The notes under the pieces: model-generated
What the model saw: the letters and a program-made list of their open reading frames with translations, nothing else
Databases searched by the model: none
Told to the model about the DNA's origin: nothing
NCBI RefSeq assembly: GCF_024055665.1
Contig: NZ_JAMXMC010000008.1
Coordinates: 186,001 to 250,000 of the forward strand
Reading direction: 5' to 3'
DNA length: 64,000 nucleotides
Source of the DNA: Ideonella oryzae
GTDB taxonomy: Bacteria > Pseudomonadota > Gammaproteobacteria > Burkholderiales > Burkholderiaceae_C
Program-made: the position numbers and the translations under genes
Shown: piece by piece, positions 1-64,000 of the stretch
How positions within the stretch are numbered: the stretch's first letter is position 1
Layout of the letters: every line of letters begins with the position of its first letter

Positions 1-380
1 AAGTCGCCGATGTCGGGCACGCGCACCTCGACCGGGCCCGAGGCCGCCGGGGCTGCCACGGGAGCCGCTGCAGCAGGGGCGGCCACTGGTGCCGCCACCG
101 CGGGTGCAGGGGCTGTGGCCGGAGCCGGCGCAGCCGCACTGCCCGCCGTTTCCAGCAGCAGCAGCAGGCTGCCCTCGTTGACCTTGTCACCCAGGGCGAC
201 CTTGAGTTCCTTGACCACGCCCGCGTGGCTCGACGGAATCTCCATCGAGGCCTTGTCGGATTCGACCGTGATGAGGCTCTGCTCGGCCTTGACCGTGTCG
301 CCGGGCTTGACCAGCAGCTCGATCACGGCGACGTCCTTGAAATCCCCGATGTCGGGGACCTTCACTTCCACCAATGCCAT
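1..380 (-). CDS. aceF: Pyruvate dehydrogenase E2 (dihydrolipoamide acetyltransferase), N-terminal part
   Basis: E2 core component of pyruvate dehydrogenase. It carries the swinging lipoyl arm that takes the acetyl group from AceE to CoA. Only the first ~126 residues are in the window, and the gene continues past the left edge. The protein begins MALVEVKVPDIGDF and has a complete lipoyl domain with the lipoylation motif ESDKAS. A long Ala/Pro linker follows, and then the start of a second lipoyl domain (VEVRVPDIGDF), so at least two lipoyl domains are present. The ATG at 380 has a GGAG ribosome site in the 20-base gap after aceE, which implies co-transcription. Confidence 0.95.
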   Translation of the reverse strand, partial: MALVEVKVPDIGDFKDVAVIELLVKPGDTVKAEQSLITVESDKASMEIPSSHAGVVKELKVALGDKVNEGSLLLLLETAGSAAAPAPATAPAPAVAAPVAAPAAAAPVAAPAASGPVEVRVPDIGD

Positions 381-400
381 GTTCTTGTCTCCGTGGTGCG

Positions 401-3118
401 TCAGGCGTACAGCGGGTTGATCTTGTCGGCGTTCAGGCCGTACTTGGCGATGGCCTCGGCCACCACCGTGGCGGGCACGCTGCCTTCGTCGGCCAGGGCC
501 TTGAGCGCGGCGACCACGACATAGTGGCGGTTGACCTCGAAGTGGCAGCGCAGCTTGCTGCGGAAGTCACTGCGGCCGAAACCGTCCGTGCCCAGCACCT
601 TGTAGCTGCGGCCCTTGGGAATGAAGGCGCGGATCTGCTCGGCGTAGCTCTTGATGTAGTCGGTCGAGGCGATGACCGGGCCGGCGTGGGCCGAGAGCTG
701 CTCGGTGACGAAAGGCACCTTGGGCGTCTCGGTCGGGTGCATCAGGTTCCAGCGTTCGCAGTCCTGGCCATCGCGGGCCAGTTCGTTGAAGCTCGGGCAG
801 CTCCAGATGTTGGCGGCCACGCCCCAGTCGGCCTCCAGCAGCGCCTTGGCAGCCATCGATTCGCGCAGGATGGTGCCCGAGCCGAGCAGGTTGACGCGCG
901 GGGTCTTCTTGGCGCCCTCTTCCAGCAGGTACATGCCCTTGATGATCTGCGCTTCGGTGCCCGGCTTCAGGCCCGGCATGGCGTAGTTCTCGTTGAGCAG
1001 CGTGATGTAGAAGAACACGTTCTCCTGCCGCTCGACCATGCGCTTCAGGCCATGGTGCATGATCACCGCCACCTCGTGCGCAAAGGTCGGGTCGTAGCTG
1101 ACGCAATTCGGGATGGTGCCGGCCAGGATGTGGCTGTGACCATCTTCGTGCTGCAGACCTTCACCATTGAGCGTGGTGCGACCCGAAGTGCCGCCCAGCA
1201 GGAAGCCGCGGGCCTGCATGTCGCCCGCCGCCCAGGCCAGGTCGCCGATGCGCTGGAAGCCGAACATCGAGTAGTACACGTAGAACGGGATCATGATCCG
1301 GTTGTTCGTGCTGTAGCTCGTGGCCGCGGCGATCCAGCTGGCCATGCCGCCAGCCTCGTTGATGCCTTCCTGCAGGATCTGACCGTTGGTCTCTTCCTTG
1401 TAGTACATGACCTGGTCGCGGTCGACCGGGGTGTACTGCTGGCCCTTGGGGTTGTAGATGCCGATCTGGCGGAACAAGCCTTCCATGCCGAAGGTGCGGG
1501 CCTCGTCCACCAGGATGGGCACCACGCGCGGGCCGATGGCCTGGTCGCGCAGCAACTGCGTCAGGAAGCGCACATAGGCCTGGGTGGTCGAGATCTCACG
1601 ACCGGCGGTCGTGGGTTCCAGCACCGCCTTGAAGATGTCCAGCGCGGGCACGGTGAACTGCTCGGTCGCCTTGGTGCGGCGGTGCGGCAGGTAGCCCCCC
1701 AGCGCCTTGCGGCGAGCGTGCAGGTACTGCATCTCCGGCGTGTCGTCGGCCGGCTTGTAGAACGGGATCTTGGGCAGCTCGCTGTCCGGGATGGGGATGT
1801 TGAAGCGGTCGCGGAAGTACTTGATGTCTTCGTCGGTCAGCTTCTTGGTCTGGTGGGCGGTGTTCTTGCCCTCGCCGCTCTTGCCCATGCCGTAGCCCTT
1901 GACCGTCTTGACCAGCAGCACGGTAGGTTGGCCCTTGTGGTGGTGGGCGCGGTGGAAGGCGGCATAGACCTTCTGGGCATCATGGCCGCCACGGCGCAGC
2001 GCCCACACATCGTCGTCGCTCATGTGCTCGACCAGCTTGGCCGCGCGCGGATCACGCTCGAAGAAGTGCTTGCGGACGAAGGCGCCATCGTTGGCCTTGA
2101 AGGCCTGATAGTCGCCGTCCAGCGTGTCCATCATGATCTTGCGCAGCGCACCGTCCTTGTCGCGCGCCAGCAGCGGGTCCCAGTTGCTGCCCCAGATCAG
2201 CTTGATCACGTTCCAGCCGGAACCGCGGAACTCGCCCTCAAGTTCCTGGATGATCTTGCCGTTGCCGCGCACCGGGCCGTCCAGGCGCTGCAGGTTGCAG
2301 TTGACGACGAAGATCAGGTTGTCCAGGCCCTCGCGCGCGGCCAGACCGATGGCGCCCAGGCTCTCGGGCTCGTCCATCTCGCCGTCACCCAGGAAGGCCC
2401 AGACCTTGCGTTCGGAGGTGTCGGCGATGCCTCGGGCGTGCAGGTACTTGAGGAAGCGGGCCTGGTAGATCGCCATCAAGGGGCCCAGGCCCATCGAGAC
2501 GGTGGGGAACTGCCAGAACTCCGGCATCAGCTTGGGGTGCGGGTAGCTGGACAGGCCCTTGCCTTCGACCTCCTGGCGGAAGTTCAGCAGTTGCTCCTCG
2601 CTGATGCGGCCTTCCAGGAAGGCGCGGGCGTAGATGCCAGGGGCGCTGTGGCCCTGGATGTACAACAGGTCACCGCCGTGCTGACCACCGTGGTCGGTGT
2701 CGTCCGCGTGCCAGAAATGGTTGAAGCCAGCCGCCAGCATGTGAGCCAGCGAGGCAAAGGAGGAGATGTGTCCTCCCAGGTCGCCGCCATCTTCAGGATG
2801 CAGGCGGTTGGCCTTGACCACCATGGCCATTGCGTTCCAGCGCATGAAGGCGCGCAGGCGTCCTTCCAGGTCCAGGTTGCCAGGCGAGCGGGCCTCGTCC
2901 TGTGGCTCAATGGTGTTGACGTAACCGGTGGTGGCCGAGAACGGCAGGTCCACCCCTTGCTGCCGGGCTTCTTCCAGCAGTTGTTCCAGCAGGAAATGCC
3001 CCCGCTCGCGGCCTTCGGCCTGGATGACGGCGTTCAGGGCATCCAGCCATTCACGGGTCTCCTGGCTGTCGGCATCGGTGGCCGGGGTGCCCATGGAGGA
3101 TTCGGGCGGAGCGGACAT
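401..3118 (-). CDS. aceE: Pyruvate dehydrogenase E1 component, homodimeric type
   Basis: Decarboxylates pyruvate with thiamine diphosphate and acetylates the lipoyl arm of AceF, feeding the TCA cycle. The protein is 905 aa, close to the usual ~890. The thiamine-diphosphate motif is visible as GDGEMDE (about 244-250) followed by NCNLQRLDG. The active-site region HGGQHGGD lies near 143-150. The ATG at 3118 is preferred over an upstream in-frame extension because AGGAGA sits just upstream of it and the extension has low-complexity composition. It is the first gene of an aceE-aceF operon, divergent from a sensor kinase; the shared 229-base region contains an AT-rich inverted repeat at 3203-3217. 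Confidence 0.97.
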   Translation of the reverse strand: MSAPPESSMGTPATDADSQETREWLDALNAVIQAEGRERGHFLLEQLLEEARQQGVDLPFSATTGYVNTIEPQDEARSPGNLDLEGRLRAFMRWNAMAMVVKANRLHPEDGGDLGGHISSFASLAHMLAAGFNHFWHADDTDHGGQHGGDLLYIQGHSAPGIYARAFLEGRISEEQLLNFRQEVEGKGLSSYPHPKLMPEFWQFPTVSMGLGPLMAIYQARFLKYLHARGIADTSERKVWAFLGDGEMDEPESLGAIGLAAREGLDNLIFVVNCNLQRLDGPVRGNGKIIQELEGEFRGSGWNVIKLIWGSNWDPLLARDKDGALRKIMMDTLDGDYQAFKANDGAFVRKHFFERDPRAAKLVEHMSDDDVWALRRGGHDAQKVYAAFHRAHHHKGQPTVLLVKTVKGYGMGKSGEGKNTAHQTKKLTDEDIKYFRDRFNIPIPDSELPKIPFYKPADDTPEMQYLHARRKALGGYLPHRRTKATEQFTVPALDIFKAVLEPTTAGREISTTQAYVRFLTQLLRDQAIGPRVVPILVDEARTFGMEGLFRQIGIYNPKGQQYTPVDRDQVMYYKEETNGQILQEGINEAGGMASWIAAATSYSTNNRIMIPFYVYYSMFGFQRIGDLAWAAGDMQARGFLLGGTSGRTTLNGEGLQHEDGHSHILAGTIPNCVSYDPTFAHEVAVIMHHGLKRMVERQENVFFYITLLNENYAMPGLKPGTEAQIIKGMYLLEEGAKKTPRVNLLGSGTILRESMAAKALLEADWGVAANIWSCPSFNELARDGQDCERWNLMHPTETPKVPFVTEQLSAHAGPVIASTDYIKSYAEQIRAFIPKGRSYKVLGTDGFGRSDFRSKLRCHFEVNRHYVVVAALKALADEGSVPATVVAEAIAKYGLNADKINPLYA

Positions 3119-3202
3119 GCGTGTCTCCTGAGTTGTGCGGGACGGCCTGAGGCTTCCCGCCTTGGTGGGAACTTGGGTGCGGGCGGAGTTTGGCACAGCC
3201 CG

Positions 3203-3217
3203 ATTTGATTTTCAAAT
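3203..3217. promoter_or_regulatory. AT-rich inverted repeat between aceE and the sensor kinase
   Basis: A perfect 6-3-6 inverted repeat, ATTTGA-TTT-TCAAAT, lies in the 229-base divergent region about 85 bases upstream of the aceE start. It is the most AT-rich stretch for several kilobases, so it is a plausible promoter/operator zone. Promoter-like hexamers (CATAAT, TTGATT) lie nearby at poor spacing. The binding protein is unknown. Confidence 0.35.
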
Positions 3218-3347
3218 AGCGAATGTTGATTTCATAATACGGAACAAATGCGACCCCCCAAACAACGCCTTTCTAGGGGAAAACCCCCGATAAAAGCATG
3301 CTGTGCTGCACCATCCCCCTCCATTCCCGCTTCGATAATTGCGCCTG

Positions 3348-5933
3348 ATGCAAGCCCCCCGCGATGTTTTTCCTCCGCTGCCGTCCAGCCGGCTGAACCT
3401 GCTCGTGCAGCGTTGGTGGGGGCGCCAGTCTCCATCCCGTCAGGACAGGCTGGCCACGCTCGCGCCGCTCACCTCGGTGCTGCTCTTCTTGGCCGCCATC
3501 ACCTTTGCCTTCTGGTACCTGCGCAACGAGGAGATGAGCCGGGCAGAGGAATCGCTGCGCCGGGACACCGAGGTGGCGCAGCAGGAGATTCGCCTTCACC
3601 TGGTGGACAACCAGGAGCAACTGTTGCGCATCGCGCGCGAAGTGGCCACTCGGGCGATCACCCCCGAGCAGTTCTTGACTCAGGCGGCCAGCTTCCTGCA
3701 GGTGCGGCCCGCGGTCCGCTATCTGAACTGGCTCAACGCCAAGGGGGAGCTCCGCGCGACGCAATCCCTTCAATCGGGTACGGGCATGGGCATGGACGGT
3801 GCCGCGGACCCCGCGCATGGCCCTGGTGTGGGTGGGGGCGAGGGGGCGGCGAGCGTGCCCCAGGCTTCCGAGGCCGCGCTCGAGGCGGCGCGGGCCATGC
3901 GTCAGCCCATCTATTCCCGCGCCTTCCGGCACGCCGACGGGGTCTGGGTGTTTCAACTTCAGGTTCCCATCATCGACCGGGGGGCCTTCGCGGGCGTGCT
4001 GGTGGCTGAGTACGGTCTGGACACCTTGCTGCGCACGGCGGTGCCGGCAGAAGTCACGGTGCGCCACCCGGTCAGCATCCTGGACGTGGACTTCAGCCCG
4101 CTGGTGAGCACGGTGACGAATCTTCCCGGGCAACGCAGCGCACCGCCCTCCATGACCCTGGACCTGCCGCTGACCCCGGCTGCCAATGGGCTGATGCTGC
4201 GGGCCCAGGGCTACCGCACCACCGCGGGCCTGGTGGGCAACACCCTGTTCTGGATGGTGGTGGCCCTCTCGGCCCTCACCGTCTGGACCCTGCTGGCCAC
4301 CTGGCGGCACATGCGTCGGCGTGCGCAGATCCAGAACGCGCTGATCAACGAGACCAACTTCCGGCGGGCGATGGAGAACTCCATGCTCACCGGCATGCGG
4401 GCCACCGACATGGACGGCCGCGTGACCTATGTGAACCCGGCCTTCTGCGCCATGACCGGCTACGCCGAATCCGACCTGCTGGACACCCTGCCGCCCTTCC
4501 CCTACTGGCCCAGCGACCGGGTGGACGAGCACATGCGCATCTTCCAGCAGGAGTTGCAGGGGCGCAGCCCGGCGGGCGGCATCGAGGTCAAGGTTCAGCG
4601 CAAGGATGGCTCCAATTTCGATGCCCGCCTCTACGTTTCGCCGCTGATCGACCCGCGTGGCCAGCAGACCGGCTGGATGACCTCGATGACCAACATCACC
4701 GAGGCCAAACGCATCCGCGACCAGCTCTCCGCTTCGCACGAGCGCTTCACCACCGTGCTGGAGGGCCTGGACGCCGCCGTGTCGGTGCTCTCGGTCCAGC
4801 AGGGCGAGTTGCTGTTCGCCAACCGTTCCTACCGGCTCTGGTTCGGGGCCGATGCCCGTGGCCACGATCTGCTGGCCAATGGCGATGCCGCCTACACCGA
4901 GGTGCCGGAAGACGATGTGGATGCCATGTCCGGTCTGCCCACCCAGGAGTTGACGGAGATCGGTACCCATCCACGCGAGGTCTATGTGGAGTCGCTGCAG
5001 ATGTGGTTCGACGTGCGCACGCGCTACCTGCAGTGGACCGACGGCCGCCTGGCCCAGATGCTGATCGCCACCGACATCACAGCACGCCGGCAGATCGAGG
5101 AACAGGCCCAGCAGCAGGCCGAACGGGCCCAGGTCACCAGCCGCCTGGTGACGATGGGCGAGATGGCCTCCTCGGTGGCCCACGAACTCAACCAGCCGCT
5201 GACGGCCATCACCAACTACTGCAACGGCATCGTCAGCCGGGTGCGCAACAACGCCATCAACACCGAGGAGCTGGTGGCCGCCTTGCAGAAGACCGCCCGC
5301 CAGGCCGAACGTGCGGGCCAGGTCATCCACCGCATCCGGGCCTTCGTCAAAAAGAGCGAGCCGCAGCGCCAGGCCGCCAAGGCCCAGGACATCGTCGAGG
5401 ACGCGGTGGAATTGGCCGGCATCGAGTTGCGGCGACGCAAGGTGGCCATCCACACCTATGTGGCGCAGCGCCTGCCGCTGCTGCGCGTGGACCCCATCCT
5501 GATCGAGCAGGTGCTGATGAACCTGCTGAAGAACGCGGCCGAAGCCATTGACACCTCGCAGCTGCCGGCCGAGCGCCGCCATATTGAACTGCAGGTGGTG
5601 CCACGCCAGTCGCCGGACGAGGGCAGCGTGATCGAATTCTCGGTCACCGATGCCGGCCCCGGCATGCGCGAAGAAGTCATCTCCCGCCTCTTCGAAGCCT
5701 TCTTCTCCACCAAGGCCGAAGGCCTGGGCATCGGGCTTTCCCTGTGTCGCTCAATCATCGAGTCGCACCAGGGGCGGATGCGTGCGGAGAACCTCTACAA
5801 TGGATCGACCGTCGTGGGGTGCAGGTTTGCCTTCACCCTGCCGGTTGATCAGATGTCCCCCGCAGATCGCCCGCCCGCGCCTGCGGTGCCCAAGGATGTT
5901 TCTGCTTCCAACCCCAACGCTGCTGCTTCATGA
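3348..5933 (+). CDS. Membrane PAS-domain sensor histidine kinase
   Basis: Sensor kinase of a two-component pair with the FixJ-type regulator it overlaps by 4 bases. The protein is ~861 aa. TM1 is at about 38-58, followed by a ~235-residue periplasmic region, TM2 at about 295-317, two PAS domains (about 335-580), and a HisKA domain with the phospho-acceptor in VAHELNQP (His612). The HATPase domain has an N box (NLLKNAAEAI), DAGPGM and GLGIGLS. The HisKA/HATPase type resembles FixL/DctB-family kinases. The periplasmic domain (MSRAEESL to NPLG region) shows no motif I recognise and the signal is unknown. The ATG at 3348 is preferred to a TTG three codons upstream; neither has a strong ribosome site. 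Confidence 0.88.
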   Translation: MQAPRDVFPPLPSSRLNLLVQRWWGRQSPSRQDRLATLAPLTSVLLFLAAITFAFWYLRNEEMSRAEESLRRDTEVAQQEIRLHLVDNQEQLLRIAREVATRAITPEQFLTQAASFLQVRPAVRYLNWLNAKGELRATQSLQSGTGMGMDGAADPAHGPGVGGGEGAASVPQASEAALEAARAMRQPIYSRAFRHADGVWVFQLQVPIIDRGAFAGVLVAEYGLDTLLRTAVPAEVTVRHPVSILDVDFSPLVSTVTNLPGQRSAPPSMTLDLPLTPAANGLMLRAQGYRTTAGLVGNTLFWMVVALSALTVWTLLATWRHMRRRAQIQNALINETNFRRAMENSMLTGMRATDMDGRVTYVNPAFCAMTGYAESDLLDTLPPFPYWPSDRVDEHMRIFQQELQGRSPAGGIEVKVQRKDGSNFDARLYVSPLIDPRGQQTGWMTSMTNITEAKRIRDQLSASHERFTTVLEGLDAAVSVLSVQQGELLFANRSYRLWFGADARGHDLLANGDAAYTEVPEDDVDAMSGLPTQELTEIGTHPREVYVESLQMWFDVRTRYLQWTDGRLAQMLIATDITARRQIEEQAQQQAERAQVTSRLVTMGEMASSVAHELNQPLTAITNYCNGIVSRVRNNAINTEELVAALQKTARQAERAGQVIHRIRAFVKKSEPQRQAAKAQDIVEDAVELAGIELRRRKVAIHTYVAQRLPLLRVDPILIEQVLMNLLKNAAEAIDTSQLPAERRHIELQVVPRQSPDEGSVIEFSVTDAGPGMREEVISRLFEAFFSTKAEGLGIGLSLCRSIIESHQGRMRAENLYNGSTVVGCRFAFTLPVDQMSPADRPPAPAVPKDVSASNPNAAAS

Positions 5934-6553
5934 GCCTGATTCCAAAAAAGGGTACCGTCTACGTCGTGGATGACGACGAAGCCGTTCGCGATTCGCTGCA
6001 ATGGCTGCTGGAAGGCAAGGACTACCGGGTCAAGTGCTTCGAGTCTGCCGAGTCGTTCCTCTCCCGCTTCGACCCCCGTGAGGTGGCCTGCCTGATCGCC
6101 GACATCCGCATGGATGGCATGAGCGGCCTGGAACTGCAGGATCGTCTGCTGGAGCGCAAGAGCCCGCTGCCCGTGGTGTTCATCACCGGCCACGGCGATG
6201 TGCCGATGGCCGTGACCACCATGAAGAAGGGGGCGATGGACTTCATCGAGAAGCCCTTTAAGGAAGAGGAGTTGGTGTCGCTGGTCGAACGCATGCTGGA
6301 CCAGGCCCGTGCCGCCTTCTCGCACCACCAGGAAGCCGCCAGCCGCGACGCCCTGCTGGCCCGCCTGACCACCCGGGAGGCCCAGGTGCTCGAGCGCATC
6401 GTCGCCGGCCGCCTGAACAAGCAGATCGCCGACGACCTGGGCATCAGCATCAAGACGGTGGAGGCCCACCGGGCCAACATCATGGAAAAGCTCAACGCCA
6501 ACACGGTGGCCGACCTGCTCAAGATCGCGCTGGGCGCCTCGCACAAGGCCTGA
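5930..6553 (+). CDS. FixJ/NarL-type response regulator with LuxR-type DNA-binding domain
   Basis: DNA-binding partner of the upstream kinase, translationally coupled through an ATGA overlap. It is 207 aa. The receiver domain has acidic residues DDD (14-16), the phospho-acceptor Asp58 in LIADIRMDG, Thr86 and Lys108 in EKPF. The C-terminal helix-turn-helix (LTTREAQVLERIVAG through IKTVEAHRANIMEKL) is the GerE/LuxR type found in FixJ and TtrR. The pair is a complete two-component system. Target genes cannot be read from the sequence; aceE, which is divergent, is one possibility. A strong terminator follows 36 bases after the stop. Confidence 0.92.
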   Translation: MSLIPKKGTVYVVDDDEAVRDSLQWLLEGKDYRVKCFESAESFLSRFDPREVACLIADIRMDGMSGLELQDRLLERKSPLPVVFITGHGDVPMAVTTMKKGAMDFIEKPFKEEELVSLVERMLDQARAAFSHHQEAASRDALLARLTTREAQVLERIVAGRLNKQIADDLGISIKTVEAHRANIMEKLNANTVADLLKIALGASHKA

Positions 6554-6588
6554 AGCCGGGCCTGCGGCGCCGGCAGACTGGGAACCAT

Positions 6589-6616
6589 GGGGCCTTCGAG
6601 GCCCCTTTCCCTTTTT
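6589..6616 (+). terminator. Rho-independent terminator after the two-component operon
   Basis: A perfect 7-bp stem GGGGCCT/AGGCCCC with a 3-base loop (6589-6605) is followed by TTTCCCTTTTT. It ends the kinase-regulator transcript before folD. Confidence 0.85.
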
Positions 6617-6676
6617 CGGCATCCGCTTTGGTCCCGCACCTTTGAACACCTCACCTCTGACCGAAAGAGAACGCCC

Positions 6677-7534
6677 ATGACCGCTCAAGTGATCGACGGC
6701 AACGCCCTGTCCCGCCAACTCCGTGCCGAAGTCGCCCAGCGGGCGGCCGCCCTCACCTCGCGTGGCCACCAGCCCGGCCTGGCGGTCATCCTGGTGGGTG
6801 AGGATCCGGCCTCGGCGGTCTACGTGCGCAACAAGGTCAAGGCCTGCGAGGACAGTGGTGTGCGCTCGGTGTTCGAGAAGTACGACGCCAGCCTGACCGA
6901 GGCCGCATTGCTCGAGCGCATCGCTGCGCTGAATGCCGACCCGACGATCCACGGCATCCTGGTGCAGATGCCCCTGCCCAAGCACATTGACCCGCACAAG
7001 GTGATCGAGGCCATCGCCACCACCAAGGACGTGGACGGCTATTCGGTGCTCTCCGCCGGTGAGCTGATGGCCGGGCTGGAAGGATTCCGCCCCTGCACCC
7101 CCTACGGCTGCATGAAGCTGATCGAGAGCACCGGCGTGTCGCTCAAGGGCAAGCACGCGGTGGTGATCGGCCGCAGCAACACGGTGGGCAAACCCATGGC
7201 CCTGCTGCTGCTGCAGGCCAACGCCACCGTCACCATCTGCCACAGCGGCACGCCCGACCTGGGCTACCACACCCGCCAGGCCGATGTGGTGGTGGCTGCC
7301 GTGGGCCGGCGCAACACGCTGACCGGAGACATGGTCAAGCCCGGGGCCATCGTGATCGACGTCGGCATCAACCGCAACGATGAAGGCAAACTCTGCGGCG
7401 ACGTGGACTATGCCTCGGTGAGCCCCGTGGCCTCGCACATCACCCCGGTGCCGGGGGGCGTGGGCCCGATGACCATCACCATGCTGCTCGTCAACACGCT
7501 GGAGGCCGCCGAACGGGTGGCTGGCCAGGCCTGA
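6677..7534 (+). CDS. folD: Bifunctional methylenetetrahydrofolate dehydrogenase/methenyltetrahydrofolate cyclohydrolase
   Basis: Interconverts 5,10-methylene-, 5,10-methenyl- and 10-formyl-tetrahydrofolate with NADP, supplying one-carbon units. It is 285 aa, the typical length. The catalytic pattern YVRNKVKAC gives Tyr49 and Lys53, which match the conserved Tyr/Lys pair of the family. QMPLPKHI and the NADP-binding [11 protein letters not shown] follow, then the C-terminal PGGVGPMT. The ATG at 6677 (MTAQVIDG) is chosen because the family begins here; the longer frame upstream runs through the terminator. It stands alone, 38 bases before prlC. Confidence 0.97.
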
Positions 7535-7572
7535 AGAAACACCGCTACCGCGACGCGACCAGGACCCCATAG

Positions 7573-9594
7573 ATGACCAATCCGCTGCTGCAGGACACCC
7601 CCCTCACCGACTTCGCCGTCGTGCGCCCCGAGCATGTGACGCCGGCGATCGACGCGCTGCTGGCCGAGGCCAACGCGGCACTGGACCATGCGGTCGGCCC
7701 CGACGTGCCGCCCGACTACGACGCGCTGTCGATGGTGCTGGAGGTGCCGGTGGAGCGGCTGGGCCGGGCCTGGGGCGTGGTCAACCACCTGGCCCATGTG
7801 GCCGACACGCCCGAGTTGCGTGCGGCCCATGCCGAGAACCTGCCCAAGATCACCGAGTACTACACCCGCCAGGGCAGCGACGAGCGGCTCTACGCCAAAT
7901 ACAAGGCGATCGCCGCCAGCCCCGCGGCGGCCCAGCTGAGCCCGGCCCGCCGCCAGGCCCTGGCCCATGCGCTGCGCGACTTCCGCCTGGGGGGGGCCGA
8001 CCTGCAAGGCGAGGCCAAGACCCGCTTCATGGCCCTCCAGGACCGCATGGCCGAGCTGTCGCAGGCCTTCTCCAACCATGTGCTGGATGCCACCGACGCC
8101 TTCGCCCACTACGCTACGGCGGAAGAGCTGGCCGGTGTGCCAGCCGATGTGGTGGCCGCGGCCCGCGCCGCGGCCGAGGCCGAGGGCAAGGAAGGCCACA
8201 AGCTCACGCTGCACTTCCCCAGCTACTTCCCGGTCATGCAGTACGCCCAGAACCGGGCCCTGCGCGAAACCCTTTACACCGCCTACGTCACCCGCGCCAG
8301 CGAGCTGGGCGTGGCGGAGCGCGACAACAGCGCGGTCATGCGCGAGCTGCTGACCCTGCGGGCCGAAGAGGCCCGGCTGCTGGGCTTTGCCAACTACGCC
8401 GAGGTCTCGCTGGCGCCCAAGATGGCCGGCACCCCGGCCGAGGTGCTGCACTTCCTGCGTGACCTGGCCCAGCGTGCCCGCCCCAGCGCCGAGAAGGACC
8501 TGGCCGACCTGCGCGCCTTCGCCGCTGGCGAGCTGGGCCTGACCGAACTGCAGGCCTGGGACCTGGCCTACGCCGGCGAGAAGCTCAAGGAAGCCCGTTA
8601 TGCCTTCAGCGACCAGGAGGTCAAGGCCTACCTGCCTCTGCCCAAGGTGCTCGATGGCCTGTTCCACATCGTCGAGACCCTGTTCGAGGTGAAGATCCGC
8701 CCGGCCGAGGCGCCGGTGTGGCACCCGGCGGTGCGCTTCTTCCGCATCGAACGGGCCGGCCAGGTGGTGGGCGAGTTCTATCTGGACCCGCACGCCCGCC
8801 CCGGCAAGCGTCCCGGCGCCTGGATGGACAGCGCCCGCAGCCGCTGGCTGCGGGTCGACTCCCACCGCCTGCAGACCCCGGTGGCCTACCTGGTCTGCAA
8901 CTTCTCGTCTCCGGTGGGCGACAAGCCGGCCCTGCTCACGCACGACGAGCTGACCACCCTCTTCCACGAGTTCGGCCACGGCCTGCACCACATGCTGACG
9001 CAGGTGGACGAGATGGGCGTCTCGGGCATCGACGGCGTCGAATGGGATGCGGTGGAGCTGCCCAGCCAGTTCATGGAGAACTTCTGCTGGGAGTGGGACG
9101 TCATCCGCCGCCTGAGCGCCCATGTGGACAGCGGCGAGCCGCTGCCGCGCGCCCTGTTCGACAAGATGCTGGCGGCCAAGAATTTCCAGAGCGGCTTGCA
9201 GACCCTGCGCCAGGTCGAGTTCGGCCTGTTCGACATGCGCCTGCACACCGAAGCCGATGCCGCCGACCGCGTGCAGGCCATTCTGGCGGAGGTGCGGCAG
9301 GAGGTGGCGCTGGTGCCGGTGCCGCCCTTCAGCCGCACAGCCCACACCTTCTCGCACATCTTCGCGGGCGGCTACTCGGCCGGCTACTACTCCTACAAGT
9401 GGGCCGAGGTGCTGTCGGCCGATGCCTGGAGCGCCTTCGAGGAAGAAGGCGTGCTCAACCCCGAGACCGGCCGCCGCTACCGCCGCGAGATCCTCGAAGC
9501 CGGCGGCGCCCGCCCGGCCATCGAGAGCTTCAAGGCCTTCCGCGGCCGCGAGCCACGCATCGACGCGCTGCTTCGCCACCAGGGCATGGCCTGA
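7573..9594 (+). CDS. prlC: Oligopeptidase A, M3 family zinc metallopeptidase
   Basis: Cytoplasmic peptidase that degrades short peptides, including cleaved signal peptides. It is 673 aa, near the E. coli length of 680. The M3 zinc motif HEFGHGLHHML is at 465-475, with His465, Glu466 and His469, and the downstream Glu ligand is expected in the segment GIDGVEWDAVELPSQFMENF. The C-terminal substrate-binding segment FAGGYSAGYYSYKWAEVL is intact. It lies 38 bases after folD on the same strand. An unusual run of nine G residues near 7988 does not break the frame. Confidence 0.95.
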   Translation: MTNPLLQDTPLTDFAVVRPEHVTPAIDALLAEANAALDHAVGPDVPPDYDALSMVLEVPVERLGRAWGVVNHLAHVADTPELRAAHAENLPKITEYYTRQGSDERLYAKYKAIAASPAAAQLSPARRQALAHALRDFRLGGADLQGEAKTRFMALQDRMAELSQAFSNHVLDATDAFAHYATAEELAGVPADVVAAARAAAEAEGKEGHKLTLHFPSYFPVMQYAQNRALRETLYTAYVTRASELGVAERDNSAVMRELLTLRAEEARLLGFANYAEVSLAPKMAGTPAEVLHFLRDLAQRARPSAEKDLADLRAFAAGELGLTELQAWDLAYAGEKLKEARYAFSDQEVKAYLPLPKVLDGLFHIVETLFEVKIRPAEAPVWHPAVRFFRIERAGQVVGEFYLDPHARPGKRPGAWMDSARSRWLRVDSHRLQTPVAYLVCNFSSPVGDKPALLTHDELTTLFHEFGHGLHHMLTQVDEMGVSGIDGVEWDAVELPSQFMENFCWEWDVIRRLSAHVDSGEPLPRALFDKMLAAKNFQSGLQTLRQVEFGLFDMRLHTEADAADRVQAILAEVRQEVALVPVPPFSRTAHTFSHIFAGGYSAGYYSYKWAEVLSADAWSAFEEEGVLNPETGRRYRREILEAGGARPAIESFKAFRGREPRIDALLRHQGMA

Positions 9595-9648
9595 GCCCAG
9601 GGCGTACCCTGAGCGTATAGTCCGAGCCGATTGAGTCTGCCTGCTGCC

Positions 9649-10284
9649 ATGACATCGATGTCCCACCGTCTTTCCGCCCTGTCTGCCCTGTTGCTCACGC
9701 TGGTGGCCGCGCCGTCGGCCATGGCCCAGTACAAGGTCATCGGGCCAGATGGCAAGGTCACCTACACCGACCGGCCGCCGACCTCCTCGCAGGCACAGGT
9801 GCAGATGATTTCTCCCAATGGGGCCGTGGGCGGTGGTGCGGAACTGGCGTCCCTGCCGGCGGCCTTGCGCCAATCGGCCAGCCGCTACCCGGTGACGCTC
9901 TACGCGGCCAAGAACTGCCCGCCCTGCGACACCGGCCGCGACCTGCTGGTGCAGCGTGGCATCCCGTTTGCCGAGAAGCGGGTGGAGACCAGCGCCGATC
10001 TGGAGGCCTACGCCAAGTTCAGTGGTGCGCGCACCCTGCCACTGCTGACCGTGGGCAGCCAGCAGATCAAGTCGGGCTCTCTCAACGACTGGAGCAGCTA
10101 TCTGGACGCGGCCGGCTATCCCAAGACCTCCGCCCTGCCCGGCAACTACCGGCGACCCTTGCCAACGCCCATGGCGGGCAATGCCCTGCCTCCAGGCGCG
10201 ATCCCGGCATCCGCCCCCGGGCCGGCGCCCGAGAATCAGACCGCGCCCGCGCCGTCAGGCAACACGCCCAACATCCGCTTCTGA
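9649..10284 (+). CDS. Exported DUF4124 plus glutaredoxin-like protein
   Basis: A 211-aa protein with a Sec signal peptide of about 26 residues (ends APSAMA before QYK). A short DUF4124 module follows (YKVIGPDGKVTYTDRPP, about 28-45), then a glutaredoxin/thioredoxin-fold segment with CPPC at Cys90-Cys93 in the context VTLYAAKNCPPCDTG. The C-terminus is Pro-rich and probably disordered. The active site suggests a periplasmic disulfide oxidoreductase, but the substrate is unknown. The ATG at 9649 is used; an in-frame TTG at 9631 is less likely. It is convergent with rmuC, 35 bases apart and with no obvious terminator. Confidence 0.85.
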   Translation: MTSMSHRLSALSALLLTLVAAPSAMAQYKVIGPDGKVTYTDRPPTSSQAQVQMISPNGAVGGGAELASLPAALRQSASRYPVTLYAAKNCPPCDTGRDLLVQRGIPFAEKRVETSADLEAYAKFSGARTLPLLTVGSQQIKSGSLNDWSSYLDAAGYPKTSALPGNYRRPLPTPMAGNALPPGAIPASAPGPAPENQTAPAPSGNTPNIRF

Positions 10285-10319
10285 GCGGTTTCGCGAGCCG
10301 ACTCCGCCCGTGACGGTGC

Positions 10320-11597
10320 TCAGGTCTCGGGCCCCTCGTCGGGCTCCGCACCGGCCTGCAGGATCTGCTGGGCCTGCGGCTCGGGCAACTGCTCGACGCT
10401 CTTGAGCCTGCGGGCCATTGCCCGGGTCCGCACTTCTGCGCTGTCGATGGTGGCGCTGGCCTCTTCCAGCTTCTTCTTGGTCTTGGCCAGCACCTCGCCG
10501 AACTTGGCGAACTCGGTCTTGACAGCACCCAGCACCTCCCAGACCTCGGCGCTGCGGCGCTCCAGCGCCAGGCTGCGAAAGCCCATCTGCAGGCTGCTGA
10601 GCGTGGCCAGCAGCGTGGTGGGGCCGGCCAGGGTGATGCGGTGCTCGCGCTGCAGGGCCTCGACCAGGCCCGGCCGGCGCAATGCCTCGGCATACAGCCC
10701 TTCAGTGGGCAGGAACAGGATGGCGAAGTCGGTGGTGTGTGGCGGCGCCACGTACTTCTCGCGGATGCTGCGGGCCTCGGCACGCAGGCGGACCTCCAGC
10801 GCCCGGGCCGCCGCCTCGGCCGCCACCGGATCGGCCTGGTCCTGAGCCTGCAGCAGGCGCTCGTAGTCCTCGCGCGGGAACTTGGCATCGATCGGCAGCC
10901 ACATCGGCAGGCCATCCTCGCGCCGCCCCGGCAGCCTGATGGCGAACTCGACCCGCGCGCCCGTGCCCGGCACGGTCTCGACGTTGGCAGCGTACTGTTC
11001 CGGGGTCAGCACCTGCTCCAGCAGGCCGGCCAGTTGCAGCTCGCCGAAGACGCCGCGCGACTTCACATTGGTCAGCACGCGGTTGAGCGAACCCACATCG
11101 CGGGCCAGCCCCTGCATCTCGCCCAGGCCCTGGTGCACCAGTTCCAGCCGCTCGGCCACTTGGCGGAAGCTCTCGCCCAGGCGCTGCTCCAACGTGGCGT
11201 GCAGCTTCTCGTCCACCGTGGCCCGCATCTGCTCGAGCTTCTTCTCGTTGCCATCCTGCAGTTGCAGCAGGCGGCGCTCGATGGTCTCGGTCACCCGACG
11301 CAGGGCCAGATCCTGGGCCTCGCGCGCCTGCGCCAGGCTGCGGGCCGCGTCGCCCGATTGCGTCAGCAGGCTCTGTTGCAGTTGGCCCAGGGACTGCGCC
11401 AGGGTCTGAGCCTGCTCCATGCGCGCCACACGCGCGCTCTGCTGCACCTCGGTGCGCAGTTCGCGCTCCAGCCGCTCCAGGGCATCCAGCAGCTCAGGGG
11501 GGAGGTTCGAGGCGGGCCGCAGCCAGAGGCCCAGCACCGCCAGCAGGGTCAGGCCCAGCAGGACCAGCACGCCAACTTCATAGAGAGACAGGGACAT
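10320..11597 (-). CDS. rmuC: DNA recombination protein RmuC
   Basis: A 425-aa RmuC-family protein, thought to limit inversions at short inverted repeats through a nuclease-like fold. An N-terminal hydrophobic helix (about 6-26) is followed by a long coiled coil (about 35-170) rich in Gln, Glu and Leu. The conserved RmuC core contains SRGVFGELQL and LPIDAKFPREDYERLL. The C-terminal coiled coil (LAKTKKKLEEASATIDSAE) is also typical. The gene starts 27 bases after the next gene upstream on the same strand. The molecular role in this species is inferred from family membership. Confidence 0.93.
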   Translation of the reverse strand: MSLSLYEVGVLVLLGLTLLAVLGLWLRPASNLPPELLDALERLERELRTEVQQSARVARMEQAQTLAQSLGQLQQSLLTQSGDAARSLAQAREAQDLALRRVTETIERRLLQLQDGNEKKLEQMRATVDEKLHATLEQRLGESFRQVAERLELVHQGLGEMQGLARDVGSLNRVLTNVKSRGVFGELQLAGLLEQVLTPEQYAANVETVPGTGARVEFAIRLPGRREDGLPMWLPIDAKFPREDYERLLQAQDQADPVAAEAAARALEVRLRAEARSIREKYVAPPHTTDFAILFLPTEGLYAEALRRPGLVEALQREHRITLAGPTTLLATLSSLQMGFRSLALERRSAEVWEVLGAVKTEFAKFGEVLAKTKKKLEEASATIDSAEVRTRAMARRLKSVEQLPEPQAQQILQAGAEPDEGPET

Positions 11598-11624
11598 GCC
11601 GGCATTGTCGCCGGCCCCCGGGGC

Positions 11625-12626
11625 TCAGGCCGAGGCCAATACCTCGGGGTTCAGCGGCGTGAGCGGCTGCCCGCCCGTGAGGGCAGCGATCAGGTTGTCG
11701 GCCGCCAGTTCGGCCATGGCCCGGCGGGTGGCCAGGCTGGCACTGGCGATGTGCGGGGTCAGCACCACATTGGGCACCTCCAGCAGGGCCGGGTGGACAC
11801 GGGGCTCGCCTTCAAACACATCCAGGCCGGCCGCGGCCAACTGGCCGGCCTTCAGCGCCTCGGCCAATGCGGCATCGTCCACCACGCCCCCGCGGGCGAC
11901 GTTGGTCAGCGTGGCGGTGGGCTTCATCAAGGCCAGCTGCTCGCGCCCCACCAGGTGGTGGGTGGCGGCGCTGTAGGGCACCACGATGACGAGGTGGTCC
12001 GCCTGGGCCATCAGCTCGGGCAAGGTCAGCCAACGGGCGCCGATGGCGGCCTCCTCGGCCTCGGACAGTCGGCTGCGGTTGTGATAGATCACCTTCATGC
12101 CGAAGCCCAGGGCGCCGCGGCGGGCGATGGCCTGGCCGATGCGGCCCATGCCCAGCACCCCCAGGGTGGCGCCGTGGATGTCCTGGCCGGCCATCAGGTC
12201 GTAGGACCAGTGCGTCCACTCGCCGCGGCGCAGAAAGCGCTCTGACTCGGTGATGCGACGGGCCGTGGCCATCATCAGCGCAAAGCCGAAGTCCGCGGTG
12301 GTCTCGGTCAACACCCCGGGGGCGTTGGTCACCAACACCCCGCGGGCGGTGCAGGCGGCGACGTCGATGTTGTTGTAGCCCACGGCCATGCTGCAGACGG
12401 CCTTCAGGGAGGGACACGCATCGAGCAAGACCGCATCGATCGGCTCGGACGCGGCCACGAAGACACCCGCCTTGCCTTGCAGACGCCGGACCAGTTCTTC
12501 ACGCCCGATCAGGGCGCTGTCCGCATAGGCCTCGACATCAAAGTGTTGGCGCAGGCGGTCCACGGTGTCGGGAAACACCTGGCGGGCCACCAGGACGGCA
12601 GGACGGTGGGGGGCCGATGGGGACAT
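11625..12626 (-). CDS. D-2-hydroxyacid dehydrogenase (glyoxylate/hydroxypyruvate reductase-like)
   Basis: NAD(P)-dependent D-isomer 2-hydroxyacid dehydrogenase of 333 aa. The Rossmann motif is GMGRIG at 159-164. The catalytic triad of the family is present: Arg245 in VARGG, Glu274 in FEGEP and His292 in TPHIAS. The segment MAVGYNNID is typical of the glyoxylate/2-ketogluconate reductase branch (GhrB-like), so reduction of glyoxylate or hydroxypyruvate is the best guess, though substrate cannot be fixed from sequence. It lies 18 bases downstream of the HDAC-family gene and may be co-transcribed with it. Confidence 0.9.
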   Translation of the reverse strand: MSPSAPHRPAVLVARQVFPDTVDRLRQHFDVEAYADSALIGREELVRRLQGKAGVFVAASEPIDAVLLDACPSLKAVCSMAVGYNNIDVAACTARGVLVTNAPGVLTETTADFGFALMMATARRITESERFLRRGEWTHWSYDLMAGQDIHGATLGVLGMGRIGQAIARRGALGFGMKVIYHNRSRLSEAEEAAIGARWLTLPELMAQADHLVIVVPYSAATHHLVGREQLALMKPTATLTNVARGGVVDDAALAEALKAGQLAAAGLDVFEGEPRVHPALLEVPNVVLTPHIASASLATRRAMAELAADNLIAALTGGQPLTPLNPEVLASA

Positions 12627-12644
12627 GGCGTGCAGAGGCTGTGT

Positions 12645-13625
12645 TCAGCGCGGAGTCGTGTCAGGCGGGCGATTGTGCGTGGAATCCATGCCCCTGCGGA
12701 CCTGCCTGGCTTCCCAACTGGCCAGGGCCTGCGCCACGGTGGTCAACTGGATGGACACCGTGTCTGCGATGTCCCGGCCGTAGCCGCCAGCCATGGTGAG
12801 CGCCACCGGGATGCCGCGCTCGCGGAGTGCGACCAGCACCCGGCAGTCCCGCTCGGCCAGCCCGGCGGCGGTGAGGCGCAGCCGCCCCAGCCGGTCGTTC
12901 TCGTGCGGGTCCGCACCGGCCAGATAGAAGGCCAGCCCGGGGAGATGGTCCCCATGCCGGGCCCAGACGGTGTCCAGGGCCTGGTCCAGGGCTTGAAGGT
13001 AAGGCTCGTCGGTGCAGCCATCGGGCAGGTCCACGTCCAGGTCGCCGGGCACCTTGCGAAAAGGAAAGTTCCGCTCGCCATGCAGGGAGAGCGTGAACAC
13101 CGTTGGATCGTCAGCAAAGATGGCGGCCGTGCCATTGCCCTGGTGCACATCCAGGTCGATCACCAGCACCCGCAGCAGCTGCCCATGGAGGCGATGCCAC
13201 TCCCCTTGCATTCGCCGGGCGGCGACGGCGACGTCGTTGAAAACGCAGTAGCCTGAGCCCTTGTCGGAGCTGGCGTGGTGGGTGCCGCCGGCCAGGTTGA
13301 CGGCCACGCCTTCGGACAGCGCGGTTCGGGCCGCCGCGATCGTCGCACCGACGGATCGCCTGGAACGCTCGGCCATGCGCTCGGACCAGGGAAAGCCGAT
13401 CTCCCGTTGCTGGGCCGGACTCAGCCAGCCTTCGAGCACCGCGGCCACGTAGTCGGGGCTGTGCGCCAGCATCAGTTCGCCATCACTGGCGGCGGGCGCC
13501 GGGCTCAGCCGAACCTTGGGCAGGCGGCTGGCCACAGCCTCCCGCAGCAAGCCGTACTTGGAGACAGGAAAGCGGTGCCCCGCCGGCAGAGGCAGCGTGT
13601 GGTGGTCGGAGGTGAAGGCCTGCAT
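12645..13625 (-). CDS. Histone deacetylase superfamily (acetylpolyamine/AcuC-type) hydrolase
   Basis: A 326-aa zinc-dependent deacetylase of the HDAC/AcuC/AphA superfamily. Active-site elements are all present: the His pair His116-His117 in GGTHHASSDKG, the YCVFND segment, zinc ligands Asp159 and His161 in DLDVHQGN, and Asp239 in AGADPHE. In bacteria, relatives deacetylate acetylated polyamines, acetoin-pathway proteins or other small amides; which applies here is unknown. It is the first gene of a short minus-strand run with the hydroxyacid dehydrogenase and rmuC, and is divergent from the phasin across a 218-base promoter region. Confidence 0.9.
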   Translation of the reverse strand: MQAFTSDHHTLPLPAGHRFPVSKYGLLREAVASRLPKVRLSPAPAASDGELMLAHSPDYVAAVLEGWLSPAQQREIGFPWSERMAERSRRSVGATIAAARTALSEGVAVNLAGGTHHASSDKGSGYCVFNDVAVAARRMQGEWHRLHGQLLRVLVIDLDVHQGNGTAAIFADDPTVFTLSLHGERNFPFRKVPGDLDVDLPDGCTDEPYLQALDQALDTVWARHGDHLPGLAFYLAGADPHENDRLGRLRLTAAGLAERDCRVLVALRERGIPVALTMAGGYGRDIADTVSIQLTTVAQALASWEARQVRRGMDSTHNRPPDTTPR

Positions 13626-13693
13626 CGGTGCCTGATTCTGCGTCGCGCAGGGATGCCCCGTGCGGCAGCCGCTTTTAGAGTGGCGACACTAGA

Positions 13694-13768
13694 TTGCTGC
13701 ATCGCAACATTCTGGGCTTGTGTTCCCGCCGCCGGGCCCTATACTTGGAGCCATGTTGCAGCGCACAA
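13694..13768 (+). promoter_or_regulatory. Phasin promoter with two candidate PhaR operators
   Basis: A promoter fits well: -35 TTGTGT (13718-13723), a 16-base spacer and -10 TATACT (13740-13745). Two related TGC-rich sites flank it: TTGCTGCATCGCAACA (13694-13709) just upstream and ATGTTGCAGCGCACAA (13753-13768) over the expected transcription start. Each has the form of GC-centred half-sites around TTGCNGC/GCGCAA. In PHA-producing bacteria PhaR represses phasin genes from such TGC-rich sites. PhaR binding here is inferred. Confidence 0.6.
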
Positions 13769-13843
13769 ACCTCGGATGGTTGTCGTAGACCGAATGGGCT
13801 GCATCGGTTCCTGAACCCCTGACCCCCACCTTTGGAGACTGAC

Positions 13844-14401
13844 ATGCTGACTGCCGAACAAGTGATCGCCACCCAAAAAGCCAACGTCGAAACCGCCCTG
13901 GATCTGGCCAGCAAGGCCTTTGAAGGTGTGGAAAAGCTGGTTGAACTGAACATGCAAGTGGCCAAGGCCACCATGGGCGATGCCGCCGAGACCGCCAAGG
14001 CCGCCATTGCCGCCAAGGACCCGCAAGAGCTGCTGTCGCTGCAAGCCGGCATGCTGCAACCGGCCGCCGAGAAGGTTGCCGCCTACAGCCGCCACCTGTA
14101 CGACATCGCTGCCAGCACCAACGCCGAACTGACCAAGGCCATGGAAGCCCAGCTGGGCGACGCCCAGAAGAAGTTCATGGCCACCGTGGACACCGCGGTC
14201 AAGAACGCCCCGGCCGGTACCGAGAATGCCGTGGCCCTGGTGAAGTCCGCGATGGCTGCCGCCAACAACGCCTACGAATCCGTGCACAAGGCCGCCAAGC
14301 AGGCCGCCGACGTGGCCGAAGCCAACTTCCAGGCCATGACCAACACCGCCGTGAAGGCCGCCCAGGCTGCCCCGAAGGCAACCCGCCGCACGACGGCCTG
14401 A
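13844..14401 (+). CDS. Phasin family protein (PHA granule-associated)
   Basis: A 185-aa Ala-rich, helical phasin that coats polyhydroxyalkanoate granules and controls their size and number. The N-terminus MLTAEQVIATQKANVETALD and the heptad-like Lys/Ala-rich body without membrane segments or Cys are typical of the PhaP family of Burkholderiales. The C-terminal tail is basic (KATRRTTA). The ATG at 13844 follows GGAGA at a suitable distance, so it is preferred over an in-frame ATG four codons upstream. It is a single-gene transcript with its own promoter and strong terminator. Codon use is strongly biased, which suggests high expression. Confidence 0.93.
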   Translation: MLTAEQVIATQKANVETALDLASKAFEGVEKLVELNMQVAKATMGDAAETAKAAIAAKDPQELLSLQAGMLQPAAEKVAAYSRHLYDIAASTNAELTKAMEAQLGDAQKKFMATVDTAVKNAPAGTENAVALVKSAMAAANNAYESVHKAAKQAADVAEANFQAMTNTAVKAAQAAPKATRRTTA

Positions 14402-14537
14402 GTGAAGGACGCCTGCGGGCCTGGAACTTTCCTGTCCCGCAGGACTCTTTCCGGGTGTCATGGCGTTGCCATCGCCATGGCCTCCACAGGAGACCTCTCC
14501 TCGGTACCTGTCTGAGATGACTCTCAAGGTACTTTGA

Positions 14538-14561
14538 CCCGGCCCTTCGGCCGGGTTTTTC
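14538..14561 (+). terminator. Rho-independent terminator of the phasin gene
   Basis: Perfect stem CCCGGCC/GGCCGGG with loop CTTC (14538-14555), followed by TTTTT. It lies 136 bases after the phasin stop. Confidence 0.9.
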
Positions 14562-14591
14562 TTTGGGGGCACCCGTTTTGTGCCCCGCCCC

Positions 14592-15503
14592 TCAACGGGT
14601 CAGGGCTGCGATCTTCGCCTTCAGCGCGGGCCACTGGGCCGTGGCGGCCTCGCGTCCCGACTGCACCGCCTTCATCCGGGCGGTGAAATCCGAGCTCGAC
14701 ACTCCGACCAGGCTGGGCCGGATCAGCACATCCGCGTTCTGCAGTTCCCAGCGGTTGATGCTGCGCCCCATGATGGCAAAGGTCTGCATCAGCAGATGAA
14801 AGGCATCGCCGGTGGCCCCCGGGTCCGGCGGGGTCGAGATGTCCACCGCAATCACCAGTTCGGCCCCCATTTCACGTGCGAAGCGCACCGGGACCGGGCT
14901 GGCCAGGCCGCCATCCAGGTATTCCCGCTCGCCGATGCGCACCGGCTGGAACACCGCCGGCACCGCGCTGGATGCACGCACCGCTGTGCCGGTGTCGCCT
15001 CGGCGGAACAAGACCGGATCACCACTGGCGGCATCGGTGGCCACGATGCCCAGAGGCAGTGGCATCTGCTCGATCAGCCGGTTGCCGGTCTGGCTGCGTA
15101 CATAGCGCGCCAGGGCCTCGCCACGAATCAGCCCACGGCCCGGAAAGGCCCAGTCCGTCAGGGCCGACTCGTCCATGGTCCGCGCCAAGCCGACCAGTTC
15201 AGTGCCGTTCTTGCCACTGGCATACAGCGCGGCCACAAGGCTGCCGGCCGAGGTGCCGACCACCAAGTCCGGTCGAATGCCGTGTTCTTCCAGAACCTGG
15301 ATCACCCCAATGTGGGCAAAACCGCGTGCAGCACCGCCGCCCAGGGCCAGACCGATGCGTGGCAGACGGGGCGGCTTGACAACGGGGGGAAGCGGGGGCG
15401 GCTCGATGGCCGGCGGGGTGGACTGGCATCCAGCCAGGTACAGCAGACCGGCCCCCAGGCCGCCCAGGAGGTGGCGGCGGGCCGGAACAAAGTCAGACGG
15501 CAT
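14592..15503 (-). CDS. Patatin-like phospholipase lipoprotein (RssA/NTE type)
   Basis: A 303-aa patatin-domain hydrolase with a lipoprotein signal: MPSDFVPARRHLLGGLGAG, then lipobox LYLAGC with Cys26 as the lipid-acceptor. A Pro-rich spacer follows. The catalytic dyad is Ser85 in GTSAG and Asp197 in DGG, and the oxyanion loop is GGGAARG (55-61). It probably acts on phospholipids or lysophospholipids at the envelope. It is a single gene, convergent with the phasin and divergent from the sulfur-assimilation operon. A twin-Arg pair (RR at 9-10) precedes the hydrophobic stretch, but the signal looks like a lipoprotein (Sec) type. Confidence 0.9.
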   Translation of the reverse strand: MPSDFVPARRHLLGGLGAGLLYLAGCQSTPPAIEPPPLPPVVKPPRLPRIGLALGGGAARGFAHIGVIQVLEEHGIRPDLVVGTSAGSLVAALYASGKNGTELVGLARTMDESALTDWAFPGRGLIRGEALARYVRSQTGNRLIEQMPLPLGIVATDAASGDPVLFRRGDTGTAVRASSAVPAVFQPVRIGEREYLDGGLASPVPVRFAREMGAELVIAVDISTPPDPGATGDAFHLLMQTFAIMGRSINRWELQNADVLIRPSLVGVSSSDFTARMKAVQSGREAATAQWPALKAKIAALTR

Positions 15504-15551
15504 GGCGGGATTCTAGGACCAGCGCGACCTTCTTCGAAAACATCATATTCA

Positions 15552-15598
15552 AATGCGAAATAAGCATTCAACTTAAATGTACTTTTCAAGAATATAAG
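15552..15598 (+). promoter_or_regulatory. Candidate activator/promoter region of the sulfur operon
   Basis: An unusually AT-rich block upstream of the sulfite reductase gene. It holds an inverted repeat AATGC-N7-GCATT (15552-15568) and a -10-like TATAAG (15593-15598) without a good -35. The lack of a -35 suggests activation by a LysR-type regulator such as CysB, which binds AT-rich sites. No regulator gene is adjacent. Confidence 0.35.
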
Positions 15599-15673
15599 GC
15601 CTCCCTAGAGTGCGGGTCATGGGTCGTCCTCGATCCCCTTCTCTGTGCCGTTGACCTGCACCTCACCTGCGTC

Positions 15674-17395
15674 ATGTACCAGTACACCTCCTTTGACCGC
15701 CAAGTCGTCCACCAACGGGCTGCCCAGTTCCGCGACCAGCTGGAACGCAACCTGAAGGGCGAGTTGGCCGACGACGACTTCCGCCCGCTGCGGCTGCAGA
15801 ACGGCTGGTACATCCAGCGTCATGCGCCGATGCTGCGGGTGGCCGTGCCCTATGGCGAGCTGTCCTCGGTCCAGCTGCGGCAGCTGGCGGTCATCGCCCG
15901 CGAGCTCGACCGCGGCTTCGGACACTTCACCACCCGCCAGAACCTGCAGTTCAACTGGATTCCGCTGGCGCGCTCCGCCGACGCCATGGACCTGCTGGCC
16001 GAGGCGGACATGCACGGCATCCAGACCTCGGGCAACTGCATCCGCAACATCACCAGCGATGCACTGGCTGGCATCGCACCGGACGAGATCGTCGACCCGC
16101 GGCCCTACTGCGAGATCCTGCGCCAGTGGAGCACGCTGCACCCTGAGTTCGCCTTCCTGCCGCGCAAGTTCAAGATCGCGGTCAGCGGTGCCGCTGAGGA
16201 CCGTGCGGCCATCGCCTGGCATGACGTCGGCCTGCAACTGCTGAAGAACGACGCGGGTGAGGTCGGCTTCAAGGTCTATGTTGGCGGCGGCATGGGCCGC
16301 ACGCCCGTGATCGGCTCGGTGATCAACGCTTTCGTGCCCTGGCAGGAGATCCTGGTCTATCTGGAGGCCATCGTCCGCGTCTACAACCGCTTCGGCCGGC
16401 GCGACAACCTCTACAAGGCCCGCATCAAGATCCTGGTGAAGGCCGAGGGCCAGAAGTTCTTCGACGCGGTCAACGCCGAGTTCGACAAGATCCTGAGCCA
16501 GGATGCCGACGGCCGCGAGCACATCATCCCGGTCAGCGAACTCGAGCGCGTGTCGCGCAGCTTCGTCGACCCGGCGGGCGTGCGTCCGGCCACCAACGGC
16601 TTCGACCCGCACCGTGGCGGCCAGACCCCGCCGGCCTTCCTGCGCTGGCTGGAGCGCAACGTGCACGCCCACCGCGTGCCGGGCTACCGCGCCGTGACCC
16701 TGTCGCTCAAGCGTGCGGGCCAGGCCCCTGGCGACGTGACCGCCGAGCAAATGGACATCGCCGCGACGATGGCCGACCGCTATTCGCTGGGCGAGCTGCG
16801 TGTGACCCACGAGCAGAACCTGCTGCTGCCCTGGGTGCGTGAGGCCGATCTGCTGGCCGTCTGGCATGCCGCCCGCGAAGCCGGCTTCGCCACGCCCAAC
16901 ATCGGCCTGCTCACCGACATCATCGCCTGCCCAGGCGGCGATTTTTGCGCCCTGGCCAATGCCCGCTCCATTCCCGTGGCGGCCGACATCAGCGAGCGCT
17001 TCGCCGATCTGGACGCGGTCTACGAGCTGGGCCCCATCGACCTGCACATCAGCGGCTGCATGAACTCCTGCGGCCACCACCACACCGGCCACATCGGCGT
17101 GCTCGGCGTCGACAAGGACGGCAAGGAGTGGTACCAGGTGTCGGTGGGGGGCTCGGATGGCAGCCACCTGTCCGGCCCCGCCATTCCGGGCAAGGTCATC
17201 GGCCCCGCCTTCGCGGCCGAGGAAGTGGCCGACGTGGTCGAGGCCCTGATCGAGGCGTACCGGGCCCACAAGGCGCCTGGCGAGCACTTCGTGGACACGG
17301 TGCGCCGCATCGGCATCCCGCCGCTGCGCGCCGCCGCCGACGCCGTGCGCCATGCCACCGCCCAGCCTGCCACGGCCGAAGCCGAGACCGTGTGA
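15674..17395 (+). CDS. Assimilatory sulfite (nitrite/sulfite) reductase, siroheme type
   Basis: A 573-aa siroheme and [4Fe-4S] reductase that converts sulfite to sulfide for cysteine synthesis. The four cluster-ligating cysteines are Cys419 and Cys425 in CPGGDFC, and Cys462 and Cys466 in SGCMNSC. Two ferredoxin-like half-domains are present, with the first around residues 50-130 (RNLQFNWI). The single-subunit form without a flavoprotein partner is the type seen next to DUF934 and CysH in Burkholderiales, hence sulfite rather than nitrite as substrate. It is the first gene of an operon; the next gene starts 8 bases after the stop. Confidence 0.92.
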   Translation: MYQYTSFDRQVVHQRAAQFRDQLERNLKGELADDDFRPLRLQNGWYIQRHAPMLRVAVPYGELSSVQLRQLAVIARELDRGFGHFTTRQNLQFNWIPLARSADAMDLLAEADMHGIQTSGNCIRNITSDALAGIAPDEIVDPRPYCEILRQWSTLHPEFAFLPRKFKIAVSGAAEDRAAIAWHDVGLQLLKNDAGEVGFKVYVGGGMGRTPVIGSVINAFVPWQEILVYLEAIVRVYNRFGRRDNLYKARIKILVKAEGQKFFDAVNAEFDKILSQDADGREHIIPVSELERVSRSFVDPAGVRPATNGFDPHRGGQTPPAFLRWLERNVHAHRVPGYRAVTLSLKRAGQAPGDVTAEQMDIAATMADRYSLGELRVTHEQNLLLPWVREADLLAVWHAAREAGFATPNIGLLTDIIACPGGDFCALANARSIPVAADISERFADLDAVYELGPIDLHISGCMNSCGHHHTGHIGVLGVDKDGKEWYQVSVGGSDGSHLSGPAIPGKVIGPAFAAEEVADVVEALIEAYRAHKAPGEHFVDTVRRIGIPPLRAAADAVRHATAQPATAEAETV

Positions 17396-17403
17396 GAACC
17401 GCC

Positions 17404-17877
17404 ATGCAATTCATCCACGACCCCCAAGACCGCTGGCACCGCCTGGACGGTGACGCGCCGGCCCTGCCGACAGCCCATGCCCTGCTGACCCTGCCGCAGT
17501 GGCAAGCCGTGCGCACCACCTGGCCGGCCGATCTGCCGGTGGGCCTGGCCCTGGCCAACACCGACGAGGTCGAGGATCTGGCTGGCGATCTGCCCCGCCT
17601 GGCGCTGGTCGCCCTGCACTTTCCCAAGTGGACCGATGGCCGCGCCTACAGCCAGGCCCGCGTGCTGCGCACCCGTCTGCGCTTTGCCGGCGAGCTGCGC
17701 GCCACCGGCGATGTGCTGGTGGACATGCTGCCCTTGCTCTCGCGCACCGGCTTTGACGCCGTCCAGTTGCGCGCGGGTGAGAACGAGGCCAGTGCCCGCC
17801 GCGCCCTGACCCTGGTGACCGATCACTACCAGGGTGACGTGCACCAGCCCCGCCCCCAATTCGCCCGCATTGCCTGA
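17404..17877 (+). CDS. DUF934 family protein of the sulfate-assimilation operon
   Basis: A 157-aa cytoplasmic DUF934 protein. It begins MQFIHDPQDRWHRLDGD and has the family signature FPKWTDGRAYSQARVLR in the centre, followed by LVDMLPLLSRTGFDAVQLR. No catalytic residues are assigned to the family. Almost all homologues sit between sulfite reductase and CysH, as here, so a role in sulfite or APS reduction (assembly, stability or electron flow) is inferred from context. The ATG at 17404 lies 8 bases after the reductase stop, and 13 bases separate it from cysH. Confidence 0.9.
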   Translation: MQFIHDPQDRWHRLDGDAPALPTAHALLTLPQWQAVRTTWPADLPVGLALANTDEVEDLAGDLPRLALVALHFPKWTDGRAYSQARVLRTRLRFAGELRATGDVLVDMLPLLSRTGFDAVQLRAGENEASARRALTLVTDHYQGDVHQPRPQFARIA

Positions 17878-17890
17878 AGAGTTGCCTGAG

Positions 17891-18685
17891 ATGACCGACC
17901 TGTCCGTGTTGCCGGGCGCCGCCCGTGCCAGTGCCATCGAGCTCTACGCTCGCAAGACCACCGGTTATGAATTCCGTGTGGAAGCCGCCGTCCAATGGCT
18001 GCGTCGGGCAGCCGAGCAGCATGCCGGCCACGTCGTCCTGGCCAACAGCCTGGGCGCCGAGGACATGGTGCTCACCGACCTGATCGCCCGCCACCAGATC
18101 CCCATCACCATCGGCACGCTGGACACCGGTGCCTTGCACTCGGAAACCCTGGCACTCATCCCGAAGATCGAGCAACGCTACGGGCTGAAGGTGGAGGTCT
18201 ACCGTCCCCGCGAGGAAGCCGTGGTGCAGTTCGTGCGTAAGAACGGCGAGAAGGCCATGTACCAGAGCCTGGACTTGCGCAAGGGCTGCTGCCAGGTGCG
18301 CAAGCTCGAGCCCCTGGGCCGCATGCTGGAAGGCCGCAGCGCCTGGGTCACCGGCCTGCGCCACGAGCAGTCGAGGAACCGCTCGGACATGCCGGCCCAC
18401 GAGATCGAGCCCAATGGCCGCGCCAAGTTCAATCCGCTGGTGGACTGGACCTGGGCCGATGTCTGGCACTACATCGCCAGCCACGACGTGCCCTACAACG
18501 ACCTGCACGACCAGTTCATGCCCAGCATCGGCTGCGCGCCCTGCACCCGCGCCATCGCCGTGGGCGAGGAGTTTCGCGCCGGCCGCTGGTGGTGGGAAGA
18601 CGAGAAGGCCAAGGAATGCGGCCTGCACGTCAGCACGGCCCACCCGACGGACGCTCCGAAGAAAGAAGCGCCGGCGCACGCCTGA
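17891..18685 (+). CDS. cysH: Adenylyl-sulfate (APS) reductase, thioredoxin-dependent
   Basis: Reduces adenosine 5'-phosphosulfate to sulfite with thioredoxin. It is 264 aa. The presence of both Cys133-Cys134 (KGCCQVRK) and Cys215-Cys218 (GCAPC) shows the [4Fe-4S] cluster of the bacterial APS reductase class, not the cluster-free PAPS class. The catalytic Cys243 is in KECGLHV. It starts at ATG 17891; an in-frame ATG 19 codons upstream would overlap the DUF934 coding region. cysD and cysN, which normally follow in this order in related genomes, are absent from the window. Confidence 0.93.
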   Translation: MTDLSVLPGAARASAIELYARKTTGYEFRVEAAVQWLRRAAEQHAGHVVLANSLGAEDMVLTDLIARHQIPITIGTLDTGALHSETLALIPKIEQRYGLKVEVYRPREEAVVQFVRKNGEKAMYQSLDLRKGCCQVRKLEPLGRMLEGRSAWVTGLRHEQSRNRSDMPAHEIEPNGRAKFNPLVDWTWADVWHYIASHDVPYNDLHDQFMPSIGCAPCTRAIAVGEEFRAGRWWWEDEKAKECGLHVSTAHPTDAPKKEAPAHA

Positions 18686-18691
18686 GCTGCC

Positions 18692-19429
18692 ATGCCGTCG
18701 GGCCATGTCGTCTTCATCGGTGCCGGACCGGGCGCCGCGGATCTCATCACGCTGCGCGGGCTGGCCGCCCTGCAACAGGCCGAGGTGGTGCTGGCCGACG
18801 CCCTGACCGACCCGGCGCTGCGTGAGCACGCGCCGCAGGCCGAGTGGATCGATGTCGGCAAGCGCGGCTTCGCCCACGCCACCGGCCAGGCCCGCATCAA
18901 CACACTGCTGGTGGAGCAGGCTCTGGCAGGACGCCGGGTGGCCCGACTCAAGGGCGGCGACCCCAGCATCTTCGGCCGGCTGGAGGAGGAACTCCAGGCC
19001 CTGGCCGAGGCCGGTATCGCCTGCGAGGTGATCCCTGGCGTGACGGCCGCTGTGGCCGCGGCAGCCCAAAGCCAGCGGCCGCTCACCCGCCGCGGGCAGG
19101 GGCGCACCGTGGCCCTGACCACAGCCATGACGCTGCAGCACGCTCTGCAGGCCGGGCACCATGCCGACACCGAGGTGTTCTACATGGCGGGGCAGCAACT
19201 GGTCGCCCTGGCCGACAGCCTGCAAGCCTGCGGCTGGCCCTTGGCCACGGCGGTCAGCGTCGTCTCTCGCGCCGGTTGCGCCGATGCGCAGGTGTCGGCC
19301 CACACGGTGGGTTCACTGGCCCAGGCGGCGGCCCTGCATGCGGGGCGACCGGCGGTCGTCACCGTGGGGGTGGGCGCCACACCGGCCACGGCCGCACCAG
19401 GGCCGGCCGAGGTGGTCCGGGATGATTGA
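18692..19429 (+). CDS. cobA: Uroporphyrinogen-III C-methyltransferase
   Basis: Methylates uroporphyrinogen III twice with SAM to give precorrin-2, the precursor of the siroheme needed by the sulfite reductase of this operon. It is 245 aa, corresponding to the CysGA/CobA half only; no dehydrogenase/chelatase domain is fused. The glycine-rich start VFIGAGPGAADLITLRG and the KGGDPSIFGR and IPGVTAA motifs are diagnostic. It lies 6 bases after cysH, consistent with an operon. The siroheme synthase second half must be encoded elsewhere. Confidence 0.93.
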   Translation: MPSGHVVFIGAGPGAADLITLRGLAALQQAEVVLADALTDPALREHAPQAEWIDVGKRGFAHATGQARINTLLVEQALAGRRVARLKGGDPSIFGRLEEELQALAEAGIACEVIPGVTAAVAAAAQSQRPLTRRGQGRTVALTTAMTLQHALQAGHHADTEVFYMAGQQLVALADSLQACGWPLATAVSVVSRAGCADAQVSAHTVGSLAQAAALHAGRPAVVTVGVGATPATAAPGPAEVVRDD

Positions 19430-19562
19430 CGGCCATCAATTCAGCCCGGCCGACAAGACTTAGAATTCATCGGTTGGTCAGAACGTGCCGCCCGACGGCG
19501 TGTTCAGGCCCGCGTTCCTTTCGGGGGGCGCTCTTTCACTTCCATCCTTCACAGTTCGCCCC

Positions 19563-19886
19563 ATGACCCACGTCGTCACCGAAGCCTGCGTCCGTTGCAA
19601 GTACACCGACTGCGTCGATGTCTGCCCCGTGGATTGCTTCCGCGAAGGCCCCAACTTCCTGGCCATCGACCCGGACGAGTGCATCGACTGCGCCGTCTGC
19701 ATCCCCGAGTGCCCGGTGAACGCCATCCTGCCTGAGGAAGACGTGCCCGCCGACCAGCAGGCCTACATTCCGCTGAACGCCGAACTGGCCAAGGCTTGGC
19801 CCAGCATCACCAAGCGCAAGGCCCCGCTGCCCGACGCCGAGGAGTGGAAGGACCGCAAGAACAAGATCGGCGAGATCATCCGCTGA
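19563..19886 (+). CDS. fdxA: Ferredoxin FdxA, 7Fe [3Fe-4S][4Fe-4S] type
   Basis: A 107-aa low-potential electron carrier. The N-terminal half has [14 protein letters not shown], in which the second cluster position is spaced as in 7Fe ferredoxins. The second motif is [12 protein letters not shown]. The C-terminal extension after residue 60 (ending KNKIGEIIR) is typical of the Azotobacter FdI-like class. It starts at ATG 19563, 133 bases after cobA. The gap has a -10-like TAGAAT (19461-19466) and an imperfect hairpin near 19481-19505, so it may be transcribed alone. A role as donor to sulfite reductase is possible but not shown. Confidence 0.95.
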
Positions 19887-19924
19887 TCGCCAAGCGCTGG
19901 CGGCCCCGCGCCGTTGCCTCGCTG

Positions 19925-19951
19925 AAAAGCCCACCCTTGGTGGGCTTTTTT
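19925..19951 (+). terminator. Rho-independent terminator after fdxA
   Basis: An 11-bp perfect stem AAAAGCCCACC/GGTGGGCTTTT with a 3-base loop and trailing T residues, 39 bases after the fdxA stop. Confidence 0.92.
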
Positions 19952-20026
19952 GTTGCCACCTGTCCACGCCAAAGCCTGGGGTGCGTGCCGGGCGCGATAA
20001 TCCGTGTCGGCCGTGTGAAGACCCGG

Positions 20027-20119
20027 CCACTTCGCTAGGGGTGTTGGCCCGCCGCAAGGCAGGTCGACTGAGAGAGTCCCTTTGAACCTGATTGAGGTAA
20101 TCCTCGCGCAGGGAAGCCG
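20027..20119 (+). promoter_or_regulatory. TPP (thiamine pyrophosphate) riboswitch
   Basis: The conserved THI-box elements occur in order: AGGGGTG (20037-20043), CTGAGA (20068-20073), CCCTTTGAACCTGAT (20078-20092), GGTAATCCTCGCGCAGGGAAG (20097 to 20116). CTTC (20030-20033) can pair with GAAG (20113-20116) as part of P1. The element lies about 80 bases before the TonB-receptor start and is separated from fdxA by a terminator. The intervening sequence has a GTGTC/GACAC hairpin (20145-20163) that could be part of the expression platform. TPP normally switches such genes off. Confidence 0.93.
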
Positions 20120-20196
20120 TGTTCAGCGTGCCACCGTTCGTGTGGTGTCGCCTCTCCTGACACTTGCCTCTCTGCCATCGACATGGATGTTCCACG

Positions 20197-22368
20197 ATGG
20201 CTGCTTGCCGTACCCGTTTTTCTTCCCTTCCTTCACGCACCCCGCTGTGCCTGGCCCTGGGCCTGGGCCTGATCGGCACGGCCGCCACAGCACAGACCGT
20301 TGCGGTGGCCGACACCGCCGCGCCCAGCGTCATCACCATCACCGGCCAACGGGCCGCGCTGCCCAGCACCGGCGTGGCTGGCTTCGGCGATGTGCCAGCC
20401 GCGCGTGCGCCCTTCCAGACGCAGGGCTATGACAGCGCGGCGTTGAGCGACGCGGGCATCACCGCCCTGAACGAACTGACCCGGCTGGACCCGGGGCTGG
20501 GCGACGCCTACAACTCCACCGGCTACTGGGCCTCGTTCAGCATGCGCGGCTATGCGCTGGACAACCGCTTCAACTACCGGCGTGACGGCCTGCCGGTCAA
20601 TGCCGAGACCGCCATTTCGCTGGACAACAAGGAGCGCGTGGAACTGTTGCGCGGCACCAGCGGCATCCAGGCCGGCACCAGCGCCCCTGGCGGTGTGGTG
20701 GACTTCGTGGTCAAGCGTCCGCGGGGTGACCAGAAGAGCTTCTTCCTGGGTTACACCCAGAGCGGCAGCCTGAAGGCAGCGGCCGACATCGACCAGACCC
20801 TGGGCAACGAAGGCCAGGCCGGCCTGCGCATCAATGCCTCGGTCGAAAAGCTCGACCCCCAGCTGCGCGTTGCCCAGGGCCACCGGCAGCTGCTGGCAGC
20901 CGCCGGCACCCTGCGGGTGTCCCCAAACACACTGCTGGAGGTGGAGGTCGAGTACAGCCACCAGTCCCAGCCCAGCCAGCCGGGCTTCAGCCTGCTGGGT
21001 GGCACGCTGCCCACGGCGGGCAGCATCAACCCGCGCATCAACCTCAACAACCAGTCATGGACCCAGCCGGTGGTCTTCGACGACACCACCGCCAGCCTGC
21101 GCTGGACCCAGCAGCTCGATCGCGACTGGCGGCTGCAGACCCAGGCACAGGTGCAGCGCCTGACCAACAACGACCGTGCGGCCTTTCCCCTGGGCTGCTC
21201 CAGCGAGGACAACTACCAGAGCTACTGCAGCGACGGCAGCTTGGACCTTTACGACTACCGCAGCGAACACGAGCACCGCACGAGCCGTGCGGTGCAGACC
21301 GAGTTGCAGGGCCGCACCCAGTGGCTGGGTCTGGCACAGGACCTGACGGCCGGCCTGCTGTGGAACGACTACCGCGGCCGCTTCGGCCCGCAAGCCTACA
21401 ACTGGGCCGGTGTCGGGCAGATCGATGGCAGCGTGCAGGTGCCCGCCGCGCCGGACGCCGGCTACACCAACACCAACCGTACCGAGCGCAGCCTCGAATG
21501 GACGCTGCGCGACGTGGTGACACTGGCCGAGCCCACCCGCCTGTGGCTGGGCCTGCGCCACACCACGCTGCACCGCGACAGCGTCAACACCGATGGCACC
21601 GAGCCCACCCGCAGCGCCCAGGCCTTCACCACGCCCTGGCTGGCCCTGAGTCAGCAGTTCACGCCGGCGCTGATGGGCTATGCCAGCTGGGGTCAGGGCG
21701 CAGAAAGTTCGGTGGTCCCGAACCTGCCGATCTACAGCAACCGCGGCCAGGGCAGCACCCACAAGAGCCGCCAGACCGAGCTGGGGCTGAAATACGCGGA
21801 TGACACCTGGGCCGCCAGCCTCACCGGTTTCGACATCCACCGCCCGGCCACGCGAGACACCGGCAACTGCGATTCCGACGGCGGCTGCACGGAAGTGTCC
21901 GACGGCAACGACCACCACCGCGGCCTGGAGGCCAGTCTCTCAGGCCACTGGGCCAGCTGGACGCTGGACACGGGCGCCATGTGGCTGCGGGCCCGCCGCG
22001 AGGGCTCGGGTGACGCCAGCCTGAATGGCCTGGCGCCCACCAACGTGCCGCGCCAGACCCTGCGCGCCGCGCTGGACTACGCCCTGCCCGACTGGCCGGG
22101 CCTGAGCCTGCAGGCCACGGTGCTGCACGAAGGCCAGCGCGAGGTGCTGCCCGACAACAGCCTGAGCCTGCCCGCCTGGACCAGCTGGGGTCTGGCTGCC
22201 CGCTACCAGTGGCAGCAAGGGCGCGGGACACGCTACACGCTGCGCGCCGGGGTGGACAACCTCTTTGACGTGCGGGCCTGGAAGGAGAGCCCCTACCAGT
22301 ACGACCATGTGTATCTCTACCCGCTCGATCCGCGGACTGTGCGCATTTCTTTGCAAGCGAGCTTGTAA
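20197..22368 (+). CDS. TonB-dependent outer-membrane receptor under thiamine riboswitch control
   Basis: A 723-aa TonB-dependent receptor. The signal peptide is about residues 1-33 (LCLALGLGLIGTAATAQ). A TonB-box-like VITITGQR follows at about 44-51, then the plug domain (SFSMRGYALDNRFNYRRDGLP, LLRGTSGIQAGTSAPGGVVDFVVKRP) and a 22-strand barrel predicted from the C-terminus. The last residues end in an aromatic-poor SLQASL. It looks like the siderophore-receptor subfamily, but the TPP riboswitch argues that the substrate is thiamine or a precursor. The ATG at 20197 is the first in-frame ATG (an upstream in-frame TTG is also possible). No inner-membrane transporter is linked. Confidence 0.9.
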   Translation: MAACRTRFSSLPSRTPLCLALGLGLIGTAATAQTVAVADTAAPSVITITGQRAALPSTGVAGFGDVPAARAPFQTQGYDSAALSDAGITALNELTRLDPGLGDAYNSTGYWASFSMRGYALDNRFNYRRDGLPVNAETAISLDNKERVELLRGTSGIQAGTSAPGGVVDFVVKRPRGDQKSFFLGYTQSGSLKAAADIDQTLGNEGQAGLRINASVEKLDPQLRVAQGHRQLLAAAGTLRVSPNTLLEVEVEYSHQSQPSQPGFSLLGGTLPTAGSINPRINLNNQSWTQPVVFDDTTASLRWTQQLDRDWRLQTQAQVQRLTNNDRAAFPLGCSSEDNYQSYCSDGSLDLYDYRSEHEHRTSRAVQTELQGRTQWLGLAQDLTAGLLWNDYRGRFGPQAYNWAGVGQIDGSVQVPAAPDAGYTNTNRTERSLEWTLRDVVTLAEPTRLWLGLRHTTLHRDSVNTDGTEPTRSAQAFTTPWLALSQQFTPALMGYASWGQGAESSVVPNLPIYSNRGQGSTHKSRQTELGLKYADDTWAASLTGFDIHRPATRDTGNCDSDGGCTEVSDGNDHHRGLEASLSGHWASWTLDTGAMWLRARREGSGDASLNGLAPTNVPRQTLRAALDYALPDWPGLSLQATVLHEGQREVLPDNSLSLPAWTSWGLAARYQWQQGRGTRYTLRAGVDNLFDVRAWKESPYQYDHVYLYPLDPRTVRISLQASL

Positions 22369-22392
22369 AGGTCGCAAAACTCTGCCTATAAT
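22363..22392 (+). promoter_or_regulatory. tRNA-Asn promoter
   Basis: A -35 TTGTAA (22363-22368), an 18-base spacer and a consensus -10 TATAAT (22387-22392) lie 14 bases before the first tRNA-Asn. The -35 overlaps the TAA stop of the receptor gene. Confidence 0.75.
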
Positions 22393-22405
22393 TTGAGGCT
22401 TCACT

Positions 22406-22481
22406 TCCCCGATAGCTCAGTTGGTAGAGCGCCGGACTGTTAATCCGTAGGTCCCTGGTTCGAGCCCAGGTCGGGGAGCCA
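22406..22481 (+). tRNA. tRNA-Asn (GTT), copy 1
   Basis: A 76-nt cloverleaf with an encoded CCA. The acceptor stem is TCCCCGA/TCGGGGA and the anticodon loop CTGTTAA carries GTT at 22439-22441. The discriminator is G. It is preceded by its own promoter. Confidence 0.98.
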
Positions 22482-22565
22482 AATTCAAGAATGCCGCGAT
22501 CAAGCGTCGCAGGCATCACCAAGACGCCAAGGTGCCACCGCATGCCTTGGCCGACATAAAACCAT

Positions 22566-22641
22566 TCCCCGATAGCTCAGTTGGTAGAGCGCCGGACTGT
22601 TAATCCGTAGGTCCCTGGTTCGAGCCCAGGTCGGGGAGCCA
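22566..22641 (+). tRNA. tRNA-Asn (GTT), copy 2
   Basis: Identical to copy 1 over all 76 nt including CCA, 84 bases downstream. The flanks TTCCCC before and AAATTCAAG after are also shared, consistent with tandem duplication of a short unit. Both are probably cut from one precursor that ends at the terminator at 22647. Confidence 0.98.
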
Positions 22642-22646
22642 AATTC

Positions 22647-22684
22647 AAGGCCCTGCACGTGCAAGCGTGTGGGGCCTTCTTCAT
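22647..22684 (+). terminator. Terminator after the tRNA-Asn pair
   Basis: Stem AAGGCCC (22647-22653) / GGGCCTT (22672-22678) with extra pairing CACG/CGTG inside, followed by CTTCATT. Confidence 0.7.
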
Positions 22685-22725
22685 TGTTCCGTCCCGGTCC
22701 ACCCCTTTTTTGCGTGAGCCTTCGC

Positions 22726-23070
22726 ATGAGCACCCTGCCCGCCTGCCCCAAGTGCCAATCGGCCTACACCTATGAAGACGGCGCGATGCTGGTCTGCCCC
22801 GAATGCGGCCACGAGTGGTCGGCTGCAGGCGCGGAGCCGGTGGCGACCGACGAGGTGCGCGTCGTGCGCGATGCCGTCGGCAACGTGCTGCAGGATGGCG
22901 ACACGGTGACGGTCATCAAGGACCTCAAGATCAAGGGCTCCTCCTCGGTGGTCAAGGTCGGCACCAAGGTGAAGAACATCCGCCTGGCCGACGGCGACCA
23001 TGACATCGACTGCAAGATCGATGGCGTTGGCGCGATGGGGCTGAAGTCCGAGTTCGTGAAGAAGGTCTGA
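22726..23070 (+). CDS. YjdM/PhnA-like zinc-ribbon protein
   Basis: A 114-aa protein of the PhnA/YjdM family. An N-terminal zinc ribbon is formed by CPKC and CPEC (about residues 6-28), followed by the conserved SH3-like PhnA domain ([26 protein letters not shown]). The name phnA was given from an old link to phosphonate use, but a catalytic role is not established. The ATG at 22726 starts directly at the zinc ribbon. It is encoded 19 bases before the LRR-kinase and may share its transcript. Confidence 0.9.
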
Positions 23071-23089
23071 GCGGGCCTCTCGATTCCCG

Positions 23090-24403
23090 ATGGCCATGCC
23101 GGACACCCTGGAGGCCCTGCGCGCAGGCCAGCTGCACGGCGTGCAGCGCCTGGACCTGACGCAACTGGGGCTGCGCGAACTGCCGCGCGAAGTCTTTGCG
23201 CTGGCCGACACGCTGGAGATCCTGGACCTGGGCGGCAATGCGCTGGAGGATCTGCCGGCAGACCTGCCGCGCCTGCACAGGCTGCGCATCCTGTTCTGTA
23301 CGGGCAACCGCTTCGAGCGCATACCCGAGGTGCTGGGCCGCTGCCCGGCGCTGGAGATGGTGGCCTTCAAGAGCAACCAGATTCGAGAGGTTCCCGCCGC
23401 GGCCCTGCCACCCCGGCTGCGCTGGTTGATCCTTACCGACAACCGCATCGACACCCTGCCCGAGACCCTGGGCGACTGCCCACGGCTGGAGAAGCTGGCC
23501 CTGGCCGGCAACCGCCTCCGCACCCTGCCTGCCCGCCTGGCCCACTGCGAGCAACTGGCCCTGCTGCGCATCGCTGCCAACCGCTTCGAGGTGCTGCCCG
23601 AGGTCCTGCTGACCCTGCCCAGGCTGGCCTGGCTGGCCTTTGGCGGCAACCCGCTGACCCTGGATCACGAGGCCGCTGGTCTGCGGCAGACCGCCCTGCC
23701 CCAGGTGCACTGGGGCCAGTTGCAGATCGGGGCCCTGCTGGGCCAGGGCGCCTCGGGACAGATCCACCGCGTGCACGACGCCACCGGTCGGCCGCGGGCC
23801 CTGAAGATCTTCAAGGGTGCGCTGACGAGCGACGGACTGCCCGGCAGCGAACTGGCCGCCGCGCTGCAGGCGGGCCGGCATCCGCGGCTGATCGGCGTCG
23901 AGGCCCGCCTGAGCGAGCACCCCGAAGGCGCCGACGGCCTGCTGATGCCGCTGATCGACCCGGCCTGCCGCGTCCTGGCCGCCCCGCCCAGCCTGGACAG
24001 CTGCAGCCGCGATGTCTACGCCCCCTCGCTGCGCCTGAGTGCGGCCACCCTCCTGCGCATGGCCGCCGGGCTGGCCGATGCACTGGCGCACCTGCACGCG
24101 CGCGGCGTGGCCCACGGGGATCTTTACGCCCACAACATCCTGCACGATGGCGAGGGCCAGGCCTGGCTGGGAGACTTCGGGGCGGCGTCGCTGCTGCAGG
24201 CCCTGCCGAAGGCCCAGGCCCAGGCGGTGCAGCGGCTGGATGTGCTGGCCTTCGGCCATCTGCTGGACGAGGGGCTGGCCCGCTGTGAGGCCCCTCCGCC
24301 TCCCGCGCTGACCCGCCTGTGCGTTGCCTGCCAGCACCGCGACCCCACCCAGCGCCCGCTGGCCGGAGACCTGGCGGCCGCCCTGCGTCCTTTCCTGGAC
24401 TGA
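23090..24403 (+). CDS. Leucine-rich-repeat protein kinase
   Basis: A 437-aa two-domain protein. About eight leucine-rich repeats span residues 15-205 (repeat core of the form LxxLxLxxNxLxxLP). A Ser/Thr/Tyr-type protein kinase domain follows: G-loop LLGQGASGQ near 218, ATP-binding Lys ~238 in ALKIF, catalytic loop HGDLYAHN with Asp344 and Asn349, and DFG at Asp362. HRD is replaced by HGD. There is no transmembrane segment or signal peptide, so it is cytoplasmic. The kinase lacks a long C-lobe activation segment and is short. LRRs usually bind proteins, so a signalling or scaffold role is inferred; the partner is unknown. The neighbouring zinc-ribbon gene is 19 bases upstream. Confidence 0.88.
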   Translation: MAMPDTLEALRAGQLHGVQRLDLTQLGLRELPREVFALADTLEILDLGGNALEDLPADLPRLHRLRILFCTGNRFERIPEVLGRCPALEMVAFKSNQIREVPAAALPPRLRWLILTDNRIDTLPETLGDCPRLEKLALAGNRLRTLPARLAHCEQLALLRIAANRFEVLPEVLLTLPRLAWLAFGGNPLTLDHEAAGLRQTALPQVHWGQLQIGALLGQGASGQIHRVHDATGRPRALKIFKGALTSDGLPGSELAAALQAGRHPRLIGVEARLSEHPEGADGLLMPLIDPACRVLAAPPSLDSCSRDVYAPSLRLSAATLLRMAAGLADALAHLHARGVAHGDLYAHNILHDGEGQAWLGDFGAASLLQALPKAQAQAVQRLDVLAFGHLLDEGLARCEAPPPPALTRLCVACQHRDPTQRPLAGDLAAALRPFLD

Positions 24404-24410
24404 GCGGGGC

Positions 24411-26114
24411 TCAGTCCGTCGCCGCGTCTTCCTCGCGGAATTCTGCGGCGGCGCGCTCGCCACAGGCGGCTCGCCCCAGCTCCCGCGCCCTCAACAGCCC
24501 CCGCTGCACCTTGCCGGAGATGGTGCGCGGCAGCGGCGCAAACTCCACCCGTCGCACCCGCTTGAAGGGTGCCAGCCGCTCCCGCCCGAAGGCCATCAGG
24601 GCCTGGGCCAGCGGCGCACCCGCCTCCCAGCCCGGGTTCAGGCTCACATAGGCCTTGGGGTAGGCCAGGCGGGTGTCGTCCGGGTACGGCACCACGGCCA
24701 CCTCGGCCACGGCAGGATGCTGCAGCAGCACGGCCTCCAGTTCGGGCGGGCTGATCCGGTAGTCGGAGGACTTGAACACGTCGTCCGCGCGGCTGAGGTA
24801 GTAGAAGCCGCCGTCGGCGTCCCGCCGCGCCAGGTCGCCAGTGCGGTAGTGCCCGGCGCGCATGGCCTGGCCATTGCGCTCCGGCTCGTGCGCATAGCCC
24901 AGCATCAGCGGCGGCAGCGGCGCATCCAGCGGCAGGCTGATCTCTCCTTCCTGGGCCGGCTGGTCGTTGCCGTCCAGCAGCTCCACCCGGTAACCCGGCA
25001 GTGACCAGCCCATGCAGCCCGGCTGGATCGGCCTGCCCGGCGGGTTGCCGATCTGGCAGGTGGTTTCGGTCTGGCCGTAGCCGTCCCGCAGGCACAAATC
25101 CCAGGCGTCCCGCACCGAGGCCATCAGCTCCGCGTGCAGGGGTTCACCGGCACTCATCACATCGGCCAGCGCTGTCGGCCGAGCACCCAATCCGGCCCGC
25201 AGCAACATGCGCCAGACCGTCGGCGGCGCGCACAACGAGCTGACCGGCCGGCTGCGCAGCACGTCCAGCACCGCCTCGGCGCTGAAACGGGGATGGTTCA
25301 GCACCAGCACGCCTGCGCCGGCATTCCAGGGTGCAAAGAAGGTGCTCCAGGCATGCTTGGCCCAGCCCGGGCTGGAGATGTTGAAATGCAGGTCACCGGG
25401 CCGCAAGCCCAGCCAGTACATGGTCGAGAGGTGCCCCACCGGGTAGCTCTCGTGGCTGTGGGCCACCAGCTTGGGCTGGCTGGTCGTGCCGGAGGTGAAG
25501 TACAGCAGCAGCGGGTCGCTGGCCCGCGTCAGCCCCAGCGGGACGAATTTGGTCGGTGCCGTGCTGGCCTCGTCGAACGCCCGCCAGCCCGGCGCCGCAT
25601 GCCCCACGACGATGCGGGTGTAGTCCCCGCCGATGGCGTCGAACTTGTCGCGCTGCCCGGCCGCGCAGATGACGTGGCGCACCTCGCCGCGGGTGAAGCG
25701 GTCGGCCAGGTCCTGCGGTGTCAGCTGGGCCGTGGCCGGCACGATGACCGCCCCCAGCTTCATGAGGGCCAGCATCGATTCCCACAGGGCCCGCTCGTTG
25801 CCCAGCATCAGCAGCACCCGGTCGCCGCGCTGAATGCCCTGCGCACGCAGCCACATGGCCACCTGGCCGGAACGCCGGGACAGCTCGGCAAAGCTCACCG
25901 TCTCGTCCCGTCCCTTGGCGTCGACGATCCACAGGGCCACTGCTGCGTTGTCGCGGGCCATGGGGTCGAAGTAGTCCAGCGCCCAGTTGAAGTGCTCCAG
26001 CCGCGGCCAGCGGAAGCCCGCGCAGGCCGTGGCCAGATCGGTGCGGTGATCCAGCAGCCAGCGGCGGGCGTCCAGAAAGCCCTGCAAACCTTCTGCCGGC
26101 ACGTCTGCGTTCAC
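24411..26114 (-). CDS. AMP-dependent acyl-CoA synthetase (first of two paralogues)
   Basis: A 567-aa ANL-superfamily ligase that activates a carboxylic acid with ATP and CoA. Adenylation motifs are visible: YFTSGTTSQPKLVAHS (P-loop), GYGQTETT, YRTGDL and the C-terminal catalytic Lys region RTISGKVQR. The start is GTG at 26114: GAGAGGA lies upstream, and the GTG overlaps the TGA of the regulator as GTGA, so translation is coupled. Sequence is close to the downstream paralogue at 27341-29047, which has almost the same length. Acyl chain preference cannot be deduced; aromatic or medium-chain acids are possible. Confidence 0.9.
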   Translation of the reverse strand: MNADVPAEGLQGFLDARRWLLDHRTDLATACAGFRWPRLEHFNWALDYFDPMARDNAAVALWIVDAKGRDETVSFAELSRRSGQVAMWLRAQGIQRGDRVLLMLGNERALWESMLALMKLGAVIVPATAQLTPQDLADRFTRGEVRHVICAAGQRDKFDAIGGDYTRIVVGHAAPGWRAFDEASTAPTKFVPLGLTRASDPLLLYFTSGTTSQPKLVAHSHESYPVGHLSTMYWLGLRPGDLHFNISSPGWAKHAWSTFFAPWNAGAGVLVLNHPRFSAEAVLDVLRSRPVSSLCAPPTVWRMLLRAGLGARPTALADVMSAGEPLHAELMASVRDAWDLCLRDGYGQTETTCQIGNPPGRPIQPGCMGWSLPGYRVELLDGNDQPAQEGEISLPLDAPLPPLMLGYAHEPERNGQAMRAGHYRTGDLARRDADGGFYYLSRADDVFKSSDYRISPPELEAVLLQHPAVAEVAVVPYPDDTRLAYPKAYVSLNPGWEAGAPLAQALMAFGRERLAPFKRVRRVEFAPLPRTISGKVQRGLLRARELGRAACGERAAAEFREEDAATD

Positions 26115-27289
26115 GAAGGATTCCTCTCGGAGGTGGCGGGCACAGCGGTCTTGTCTTGAGCCTGCAGATGGCGGTAGATGCGCCCGCGGGAGATGCCCAG
26201 CCGCTTGGCGGCCAGTGACACATTGCCCCCGCAGGCGGCCAGGGTTTGGTCGATCAGGGCGCGGCTGGCATCGGCCAGGCGTGGCGAGGCCAGGGCCGTC
26301 TCCTCGTCCGGTGGGTCCTGCGCTGGCGGTGGCGCCAGGGCACCGGCGGCGGGCAGGCGCAGGCTGCTTCGCAGCCAGACCGTGAGGCCGCTGGGCAGAC
26401 ACAGGGGGCGAACCACCCCCTCGAGCGCCGGCCAGCCGGCGGCTTCGCCCAGCAGCCCCTGGACCGAGGGCATCGGCCCGCCTTCCCAGCCGGTCAGGCG
26501 ACGCGCGACACCGTTGAGCCAGATCACCTGCCCCTGCGCATCCACCCCCAGCAGGGCGGCCAGCGGCGTGCCCAACAGGTCCGGCGAGGTCTGGAACTCC
26601 AGCAGCCCGTCGACATCGGCCTGCTGCCGCAGCAACTGGTTCTCAATGGCCGAGGCGTACTGGCTCACCACCGCCACCGGGTCAAAACCGAAAGCCGGCG
26701 CCTGGGTCATCAGCAGCACGGTTCCCACCAACTGTCCCCTCACATCAAGCACCGGCGCCGCCGCATCCTGACACTGCCCCCAGGCCTCGTAGAAGTGCTC
26801 TCCCCGGCGCACCTGGATGGCGGAGCCCTGCGCCAAGGCCAGTGCCACGGCATTGGTGCCCAGGGCGGCCTCGGACCAGTCGGTCCCGGCCCGCAGTCCC
26901 ACCTCACTCGGCGGGGCCCAGGCTTCGGCACCGGCCGCTTCGAGCACGACGCCGCGGCCATCCGTGAGACCGATGGCCGCCGGACTGGCCTGCAGCGCCG
27001 CCGCCAGTTCCTGCAACGGGCCGTGTGCGGCCAGGCACAGCGCGCGAGCCTGCCGGCGCGCGCTGTCCAGGCGCAGGGCGCTCAGTCCTACGTGTCCTGG
27101 CCAGGCGGCCGGATCATGCCCCGCGCCAGCGCAACGCCCCCAGGAGGCCAGCACCGGCTCCGACACCAGCCCGGTCGGGCGCTCGCCCGCGCCGAAGAAG
27201 CGCTCGCGCGCCAGCGCCAGGCGTTGCTCGGGGGTAGAGAAGAAGGGGCCGGCGGTGAGGCCCTGGGCACAGGGGGACGAAGAAGGCAT
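26111..27289 (-). CDS. AcoR-like transcriptional regulator lacking the sigma-54 AAA+ domain
   Basis: About 392 aa. An N-terminal GAF-type sensor domain (GTDWSEAALGTNAVALAL, HFYEAWGQCQDAAAPV) of the AcoR/propionate-regulator type is followed by a PAS-like segment and a C-terminal Fis-type helix-turn-helix (SLAAKRLGISRGRIYRHL). The AAA+ ATPase that contacts sigma-54 in AcoR is missing, so it should act with sigma-70 RNA polymerase or as a repressor. The ATG at 27289 is chosen; an in-frame TTG nine codons upstream is possible. It overlaps the next gene by 4 bases and lies between two acyl-CoA synthetase genes, which it most likely controls. Confidence 0.85.
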   Translation of the reverse strand: MPSSSPCAQGLTAGPFFSTPEQRLALARERFFGAGERPTGLVSEPVLASWGRCAGAGHDPAAWPGHVGLSALRLDSARRQARALCLAAHGPLQELAAALQASPAAIGLTDGRGVVLEAAGAEAWAPPSEVGLRAGTDWSEAALGTNAVALALAQGSAIQVRRGEHFYEAWGQCQDAAAPVLDVRGQLVGTVLLMTQAPAFGFDPVAVVSQYASAIENQLLRQQADVDGLLEFQTSPDLLGTPLAALLGVDAQGQVIWLNGVARRLTGWEGGPMPSVQGLLGEAAGWPALEGVVRPLCLPSGLTVWLRSSLRLPAAGALAPPPAQDPPDEETALASPRLADASRALIDQTLAACGGNVSLAAKRLGISRGRIYRHLQAQDKTAVPATSERNPS

Positions 27290-27340
27290 GGACAGGCGCG
27301 TGCTGCACTGCGGCAAGCACGGCCGCCAGCCTAACGGCTG

Positions 27341-29047
27341 TCAGCGTTTCGCCAAAGCGGGGAAATCCTCCTCCCAGTACTCGCGCTCGCCACGTTGCCC
27401 CTCGGCCACACGCTGGGCCTCGCCCTTGCGCAGCACCGCGCGCTGGATCTTGCCGGAGATGGTCTTGGGCAGGGTGGCGAACTCGATGCGCCGGATGCGC
27501 TTGTACGGCGCCAGATGCTCGCGGCAGAAGCTGAAGATTGACAGCGCTGCCTCCGGCCCTTCCTCCACGCCATCGCGCAGCACGATGACCGCCTTGGGCA
27601 CCGACAGGCGCAGCGGGTCCGGGCTGGGGATGACTGCAGCCTCCACCACATCCGGGTGCTCGATCAGCACCGATTCCAGCTCGAAGGGGCTGAGCCGGTA
27701 GTCCGAGGACTTGAACACGTCGTCAGCCCGGCCGACGTAGGTGATGTAGCCCTGCGCGTCGCGCTGGGCCACGTCGCCGGTGCGGTAGCGGCCGTTGCGC
27801 ATCACCTGCTCGGTCTTCTCCGGGTCGCCCGCATAGCCCAGCATCAGGCCCAGGGGCCGCGCATCGCCCAGCTCCAGGCTCACCTCGCCCTCTTCCACCG
27901 CCTGGTCGTCGATGTCCAGCAGCACCACCTTGTAGCCCGGCAGCGGCCGGCCCATGCTGCCTTCCTTCACCGGCTGGCCGGGGGTGTTGCCGATCTGGCA
28001 GGTGGTCTCCGACTGGCCGAAGCCGTCGCGGATGGTCAGGCCCCAGGCCCGGCGCACCTGATCGATCACTTCCGGATTGAGCGGCTCGCCCGCGCCCACC
28101 AGTTCACGCAGGCTGACCTTCCAGGCCGCCAGGTCCTGCTGGATCAGCATGCGCCACACCGTCGGCGGGGCGCACAGCGAGGTCACGCCCTTGGCCTGCA
28201 GCACGTCGAGCAAGGCCGGTGCCTGGAAGCGGCTGTAGTTGTAGATGAACACACAGGCCCCGGCATTCCAGGGCGCAAAGAAGCAGCTCCAGGCATGCTT
28301 GGCCCAGCCCGGCGAGGAGATGTTCAGGTGGATGTCGCCCGGCTTCAGGCCGATCCAGTACATGGTCGACAGATGCCCCACCGGGTAGCTCTGATGGCTG
28401 TGCAGCACCAGCTTGGGCTTGGACGTGGTGCCCGAGGTGAAGTACAGCAGCAGCGGGTCGCTGGCGAGCGTCTGTCCTTCGGGGGCGAAGTCCGCCGAAG
28501 CCTCGTAGGCCTGCTCGAAGCGCTGCCAGCCGGCCACGTCTGCGCCCACCACGATGCGGGTGTACTGGCCGGGCATCTCGTCGAACTTGCTGGCGTGGGC
28601 ATGGCCGACGATCACATGCTTGACGTCGCCGCGGTCGAATCGGTCGCGCAGGTCATCGCCCACCAGCAGTGTGGTGGCCGGGATCATCACCGCGCCCAGC
28701 TTGATCAAGCCCAGCATGGCCTCCCACAGCGGGCGCTCGTTGGCCAGCATCAGCAGCACCCGGTCGCCGCGTCGCACGCCCTGGGCGTGCAGCCAGTTCG
28801 CCGCCTGGCTGGAACGCTGCGACAATTGGGCAAAGCTCAGCTTCTCCTCGCGTCCGTCCTCCTCGACGATCCACAGGGCGGGAGCCGCGTTGTCACGGGC
28901 CATCACGTCAAAGTAGTCCAGCGCCCAATTGAAGCGCTCCAGTGCCGGCCATTGGAAGCCGGCATAGGCGGCGGCGTAGTCCTCGCGGTGGTCCTGCAGA
29001 AACTGGCGGGCCTGGAGAAAGGCTTGCGTGGCGGCGTTGTCGCTCAT
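27341..29047 (-). CDS. AMP-dependent acyl-CoA synthetase (second paralogue)
   Basis: A 568-aa ANL-superfamily ligase with the same architecture as the gene at 24411-26114: the motif YFTSGTTSKPKLVLHSH, the segment GHLSTMYWIGLKPGD, GFGQSETT, YRTGDV and the C-terminal TLPKTISGKIQR. Length and long identical blocks show a duplication. The ATG at 29047 (MSDNAATQ) is used; an extra 19 residues upstream look non-coding. It starts the minus-strand cluster ligase-regulator-ligase. An 8-5-8 perfect palindrome lies about 91 bases upstream. Confidence 0.92.
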   Translation of the reverse strand: MSDNAATQAFLQARQFLQDHREDYAAAYAGFQWPALERFNWALDYFDVMARDNAAPALWIVEEDGREEKLSFAQLSQRSSQAANWLHAQGVRRGDRVLLMLANERPLWEAMLGLIKLGAVMIPATTLLVGDDLRDRFDRGDVKHVIVGHAHASKFDEMPGQYTRIVVGADVAGWQRFEQAYEASADFAPEGQTLASDPLLLYFTSGTTSKPKLVLHSHQSYPVGHLSTMYWIGLKPGDIHLNISSPGWAKHAWSCFFAPWNAGACVFIYNYSRFQAPALLDVLQAKGVTSLCAPPTVWRMLIQQDLAAWKVSLRELVGAGEPLNPEVIDQVRRAWGLTIRDGFGQSETTCQIGNTPGQPVKEGSMGRPLPGYKVVLLDIDDQAVEEGEVSLELGDARPLGLMLGYAGDPEKTEQVMRNGRYRTGDVAQRDAQGYITYVGRADDVFKSSDYRLSPFELESVLIEHPDVVEAAVIPSPDPLRLSVPKAVIVLRDGVEEGPEAALSIFSFCREHLAPYKRIRRIEFATLPKTISGKIQRAVLRKGEAQRVAEGQRGEREYWEEDFPALAKR

Positions 29048-29137
29048 GGCAGATGGCTCGGCGGCATGGATGAAGATGCCGGTGAGCTTAGGCAGACCGG
29101 CCAAGGGCCGGAAGCCTGGGGGAAGCCCGCATGCACC

Positions 29138-29158
29138 GGTGTTCCGGCGCGGAACACC
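29138..29158. promoter_or_regulatory. Palindrome upstream of the acyl-CoA synthetase
   Basis: Perfect 8-5-8 palindrome GGTGTTCC-N5-GGAACACC, centred about 100 bases before the ligase start at 29047. A dimeric regulator such as the AcoR-like protein encoded in the cluster is the obvious candidate. I find no GG-N10-GC sigma-54 promoter near it. Confidence 0.5.
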
Positions 29159-29259
29159 TCGCCTTGCATCAGATCAAGGGCTTGCGTGAATCAGCGGCGG
29201 TATTTTCGACTCGCGGGTATTCACCGTGCGGAAAGGCTGGCCCGATTTGTGCAGCTGCG

Positions 29260-29278
29260 CGATAATAAGAGGTTATCG
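29260..29278. promoter_or_regulatory. Inverted repeat before the small Cys-containing gene
   Basis: Inverted repeat CGATAA-N7-TTATCG in a locally AT-rich stretch about 75 bases before the gene at 29354. It could be an operator or part of a promoter (TAATAA inside). Function unknown. Confidence 0.35.
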
Positions 29279-29353
29279 AAGCAGACCTTACCACCCACAA
29301 GGCGGTTTGTCTGCCAAACCGGTTGTTGAACTTTTTCGTTTGAGGAGCGTATT

Positions 29354-29596
29354 CTGGCCAAGGACGATCCCAAGACCGCCATCGACGCCGGTGGTCTGCG
29401 TTACCGCTCGAAAGTGGCGGGTTCTCCCTTCTCCGCGACAGGTGCCTTCGGCGCCGCCACGATGTCGTGTTTCCTGTGTGGCAAGCATCGCCCCCGAGCC
29501 CAGCTGAAATCCCGCAAGCTGCTCGGCAAATCCCAAGCCGTGTGTGCGCCTTCGTGCAAAGAGCTCGAAGCCATGCTGGCTGCCAATAAATCCTGA
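29354..29596 (+). CDS. Small conserved Cys-containing protein with probable CTG start
   Basis: An 80-aa basic protein. The C-terminal half has CFLCGKHRPRAQLKSRKLLG and then VCAPSC, a CxxC..CxxxC pattern that suggests a metal-binding ribbon. The only SD in reach is GAGGAG at 29342-29347, and the only acceptable start after it is CTG at 29354 (or ATT 29351). A GTG at 29414 is in frame but would cut off LAKDDPKTAIDAGGLRYRSK, which reads like part of the protein, and has no SD. The in-frame TGA at 29327 excludes longer forms. A terminator follows. Function unknown; I think it resembles a conserved hypothetical family of Burkholderiales, from memory only. Confidence 0.7.
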   Translation: MAKDDPKTAIDAGGLRYRSKVAGSPFSATGAFGAATMSCFLCGKHRPRAQLKSRKLLGKSQAVCAPSCKELEAMLAANKS

Positions 29597-29607
29597 TTTC
29601 GCCTCAC

Positions 29608-29641
29608 CGGCGCACCGCTTTCACGGCGGTGCGCCGTTTTT
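29608..29641 (+). terminator. Rho-independent terminator
   Basis: Perfect 11-bp stem CGGCGCACCGC/GCGGTGCGCCG with a 7-base loop (29608-29636) and a T tract. It ends the small gene 12 bases after its stop. Confidence 0.93.
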
Positions 29642-29661
29642 GTTGGTGAGTTCGAGCCCAC

Positions 29662-30015
29662 ATGCACGACGCCGAGTCGCCCTTGCCCAGCGAATTGCCC
29701 GAGCCTGACTCGGCCCTGCCTGCGTCGGATGCGCTGCGGCAGCCACTTTCGCGACGCGAGCGGACGGCTGTGATCGCCCGCATCGAGGCGCTGATGGAGT
29801 ATTGGGCCATCACGGTGGCCGATCTGGAGGGGGACACACCGGACCTGCCCCCGCCGGCTGCCGCCCCCCGCGCGGTCAAGTACCGCCATCCCGTCACCGG
29901 CGACACCTGGGACGGTGACGGTCCTCACCCCGACTGGTTGCGCAGCGCCCTGCTCAAGGAAGGCTATCGCCTGGACGAGCTGCGCCCGGGTCCAACATCC
30001 GAAGCAGACCACTGA
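29662..30015 (+). CDS. H-NS family nucleoid-associated protein
   Basis: A 117-aa protein. The C-terminus carries the H-NS-type DNA-binding module KYRHPVTGDTWDGDGPHPDWL at about 73-93; the family core is usually YRHPxTGETWSGRGRxPxWV. The N-terminal half (Pro/Ser-rich, then ERTAVIARIEALMEYW) gives a weak oligomerisation helix. An acidic residue replaces a basic one in the DNA-contact loop (GDGPHP instead of GRGRQP), so minor-groove binding may be altered. It overlaps the 3' end of recD by 62 bases in convergent orientation. Confidence 0.82.
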   Translation: MHDAESPLPSELPEPDSALPASDALRQPLSRRERTAVIARIEALMEYWAITVADLEGDTPDLPPPAAAPRAVKYRHPVTGDTWDGDGPHPDWLRSALLKEGYRLDELRPGPTSEADH

Positions 30016-32089
30016 CCCGCCGGGTCGGCTGCTGCACCGCCTCCTCCAGGGCCCCGGCGCGGGCCGTGACCAGCGTGAAGGCTTCACGGGCCCGGGTGAT
30101 GCCGGTGTAGACCAGCTCGCGGCTCAGCAGCGAGCCAGCCTGCTCGGGCAGCACCAGAACGGTGTGCCAGAACTCCGAACCCTGGCTCTTGTGCACCGTC
30201 ATGGCGAACGCCGTCTCGACATGGGCCAGGCGGCCCACGCCCACCGAGCGCAGGGTTTCGCCGTCCAGGAACCAGGCCCGCAGTGCCTCGCTGCGCGCGC
30301 CGGGCAGCACCATGCCGATGTCGCCGTTGAACACGCCCAGGGCCGGGTCGTTGCGTGTGACCATCACCGGCCGGCCCACGTACCACTCGCCCTGTGGCCG
30401 CAAGCCCAGCCGGGCCAGGGCCTGTGGCACGGCGCGGTTCAGGGCTTCGGTGCCCCAGGCCCCGTCGCGCACGGCGCACAGCAGGCGAAAGCGGTCGAAG
30501 GCAGTGAGCACCCGGCGCACCCAGTCTTCATGGGCCCGCTGCACCGGCTCGCCCCCACCGGGCGCGGGCCGGTCCTTCAGCAGGGCCACATAGGCTCCAT
30601 AGCCCCCCGGGGCACCGTCCCGACCCGCGCAGGCCAGTGACAGCAGCGCCTCGGGCTGACCGCCCTGCAGGGCGCGGATCGCCGGATCCTCGGCCTGGGC
30701 GCGCGTGGCCAGCAGGGCCTGCACGGCCGCACGGTCCCCGGCGTTGACGGCCTGGGCCAGCTGGCCGATGGCGCCGCCGAAGCGCCGGCTCTCGCGCAGC
30801 ATCACGGTGTGCTGGGCCAGGCGCGGGCCGGCATCGTCGGCGTACTCGGCGGGCAGTTGCACGCCAGCGCTGGCGGCCAGGTGGGCGCGGGTGGCCGCGT
30901 CGTAACGGCCGGCCACCGCATCGCGGCACAGGTCGCCCAGCACCGCCCCGGCCTCCACCGAAGCCAGCTGGTCCTTGTCGCCCAGCAGCACCAGCCGGGC
31001 CCCGGGCGGCAGCGCGGCCAGCACGGCGGCCATCATCTCCAGGTGGACCATGGAGGCCTCGTCCACGATCAGCACGTCCAGCTCCAGCGGGTGGCGGGCA
31101 TCGTGGCGGAAGGCGCGCCGGTCGGGCCGGGCCCCCAGCAGCGCGTGCAGGGTGCGCGCGGCGCCGATGCGCTCGGTCAGCTCCCGCAGGTCGAGCAGCC
31201 CGTCCAGGCCGGCTTCCAGCTGCCCCAGGGCGCTGTCGATGGCCTGCTTGAGCCGCGCAGCCGCCTTGCCGGTGGGCGCGGCCAGGGCCACGCGCAGCTG
31301 GGTCGGGTCCGGCGCCTGGGCCAGCAGCAGGGCCAGCAGCCGGGCGGCGGTGTAGGTCTTGCCGGTGCCCGGTCCGCCGGTGATGACGGTCAGCCGGCCG
31401 CGCAGGGCCAGGGCACAGGCGGCCTTCTGCCAGTCCACCCACTCACGCGGCGGGAACAGGCGGTCCAGCCAGGCCCGCGCCTGGGCCAGCGCGCCGGGTT
31501 CCAGCGCCTGGGCCGGCTCCTCACCGCAACGCTGGCGCACCGCCTGGGCCACCGCCCGCTCGTGGTGCCAGTAGCGCCGCAGGTAGAGCATCTCGCCTTC
31601 CAGCACCAGCGGTTGGCCGGTGTCGGGCGCGGTCTCGGTGGCCCGCACCGTGGCGCTGCGGGTCAGCTGCTGCTGCAGCGCGACCAGCGAGGCCGTGGCT
31701 CCGGTGCCTTGCCAGGCCCCATCCCAAGCGGCGTCCCAGGCGGCCAGGCCCTCGGTGGGCCAGGCCAGCAGGCGGGACGGCTGCGTCATCAGCTCGCGCA
31801 GGTCCAGGCCGGTGTGACCGTGTCCCTCCAGATGGGCCAGGGCCGCCGCGCAGAGCAGCAGCGCGGGCGGGGCCTCGGGGTCCAGCTCGGCGAGCAGGGC
31901 CGCCAGCGCGCCGTCGAGCCGGCGCAGCCAGCCCGCGGCCACCCACTGGCGCAGCAAGGCCAGGGTGCCGGCCGGCAAATCGGCCGCAGGCGCCGCCGAG
32001 GCCGGCCCGCTGGCAGCAGCGGCCTCGTCCGCGCGCTCCTCGTCGTCATCGCCATCGAAAAGCGATCGCGTCAGGTCGTTGCTCAGCAT
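29954..32089 (-). CDS. recD: Exodeoxyribonuclease V subunit alpha
   Basis: 5'-3' helicase of RecBCD, which resects double-strand breaks. It is 711 aa. The N-terminal domain is acidic. Walker A is ITGGPGTGKTYTAARL, Walker B DEASMVHLEMM, and the C-terminal motif MTVHKSQGSEFWHTVLVLP precedes the motif VI-like YTGITRAREAF. The ATG at 32089 overlaps the recB stop as ATGCTGA, so translation is coupled. The final 62 bases overlap the convergent H-NS-like gene. Longer extensions upstream of this ATG are Ala/Arg-rich and lie in recB. Confidence 0.94.
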   Translation of the reverse strand: MLSNDLTRSLFDGDDDEERADEAAAASGPASAAPAADLPAGTLALLRQWVAAGWLRRLDGALAALLAELDPEAPPALLLCAAALAHLEGHGHTGLDLRELMTQPSRLLAWPTEGLAAWDAAWDGAWQGTGATASLVALQQQLTRSATVRATETAPDTGQPLVLEGEMLYLRRYWHHERAVAQAVRQRCGEEPAQALEPGALAQARAWLDRLFPPREWVDWQKAACALALRGRLTVITGGPGTGKTYTAARLLALLLAQAPDPTQLRVALAAPTGKAAARLKQAIDSALGQLEAGLDGLLDLRELTERIGAARTLHALLGARPDRRAFRHDARHPLELDVLIVDEASMVHLEMMAAVLAALPPGARLVLLGDKDQLASVEAGAVLGDLCRDAVAGRYDAATRAHLAASAGVQLPAEYADDAGPRLAQHTVMLRESRRFGGAIGQLAQAVNAGDRAAVQALLATRAQAEDPAIRALQGGQPEALLSLACAGRDGAPGGYGAYVALLKDRPAPGGGEPVQRAHEDWVRRVLTAFDRFRLLCAVRDGAWGTEALNRAVPQALARLGLRPQGEWYVGRPVMVTRNDPALGVFNGDIGMVLPGARSEALRAWFLDGETLRSVGVGRLAHVETAFAMTVHKSQGSEFWHTVLVLPEQAGSLLSRELVYTGITRAREAFTLVTARAGALEEAVQQPTRRVSGLLRMLDPGAARPGDSLP

Positions 32090-35000
32090 GTCGTGGCCTC
32101 CGTGGCCGGGGTCCCGCCCAGCCAGGCATCCAGGGCGTCCAGCAGGGCCAGGGGCGGCGGCAGGTGCACGGTGCCGCGGGTCGGCCCGTCGATGCCGCGC
32201 AGGAAGAGGTAGAGCGCGCCGCCCAACTGGGCCTCGGGCCGGTAGGCATCGCCCAGGCGGGCGCGCAGCAGGCGGTGCAGGGCCAGCAGGTAGAGCGCGG
32301 CCTGCACGTCGTAGCGGTGGTGAAGCATGGCCGCGTCCAGCGCCTCGGGGCTGTAGGCCCGGCCGTCGGGCCCGAGCTGGTTGCTCTTGTAGTCCAGCAC
32401 CCAGTAGCGGCCGTCGTGCTCGAACACCAGGTCGGCAAAGCCCATCAGCATGCCGTGCAGCTCCCGCGCGCTCAGGGCCGGGCGGGGCTGGCCGGGCAGC
32501 AGATGGGCCTGGCACAGCGCATCCAGTTCGGCCACCGGCAGCTTTTCGGCCGGTAGCCAGAACTCCATCTCGGGCAGCAGGCGCTGCAGGTCGGCCAGCG
32601 GTGCGCCCAGGCCCGGCAGCGGCGTGTGCAGCAGCGTCTGCAGCCAGTGCACCACGTCCGGCGCGGCCGCCTCGCGGCCGGTGCGGGTGATGCGTCGGGC
32701 CAGGGCCTCGGCCACCATCGGTTCCTCGGCGCGGTCAAAACCCTCCTGGGCCAGCCATTCCAGCTGGTCGTGCAGGAAGTTGCCCGCCAGGGCCCCGCGT
32801 TCGAAGCGGTGCCAGGCCGGCGCGTTGTCCGCCGTGGCGGCGCGCAGCATGGCGCCGGGCACCGGTTCGGCATCAGGCTCGTCGTCGGCCGGCCGCGGGG
32901 CCTGGGTGACGCCCAGGCTGGGCACGCCACCCAGGTCGCGCACCAGGGCCGAAAAGCTGCCGATGCCCCAGCGGCGGTCGAACTGGCCGGCGTAGACCGG
33001 GGCCTCGGCCAGGGGCAGCGGTGCCTCGCGCGGGGCCAGCGGGGTCAGGCCCACCGCCGGGCCGGCTGGCTGCAGGGCGATGTCCCGGCAGCCGGCGGCC
33101 CAGCCGACCAGCGCCTGGGCCAGGGCCTCGGGCGTGGTGGCCTCGGGGCCGGCCAGCAGCCAGCCGGCCGCGCTGCGATGGGTCTGGCAGGCGGGGCTGT
33201 TGCCGATGGTCAGCGCGGTGAAGCCCAGCCACAGGGCATGGCGGGCCCGGGTCAGGGCCACGTAGAACAAGCGCAGGTCCTCGCGCAGGCGCTCCTGTTC
33301 GGCCCATGCCAGGTCGTCCTTGCCCGGAGCCAGCACCAGGCGGGGTTGGCCCGCGTCGTCCTCGCGCAGCACGAAGGGTGTGCTGCGCCCGTCGGCCGGG
33401 CGCAGGCTGGTGGCAAAGGGCAGACAGACCACTGGGTACTCCAGGCCCTTGCTCTTGTGCACGGTGATGACCTGCACCAGGTCGGCATCGCTTTCCAGGC
33501 GGACGATCTGCTCGTCGCCGCCACCGCCACGGCCCTGCTGGGCGTCGTCGATGGCCTCGGCCAGCCAGCGGATCAGAGCCTGCTCGCCTTCCAGCCGCGC
33601 GCTCTGGGCCTGCAGCAGCTCGGCCAGGTGCAGCAGGTTGGTCAGGCGGCGTTCGCCCTCGGGCTGACTCAGCCAACGCGCGCCCAGGTCCAGGCGGTGC
33701 ACCGTCTGGCGCACCAGGGGCAGCACGCCCTGCGCCTGCCACAGGGCCTGCAGCTGGCGCATCAGCTCGGCATAGGGGTCGAAGGCCTCGTCGTCGTCGG
33801 CCAGCTGCTGCAGCGTGGCCAGCGGCAGGCCCAGGGTGCGGGTGGCCAGGGCGGCGCGCACCAGCCGGGTGTCCTGCGGTTGGGCCACGGCCTGCAACCA
33901 GCGCAGCAGGTCGGCGGCCTCGTCGCTGGCCAGCACCGATTCGCGGTCGGACAGGTACACCGAGGCCACCTGCCGGCGCCGCAGCGCGGCCCGCACGGCC
34001 CGGGCCTCGCGCCCGCTGCGCACCAGCACCGCGATGTCGGCCGGGCGCAGGCGCTGCACGCCCTGCCCCGTGCGCTCGAAGCCCGTCTGAGGCCCGTTGA
34101 GCCATTGCACGATCTGCTCGGCGCATCGTTCGGCCATGGGGCGCAAGTGCTGTTCGAAGGCGCGCGGCAGCAGGTCGTGCACCAGGGTCAGCGCCGGTAC
34201 CCCCTCGCCGTCGTGCACCAGGCGTTCGGCCCGGCCCCGGGCCCCCACGGGTTCGAGGGGCACCGGGTTGCCGGCCGCGCTGCGGTAGCCGAAGGCGCCC
34301 TCTCCCGGCCGGGCCTCGGCCTGGGCAAACCCATGGTTGACCGCGGCCACCAGGGCCTGGGTGGAGCGGAAGTTGGTGCCGAGCATGTGGTGCCGGCCCT
34401 CGGTGGCCTGGCGCGCGCGCAGGTAGCTGCCGATGTCGGCGCCCCGGAAGCGGTAGATGGACTGTTTGGGGTCGCCGATCAGCAGCAGCGCGGTGTCGGG
34501 CGCGTTGTCCGCCACGCGGTAGAGCCGGTCAAAGAGCGCGTACTGCAGGGCCGAGGTGTCCTGGAATTCGTCGATCAGGGCCACCGGGGTCTGGCCGACG
34601 ATGCGCTGGCGCAGGGCCTCGCCACGCGGCCCGTCCAGGGCCTGCAGCAGGCGCTGCTGCAGATCGGCAAAGCCGAACTGGGCGGCCTGGCGCTTGAGCA
34701 GGGCCAGGCGCGCGGCGATGCGGGCCGCCGCATGCAGGCGCAGGGTGTCGCGCACCGACGGCAGGCCGGCCAGGGCCGCGGGCAAGGCCTCCAGTTCGGC
34801 CAGCGCGGGGGGCCAGGCCGGCGGAGGCAGATCGGGCTTGCGGGCCTCCAGCAGGCCGGCCACGGTCAGCCGTGTCCAGCCGGTTTTCAGGTCGGGCTGG
34901 TCGGGGGCGTCCGGCCCGCCACGGCCCCAGGCCGCCAGGTTGTCCAGCCACTTGCCGAAATTGGCCGGCTTGAGCTTGGCGCCGTTCCAGGCGCCCTTGT

Positions 35001-35784
35001 CCGCCACTTGGTCCAGCAACCAGGCACGCAGATCCTCGGCCCGCGCGGCCCAGCCGTCACGCAGCCGGGTCAGGGCGTCGGCGCGGGCCTGACGGGCCTG
35101 CTGCACCACGTCGGCCAGCCGCCCCTGCCCGGCCGTGGCCGGCCGCGGCAGGTCCAGCAGGGCCGCGGCATCGGCCTGCAAGGCCGTCACATCGGGCCAC
35201 AGGGACAGCACCTCGTCCAGCAGTTCGCCCCGCAGCGGGTAGACCTGCTGGCGCCAGTGGTCGTGGGCGGCCTGGGTCAGCAGCTGGGCCTCGTCGGGCA
35301 CCAGCTCTTCCTCGAAGAGCTGGCCGCTGTCGAAGGCGTGCTCGCGCAGCATGCGCTGGCACCAGGCGTCGATGGTGTGGATGGCAGCGTCGTCCATGCC
35401 CTCGGCCGCCAGGGCCAGGCGCCAGGCGGCCTGCTGCCGTTCGGCTTCACCGGGGCAGGAGGCCAGCAGCGCCGCCAGGAACTCGTCGCCCGCAGGCAGG
35501 GCCTGCGGCCCGGCGCGGAAGACCTGGGCAGCCTCCAGCAGGCGGGCGCGGATGCGGTCCGACAGCTCGCGGGTGGCCGCGCGGGTGAAGGTCATGACCA
35601 GGATCTGGTCGGGCCGCAGCGGCCCGCGCGGGCAGGCCTGTTCGCCGCCGTGGCCCAGCACCAGGCGCAGGTAGAGCGCGGCGATCGTCCAGGTCTTGCC
35701 AGTGCCGGCGCTGGCCTCGATCAGCTGGCTGCCGTGCAGCGGAAAGTTCAAAGGGTCCAGGCGTTGGCTGGTGGGTTCGCTCAT
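32083..35784 (-). CDS. recB: Exodeoxyribonuclease V subunit beta
   Basis: 3'-5' helicase and nuclease subunit of RecBCD. It is 1233 aa, near the E. coli size of 1180. The P-loop is EASAGTGKT (23-31), UvrD-type motif II is IDEFQDTSALQ, and motif IV/VI sequences such as LEYPVVCLPF and FYVALTRARHALWLGF are intact. The nuclease active site is in MLMGFADLVFEHDGRYWVLDYKS (D...DYK). Start ATG 35784 has the recC stop only one base upstream. Confidence 0.95.
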   Translation of the reverse strand: MSEPTSQRLDPLNFPLHGSQLIEASAGTGKTWTIAALYLRLVLGHGGEQACPRGPLRPDQILVMTFTRAATRELSDRIRARLLEAAQVFRAGPQALPAGDEFLAALLASCPGEAERQQAAWRLALAAEGMDDAAIHTIDAWCQRMLREHAFDSGQLFEEELVPDEAQLLTQAAHDHWRQQVYPLRGELLDEVLSLWPDVTALQADAAALLDLPRPATAGQGRLADVVQQARQARADALTRLRDGWAARAEDLRAWLLDQVADKGAWNGAKLKPANFGKWLDNLAAWGRGGPDAPDQPDLKTGWTRLTVAGLLEARKPDLPPPAWPPALAELEALPAALAGLPSVRDTLRLHAAARIAARLALLKRQAAQFGFADLQQRLLQALDGPRGEALRQRIVGQTPVALIDEFQDTSALQYALFDRLYRVADNAPDTALLLIGDPKQSIYRFRGADIGSYLRARQATEGRHHMLGTNFRSTQALVAAVNHGFAQAEARPGEGAFGYRSAAGNPVPLEPVGARGRAERLVHDGEGVPALTLVHDLLPRAFEQHLRPMAERCAEQIVQWLNGPQTGFERTGQGVQRLRPADIAVLVRSGREARAVRAALRRRQVASVYLSDRESVLASDEAADLLRWLQAVAQPQDTRLVRAALATRTLGLPLATLQQLADDDEAFDPYAELMRQLQALWQAQGVLPLVRQTVHRLDLGARWLSQPEGERRLTNLLHLAELLQAQSARLEGEQALIRWLAEAIDDAQQGRGGGGDEQIVRLESDADLVQVITVHKSKGLEYPVVCLPFATSLRPADGRSTPFVLREDDAGQPRLVLAPGKDDLAWAEQERLREDLRLFYVALTRARHALWLGFTALTIGNSPACQTHRSAAGWLLAGPEATTPEALAQALVGWAAGCRDIALQPAGPAVGLTPLAPREAPLPLAEAPVYAGQFDRRWGIGSFSALVRDLGGVPSLGVTQAPRPADDEPDAEPVPGAMLRAATADNAPAWHRFERGALAGNFLHDQLEWLAQEGFDRAEEPMVAEALARRITRTGREAAAPDVVHWLQTLLHTPLPGLGAPLADLQRLLPEMEFWLPAEKLPVAELDALCQAHLLPGQPRPALSARELHGMLMGFADLVFEHDGRYWVLDYKSNQLGPDGRAYSPEALDAAMLHHRYDVQAALYLLALHRLLRARLGDAYRPEAQLGGALYLFLRGIDGPTRGTVHLPPPLALLDALDAWLGGTPATEATTC

Positions 35785-35785
35785 C

Positions 35786-38700
35786 TCAGCCCTCCTCCTC
35801 GGCCAGGGTATCCAGGCCGCTGCCGTGCATCTCGATTTGCACCTGCTGCGCCACCCAGGCGGCCAGCGGGGCGTAAAGCCGCGCGGCCCAGACCTCGAAC
35901 TGGCCATCGACCGTCAGGGCCTCGAAATCCTCGAACAGCCGGGCCAGACAGGGGTCGGCCACCTCGCCGGTGTGGGTGAAGCTGCCCTCGTAGGCCTGTT
36001 CCGGTCGTTCCTGCCGCACCCAGGCCAGCGCGGTGCGCAAGGCCACCGGCAGGGGCGCGTCCATGCCGGCCTGCCAGCCTTCGAGCAGCGCGGGCAGCAC
36101 CGCCCTCGCCTCTTCCCCGTCGGACGGCTGGCAGCGCAGCGTGGCGTCCCGCCCCACCAGCACCACGCCCACCGGCGTGTCCATGGCAGCGGCGGCCAGG
36201 GTCCAGAGCCAGGCCGCCAGCAGCGGTTCGGCCCGCGGGGTTTCCTTGCCCGGCGATCCCTGGACCAGCCGGCTGGGCGTGATGAGCAGGGCCACCGGCA
36301 GACCACCGGGCGCCTGGCGCAGCCCCTGCAGCCAGTCCTGCAGCACCACCTGGCCGGCACGGGCCTCCACCGGGCGGTGGGGCGCCGGCTCGGGCCACTG
36401 GGCTTGTTCGCGCGCCCAGGCGGCCAGCTGACGGTCCAGCATCTCGGCCAGGGTCTGGGCCACCTTCTGCCCCGGCCCGCCCAGGGGCAGCGCCCCTTCG
36501 CGCTGGATCTGCTGGACCAGGGTCGCAGCGTTCACGGGGGCCTGCGCATCGCCCGCCGCGCCCACGGCCTGCTCCAGCAGACGGCCCAGCAAACCGTGGG
36601 CCTCCAGCCCATCCAGCGCAAAGCGTTCCTCGTCCTCGGTGAGCGCATCGGCCTCATCGAAGACCACACCCAGCCGGTGGCGGAAGAAGGCCTTGACCGG
36701 GTTGCGCAGGAAGCGGGCGAGCAACTCCAGTGTCAGCACGGTGGGTACGGCCTCGGCCTCCTGCACCACCGGGGCAGGCGACGGCGCCTCAGCCACGGCG
36801 GCCGCATGGGCCTGCCGCCATTCCCGGGCGTAGGTCTGGAATGCGCTGCCGGGCTCGAAGTAGCGGCGGCTGAAAGGCTGCAGCGGATGCTCCCGGGTGC
36901 GTTCAGTCACCACGGCCGGGCTCCAGCCGGCGGCCAGGTAATCGCGCAACTGGGCCACCAGCACCGAGGGCGGTTGCGCGCTGTTGTCGCGCACGCTGCG
37001 GCCTGTCCAACTGACATAGAGCTGCCGGCGGGCAGACAGCAGCGCTTCCAGCATCAGCTGGCGGTCGTCGTCGCGCCGGGCGCGGTCACCCGGGCGGCCT
37101 TGGCCGGGCTGGGCCATCAGGTCGAAGTCGCTGCGCGGCGCGCGGCGCGGGTAGTCGCCTTCGTTCATGCCCAGCAGGCAGACCAGTTCGAAAGGGATGG
37201 CCCGCATCGGCATCAGGGTGCAGAAGGTCACGCCGCCGGCCCGGAAGCGTCGGTTCAGCGCAGGCTCGTCCAGTGCGCCCAGCCAGGCCTCCCGCGCCAC
37301 CGCCAGGGGCACCGGGCGGTCGAAGCCGGCCAGGTCGCAGTCACGCAGCCAGCGCGACAGGGCCTCGTCCAGCGCCTGCAGCACCTGGCGTTCGTCCTCG
37401 CTGCGGCCGAGGAAGAGATCCGCCAGCAGTGCCCGCCCGCGCTCGGCCCATTCGACCGGCGTGGCGGGTGTGTCCAACTGCGGCCACCAGTGATTCAGGC
37501 GGTCCAGCAGCTCGGCCAGGCCCCCGGCCAGCTCGGCCTCCAGGCCCGCCACCTCGGCATGGGGTTCGATGCCGGCAAAGGGTTCGTCCACCCCGGGGGC
37601 CCGGGGCGCACCGCCGGCGGCATAGCCCATCAGCATGCGCCGCAGCGCCCACCAGGCGCTGTTGACCGGGCCGCATTCGGCCAGGCCCAGGCGCTCACGC
37701 TGCGCGGCCGACAAGCCCCAGCGAAGACCGGCATCCTCCATCCACTGGGTCAGCCGTGGCAGGGCCTCGGCGTCCAGGCCGAAACGGGCCGCCAGGGCGG
37801 GTACCTCGATCAGGTCGCGCAGCTCGCTGGCGGTGCAGCGCTGCTGCGGCAGGCGCAGCAGCCATTCGACGGCGGTGACGATGGGGCTGCTGCGCTTGGC
37901 GCTGAGGTCGGCGATGTCGTAGGGGATGTGGCGGGCGTCATGACGCCCGTACTGGCCGAACACGGCGTGGATGGCGGGCGCGAAGGCTTCGATGTCCGGC
38001 ACCATCACCACGATGTCGCGTGGGGCCAGGGCCCGTTCGCCCGCGGGTGTGGGCCGGGCCAGCTCGCGCAGCAGGTGGTCGTGCAGCACCTCGACCTCGC
38101 GCATGGCGCTGTGCGCCAACTGGAAGACGATGGAACGGTCGTCAGCCGCGATTTCGGCGTGGGGATGCTCGGCCAGCGGCGTCAGGTCACGGATGTGGGC
38201 CTGCACCTGGCGCAGCAGCGGCAGCCCGACCGCGCCATCGTCGGCGCCCTCCTCGTCGAAGAGGTCCAGCCGCGGCAGGGCAAAGCGCTGGCGCGCCTGT
38301 TGGGCGTCGTCGAAGGCGTCAAGCTGACGCACGAAGTCCCGCCCCTGGCGGCCCCAGGCGGCCAGCAGCGGGTGGGCGTGCAGATGCAGGGCCTCCAACG
38401 GGGTCTCGGCCAAATCGCGCCCGGCCTTGAGCGGCTGGCGGCGGCGCTGCTGACGCAAGAGCTCGCGGCCATCGATGATGTCGGCCCAGTGGAAACGGCA
38501 GGGGTTGGGCACCGCCAGCACCACCTGGCTGTGGCGGGACAGGGCCGCCAGCAGTTCCAGTGTGGGCAGGGGCACATGGGTCATGCCGAACAGCACCACG
38601 CGGCGCGGCAAGGGGCCGGCGAAGTGATCGGCCTCGTGCAGCCGGGCCAACACCTGACGGTGCAATTGAGGCCGCAAGGCACCCAGCGCACCCGGCCCCA

Positions 38701-39271
38701 CCGAGGCCAGCAGCGCCCGCCACAGCAGCGGCTGCCAGGCCTGGTCGGCAGGCACCGGCACGGTCTGTCCATGGCCGTCGCGCAGCACGTCCTGCCCTTC
38801 AGCCCAGTCGCCCAGCCAGTCGGCCCGGTAGACCTGGTACTGGTCCAGCAGGTCGGCCAGGCGCTGGGCCAGTTGCAGCAGGCGCTCCGGGTCGTCGTCG
38901 TGCAGAAAGCCGGCCACCGGCGCAAAGCCCGGCTGCTGGGTCAGATCCGGCAGCAGACGCACCAGGCGCCAGGTCAGCGCGGCCTTGTCCAGCGGGGAAT
39001 CGCGCGGCACGCCTTCGCGGCCCAGCACCTGGCGGTAGAGCCACCACTGGAAGCGCGCGGGCAGCTCCACCCGCGAGGCGGCACACACGCCCATCGTGCC
39101 GGCCAGCGTCATCTTCAGCCACTCGGCCATGCCGTTGCTCTGCACCAGCACGATCTCGTCTTCCAGTGGTGAGAGCGGTTGCCGGGCCAGCCAGCCGGCC
39201 ACCGTCTCGGCCAGCAGTTCGGCGCGGTTGCCGTGCAGGACCAGCAGGCCGGTGGGGAGGGAGGCGCTCAT
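35786..39271 (-). CDS. recC: Exodeoxyribonuclease V subunit gamma
   Basis: Chi-recognition and structural subunit of RecBCD, a degenerate helicase/nuclease. It is 1161 aa. It begins MSASLPTGLLVLHGNRAELLAE; LVQSNGMAEWLKMTLA and LPARFQWWLYRQVLG match the first region of RecC, and the later ISYRGHIPYDIADLSAK-type segment follows in the middle. The ATG at 39271 is chosen because the frame upstream runs into the tRNA-Pro gene. First of the recC-recB-recD operon. A terminator for the tRNA-Pro transcript lies between 39386 and 39416, so recC needs a promoter in 39272-39385, not obvious by eye. Confidence 0.93.
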   Translation of the reverse strand: MSASLPTGLLVLHGNRAELLAETVAGWLARQPLSPLEDEIVLVQSNGMAEWLKMTLAGTMGVCAASRVELPARFQWWLYRQVLGREGVPRDSPLDKAALTWRLVRLLPDLTQQPGFAPVAGFLHDDDPERLLQLAQRLADLLDQYQVYRADWLGDWAEGQDVLRDGHGQTVPVPADQAWQPLLWRALLASVGPGALGALRPQLHRQVLARLHEADHFAGPLPRRVVLFGMTHVPLPTLELLAALSRHSQVVLAVPNPCRFHWADIIDGRELLRQQRRRQPLKAGRDLAETPLEALHLHAHPLLAAWGRQGRDFVRQLDAFDDAQQARQRFALPRLDLFDEEGADDGAVGLPLLRQVQAHIRDLTPLAEHPHAEIAADDRSIVFQLAHSAMREVEVLHDHLLRELARPTPAGERALAPRDIVVMVPDIEAFAPAIHAVFGQYGRHDARHIPYDIADLSAKRSSPIVTAVEWLLRLPQQRCTASELRDLIEVPALAARFGLDAEALPRLTQWMEDAGLRWGLSAAQRERLGLAECGPVNSAWWALRRMLMGYAAGGAPRAPGVDEPFAGIEPHAEVAGLEAELAGGLAELLDRLNHWWPQLDTPATPVEWAERGRALLADLFLGRSEDERQVLQALDEALSRWLRDCDLAGFDRPVPLAVAREAWLGALDEPALNRRFRAGGVTFCTLMPMRAIPFELVCLLGMNEGDYPRRAPRSDFDLMAQPGQGRPGDRARRDDDRQLMLEALLSARRQLYVSWTGRSVRDNSAQPPSVLVAQLRDYLAAGWSPAVVTERTREHPLQPFSRRYFEPGSAFQTYAREWRQAHAAAVAEAPSPAPVVQEAEAVPTVLTLELLARFLRNPVKAFFRHRLGVVFDEADALTEDEERFALDGLEAHGLLGRLLEQAVGAAGDAQAPVNAATLVQQIQREGALPLGGPGQKVAQTLAEMLDRQLAAWAREQAQWPEPAPHRPVEARAGQVVLQDWLQGLRQAPGGLPVALLITPSRLVQGSPGKETPRAEPLLAAWLWTLAAAAMDTPVGVVLVGRDATLRCQPSDGEEARAVLPALLEGWQAGMDAPLPVALRTALAWVRQERPEQAYEGSFTHTGEVADPCLARLFEDFEALTVDGQFEVWAARLYAPLAAWVAQQVQIEMHGSGLDTLAEEEG

Positions 39272-39385
39272 GGTGCGAGTATCGGTCGGAAGAAGGTCTT
39301 CATCAGACTCGCACAGGAGTGGCTCAGGAGAAGAGCCTGAGCGAACGGCGGCGCATGGTGCATGCCCAAAGGGCGCGCCACAAAG

Positions 39386-39416
39386 CAAAAAGCCCGGTTC
39401 CTTTCGGAACCGGGCT
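39386..39416 (-). terminator. Terminator of the tRNA-Pro/translation operon
   Basis: Perfect 11-bp stem with a TTTC/GAAA loop (39391-39416) followed on the minus strand by TTTTTGC. It lies 12 bases downstream of tRNA-Pro. Confidence 0.9.
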
Positions 39417-39427
39417 CGTGCTTTCTT

Positions 39428-39504
39428 TGGTCGGGGTGGCGGGATTCGAACTCGCGACCCCTTGCACCCCATGCAAGTGCGCTACCAGGCTGCGCTACAC
39501 CCCG
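39428..39504 (-). tRNA. tRNA-Pro (GGG)
   Basis: 77 nt including encoded CCA. Acceptor stem CGGGGTG / CACCCCG, anticodon stem CTTGC/GCAAG with loop ATGGGGT; anticodon GGG at 39470-39468. It follows the merR-type gene by 32 bases on the same strand; a -10-like TATATA sits upstream, so it may be both read through and independently started. Confidence 0.97.
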
Positions 39505-39535
39505 ACTGAAGCTAGAAGTATATACCGGAAATGGG

Positions 39536-40006
39536 TCAGATGGAAAGTAATTCGTGAATCGATTGAAGTTCTTCGCGCAGCTGAGCCAGGCTGGGGTTGT
39601 CCGGCAGCGGCGGACGCACGCTGAGTTCGGCGATGGCGAGGTGGCTGGCCAGGGCCGCCATGGGCACGGCCGTCGCAGACGGCTCTCGCACATCAAGGCC
39701 GTCAAGCACCACCACATCGTCCTGGGCCGCCGCATCCCCCGAATCACCCTCGATCAGGCGGTTGCGCGCTCCGCTGATCGTGAAACCCTGGTCGTACAGC
39801 AGTTCGCGGATGCGGCGGATCAGCAGCACCTCGTGATGCTGGTAGTAGCGGCGGTTGCCGCGGCGCTTCATTGGCCGCAGTTGGGTGAACTCCTGCTCCC
39901 AGTAGCGCAGCACATAGGGCTTCACCCCGCACAGCTCGCTGACCTCACCGATGGTGAAGTAGCGCTTGGCGGGGATGGCCGGCAGCTCGATGTGGGCGTC
40001 TGACAT
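39536..40006 (-). CDS. MerR family transcriptional regulator
   Basis: A 156-aa protein with an N-terminal MerR winged helix ([40 protein letters not shown]). The C-terminal half has no metal-binding cysteines and looks like a short coil. It is the gene regularly found after ihfA and before tRNA-Pro in Burkholderiales. Related proteins are annotated MlrA/CueR-like, but the target is unknown. It starts 60 bases after the ihfA stop. Confidence 0.9.
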
Positions 40007-40066
40007 GGCGTGGATTCAACAGGAGCGCACCAGCGATGGGGCCGGCGCGAACAGGGAGAGGAAACT

Positions 40067-40441
40067 TTACTCGAAGTCTTCGGAGGGCGGGACATCGCCC
40101 TGCACCACCGCCTTGAGCTTGGCGCTGGCGTGGAACGTGACCACATTGCGGGCCTTGATAGGGATCGACTCGCCCGTGCGCGGGTTCCGTCCTGGGCGCG
40201 GCGCTTTGCGACGAATTGCAAAATTGCCGAACCCCGAGAGCTTCACATCCTCACCCTTGACGAGGGCCTCCGTGATGATCTCGAAGAAGGCCTCGACCAT
40301 GTCCTTGGACTCGCGCTTGTTGAGGCCGAGTCGTTCGAACAGCAGTTCGGACAGCTCGGCCTTGGTCAGCGTCGGCGTTTCCACCGAGGTCAGCAGCACG
40401 CGCTCGCCGCCGGGCAGATCGTCTTGGGCATCCATGCTCAT
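40067..40441 (-). CDS. ihfA: Integration host factor subunit alpha
   Basis: DNA-bending nucleoid protein, heterodimer with IhfB. It is 124 aa from ATG 40441. HU/IHF fold elements: [30 protein letters not shown], the beta arm with [20 protein letters not shown], and the C-terminal [12 protein letters not shown] 17-residue N-terminal extension before the HU core is longer than in E. coli. The ribosome site GGAGAGGG lies 6 bases before. It follows pheT by 23 bases, as in many proteobacteria. Confidence 0.95.
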
Positions 40442-40464
40442 CGACTTCCCTCTCCTACTTCCAT

Positions 40465-42888
40465 TCAAGCACGCAGGCGTGCGCCGTGGGCCGCTTGCAC
40501 CCGAGCCACCGCGGCGGCGATGACCGCCTCGATGCGCTCGTCGTTCAGCGTGGTCTCGTTGTCCAGCAGTTCCAGGCGCACCGCCAGGCTGCGCTCGCCT
40601 GCCGGGATGTCGGCCGTGGGCTGGGCCGGCTTGTAGATGTCGAACAGCACCGCCGTGCGCACCAGGCCTTGCGGGTCAGCGCGCAGGGTGTCGATCAGGG
40701 CTTCGTGGCTGACCTTGTCGGAGACCACCAGGGCCAGGTCGCGCAGGCTGCTCTGCTGGCGCGGCACCGGCTGGGCGACCGGCACGGGGCGTGCCTGCAC
40801 GGCGGACAGATTGAGCTCGAACAGCACCGGAGCCTGTGGCAGGTCATAGGCCTGGCGCCACTTGGGATGCAACTCGCCCACATGGCCGATCACCTCGCCA
40901 TCCAGCAACACCGCGGCACAGCGTCCCGGGTGCATGGCGGGATGCTCGGCCGCCTGGAAGCTGGCCTTGTACGGCGCGAGCAGCGCTTCGACATCGCCCT
41001 TCGCATCGAAGAAATCGACGTTGCGCTCGGGCTCGCCCCACTGCAGCGGCAAGGCCTGACCATAGGCCAGACCGCCGACATGCATGGGCTGGCAGACACC
41101 TGCGACGCTGGTATCGGTGGAGGCCACGCTGGCGTCGCGCCAGAACACGCGGCCCACCTCGAACACCCGCACGCGCGAGGCCCGGCGCGCCAGGTTGTAC
41201 TTGAGCACATTGACCAGGCTGCCCATCAGGCTCGAGCGCATCACGGCCAGCGGGGCGGCGATGGGGTTGAGCACCTTGATCGGGTCCTCGTTGCCGGACA
41301 GCTCACGCTCCCAACGTTCCTCGACGAAGCTGAAGTTGATCGTCTCCTGGTAGCCCAGTGCGGCCAGGGCATGGCGCACGGCGTGGCTGCTGCGGCGCGC
41401 CTCGGGGCGCACCTTCACGGTCACCGGAGCCAGCGGCGGGGTGGCGGGCAGGCGGTGGAAGCCCAGCACCCGCACCACCTCCTCGATCAGGTCTTCCTCG
41501 ATCGTCAGGTCGAAGCGCCAGGACGGCGGCGTGACGGTCAGCTCGCCCTCGCCTTCGGTGGTCTGCAGGCCCAGACGCTGCATCACGCCCACGCACTCTG
41601 CCTGGGTGACGGGCATGCCGATGACCTTGGCCGCGCGGGCCACGCGCAGGCGCACCGGCCGGCGCTCGGGCATGGCCGGCTGCACGTCGGTGATCGGGCC
41701 GGCCTGGCCGCCGCAGATCTGCTGCACCAACGCAGTGATGCGCTCGATGTGCTCGACCGTCTGCTGCGGGTCCACACCGCGTTCGAAGCGGTGGCCGGCA
41801 TCGGTCGAGAAGTTGAAGCGGCGCGAGCGGCCGGCGATGGCCGTGGGCCACCAGAAGGCAGCTTCGATGTAGATGTTGCGGGTGTCGTCGGACACGGCGG
41901 TGGCGTCACCGCCCATGATGCCGGCCAGCGATTCGACGGCCTGGTCATCGGCGATCACGCCAACCTGGCCATCCACCGTGATGGTGTTGCCGTTGAGCAG
42001 CTTGAGCGTCTCGCCCTCGCGGCCCCAGCGCACCTGCAAGCCGCCGTGGATCTTGTCCAGGTCGAAGATGTGCGACGGGCGGCCCAGCTCGAACATCACG
42101 TAGTTGGAGATGTCCACCAGCGGGCTCACCGCGCGCTGGCCGCAGCGCGCCAGGCGCTCGACCATCCAGGCCGGCGTCTGGGCCTGGGTGGTCACGCCGC
42201 GCACGATGCGACCCGAGAAGCGGCCGCACAGGTCGCTGGCCTGCACGTCCACCGCCAGGGTGTCGTCCAGCGCGGGGGCCACGGCGTCGATGCGGGGCGC
42301 GTTCAGCGGCGTGCCGGTCAGCGCGGAGACCTCGCGCGCCACGCCGTACACGCTCAGGCAGTGCGCCAGGTTGGGCGTGAGCTTGAGGGTGAAGAGCGTG
42401 TCGTCCAGGTTCAGGTACTGGCGGATGTCCTGGCCCAGCGGCGCGTCGGCCGGCAGCTCCAGCAGGCCGCCATGGTCCTCGCTGAGCTGCAGTTCGCGGG
42501 CCGAGCACAGCATGCCGAAGCTTTCCACGCCGCGCAGCTTGCCCACCTTGATCTGGAAGGGCTTGCCATCTTCGCCCGGGGGCAGTTCGGCGCCCACCAT
42601 GGCCAGGGGCACGCGGATGCCCACGCGGGCGTTCGGCGCACCGCAGACGATCTGCAGCGGGCCGTCCTTGCTGTGCGGGCCGGCGTCCACGCGGCACACG
42701 CGCAGGCGGTCGGCATTGGGATGCTGCTCGGCCTCGACGATCTCGCCCACCACGATGTTCGTGAACGGCGGCGCCACCGGGCTCATCTCTTCCACCTCCA
42801 GACCGGCCATGGTCAGCAGGTCGGCCAGTTGCTGGGTGGAGATCGGTGGGTTGCAGAACTCGCGCAACCAGGATTCAGGGAATTGCAT
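40465..42888 (-). CDS. pheT: Phenylalanyl-tRNA synthetase beta subunit
   Basis: Charges tRNA-Phe together with PheS. It is 807 aa. The N-terminal EMAP/OB tRNA-binding domain ([28 protein letters not shown]) is followed by the B3/B4 editing region, the B5 domain and the C-terminal anticodon-binding domain ([26 protein letters not shown]). It is 66 bases downstream of pheS and 23 bases upstream of ihfA. Confidence 0.96.
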
Positions 42889-42954
42889 GTTGGGATCCGA
42901 TGATGTTCTGGGAAACGGGCGGGAGCGGCGGGCACCTCGGGCGCCCTGCCCGGC

Positions 42955-44010
42955 TCACTTGAACTGGCTCAGGAAGCGCAGGTCACCGTCAAAGAACAGG
43001 CGCAGGTCGTTCACGCCGTAACGCAGCATGGTCAGCCGGTCGGGCCCCATGCCGAAGGCGAAGCCGATGTAGCGCTCGGGGTCCAGGCCGAAGTTGCGCA
43101 CCACGTTCGGATGCACCTGACCGGAACCGGCCACCTCCAGCCAACGGCCCTTCAGCGGCCCGCTGGCGAAGGCGATGTCCACCTCGGCCGAGGGCTCGGT
43201 GAACGGGAAGAACGACGGGCGGAAACGGATCTCTAGGTCGTCGGTCTCGAAGAAGTTGCGGAAAAAGTCGGCGAACACCGCCTTCAGGTCCTTGAAGGAC
43301 ACGTTCTCGCCGATCCACAGGCCTTCACACTGGTGGAACATCGGCGAATGGGTGGCGTCGCTGTCCACACGGTAGGTGCGGCCCGGCGCGATCACGCGGA
43401 TCTCGGGCATGGCCTGGCCCGCGGCCAGCGCGGCGGCGTGGCGCTTCACATGCTGGACAGCGTGCCGCACCTGCATCGGGCTGGTGTGGGTGCGCAGCAG
43501 GTGGCCGCTGCCATCCGGCGCCTTCGTGTCGACATAGAAGGTGTCGTGCATCGAGCGCGCGGGGTGGTCGGCCGGCGTGTTCAGCGCAGTGAAGTTGAAC
43601 CAGTCTTCCTCGATCTCGGGGCCATCGGCCACCTCGAAACCCATCGAGCCGAAGATGGCCTCGATGCGCTCCATCGTGCGGGACACCGGGTGCAACCCAC
43701 CCATGCCGTGCTGGCGGCCGGGCAGCGAGACGTCCAGCGACTCGGCCTTCAGCTGCGCCTGCAGCTCGGCCTCGGCCAGGGCCTGACGGCGTTCGGTCAG
43801 CAGCGACTCGATGCGCTGCTTGGTCTGGTTGATCTCGGCCCCGCGGGTCTTCTTTTCCTCATGGGACAAGGCGCCCATGCCCTTGAGGAGTTCGGTCACC
43901 TGACCGGCCTTGCCCAGGTAGCGGGCCTTGGCGTTTTCCAGCTCGGCTGGCGTGGCGGCGGCGGCGAAATCCGCCTGCGCAGCGCCCACCAGTAGGTCGA
44001 GATCGTTCAT
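42955..44010 (-). CDS. pheS: Phenylalanyl-tRNA synthetase alpha subunit
   Basis: Catalytic class II subunit, 351 aa. An N-terminal coiled coil precedes the core with [21 protein letters not shown] (motif 1), [19 protein letters not shown] (motif 2) and [17 protein letters not shown] (motif 3). The upstream 110 bases contain a terminator/antiterminator pair, so expression is probably set by attenuation after rplT. Confidence 0.96.
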
Positions 44011-44028
44011 GTTCGGTGCAAATCAATG

Positions 44029-44110
44029 AAAAAAAGGCCGACACCTGGGGTGACGGCCTTTGAGAGCCTGAGAGGGTTCCCAAAGCCTGCTGGGCAGGCC
44101 CCGGTCACCC
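44029..44110 (-). promoter_or_regulatory. Attenuator between rplT and pheS
   Basis: On the minus strand a stem AAAGGCCG-T-CACC / GGTG-T-CGGCCTTT (44033-44061, one internal mismatch) is followed by T residues (44029-44032): an intrinsic terminator 19 bases before pheS. The terminator's first arm contains GTCACCC (44048-44054 complement). A perfectly complementary GGGTGAC lies upstream (44104-44110 complement), only 10 bases after the rplT stop, so a competing antiterminator can form. No Phe-rich leader peptide is apparent here; the ribosome leaving rplT could cover the upstream arm. Confidence 0.65.
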
Positions 44111-44120
44111 TGCAGGGTTA

Positions 44121-44477
44121 TCAAGCAAGCTGGGCCTTCACCTTGTCGACGATGGCGGCAAAAGCGGCCGGGTCGTGGATGGCCATGTCCGACAGAACCT
44201 TGCGGTCGATGTCGATCGAGGCCTTCTTCAGGCCAGCCATGAACTTGCTGTAGGTCAGTCCCAGGCTGCGGGCACCGGCGTTGATACGGGCGATCCACAG
44301 TTGACGGAACACGCGCTTCTTGGCGCGACGGTCACGGTAGGCGTACTGACCCGCCTTCATCACCGCCTGCTTGGCGATGCGGAAGACGTTCTTGCGACGG
44401 CCGCGGAAGCCCTTGGCCAGGGCCAGAACCTTCTTATGACGAGCGCGGGCGGTAACACCACGTTTGACGCGAGGCAT
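44121..44477 (-). CDS. rplT: 50S ribosomal protein L20
   Basis: L20 binds 23S rRNA early in 50S assembly and, in other bacteria, represses its own operon. It is 118 aa, the standard length. It begins [23 protein letters not shown] and ends KVKAQLA. It follows rpmI by 26 bases and precedes the pheS attenuator. Confidence 0.97.
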
Positions 44478-44503
44478 ATGTTTCTCCTTCTAGTCTTGGT
44501 GGA

Positions 44504-44707
44504 TTACAGGCCGGCGAACGGCAGCATCTGAGCGATGTGGCCCATGTTCGTCTCATGGACGTTGGCCGAACCGCGCAGCTGACGCTTGTTCTTGGTCGTC
44601 TTCTTGGTCAGGATGTGACGCTTGAAGGCTTGGCCGCGCTTGACGGTACCACCCGGGCGCACGCGGAAGCGCTTCTTGGCGCTGCTCTTGGTCTTCATCT
44701 TGGGCAT
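44504..44707 (-). CDS. rpmI: 50S ribosomal protein L35
   Basis: A 67-aa basic protein, [20 protein letters not shown] at the start. AAAGGAG lies 6 bases upstream of ATG 44707, so an in-frame extension upstream is rejected. In other bacteria L20 represses rpmI-rplT translation through the leader RNA. Confidence 0.97.
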
Positions 44708-44827
44708 GACTGCTCCTTTTATGACACCTCTGCTGGGCGGCGGCGTGGTCACACCGCGCTTGATGGCCTGCAGTGGCTTCTCTTCGCCGCCTGGTGACCA
44801 GACCAGACGGTGAAATCTTGAAAACGC

Positions 44828-45376
44828 TTACTTCTTCTTCGGGGCCAGGACCATGATCATCTGGCGGCCTTCGAGCTTGGGCATGTGCTCGACCACCGCC
44901 ACATCGGCCAGTTCGTCGCGGATGCGCTCCAGCAGCCGCATGCCGATGTCCTGGTGGGTGATTTCACGACCACGGAACCGCAGCGTGACCTTGCCCTTGT
45001 CGCCGTCTTCAGCGATGAAGCGGCGCAGATTGCGCATCTTGATGTTGTAGTCGCCTTCGTCCGTGCCCGGACGAAACTTGACTTCCTTCACCTCGATGAC
45101 CTTCTGCTTGGACTTGGCCTCGGCAGCGCGCTTCTGCTCCTGGTACTTGAACTTGCCATAGTCCATCAGCCGGCACACCGGCGGATCGGCCAGGGCTGCG
45201 ATCTCGACCAGATCGACGTCGTGCTCGGCGGACAAGCGCAAGGCATCCTGAATGCTCACGATGCCCAGCGGCTCGTTTTCCACGCCATTCAGACGCACCT
45301 GAAGCGCTGTGATCTCGCGGTTGAGTCGATGCTTGCGCTCGACGTTCGGAATCCGACGGTCGGCAAAGGTAGCGAT
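44828..45376 (-). CDS. infC: Translation initiation factor IF-3, ATC start
   Basis: IF-3 checks initiator codons and keeps the subunits apart. It is 182 aa. The coding frame extends upstream through [20 protein letters not shown] to an ATC at 45376-45374; there is no ATG, GTG or TTG in frame that keeps this conserved N-terminus (the first, a GTG at 45298, loses 26 residues). GAGGGG lies 8 bases upstream of the ATC. IF-3 genes use AUU/AUC starts in other bacteria for autoregulation, because IF-3 rejects non-standard starts. It lies 81 bases after thrS. Confidence 0.92.
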
Positions 45377-45457
45377 GGTGAAAACCCCTCATGCAGGTCT
45401 TCCGGCAAGAGGAAAACCCCGTTGAAAAAGACTGGAACGCAAAAAACCGAGGACGCG

Positions 45458-47377
45458 TCAGACCTTGGTGGCGATGTCGTTCGCGAGCTTCTCTTGGAAC
45501 TCTGCGAGGGACATCACACCCAGGTCCTGGTTGCCTCGGGCGCGCACCGCGACAGCCCCGCTTGCCTTCTCCTTGTCGCCAATGACAAGGATGTACGGAA
45601 CTTTCTGCAAAGAGTGCTCGCGGATTTTATACGTGATTTTCTCGTTACGCAAATCCGCCTGCACCCTAAGCCCTTGTTTTTGCAACGCTTTCACCACGTC
45701 CGTGACGTAATCCGCCTGGGCGTCGGTGATGGAGGACACCACCACCTGCGTCGGCGCCAGCCAGACGGGCAGCGCGCCGGCATGCTGTTCGATCAGGATG
45801 CCGATGAAACGCTCCAGGCTGCCGACGATGGCCCGGTGCAGCATCAGCGGGCGGTGGCGGTTGCCATCCTCGCCCACAAAGTCGGCGTCCAGGCGCTCAG
45901 GCAGGTTCGGGTCGATCTGGATCGTGCCACATTGCCAGGGCCGCCCCAGCGCGTCCTTCAGCGTGTATTCGATCTTCGGGCCGTAGAAGGCGCCCTCGCC
46001 CGGCAGGTACTCGAACTCGCAGCCCGAAGCCTTCAGGCCGTTGGCCAGCGCGGCCTCGGCCCGGTCCCAGCTCTCCTCCGTGCCGATGCGCTTCTCGGGA
46101 CGGGTCGACAGCTTGTAGATGATGTCGGTGAAACCGAAGTCCTTGTAGACCTTCTGCAGCAGCCGGGTGAAGGCCACCACCTCGGATTCGATCTGGTCCT
46201 CGGTGCAGAAGATGTGACCGTCGTCCTGCGTGAAGGCGCGCACGCGCATGATGCCGTGCAGGCCACCGGTGGGCTCATTGCGGTGGCAGGCGCCGAACTC
46301 ACCGTAGCGCAGCGGCAGGTCGCGGTAGCTCTTGATGCCCTGCTTGAAGATCAGGATATGACCGGGGCAGTTCATCGGCTTGAGCGCGTAGTCGCGCTTC
46401 TCCGACTCGGTCGTGAACATGTTCTCGCGGTACTTGTCCCAGTGGCCGGTCTTCTCCCACAGGCCCTTGTCCAGGATCTGCGGCCCCTTGACCTCCTGGT
46501 AGCCGTTCTCGCGGTAGACGCGGCGCATGTACTGCTCCACCTCCTGCCACACGGTCCAGCCCTTGGGGTGCCAGAACACGGTGCCGGGCGAGTGCTCATC
46601 GATGTGGAACAGGTCCAGCTCGCGACCGAGCCTGCGGTGGTCGCGCTTTTCGGCCTCCTCCAGCATGGTCAGGTACTGCTGCAGGTCTTCCTTGCTGGCC
46701 CAGGCTGTGCCGTAGATGCGCTGCAGCATCTCGTTGCGGTGGTCACCGCGCCAGTAGGCGCCGGCCACCTTCATCAGCTTGAAGTGCTTGAGCTTGCCGG
46801 TGCTGGGCACGTGCGGGCCGCGACACAGGTCCTCGAAGGCGCCCTCGCGGTACAGCGACACATCCTGATCGGCCGGGATGCTGCCGATGATCTCGGCCTT
46901 GTAGGCCTCGCCCTGGTCCTTGAAGTAGGCCACGGCCTCGTCGCGCGGCAGCACGCGGCGCACCACCGGCTCGTCCTTCTTGGCCAGCTCGGCCATCTTC
47001 TTCTCGATGGCCGTCAGGTCTTCCGGCGTGAAGGGGCGCTTGTAGGCAAAGTCGTAGTAAAAGCCGTTCTCGATGACCGGACCGATGGTCACCTGGGCTT
47101 CGGGGAACAGTGCCTTCACCGCATAGGCCAGCAGGTGGGCGGTGGAGTGGCGGATCAGCTCCAAGCCCTCGGGCTGCTTGTCCGTGATGATGGCCAGCGT
47201 CGTGTCCGACTCGATGCGAAAGCTGGTGTCCACCAGCCTGGCTTGCTCGCCGCTGCCGATCTTGCCGCCCAGGGCGGCCTTGGCCAGGCCGGTGCCGATG
47301 GACGCCGCCACCTCGGCCACCGTCAGCGGGGCCGGGTATTCGCGTTTCGAGCCATCGGGCAAGGTGATCGTGAGCAT
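45458..47377 (-). CDS. thrS: Threonyl-tRNA synthetase
   Basis: Charges tRNA-Thr. It is 639 aa, matching E. coli at 642. TGS domain at about 1-62, editing domain with [16 protein letters not shown], class II core with motif 2 [26 protein letters not shown] and zinc-binding Cys in MNCPGH, and a C-terminal anticodon-binding domain. GAGGAA precedes ATG 47377 by 7 bases; an in-frame ATG 7 codons upstream lacks this. It is the first gene of the operon and has a 230-base leader. Confidence 0.97.
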
Positions 47378-47458
47378 CAGGGATTCCTCAAGGGGCACCT
47401 GCAGGTGCCAAGCTGGATTTCAGGGGGAGTGCGCGATGGCCGGCTCAGAAATGCAAAA

Positions 47459-47519
47459 CGCGGCCACCGGGGCCGCGTTGCGAAAGCACAAACAAGAGAC
47501 GCAGGAGTGCACCGCGGCC
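47459..47519 (-). promoter_or_regulatory. Terminator/antiterminator of the thrS leader
   Basis: On the minus strand a hairpin CGCGGCC / GGCCGCG (arms 47471-47477 and 47459-47465) with TTTTGC after it forms a terminator about 80 bases before thrS. An identical GGCCGCG lies upstream (47513-47519), two bases after the stop codon of a 13-codon leader peptide, and can capture the terminator's first arm instead. This is the arrangement of translational attenuation. Confidence 0.6.
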
Positions 47520-47521
47520 GA

Positions 47522-47563
47522 TCAGACCTCTTCGAAGAAGATCGAGGGAGTTCGCGGTGTCAT
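47522..47563 (-). CDS. Candidate thrS leader peptide with tandem Phe codons
   Basis: A 13-aa ORF, MTPRTPSIFFEEV, in the thrS leader. It starts about 47 bases after the expected transcription start and ends 2 bases before the antiterminator arm. It has Thr at 2 and 5 and tandem Phe at 9-10, fitting an operon that charges both tRNA-Thr and tRNA-Phe. The ribosome site (AAAGG, rather far) is weak. A -10 TATACT lies at 47622-47617; no good -35 is visible. Translation is not shown. Confidence 0.5.
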   Translation of the reverse strand: MTPRTPSIFFEEV

Positions 47564-47589
47564 AACCCGTGCTGCCTTTCCCGGTTCTG

Positions 47590-48684
47590 CTAGGTTGTTC
47601 GTGATGACGGAGTGGCAGTATAGCCCGGCTGGGCCGCTTCATCGGTGGCCGCGGACGTCTGTCTTCGCAGGTCACCGGGGGTGCAACCGAACCAGCGGCG
47701 CATCACCCGGCTGAAGTTCGAGGTGTCAGCCAAACCCAGCTGCGCCGCCACTTCCTCCACCGGCAGGCGGGTGTGGCGCAGCAGCCAGAGCGCACGCGCC
47801 TGCCGGGCCTCGTCCAGCAGGGCCTGGAAGGAGCGACCTTCGGCAGCCAGGCGACGCATCAGGGTGCGCGGGCCCAGTTCGCACAGTGCGGCCATCTCCG
47901 TCAGGCTGGGATAGCTGCCGGCCGGCTGACTGCGCAGCAGCCCCGCCACGCGACGGGAAAGGCTGCGCTCCGCCAGCGCGCGCAATTCGGCTTCACAGGC
48001 CCGGCAAGCGGTGGCGTGTGCGCGGGGGTCAGCGCCCAGACAGGCCATGGTCAACACCCGGGCCTCGGCCCGCAGCGCCAGGACGGGCGCACCGAAGCGA
48101 AAACGCACGGGTGCAAAGCGCTGGTATTGCGTGCTCCAGGGTGGCGCCGCGAGGGGCCAGTCCACGCTCAGCCCGTCGGGCAGTTCGCCCAGCGCGGCCT
48201 CCACCAGACGCAGCGTGGCGGCCACCACCGTGTCCAGATAGAAGCCGCGCGCCGGCCCCCAGTCGGCACACTCGCGTCCCACCAGCAGGGTCTGCTCCGC
48301 ACCGGCATCGTCTTCCAGCGCCCAGACCAGTGCCTCGTTGCGCACGGTGCTGTAGCGCGCGAACACCCGCAGCACGTCCCCCAGGCTGGACGCTGTGAGC
48401 GCCGCGTAGCCGATCAGGCCATGCATGGACACCTGGGTCTGTCCACCCAGATCCAGCCCCAGCCAGGGACGGCCGGTGGCGGCCATAGCGGCCACCACCA
48501 GGCGCCGCGTGGTCTCCAACGAGAGGGGACGCTCGTCCTGCCCCAGGGCCTGGGCATCCAGGCCGGCCGCGGCCAGGACCGGCACGGTCTCCACCGACGC
48601 CTGTTCCAGCAGACGTCGCAGCATCCGGGCATAGACCGGGTGGACCAGGGCATCGGTTTCGGGCAGGCGGGCAGTGGCGGACAT
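47590..48684 (-). CDS. AraC-family transcriptional regulator (OruR-type)
   Basis: A 364-aa regulator. The N-terminal ligand-binding region (SATARLPETDALVHPVYARMLRRLL, GYAALTASSLGDVLRVFARYSTVRN) matches the arabinose-binding-domain-like family of OruR-type proteins. The C-terminal double helix-turn-helix contains LGPRTLMRRLAAEGRSFQALLDEAR and VAAQLGLADTSNFSRVMRRWFG. It is divergent from the GMC oxidoreductase with a 16-base palindrome between them, and is likely its regulator. The thrS promoter lies in its 3' end. Confidence 0.9.
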   Translation of the reverse strand: MSATARLPETDALVHPVYARMLRRLLEQASVETVPVLAAAGLDAQALGQDERPLSLETTRRLVVAAMAATGRPWLGLDLGGQTQVSMHGLIGYAALTASSLGDVLRVFARYSTVRNEALVWALEDDAGAEQTLLVGRECADWGPARGFYLDTVVAATLRLVEAALGELPDGLSVDWPLAAPPWSTQYQRFAPVRFRFGAPVLALRAEARVLTMACLGADPRAHATACRACEAELRALAERSLSRRVAGLLRSQPAGSYPSLTEMAALCELGPRTLMRRLAAEGRSFQALLDEARQARALWLLRHTRLPVEEVAAQLGLADTSNFSRVMRRWFGCTPGDLRRQTSAATDEAAQPGYTATPSSRTT

Positions 48685-48764
48685 GGGGCAGGGGCAAGGA
48701 CGGCAGGCCGTGGAAACCCGCGCTTGTCACTTTATGACGACCCGCTGTCAGAGCCATCGGTGGA

Positions 48765-48780
48765 AGCACGCAGGCGTGCT
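48765..48780. promoter_or_regulatory. Palindrome between AraC gene and GMC gene
   Basis: Perfect 7-2-7 palindrome AGCACGC-AG-GCGTGCT, 41 bases before the GMC start. It may be an operator or a hairpin in the 5' leader. AraC proteins usually bind direct repeats, so another factor is possible. Confidence 0.4.
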
Positions 48781-48820
48781 CCGGACACTGCCGCCCACTC
48801 CGCCCCATTTCCCACGGACC

Positions 48821-50497
48821 ATGAGCAGCACCTCCCTTCCCTCCCAGGCCTTCGATTACGTGATCATCGGCGGCGGCAGCGCCGGCTCGGTGCTGGCCAG
48901 CCGGCTCAGCGAAGACCCCGCCGTTTCCGTCGCCTTGCTGGAGGCCGGGCCGGCCGACCGCAGCGTGCTGATCCACTGCCCGGCCGGTCTGGGCGTGATG
49001 GCCCGCACCGGCCAGGCCAACTGGTGCTTCGAGACCACGCCCCAGACCGGGCTGAACGGCCGGCGCGGCTACCAGCCCCGCGGCAAGGTGCTGGGCGGCT
49101 CCAGCTCGATCAACGCGATGATCTACATCCGCGGCCACCGCAGCGACTACGACGCCTGGGCCGCCGCCGGCAACCCCGGCTGGGATTGGGACGCCGTGCT
49201 GCCCTGGTTCAAGCGCGCAGAGAACAACGCCCGCGGCGCCGACGCCTGGCACGGCCAGGGTGGCCCGCTGCATGTGATGGACCTGTGCGACCCCAACCCG
49301 CTGTCACGCCGCTTCGTCGAGGCCGGCCGCCAGGCCGGCTGGCCCGAGAACCCGGACTTCAACGGTTCAGACTTCGAAGGCGTCGGGATGTACCAGGTCA
49401 CCCACCAGAACGGCGAGCGCTTCAGCGCCGCCAAGGGCTATCTGCGCCCTCACCTGGGCCGGCCCAATCTGCAGATCTTCACCGAGGCCCGGGCCGAGCG
49501 CCTGATTCTCGACGGCCGGCAGGTCCGCGGCGTGGAGCTGCTGCACCGCGGCCAGCGCCTGCGGCTGACGGCGCGCCACGAGGTGGCCCTGTGTGCCGGC
49601 GCCTTCCAGTCGCCGCAGCTGCTGATGCTCTCCGGCGTGGGCGACCCGGCCGAGCTGCAGCGCCACGGCATCACGGTGCGTCACGCCCTGCCCGGCGTGG
49701 GCCGCAGCCTGCACGACCACCCGGACGTGGTGATGGTGCTCAAGGCCCCCCAGGCGCGCACGAGCTTTGGCCTGAGCCTGGGCGGCGGCTGGGACATCGC
49801 CCGCGCCATGGGCCAGTGGCGCCGCGAGCGGCGCGGCCTGCTGACTTCCAACTTCGCCGAGGCCGGCGGCTTCTTCCGCAGCCGACCCGACGAGGCCGTG
49901 CCGGACCTGCAGTGGCACTTCGTGGTGGGCCAGCTGGTCAACCACGGCCGCAGCGCGGTGTGGGGCCACGGCTACTCGGTGCATGTGTGCCTGCTGCGAC
50001 CCCAGAGCCGCGGGCGGGTGACGCTGGCCAGCGCCGACCCGCTGGCCGCCCCGGTGATCGACCCGGCCTTCCTGGCCGAGGCCGACGACCTGGACCGGCT
50101 GGTCAGCGGCGTGCAGCAGACGCGCCGCCTGCTGGCCCAACCGGCGATGGCAGCCCTGGGCGGACAGGAGCGCGGCGCCCTGGCTCGGGCACAAGATCCG
50201 CAGGCCGTTGCCGAATTCATCCGCAACCACGCCGACACCATCTACCACCCGGTGGGCAGCTGCCGCATGGGCGCCGACCCGCTGGCCGTGGTGGACGCCC
50301 AGATGAAGGTGCTCGGTCTGTCGGGCCTGCGGGTGGTGGACGCTTCGGCGATGCCCAGCATCGTCAGCGGCAACACCAACGCTCCGGTCATCATGATGGC
50401 CGAGCGGGCGGCGGCCTGGATGGCGGCCGCCCGCTGGCGCCGGGAGGATGCCACCGTCATCGCGCCGGCACAGCCGATGGCCGAAGCCGCGGGCTGA
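48821..50497 (+). CDS. GMC-family FAD alcohol dehydrogenase (choline dehydrogenase-like)
   Basis: A 558-aa FAD oxidoreductase. The dinucleotide-binding motif is DYVIIGGGSAGSVLASRLSE (12-31); the GMC signature is GGSSSINAMIYIRGHRSDYDAWA. The C-terminus holds the catalytic His in YHPVGSCRMG and the Asn in SGNTNAPVIM. It resembles AlkJ and choline dehydrogenase, so an alcohol is the substrate; which one is unknown. No signal peptide. The ATG at 48821 is chosen because the frame before it lies in the regulatory gap. The AraC gene is divergent. Confidence 0.9.
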   Translation: MSSTSLPSQAFDYVIIGGGSAGSVLASRLSEDPAVSVALLEAGPADRSVLIHCPAGLGVMARTGQANWCFETTPQTGLNGRRGYQPRGKVLGGSSSINAMIYIRGHRSDYDAWAAAGNPGWDWDAVLPWFKRAENNARGADAWHGQGGPLHVMDLCDPNPLSRRFVEAGRQAGWPENPDFNGSDFEGVGMYQVTHQNGERFSAAKGYLRPHLGRPNLQIFTEARAERLILDGRQVRGVELLHRGQRLRLTARHEVALCAGAFQSPQLLMLSGVGDPAELQRHGITVRHALPGVGRSLHDHPDVVMVLKAPQARTSFGLSLGGGWDIARAMGQWRRERRGLLTSNFAEAGGFFRSRPDEAVPDLQWHFVVGQLVNHGRSAVWGHGYSVHVCLLRPQSRGRVTLASADPLAAPVIDPAFLAEADDLDRLVSGVQQTRRLLAQPAMAALGGQERGALARAQDPQAVAEFIRNHADTIYHPVGSCRMGADPLAVVDAQMKVLGLSGLRVVDASAMPSIVSGNTNAPVIMMAERAAAWMAAARWRREDATVIAPAQPMAEAAG

Positions 50498-50513
50498 GCC
50501 GCCGCCGCGGCGC

Positions 50514-51623
50514 TCAGGGCAAAGGCTGCAGCTCGGGTGAGGCCCGGCCGTCGACCCAGGCCTGGAACTCGTCGGCCAGGCGCTGGCTCTCGGCCACCGC
50601 GCGGCGCCAGGCGCGCTCGCGCGCGGCGTCGTCGTCCAGGTGGACCTTGAAGTCCTCCCGGCTGGGCAGCCGGCCTCCGGGCAGCGTGGCCAGCCATTCG
50701 GGGCGCGGCGCCAGCACCACCACCCGGTCCAGCGCAGTGGTCGCACGGTGGCGCCAATGCCAGCCTTTGTCCAGCCAGCCCGGCACCAGCGTGGGCTGGA
50801 AGTGCGGGTACAGCACCCAGCCCGGGTCCCCACCCTGCCCCGTGTCACCGGCCAACAGGCGGTCGTAACGCAGGTGCAGGTGGTAATCGGTGATGCCGCC
50901 GTCCCAGTAGGCCCCGCGTGGCGCGCCCGGGATGTCATGCACCGCATCCAGCCAGAAGGGGATGGCGCAACTGGCCAGCACCGCCGGGATGAGGTTCTGT
51001 GGCGACAGCGGCACCTGCTGCCCGCGGAAGTCGTGCAGCGGCAGTGGCAGTGCGTCGCGTGGGTCGGAGAACACCACCCGCTCCAGCCAGGCGCCCAGCG
51101 CCGAACGGGCGACCAGGTTGCTGGCGAAGGCCGCGCCATAGCCCAGGCTGGTGCGCCAGCGCGCGGTCTCACGCCGCAGCCAGCGCCGGCCGTGGCTGGT
51201 GAAGACATGCAGCCGGTACTGCGGATGGGCCAGCAGCGCGGCTTCCTGCCCGCCGAAGTGCTCATGCAGCTTGGCACCGAACACCGCGCTGACATGACTG
51301 GGCAGGGGCGCCTTGCCCGGTGCGTGCGCGTAGCGCTGGGTGATGTAGTCCTCGCCCAGGCGCTGCAGCGCGGCCACCGGGTCGGCCATGCAGGCCGCCG
51401 TCACGCGCCAGGCGCCGATGGAGGCGCCCAGCAGGTGCACCGTGTGGCCACCACGCGGCAGCCAGTGGCCGAACAGGAACTGGTCCAGCGGGCTCAGGAT
51501 CAAGCCCTTGGGGCCACCGGCCGCGCCCGGCACCACGCGTACCTCGGAGGGCGCGAGCGGCCCCTGGCGCAGGCGCGCCAGCGCGGACGGGCCGGCCAGG
51601 ATGCGCAGGGCCTTCATCACCAT
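50514..51623 (-). CDS. Patatin-like phospholipase family protein
   Basis: A 369-aa patatin-like protein. The serine motif is GASIGAW (GxSxG), and the acidic partner is WDGGITDYHLHLRY. An oxyanion-type loop AGGPKGL precedes. It has no signal peptide and belongs to a branch unlike the lipoprotein patatin at 14592. The two in-frame starts, 51623 and 51617, cannot be told apart; neither has a clear SD. It is 33 bases after tex, same strand. Confidence 0.85.
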   Translation of the reverse strand: MVMKALRILAGPSALARLRQGPLAPSEVRVVPGAAGGPKGLILSPLDQFLFGHWLPRGGHTVHLLGASIGAWRVTAACMADPVAALQRLGEDYITQRYAHAPGKAPLPSHVSAVFGAKLHEHFGGQEAALLAHPQYRLHVFTSHGRRWLRRETARWRTSLGYGAAFASNLVARSALGAWLERVVFSDPRDALPLPLHDFRGQQVPLSPQNLIPAVLASCAIPFWLDAVHDIPGAPRGAYWDGGITDYHLHLRYDRLLAGDTGQGGDPGWVLYPHFQPTLVPGWLDKGWHWRHRATTALDRVVVLAPRPEWLATLPGGRLPSREDFKVHLDDDAARERAWRRAVAESQRLADEFQAWVDGRASPELQPLP

Positions 51624-51656
51624 GCCCGTCAGGTGTCCCGTCGCACCCGCAGGCTC

Positions 51657-53987
51657 TCAGCGCTTGAGCTTGGCGAAGGCCGCGGCCATCGCGTTCGGCG
51701 CCTCGGCCGGGTGACCACGGCCCGACTGGGCACGCTCACCCCTGGCGGCGGGACGGTAGCTGTTGTCGCCACGGCTGCCACTCTTGGGTCCGGGCGCGGC
51801 GGCGTCCAGCTTCATCGTCAGGCTGATGCGCTTGCGGGCCAGGTCCACCTCCAGCACCTTGACCTTGACGATGTCACCGGTCTTGACCACCTCGCGGGCG
51901 TCGTTGACGAACTTGCTGGACAGCTGGCTCACATGCACCAGGCCGTCCTGGTGCACGCCCAGGTCCACGAAGGCGCCGAACTGGGCCACGTTGGACACCG
52001 TGCCTTCCAGCACCATGCCTTCCTTCAGGTCCTTGATGTCCTCGACGCCGTCGTTGAAGCGGGCCACCTTGAAGTCCGGGCGCGGGTCGCGGCCGGGCTT
52101 TTCCAGCTCGGCCAGGATGTCCTTGACCGTGATGGCACCGAACTTCTCGTCGGCGAAGGCCTCGGGCCGCAGCTTGCGGATCACATCGGCATTGCCGATC
52201 AGCTCCTGGATCGGCCGGCCGGCCGCGGCGATGATCTTCTCGACCACCGGGTAGGTTTCCGGGTGCACGCCCGACAGGTCCAGCGGGTTGTCGCCATCGC
52301 GGATGCGCAGGAAGCCCGCGGCCTGCTCGAAAGTCTTGGCGCCCAGGCCGGCCACGTCCAGCAGCTGCTGGCGGTTGCGGAAGGCGCCGTTGGCGTCACG
52401 CCAGCGCACGATGCTGTTGGCCACCGCGGTGGACAGGCCCGAGACCTGGGCCAGCAGCGGCGCCGAGGCAGTGTTCAGGTCCACGCCCACCGAGTTCACG
52501 CAGTCTTCCACCACCGCGTCCAGCATGCGGGCCAGCTCGCTCTGGTTGACGTCGTGCTGGTACTGGCCCACGCCGATGCTCTTGGGCTCGATCTTCACCA
52601 GCTCGGCCAGCGGGTCCTGCAGGCGGCGGGCGATGGACACCGCGCCGCGCAGGCTCACGTCCAGGTCCGGCAGCTCCTTGGAGGCGAACTCGGAGGCCGA
52701 GTAGACCGAGGCGCCGGCCTCGCTGACGACCACCTTCTCCAGCTTCACGTCCGGGGCCATGCCCTGGATGCGCTTGATCAGGTCGCCGGCCAGTTTGTCG
52801 GTTTCGCGGCTGGCGGTGCCGTTGCCGATGGCGATCAGGTTCACGCCATGGCTGGCCACCAGGCGGCCCAGGGTGTGCAGGCTGCCCTCCCAGTCGCACT
52901 TGGGCTCGTGCGGGTAGACGGTGGCCGTGGCCAGCACCTTGCCGGTGTCGCTCACCACCGCCACCTTCACCCCGGTGCGGATGCCCGGGTCCAGGCCCAT
53001 CACCACGCGCTTGCCGGCCGGCGCGGCCAGCAGCAGGTCGCGCAGGTTCTCGGCGAAGACCCGGATGGCGACCTTCTCGGCCTCTTCGCGCAGGCGGCCG
53101 AAGAGGTCGCGCTCCAGGCTCATCGAGAGCTTGACCTTCCAGGTCCAGGCGATGCTCTTGCGGATCAGCTCGTCGCCGGCGCGCTTGGCGTGGCGCCAGC
53201 CCAGGTGCTGGGCGATGCGGCCTTCGGCCAGCGTGGGCTGACCCGGCACCACCTCCTCGTCGAGCACCAGCTTGGCGTCCAGGATCTCCAGTGTGCGGCC
53301 ACGGAACACCGCCAGCGCGCGGTGGCTGGGCACGGTGCGGATGGGCTCGTCGTAATCGAAGTAGTCGCGGAACTTGCTGTGGTCGGGGTGGTTCTCGTCC
53401 TTGCCCGGGGCCAGCTTGGACTGGAACAGGCCCTCGGCCCACAGCCATTCCCGCAGCTTGCCGACCAGCGCCGCGTCCTCGGCCCAGCGCTCGGACAGCA
53501 GGTCGCGCACGCCGTCGAGCACCGCGAAGGCATCGGCAAAGCCGGCGTCCGGGTTCACGAAGGCGCTGGCCTCGGCCATCGGGTCCAGGCTGGGGTCCGC
53601 AAACAGCTTGTCGGCCAGCGGCTCCAGCCCCGCCTCGCGAGCGATCATGCCCTTGGTGCGGCGCTTGGGCTTGTAGGGCAGGTAGAGGTCTTCCAGCTCC
53701 TGCTTGGTAGGCGCGGCCTCGATGGCGGCACGCAGCTCCGGCGTGAGCTTGCCCTGCTCGTCGATGCTTTTCAGCACCGCCTCGCGACGCTCTTCCAGTT
53801 CGCGCAGGTAGCCCAGCCGGGCCTCCAGTTCACGCAGCTGGATGTCGTCCAGGCCGTCGGTGGCTTCCTTGCGGTAGCGGGCGATGAAGGGCACCGTGGC
53901 GCCGCCGTCCAGAAGGTCCACGGCGGTTTTCACCTGAGCCGGCCGAACACGCAGTTCGGCGGCAATCTGCAGAAGAATCTTGTCCAA
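51657..53987 (-). CDS. tex: Tex-family transcription accessory protein
   Basis: A 776-aa RNA-binding protein: N-terminal HTH and YqgF-like RNase H fold ([22 protein letters not shown] at about 330), tandem helix-hairpin-helix domains ([20 protein letters not shown]), and a C-terminal S1 domain ([30 protein letters not shown]). Tex proteins affect transcription and stress responses. The basic tail ends [10 protein letters not shown]. Confidence 0.95.
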
Positions 53988-54102
53988 AACCTGAAGGCGC
54001 AGGCAGCGGCCCGCGCGAGAGACCGGGAAAGCGCGGCAGTGTGCCAGATCCGCGGACCGGCCCCCGGATGGTGGCCGGCCGCGGCGCCTTCCCGGCGCCC
54101 GC

Positions 54103-55194
54103 TCAGGGCGCGGGAACGGCCACGCGGTTGGCCGGCACGATCATCGGCTGGTAGGAGAAGACCTCCCGCGTCTCGGGGCGCACCTGCACCCGCAGCCAGT
54201 GGACGTCGTTGGTGCCGTTGCCCGCGTTGTCCCCGAAGGTTTCCACGCGGGTGAAGTTCTCCAGGCGGCGGCCCTGGGCGTCCAGGAAGGGCTTGTCGAC
54301 GCGCTGGTAGTGCGAATCCCCGTGCACATAGGCCACCGGCTTCTGGAAGTCGATCACAAGGTCGCGCAAGGCCAGCAGATAGGCCTGGAAGCCATCGGGC
54401 TGGCCGTCGGTCTCGGCCAGCGTCTTGGGGTCGCGCAGCGGCGCACGGGTCGGGTCGGCCTGGTCCCAGCCCGGGTTGGCCTGCGAAATCAGCATGATGG
54501 CCGCCGCGCCCCGGGCCTTGGCCTGGGCGAAGCTCTGCTGCAGCCAGACGATGTTGGCGTTGTTGCGGGCGGTCCACTCGGCGGCATCCGGCGCGGTGTC
54601 GCACAGGTTGTTGCACGAGCCCTGCACGTTCAGGGTGACGTAGGTGACGTTGCGATAGGTCCAGCGCCGGTTCTCCACGCAGGCGGTGGCCGCGCCGTTG
54701 TGGTCCAGGCACAGCTTGTCGGTCTGCACCTCCTGTCGCAGTCGGCGCTGGCCCATCGAGTACGGCGTGGAGAAAAAGACCTGGCGCTCATGGTCCAGGC
54801 GCTCCAGCGAGTTGTAGCCCCCGTTGGACGGGCGGTCGCAATCCGTCCAGTCGTTGTCGCCCGGCGTCAGCATGGCCGGCGCCCGCAGTGCGTTGAAGTA
54901 ACCCAGGCCCTGGGTGTAAAGCGCATCGCTGCAGGTGGTGGGCGTGACAGAGCCCGCGGTGCTGTTGCCGGCCTTGAGGTCGCCATCGTGCACGGTGAAG
55001 GCCAGGGCATGGGCGTTCATGTCGGCGATCAGGTTGGGCACGCCGACCTGGGCCTGCAGGTCCGAATAGGGCAGGTCGCCCCAAAGGCCGATCTCGTAAT
55101 CGCCCAGGCCTGTGGCGCTGGCCGCCAGGGCGATGGACGACAGGCTGGCGGCGACCAGGGTGCGCGCGGCGCGCAGAGAGGAAGTGCGGGTCAT
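54103..55194 (-). CDS. Exported metallophosphoesterase-like protein
   Basis: A 363-aa protein. Signal peptide about 1-28 ([15 protein letters not shown]). Metal-binding segments of the calcineurin-like fold are [28 protein letters not shown] and [14 protein letters not shown]. Several Cys (CSDAL, CDRPS, CLDH, CVEN, CNNLC) suggest disulfides in the periplasm or outside the cell. Phosphoesterase activity is inferred; substrate unknown. AGGAGA lies 6 bases before ATG 55194. Confidence 0.8.
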
Positions 55195-55297
55195 GGGAAG
55201 TCTCCTGAACGGCGGGCGCCAGGACATCCGGGCCGGCCTACCGCCCTTGTAGGAGGACTGCGTGACAGGGTGCTGAAACGGCCCCCCGCGACTCGGC

Positions 55298-55798
55298 CTA
55301 TGCCGCCGGTGCCTGGCCGGGACGCAGCATCTCCTGGTGGGGGATGTCGTCCTCGAGATAGACCTCGCCCACGGCCTGGTAGCCGAAGCCGCCGTAGAAG
55401 TCCGCCAGGTGCGCCTGCGCGCTGATGCGGTTGGCCTGCCCTGGCCAGCTCAGATCGCAGCGGCGCACGCCCTCGCCCACGAGCACGCGGCCCAGGCCCA
55501 GGCCGCGCACGGCGGGATGGTTGACCACCCGGCCCAGCGCCGGCTCGTCGTACTTGACGCCGGGGTCCACGGCCCGCAGGTAGAGCACCAGTTCGCCGGC
55601 CGGCAGGCCGTGCCAGTCACGGGCCAGGCGGCCCAGCAGGTGCCAGCTGCGCTGGTCCAGGCCATCCGGGTCCAGGTAGGGGCCCTGCTCCAGGATGAAC
55701 ACGCGGGCCCGCAGCTGCAGCAGGTCGTACAGATTCTGCAAGCCCAGATCGGGGAAGCGGCACCAGGTCCAGAGGATGTCGGGCGGTTGGGTCGTCAT
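55298..55798 (-). CDS. GNAT-family N-acetyltransferase, ElaA-like
   Basis: A 166-aa acetyltransferase. ElaA-family signature: [24 protein letters not shown] at the N-terminus, acetyl-CoA-binding [18 protein letters not shown] (motif A), and [25 protein letters not shown] at the C-terminus. Substrate unknown. The ATG at 55798 is the family start; the frame upstream is non-coding. It is 36 bases after the PaaI gene on the same strand. Confidence 0.92.
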
Positions 55799-55833
55799 GG
55801 TGGACCGCATTGTCCATCCGCCGGTGGCACACC

Positions 55834-56274
55834 TCAGCGTGGCGGCCGCGCCGGCGCGGTGACGCCGCCCAGGAACTTGAAGGTGGCGGTGGCATGGGCG
55901 CACAGCTCGCCCTGGGCGTTGAGCACCCGGCCCTCGCAGAAGGCCATGCTGACGGTGCGTTGCAGCACCTTGCCGATGCCGCGCAACTCGCCCTCGGCGG
56001 GCCGCAGAAAGCTGGTCTTGAGCTCGATGGTGGCCACGCCCGGGCCTTCCTGGTGGCCGCTGCGGGCGGCCAGGGCCATGGAGATGTCCATCATCGTCAG
56101 CAGCAGCCCGCCATGCGCCACACCCCAGCCGTTCAGGTGGGGCGCCTGCAGCCAGACCCGCACCTCCGCGCTGTCCTCGGTGGCGCCGTAGAACTGCAGG
56201 CCCAGGTGGTGGGCAAAGGGAATGGGGATCGGGAAAGGCTGGGGGTGGGCCTGGGGCGGGACAGGGGCGTTCAT
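55834..56274 (-). CDS. PaaI-family (hotdog-fold) thioesterase
   Basis: A 146-aa acyl-CoA thioesterase. The segment [23 protein letters not shown] is the catalytic helix region of the hotdog fold, with the His-Gly-Gly pattern. Two beta strands of the family follow ([23 protein letters not shown]). Substrates could be aromatic or medium-chain acyl-CoA. The start is ATG 56274. Divergent from selO with 120 bases between. Confidence 0.9.
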
Positions 56275-56394
56275 GCCGCGATCTTCTCGCAAACCCTGAG
56301 TGAACGCCCTCCCCAGGACCGCAGCCGCGCCGGTGCCTGCGGCGGAAAGCCCCACCCCCGGCCGGGCACTGCCGCCTTGCCTACACTGCCCCGC

Positions 56395-57894
56395 ATGGAC
56401 GACCGCCGCGCCCCCCTGCCCCCCGACGCCACACGCTGGCCCAACCGCTTCGCGGGCCTGGGCCCGGCCTTCCACACCCCGATGCGCGGCACCGGCCTGC
56501 CCGACCCGCACTGGGTGGCCACCAGCGACGATGCCGCCGCCGTGCTGGGCTGGCCGACCGACTGGTGGCAGCGCTGGCCCGAGGCCCTGGCCGTCTTCAG
56601 CGGCAACGCCACCTGGGAGGGCATGGCGCCGCTGGCCTCGGTCTACAGCGGCCACCAGTTCGGTGTCTGGGCCGGTCAGTTGGGCGACGGCCGGGCCTTG
56701 ATGCTGGGCGAGGTGGACACGCCTCAGGGGCCGATGGAGCTGCAGCTCAAGGGGGCGGGCCGCACGCCCTATTCGCGCATGGGCGACGGGCGGGCGGTGC
56801 TGCGCTCCTCCATCCGCGAGTTCCTGGGCTCCGAGGCCATGCACCACCTGGGCATCCCCACCAGCCGCGGCTTGTGCCTGACCGGCTCGGCCCTGCCGGT
56901 GCGCCGCGAGCGGGTGGAGACGGCAGCCGTGGTCACCCGCGTGGCGCCCAGCTTCCTGCGCTTTGGCCACTTCGAGCACTTCTACCACCACGACCGGCAT
57001 GAGGAGCTGCGCACGCTGGCCGAGCACGCCATCGCGCACCACTTCCCGGCCTGCCGCGAGGCCGAGCAACCGGTGCTGGCCCTGCTGAGCGAGGTCACGG
57101 AGCGCACGGCCCGGCTGATCGCCCAGTGGCAGGCGGTGGGCTTCTGCCACGGGGTGATGAACACCGACAACATGTCGCTGCTGGGGCTGACGATCGACTA
57201 CGGCCCCTTTGGCTTCCTGGATGTGTTCGACCCGCAGCACATCTGCAACCACTCCGACGAAGGCGGGCTGTATGCCTACGCCCGCCAGCCCAAGGTGGGC
57301 TGGTGGAACCTGCACGCCTTCGCCCAGGCCCTGGTGCCCCTGGTCGGCCAGGGTCAGGGCACGCCGGAGGACGTGGCCGCCATCCGCGCCGCGCTGGCCC
57401 GCTACGAAACCGTCTTCGCCCAGGCGCTGGCCGCGCAGATGCGCGCCAAGCTGGGCCTGCGCGAGGTGCGCGAAGCCGACCAGGACCTGGTCAACGACTG
57501 GCTGCGCCTGCTGGAAACGCAGAAGGCGGACTACACCATCGCGATGCGCAGCCTGTGCGACTTCTCGCCCCGGGATGCGGGGCCCGTGCGCGATGTCTTC
57601 ATGGACCGCGAGGCCTTTGACACCTGGGCCGCGCGCTACGCCGAGCGCCTGACCGCCGAGCACAGCGTCGACACCGAGCGCCAGGCCGCCATGCGGCGGG
57701 CCAATCCGCGGGTGGTGCTGCGCAACCACCTGGCGGAGACGGCCATCCAGCGTGCGGAACAAGGCGACTTCAGCGAAGTCCAACGCCTGCTGGCGGTGCT
57801 GTCCCGCCCCTTCGACGACGACAGCGGCACCGCCGCCGACGCCGGCTTCCCGCCCGACTGGGCGCAGCAACTCTCCGTGTCCTGCTCCTCATGA
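56395..57894 (+). CDS. selO: SelO family protein adenylyltransferase
   Basis: A pseudokinase-fold enzyme that moves AMP from ATP to Ser/Thr/Tyr on redox proteins. It is 499 aa. Family blocks: [83 protein letters not shown]. No C-terminal selenocysteine or CxxU motif is present; the tail ends in SVSCSS. It overlaps msrB by ATGA, linking it to oxidative repair. Confidence 0.94.
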
Positions 57895-58328
57895 CCCACG
57901 ATCCGCGCGACCACGACGACGCCCGCTATCCCGTCCAGAAGACCGAGGCCGAGTGGCGCGACCAGCTCGACCCGACGCAATTCGCAGTGGCCCGCCAGGC
58001 GGCCACCGAGCGCGCCTTCACCGGCGTCTACTGGAACCATTGGGAGCCCGGCATCTACCGCTGCGTGGGCTGCGGTCAGGCCCTGTTCAGTTCCGACACC
58101 AAGTTCGATGCCGGCTGCGGCTGGCCCAGCTACGGCCAGGCCATCGAGGAAGGCCGGGTCGAGCGGCGGGTCGACACTTCGCACGGCATGACGCGCGTCG
58201 AAGTGCGCTGCGCGAACTGCGGCTCGCACCTGGGCCATGTGTTCGATGACGGCCCCGCCCCCACCGGAGAGCGCTTCTGCATCAATTCGGCAGCGATACA
58301 CTTCGCGCCGGATTCCGGAACGCCATGA
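57891..58328 (+). CDS. msrB: Peptide-methionine (R)-S-oxide reductase
   Basis: Repairs methionine-R-sulfoxide. It is 145 aa. The zinc site is CVGCGQ and CANCG; the catalytic Cys lies in [24 protein letters not shown] is the substrate-pocket region. The start ATG overlaps the selO stop, and its own stop overlaps yciB by 4 bases. Confidence 0.96.
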
Positions 58329-58978
58329 AACTTCTGTTCGACCTGCTGCCCATCGTCCTGTTCTTCGCCACCTTTCGTTATGCGGAAGGCCATCAGGACT
58401 GGGCGGGCGCCTTCGCCACCGAACATTTCGGCAGCCTCGTCTCCGGCGGCGTGGTGGCACCCAAAGAAGCCCCCGTGCTGCTGGCCACCGTGGTGGTCAT
58501 CATCGCCACGCTCGCCCAGGTGGTCTACCTGAAGGCCCGCGGGCGCAAGGTGGACGCCATGCTCTGGTTCAGCCTGGCCCTGGTGGTGATCCTGGGCGGT
58601 CTGACCATCTGGTTCCACAACGAGACCTTCATCAAGTGGAAGCCCAGCGGCCTGTACTGGGCCTTCGGCATCGCCCTGTGGGCCAGTCAGGCCCTGTTCG
58701 GCAAGAACCTGCTGCGCAGCACGCTGGGCAAGGAACTGCCCCTGCCCGAACCGGTGTGGCGGCGCCTGAACTTCGCCTGGATCGCCTTCTTTGCCCTGAT
58801 GGGCCTGGTCAACCTGTGGGTGGCCTACAGCTTCGAGACCGCCATCTGGGTGGACTTCAAGCTCTTCGGTGCCACCGGCCTGATGCTGCTGTTCATGGTG
58901 GCGCAGGGCGTCTACATCAGCCGCCACCTGCCCGAAGCCGAGAGCAGCGAAGGCGAGTCCCCCAAGAGCCTGCCATGA
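58325..58978 (+). CDS. yciB: Septation-associated inner-membrane protein YciB (IspZ)
   Basis: A 217-aa membrane protein with about five or six hydrophobic helices. It begins [20 protein letters not shown], with the family motifs [45 protein letters not shown] and [14 protein letters not shown]. It is needed for normal envelope and division in Shigella and E. coli. Overlaps both neighbours by ATGA. Confidence 0.93.
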
Positions 58979-59256
58979 ACACCCGCCCCCAACGCCCCAC
59001 GGCCGACCAGATCGAGGCCGTCCTGCGATCGGCCCTGACGCCCTCGCTGCTGGAGGTGCGCGACGACAGCGCGGCCCATGCCGGCCATGCGGGCGCCGCC
59101 GAGGGCAGCCATTTCAGCGTCCGGATCGTCAGCGCGCAATTCGTGGGGGTGGCCCGCGTGGGCCGTCACCGCCTTGTGTATGATGCCCTGCGCGACCTGA
59201 TGACCCAGGGGATCCACGCGCTGGCGCTGGACACCCGCGCACCGGGCGAACACTGA
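58975..59256 (+). CDS. BolA family protein
   Basis: A 93-aa BolA-fold protein. The conserved His is in HFSVRIVSAQFVGVARVGRHRLVYDAL. BolA proteins work with monothiol glutaredoxins in Fe-S handling and affect cell shape. Extends the selO-msrB-yciB operon by an ATGA overlap. Confidence 0.92.
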   Translation: MNTRPQRPTADQIEAVLRSALTPSLLEVRDDSAAHAGHAGAAEGSHFSVRIVSAQFVGVARVGRHRLVYDALRDLMTQGIHALALDTRAPGEH

Positions 59257-59395
59257 GCTCCGGGGCGCCACAGGCATCGGACGGCCTTCACGTGTGCCTC
59301 ACGTCAACCCGCCGTTTCGCTTCGCGCCCTCTCCCTCTTCCTTCCCGTCATTCCTGTTCCTGACGACACGAGTCCCCCGAAAGGCGACATCCACC

Positions 59396-60196
59396 ATGAA
59401 GCTGAAGTCCACTGTCCTGCTGGCGGCCCTGGCCGTGATCCTGCCGCTGGCGGCCCAGGCCCAGAACGTTGCCATCGTCAATGGCAAGCCGGTGCCCAAG
59501 GCGCGCGTGAACACCCTGCTGCAACAGGCCAACCGCAGCGGCCAGCCGGTCACCCCGGAGATGGAATCCCGTGCCCGCGACGAAGTGGTGCTGCGCGAGA
59601 TCTTCGCCCAGGCCGCCGAGAAGGCCGGCATCCCCGCCAGCGCCGACTTCAAGGCCCAGCTGGAACTGCTGCGCCAGACCGTGCTGATCCGTGAGCTGTT
59701 CGCCGACTACCAGAAGAAGCATCAGCCTTCTGAAGCCGACGCCAAGGCCGAATACGAGAAGATCAAAGTGGCTTCGTCCGGCACCGAGTACCACGCTCGC
59801 CACATCCTGGTGGAGACCGAGGACGAAGCCAAGAAGCTGATCGAGCAGATCAAGGGTGGCGCCAGCTTCGAGGAACTCGCCAAGAAGAACTCCAAGGATC
59901 CGGGCTCGGCCGAGAACGGTGGTGACCTGGACTTCGCCAAGCCCGAGACCTATGTGCCGGAATTCGGCCAGGCCCTGGCCGCGCTGAAGAAGGGCGAGTA
60001 CACCCAGACCCCGGTGAAGACCCAGTTCGGCTGGCACATCATCAAGCTGGAAGACACCCGCGAAGCCAAGTTCCCGGCCTTCGAGGAAGTCAAGCCGCAG
60101 ATCATGCAACGCCTGGCCCAGGCCGCCCTGCAGAAGTACCAGGAAGACCTGAAGAACGCCGCCAAGACCGACTACAAGTTCTCGGCTGGCGAATAA
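59396..60196 (+). CDS. Periplasmic peptidyl-prolyl cis-trans isomerase, parvulin type
   Basis: A 266-aa PPIase helping fold exported proteins. Signal peptide at 1-20 (LLAALAVILPLAAQAQ). An N-terminal SurA-like helical region, then one rotamase domain at about 130-225 (ARHILVETEDEAKKLIEQIKGGASFEELA, NGGDLDFAKPETYVPEF, PVKTQFGWHIIKLED). The ATG at 59396 matches the signal peptide. A terminator follows 28 bases after the stop. Confidence 0.94.
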   Translation: MKLKSTVLLAALAVILPLAAQAQNVAIVNGKPVPKARVNTLLQQANRSGQPVTPEMESRARDEVVLREIFAQAAEKAGIPASADFKAQLELLRQTVLIRELFADYQKKHQPSEADAKAEYEKIKVASSGTEYHARHILVETEDEAKKLIEQIKGGASFEELAKKNSKDPGSAENGGDLDFAKPETYVPEFGQALAALKKGEYTQTPVKTQFGWHIIKLEDTREAKFPAFEEVKPQIMQRLAQAALQKYQEDLKNAAKTDYKFSAGE

Positions 60197-60223
60197 GCTT
60201 CCCAGGCCCTGAGCCTCTGACGA

Positions 60224-60251
60224 CAAGGCACCTTCGGGTGCCTTGTTCATT
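60224..60251 (+). terminator. Rho-independent terminator after the PPIase gene
   Basis: A 9-bp stem CAAGGCACC/GGTGCCTTG with a TTCG tetraloop (60224-60245), followed by TTCATTT. Confidence 0.85.
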
Positions 60252-60320
60252 TGGTGCAGCCGCGGGGCCCGCCGCACGGGCCGGTTAGCATCTCGCCATC
60301 TCACTTTCACCTCTGCCACC

Positions 60321-61250
60321 ATGGCCGCTGCCAACCTGCTCGCCCTGATCGACGACATCACGACCGTCCTTGACGACGTGTCGGTGCTGACCAAGGTGGC
60401 CGCCAAGAAGACGGCTGGCGTGCTGGGCGACGACCTGGCGCTCAATGCCCAGCAGGTCCACGGTGTGGACGCCAGCCGCGAGCTGCCGGTGGTCTGGGCC
60501 GTGGCCAAGGGCTCGCTGGTCAACAAGGCCATCCTGGTGCCGGCGGCCCTGACCATCAGCGCCCTGGCGCCATGGCTGGTCACCCCCTTGCTGATGGTCG
60601 GCGGTGCCTACCTGTGCTTCGAAGGTTTCGAGAAGGTGTGGCACCGGCTGCGCCATGGCACCGAGGAAGGCGCCGAGCATGCCGCACTGACCGAGGCCCT
60701 GTCCGACCCCTCGGTGGACCTGGTGGCGCTGGAGAAAGACAAGATCCGCGGCGCCATCCGCACCGACTTCATCCTCTCGGCCGAAATCATCGCCATCACC
60801 CTGGGCAGCGTGGCCGGGGCCACGCTGCTCACCCAGTTCGGCGTGATGGCCCTGGTGGCCGTCGTCCTGACCATCGGGGTCTACGGCCTGGTGGCGGCCA
60901 TCGTCAAGCTGGACGACGCCGGCCTGGCGCTGGCCCGTCTGCAAGGCGACGGCGCCACTTGGCGCGGTCTGCGCAACCTGGGCCGGCTGCTGCTGGGCGC
61001 CGCGCCCTGGCTGATGAAGATTCTCAGCGTGCTGGGCACGGCTGCCATGTTCCTGGTGGGCGGGGGCATCCTGGTGCACGGCTGGCCCTTCCTGCACCAC
61101 GGCGTGCTGGCGCTCACCCAGGCGCTGCCTGGCTGGCTGAACGCCGTGGCCGGGCTGCTGGCACCGGCCCTGATCGGGGTGGTCGCTGGCGGCCTGGTGC
61201 TGGCGGTGGTGAACCTGGTGGCCCGCCTGCGCGGGCGCGCCGCGCACTGA
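60321..61250 (+). CDS. DUF808/YedI-family inner-membrane protein
   Basis: A 309-aa membrane protein. It begins with LLALIDDITTVLDDVSVLTKVAAKKTAGVLGDDLALNA, the family hallmark, then KAILVPAALTISALAPWLVTPLLMVGGAYLCFEGFEKV and a domain with four more hydrophobic helices. Function is unknown in all species. The ATG at 60321 is the first methionine of the conserved segment. It is convergent with the ABC ATPase. Confidence 0.9.
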   Translation: MAAANLLALIDDITTVLDDVSVLTKVAAKKTAGVLGDDLALNAQQVHGVDASRELPVVWAVAKGSLVNKAILVPAALTISALAPWLVTPLLMVGGAYLCFEGFEKVWHRLRHGTEEGAEHAALTEALSDPSVDLVALEKDKIRGAIRTDFILSAEIIAITLGSVAGATLLTQFGVMALVAVVLTIGVYGLVAAIVKLDDAGLALARLQGDGATWRGLRNLGRLLLGAAPWLMKILSVLGTAAMFLVGGGILVHGWPFLHHGVLALTQALPGWLNAVAGLLAPALIGVVAGGLVLAVVNLVARLRGRAAH

Positions 61251-61265
61251 CCCCTCGGCCGCCGA

Positions 61266-61958
61266 TCAGACGCTCAGGGTTTCGCCCTGGGCCGCCAGGC
61301 GGCCGGCGTCGATCAGCAACTGCCGGTCGCAGCGGGCAGCAATGCCCCGGTCGTGGGTCACCAGCACCAGGGTGGTCCCGCGCTCGCGCTTGAGCTCGAA
61401 CATCAGCTCCATCACCTTCTCGCCGGTGGCATGGTCCAGGCTGCCCGTGGGCTCGTCGGCCAGCAGCACCTTGGGTTGCACCACGAAGGCCCGGGCCAAG
61501 GCCACCCGCTGCTGCTCGCCGCCGGACAGCAGCCGCGGGTAGTGGCTCAGGCGCTGACCCAGCCCGACACGCTGAAGCATGTCGGTGGCAGCGGCACGGG
61601 CATCGCGCCGGCCTGCCAGCTCCAGCGGCAGCATCACGTTCTCCAACGCCGTGCGGTTGGCCAGCAGCTGGAAGCTCTGGAACACGAAGCCCAGGGCCCG
61701 AGCCCGCAGGGCGGCGCGGGCATCCTCGTCCAGCGCGAACAAGTCCTCGCCATCGAGCTTGACCGTGCCCTCGCTGGGCACGTCCAGCCCGGCCAGCAGG
61801 CCCAGCAATGTGCTCTTGCCCGAGCCCGAGGCCCCCACGATGGCCGCGGATTCCCGGGCCTGCAGCGTGAAACTGATGTCGTGGAGAATGGTCAGAGTCC
61901 CGGTGGCGTCGCTCACCCGCTTGGCGAGGTGCTCGACGGCGATGATGGCTGGGGTCAT
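61266..61958 (-). CDS. ABC transporter ATP-binding protein (YbbA/LolD-like)
   Basis: A 230-aa MacB/LolD-type ATPase. Walker A VGASGSGKSTLLGLL, Q-loop LGFVFQSFQLL, signature LSGGEQQRVALARAF, Walker B VLLADEPTGSLDH. Its permease is not adjacent. The divergent tesA-like gene is the same neighbour as in the E. coli ybbA-tesA pair, so YbbA is the better match. Start ATG 61958 lies 3 bases from the tesA-like start, and has no clear SD. Confidence 0.88.
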   Translation of the reverse strand: MTPAIIAVEHLAKRVSDATGTLTILHDISFTLQARESAAIVGASGSGKSTLLGLLAGLDVPSEGTVKLDGEDLFALDEDARAALRARALGFVFQSFQLLANRTALENVMLPLELAGRRDARAAATDMLQRVGLGQRLSHYPRLLSGGEQQRVALARAFVVQPKVLLADEPTGSLDHATGEKVMELMFELKRERGTTLVLVTHDRGIAARCDRQLLIDAGRLAAQGETLSV

Positions 61959-61961
61959 GGA

Positions 61962-62669
61962 ATGAAGGACAAGGGCGTGTCAGACAAGAGAACCGCACCG
62001 GACGTGAAGCCGGTGCTGCCAGTCGGGCGTCGGCAATGGCTGCTGCACTGTAGCCTGTTGGCCTGCGCCCTGCCCTGGCAGGCCCATGCAGGGGCCGCCG
62101 AAGCCGCCCAGAAGCCCACGCTGCTGGTGCTGGGCGACAGCCTGTCGGCCGAGTACGGCCTGGCCCGTGGCAGCGGCTGGGTGGCGCTGCTGGGCGAGCG
62201 TCTGGCCAAGGCGCCACGCCCCTGGCTGGTGGTCAACGGCAGCATCAGCGGCGACACCACGGCCGGTGGCCGCAGCCGCCTGCCCGCCCTGCTGAAACAG
62301 CATCGGCCGAAGGTGGTGATCATCGAGCTGGGCGGCAACGACGCACTGCGCGGCCTGCCGCTGGCCAGCACCCGCGACAACCTGGACCAGATGGTCGCCC
62401 AGGCTCAGGCCCAGGGCGCCAAGGTGCTGGTGGCCGGCATGCAGGTGCCGCCCAACTACGGGGCGGCCTACACGCGGGATTTCGCCGCGGTGTTCAGCGA
62501 GGTGGCCCGGCAGCACAAGGCCACCCTGGTGCCCTTCCTGCTCAAGGGCGTGGCCGACCGGCCCGATGCCGATGCCTGGTTCCAGGCCGACCGCATCCAC
62601 CCTCTGGCCAAGGCCCATCCCCTCCTGCTGGACAACGTCTGGCCTGCGCTGCAGCCGCTGCTGCGCTGA
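61962..62669 (+). CDS. tesA: TesA-like GDSL arylesterase/thioesterase
   Basis: A 235-aa GDSL (SGNH) hydrolase. Signal peptide at about 24-43 (LLHCSLLACALPWQAHA). Catalytic blocks: Ser in LGDSLSAEYGL, Gly in NGSISGDTT, Asn in GGNDALRG, and Asp-x-x-His in DRIHPLA. Acts on acyl-CoA or aryl esters in the periplasm. Start ATG 61962 is the most upstream; GTG 61977 is possible, since the signal peptide begins after it. Confidence 0.9.
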   Translation: MKDKGVSDKRTAPDVKPVLPVGRRQWLLHCSLLACALPWQAHAGAAEAAQKPTLLVLGDSLSAEYGLARGSGWVALLGERLAKAPRPWLVVNGSISGDTTAGGRSRLPALLKQHRPKVVIIELGGNDALRGLPLASTRDNLDQMVAQAQAQGAKVLVAGMQVPPNYGAAYTRDFAAVFSEVARQHKATLVPFLLKGVADRPDADAWFQADRIHPLAKAHPLLLDNVWPALQPLLR

Positions 62670-62681
62670 GGCCGCATCCGC

Positions 62682-64000
62682 TCAGCGCTGGTTGTTGTCG
62701 CGGCGCTTGTCCTCGTCCTGCGGCCCAGGCCGCCTGCCGCCGCCGTGCGGGTCTCCCCGTTCGGCACCGGGTGGCGCCTGCCGCACCGGTGCGGGCTGGT
62801 AGGCCGGCATGGCAGGCTGATGTGGCGCGGGGGGCACGGCACGCGGCTGAGGCTCTGGCTGGCGCGGCTCTGGCACGGGCCGCACCGGCTGGGGCATGGC
62901 GGCCGGCGGCCGATAGCCACCACCGCGTCCTTCACCCTCGACGGCGTCATCCCTTGACGGCGCCTGGAAGCGCGGCGTCGGGCTCGGCGCATGGGGGCGC
63001 TGCTCCTGCACGGCCCCGGGCCACGCGGGTTGCCGGGCTGGCGTGGGTGGCACCACAGGTTGTGGCATGGGTTGCGGCACCGGCATCGGAACGGGTGTCT
63101 GCGGTCGGGGCGTGACGGGTGCGGAGTTCCCCGGCTGCGGCCTCACCGGCAGAGGGTGCCGGCGCCCATCGGGCCCACCGTCGTCTGCCCCAGGTGCAGG
63201 CGAACGGGGCACGGAAGGCGAGGTCGGCACGGGCTGCAGCGCCTGCACCGGCTGCACTGGCACGTGGCCCCAGCCCGGTGTGGGCACTGCGCGGCCGCCA
63301 TGGTCAGCGCCCTGTCCCGGCAGCGGCCCCACGGGCCGAGACGGCGGCGCCACCGGCACCAGCGGGCCACGGCCCCGGTCCTCGTCATCGTGCGGACGCA
63401 CCGCCCGCCACACCGGCTGCTGGGCCTGCACCACCTGGGCGGGCACCCAGGTCGCCCCACCCGGGGCCAGGCGGTTGCGGTAGTCGATGGTCCCGGCCGC
63501 CAAGGGATAGCGAACCAGCGGCGGACGCCAGGGGTTGACCCGCTGGTAGTACACCGGCGTGTAGACATAGGCCGGCACGAAGGGCTCCATCGGCGCCAGC
63601 GGCACCCAGCCCACCGTGGGCGGGCCGGCATTGACCGAGACGCTCCAGCCCGGGCCGCCCACCCAGCCCACCAGGGCCGGCGCATAGACCGGCCGGCGCA
63701 CATAGCTGCCAGGCACCCAGACCCAGCGGGTACCCCAGTAGACCCAACGGCCGTAGTGGAAGGGGGCAAAGCCCCAGGGCGCGTCGTCCACCCAGGTCCA
63801 GCCCCAGGGAGCAACCCAGAGCCAGCGGCCGTAGCGGTACGGTGCCCAACCGGCGCTCACCACCATCGGCTGCCACACCGCCCCATAGTCGGGGTGCTGC
63901 TCCCAGCGGCCATAGCGGTCCAAATCGCCCGCGCCGGTCATCTCGTTGGAGACCGGCGGGTTGTCGCGGGCCCAGTCGTTGCGCAGATCCTCGTCCTGCA
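62682..64000 (-). CDS. DUF6600 Trp/Tyr-rich protein, 5' end outside window
   Basis: At least 439 aa are visible; the frame stays open to the right edge, so the start is missing. The aromatic N-terminal part contains repeats of the form YGRW and WxPY (RYGRWEQHPDYGAVWQP, YRYGRWLWVAPWGWTWVDDAPWGFAPFHYGRW) typical of DUF6600. The last ~250 residues are a Pro/Gln/Arg-rich disordered tail ending DKRRDNNQR. Likely exported and outer-surface, but the signal peptide would lie beyond the window. Function unknown. Confidence 0.82.
   Translation of the reverse strand, partial: QDEDLRNDWARDNPPVSNEMTGAGDLDRYGRWEQHPDYGAVWQPMVVSAGWAPYRYGRWLWVAPWGWTWVDDAPWGFAPFHYGRWVYWGTRWVWVPGSYVRRPVYAPALVGWVGGPGWSVSVNAGPPTVGWVPLAPMEPFVPAYVYTPVYYQRVNPWRPPLVRYPLAAGTIDYRNRLAPGGATWVPAQVVQAQQPVWRAVRPHDDEDRGRGPLVPVAPPSRPVGPLPGQGADHGGRAVPTPGWGHVPVQPVQALQPVPTSPSVPRSPAPGADDGGPDGRRHPLPVRPQPGNSAPVTPRPQTPVPMPVPQPMPQPVVPPTPARQPAWPGAVQEQRPHAPSPTPRFQAPSRDDAVEGEGRGGGYRPPAAMPQPVRPVPEPRQPEPQPRAVPPAPHQPAMPAYQPAPVRQAPPGAERGDPHGGGRRPGPQDEDKRRDNNQR

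Follow-up and report, generated by a model that had tools for sequence, protein, structure and literature searches.

What decides whether transcription continues into the thrS operon of Ideonella oryzae, and what would the deciding element read? The window, as we call the whole 64,000-nucleotide stretch analysed here (contig NZ_JAMXMC010000008.1, assembly GCF_024055665.1), carries on its minus strand thrS, infC and ribosomal protein genes followed by pheS and pheT. Ahead of thrS, an earlier note on this DNA had seen a small open reading frame with tandem Phe codons and a terminator whose 5' arm has two possible partners. In E. coli, a Phe leader with its attenuator, pheM, precedes pheST; the note proposed that the leader found here would control the entire operon, and that the peptide, with codons for Thr as well as Phe, corresponds to the two synthetases encoded there. 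From the comparative analysis that follows, we consider it very probable that the thrS operon is governed by a ribosome-mediated transcription attenuator with a leader peptide, in which Thr codons would be the constant sensor.

The leader lies where the earlier note had placed it. On the minus strand, a 13-codon open reading frame (47563-47522) encodes MTPRTPSIFFEEV, with Thr at codons 2 and 5 and Phe at codons 9 and 10, and ends in TGA; the same peptide was recovered as the window's own locus (L081) in the set of thrS upstreams described below. It is preceded by a Shine-Dalgarno-like GGGAAAGG (47575..47582, minus strand) and, 59 bases before the leader start, by a promoter-like -10 hexamer, TATACT (47622-47617, minus strand); a consensus scan of the leader region of the window returned no full promoter. 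The hexamer is overlapped by an AraC-like gene upstream (48684-47590, minus strand), whose end is 26 bases short of the leader start. Two bases past the leader stop stands GGCCGCG (47519-47513), the same heptamer that forms the 3' arm of the terminator, as the note had also read. The terminator scan located this terminator, AACGCGGCC-CCGGT-GGCCGCGTT then TTGCATTTCT, at 47479-47457 on the minus strand, its 5' arm being CGCGGCC (arm 3; 47471..47477, minus strand) and its 3' arm GGCCGCG (arm 4; 47459..47465, minus strand) followed by TTTTGCATTT; between 47300 and 47750 there are 3 terminator-like sites, against a shuffle mean of 0.4.

The two competing hairpins proposed in the note are present, but a protector hairpin, formed by codons 2-4 with the post-stop arm, had been missed. 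Its 5' arm, CACCGCG (arm 1; 47559-47553, minus strand), is complementary at every base to CGCGGTG (47516-47510), a heptamer that partly coincides with the post-stop copy of GGCCGCG. Arm 2, GGCCGCGGTG (47510..47519, minus strand), located just 3' of the stop, can hence partner with either arm 1 or arm 3. As read from the sequence, arms 1 to 4 make up a full predicted set of protector, antiterminator and terminator. The minimum-energy fold of the whole window leader contains the arm 1-arm 2 pairing and the terminator together, and the stability of this leader as one folded RNA is not above that of shuffles (z -0.60), so that the evidence for an attenuator is comparative.

We compared 241 thrS loci (L001-L241) from 80 named genome contigs and from further genomes of the family and the order. 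Two loci cut at the start (L070, L074) and three in which the start was not found (L197, L233, L235) were dropped, leaving 236 upstreams. An upstream counted as a leader carrier when no more than two edits separated its leader start from the core. The leader was kept in 159 of these 236 upstreams, a biased sample in which the best matches came first and 40 loci were chosen mostly one per other family; after removal of eight that were identical over 100 bases to another, 151 distinct leaders remained, the window's own included. The comparison with relatives bears out the conservation of a leader. In an even draw of the family, 224 of 299 genomes, belonging to 113 of 141 genera, had the 18-base core around the start codon (pattern GGTKRTGACACCGCGRAC); in the rows listed for this draw, its reversed control pattern had 0 matches. 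From other families of the order, 6 of 38 usable upstreams were leader carriers. Across the class outside the sampled relatives of the order, a one-mismatch core was found in 13 of 169 genomes against 7 for the reversed control, and is hence not clearly above chance there. Likewise, a relaxed 13-base pattern gave 2 matches in the genome (that at thrS and a one-base variant) against 13 for its reversed control, so that we claim no second genomic copy of the core.

The elements around the peptide are kept as well. In 143 of the 151 distinct leaders, a GAAAGG-type motif precedes the start by 8-22 bases; start, frame and stop are retained, and translation of this short reading frame 5' of thrS is predicted. 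A terminator-like site follows within 130 bases of the leader stop in 151/151, the window's site among them, compared with 46-60/151 in five shuffled sets, in which at most 1/151 reached the real median score. A 5-of-6 match to TATAAT occurs 45-72 bases before the leader start, mostly at 48-51, in 113 of 149 leaders, the window's included, against a mean of 5.2 and a maximum of 12 in shuffles. In most leaders, a -10-like hexamer thus lies 5' of the peptide.

The remaining 77 of the 236 upstreams are without such a leader. In several of these (L001, L005, L006, L011, L026, L029, L030 and others), the last 80 bases before thrS hold a GCGCGG...CCGCGC hairpin with a T-run, which sits after a TAAAAT-like hexamer and was seen in 24 of 34 hand-picked leaderless upstreams. 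Some leaderless upstreams lie directly behind a gene that we take to encode an isocitrate lyase-like protein, and in other families (L212, L217, L218, L220, L221, L234 and others) thrS often follows, by eye, a tRNA-Val (GAC)-like gene.

Two layouts stand out among the relatives, with arm 2 either about 4 bases past the stop, as in the window, or about 10 bases past it, as in the Acidovorax type, for instance GTTCGCG with CGCGGAC in 27 leaders. For the pairing of arm 2 with arm 3, we took the first arm-2 core after the stop; 6 of 151 leaders had no arm-3 core and 30 of the other 145 no arm-2 core, which left 115. Among these, the inner variable pair was formed in 80, against 48.8 when labels were shuffled (0/5000 shuffles as high), and the excess persisted with one leader per cluster, both with 76 clusters (48 against 33.8) and with 39 clusters (24.7 against 19.2, median p 0.005). 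The outer variable pair had no excess (77/115 against 74.4). Compensatory changes between the competing arms, which the earlier note had suggested as a check, are hence seen at the inner pair and not at the outer one. By duplex energy, arms 2-3 beat at least 57 of 60 shuffles in 58/151 leaders and arms 1-2 in 35/151, but duplex energy by itself discriminates poorly where GC content is this high. In the layout with some 10 bases between stop and arm 2 (L003, L023, L031 and others), 33 of 50 leaders also form at the stop codon a small hairpin with no fewer than 4 Watson-Crick pairs (CCGGCC...GGCCGG or CCAGCC...GGCTGG, for example), counted without a chance control.

To follow the predicted behaviour of the arms, transcripts ending just short of arm 4 were folded with the ribosome footprint, whose extent was assumed, masked. 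The arm 2-arm 3 pairing had a mean probability of 0.54 when the ribosome was placed at Thr5 and of 0.16 when it was placed at the stop, and in the ribosome-free state the value was 0.28; eight sets with shuffled spacers gave 0.50-0.55, 0.37-0.41 and 0.41-0.47, respectively. As the Thr5 value is not above the shuffles, what appears to be selected is the low values at the stop and in the ribosome-free state. The Thr5 state exceeded the stop state by 0.2 in 85/151 leaders against 42 to 54/151 in the eight shuffled sets, and the opposite occurred in 2/151. For a ribosome placed at the first Phe, the 67 leaders concerned averaged 0.44, below the Thr5 mean, and this state exceeded the stop state by 0.2 in 34/67, with the opposite in 2. 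At the level of the family, masked folding thus predicts the switching expected of attenuation, beyond that of shuffled spacers, and together with the covariation it points to a mutually exclusive antiterminator that would be freed on stalling. For the window leader, a ribosome at Thr5 gave 0.72 and one at the first Phe 0.66; the value was 0.41 for a ribosome at the stop and 0.56 in the ribosome-free state. Without a ribosome, its fold before arm 4 is thus already tilted towards arms 2-3, and when the second Phe codon occupies the A site the pairing of arms 1-2 returns. The switch predicted for the window is weaker than that of the family, so the window alone would make a weak case and the family carries the argument.

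Which codons would the ribosome wait at? Thr5 is found in 151/151 leaders, Thr2 in 147/151, Thr6 in 106/151 and Thr7 in 69/151. After codon 5, cognate codons are in excess: Thr takes 318 of 1340 codons against a shuffle mean of 98.5 (z 24.1) and Phe 89 of 1340 against 22.3 (z 16.0), the two largest excesses by z among all residues, with Glu third at 8.8. Phe codons are commonest in the leader frame, with 89/1340 against 32/1189 and 50/1189 in the other two. Measured against the window proteins, Thr is enriched 5.25-fold, Ser 2.24-fold and Phe 1.97-fold, so that by this measure Ser is enriched as much as Phe. Thr and Phe remain first and second when one random member is taken from each of 57 clusters; with 26 clusters Phe is ahead of Thr, and with 6 clusters (43 codons) Thr is no longer conspicuous. 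No Phe follows codon 5 in 84/151 leaders, and no Thr does so in 16/151, among them that of the window, which has only two Thr codons. A swap of Thr for Phe was considered and rejected: Phe is present in 10/16 leaders that have no Thr run against 57/135 of the others (p 0.18), and the rank correlation of -0.15 (p 0.07) was not significant.

Phe-Phe occurs in 9/151 leaders (0.3 in shuffles), which rules it out as a constant feature of the sensor, and the tandem Phe codons that the earlier note took for the conserved element give way to Thr2 and Thr5. FFFF is found in three leaders (L180, L184, L194), all from genomes of genus g122, and these provide the strongest hint of Phe sensing that the sequences offer. 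We read the Thr codons as the constant predicted sensor and Phe as a real yet variable enrichment. The idea that the codons match both synthetases thus stands in so far as Thr and Phe are the residues most enriched relative to shuffles; sensing of both tRNAs, with Phe as a second input, is plausible and unproven.

The region around the leader start is more constant than that from codon 6 onwards. In the window, the near-invariant core stretch spans 47567-47549 on the minus strand; GGTT precedes the start in 142/151 leaders, and codons 4-5 are CGA-ACT or CGA-ACG in 142/151. CGA and ACT are both rare in the window genes, where 2.1% of Arg is encoded by CGA and 5.3% of Thr by ACT, and CGA is a slowly decoded codon. 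Pairing through arm 1 was rejected as the only reason for the constant CGA-AC, at least where simple partners are considered: neither simple partner motif is present in 62/151 leaders, and 58 of these 62 keep CGA-AC. The pair also persists in other families with different flanks. Simple pairing partners hence appear to leave this near-invariant, rare CGA-ACU pair unexplained. Thr-rich leaders, MAVRTTTTHP and MIMSFRTTTTGTLNQG among them, also stand before thrS outside the family, and 16 of the 77 core-less upstreams contain a Thr-rich short open reading frame against 1.55 expected from shuffles, some of these being chance readings of a tRNA or an upstream gene. In the convincing deeper leaders (MAVRTTTTHP, MFRTSTTTQS and MIMSFRTTTTGTLNQG), the Arg-Thr pair is written CGA-ACT, a count that is biased, as the scan looked for CGAAC.

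Downstream of the leader, all on the minus strand, follow thrS, encoding threonyl-tRNA synthetase (45458..47377, ATG at 47377; NCBIfam TIGR00418, 739 bits), infC for IF-3 (44828..45298; TIGR00168, profile positions 17-170 of 170 matched), whose true start is probably a little 5' of the listed ORF start, an open reading frame between infC and rplT that from its translation we take to be rpmI-like (L35; 44504..44707), rplT (L20; 44121..44477; TIGR01032), pheS (42955..44010; TIGR00468) and pheT (40465..42888; TIGR00472). The 110-base gap that separates rplT from pheS contains, by eye, a 12-pair hairpin with a single mismatch, followed by a U-run (44061-44029, minus strand), with little room for a promoter between it and pheS; a strict scan of this gap in the window returned neither terminator nor promoter, and no pheM-like peptide was seen in it by eye. 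A run of at least 4 T in the last 60 bases of the gap is present in 57 of 68 relatives, counted without a chance control and over loci L001-L080 only, 68 of which (of 80) hold both rplT and pheS. pheST is named as a classical attenuator of gamma-proteobacteria in a passage of an earlier paper (PMC1262725). As a second hairpin with a U-run precedes pheS, the control of pheST by the leader is doubtful, and of the whole operon that the earlier note had placed under the leader, this part is called into question; the hairpin could be a second attenuator, for pheST.

The following model would account for these features. We infer that the transcript starts 5' of the 13-codon leader. With ample charged tRNA, the ribosome would reach the stop codon and cover arm 2, arms 3 and 4 would form the terminator, and most polymerases would halt ahead of thrS. 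A shortage of charged tRNA-Thr would instead hold the ribosome at Thr codon 5, or at codon 6 or 7 in leaders with Thr there, and the ribosome would cover arm 1; arm 2 would then take arm 3, the terminator would not form, and thrS-infC-rpmI-rplT would be transcribed. In the absence of a translating ribosome, arms 1 and 2 could pair, and termination would again be favoured, as judged from the family average. In many lineages, that of the window included, the Phe codons after the Thr codons would probably act as a second input, reporting charged tRNA-Phe. A fuller version, in which a single leader reads the charging of both tRNAs through a near-constant Thr core and a lineage-tuned Phe part of up to FFFF, and in which the CGA-ACU/CGA-ACG pair slows decoding so as to give a sharper stall at the first Thr, or else is a site for some other factor, is put forward tentatively, as a possibility short of a favoured one.

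A pure threonine attenuator, reading only tRNA-Thr and carrying Phe codons incidentally in the window, is a serious contender that we hold to be somewhat short of probable: Thr5 is universal and Thr2 nearly so, yet more than half of the leaders (84/151) have no Phe after codon 5, the leaders listed outside the family are Thr-rich and mostly Phe-poor, and the second hairpin before pheS may uncouple pheST. Against such an exclusive role of Thr speak the rank of Phe as the second most enriched residue relative to shuffles (z 16.0) and its 1.97-fold enrichment over the window proteins, together with Phe-Phe in 9 leaders where shuffles give 0.3 and FFFF in the three g122 leaders. It is unlikely, moreover, that codon identity matters little and that the leader gauges the general capacity of ribosomes or of initiation, since the 5.25-fold enrichment of Thr codons over the window proteins would be needless for a codon-blind device; such a general sensor would fit the genes for IF-3 and the ribosomal proteins L35 and L20 downstream, the greater constancy of the start region and a ribosome-free fold that favours termination in the family average (0.28), if not clearly in the window (0.56).

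The near-invariance of the start-codon core, beyond the needs of a peptide and two simple pairings, would also suit binding of the leader RNA by ThrRS itself, in an autoregulation to which the small open reading frame is incidental. We regard this as quite unlikely, given that the ribosome binding site, the frame and the Thr codons are all kept, as is the nearness of the stop to arm 2, and that a terminator lies downstream. Finally, a similar hairpin close to thrS in the leaderless upstreams (24 of the 34 hand-picked ones) would be compatible with a constitutive, leaky terminator that sets transcript level or stability, the open reading frame having no regulatory role; the concerted changes of arm 2 and the terminator arm, the codon enrichment and the predicted stall-dependent switching make this highly improbable. 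The preferred reading thus remains attenuation by a ribosome translating the leader.

The proposed attenuator resembles several known systems and is identical to none. Like E. coli pheM in its layout, it is a leader of the ribosome type, with a terminator and an antiterminator before a synthetase gene and with Phe codons, but it stands before thrS, its constant codons are Thr, and pheS follows only four genes further on, with another hairpin in between. The leader of the thr operon, thrL (Thr_leader in Rfam), also combines a Thr-rich leader peptide with competing hairpins; it serves threonine synthesis, whereas here a synthetase and translation operon would be controlled. With attenuators of the trpL type, it shares the logic of protector, antiterminator and terminator and differs from them in amino acids and genes, the 5' arm of the protector here lying inside codons 2-4. 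E. coli thrS has a translational operator, a tRNA-like leader that is bound by ThrRS and thereby blocks ribosome loading. The regulated gene is the same and the signal presumably so, but regulation there is translational and protein-based; the terminator anatomy seen here, with its leader peptide, argues for another mechanism. In Firmicutes, a T-box before thrS senses the charging of tRNA-Thr by antitermination, as the present leader would, though by direct binding of the tRNA instead of through a leader peptide. Rfam returned no T-box match in the window leader; when 47370-47720 was compared with 4227 families at E values of up to 10, Thr_leader and Phe_leader were not matched either, the three weak matches being to others. 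Elsewhere in the window, a TPP riboswitch match at 20027-20131 (plus strand) scored 55.9 bits, just over the gathering score. Among the matches listed from open-licence papers, judged by title and start of abstract, no paper dealt with a thrS leader peptide in these bacteria.

On sequence grounds, these thrS leaders appear to be a new family of a known type of regulator and, as the leader of the window is without a match in Rfam 15, they could supply an annotation model. If our reading is correct, many Burkholderiales would place ThrRS, IF-3 and two ribosomal proteins under the control of a Thr leader, a solution unlike both the ThrRS operator of E. coli and the T-box of Firmicutes. Furthermore, since the enriched Thr and Phe codons match the downstream synthetases, a two-input control of a translation operon by tRNA charging becomes directly testable.
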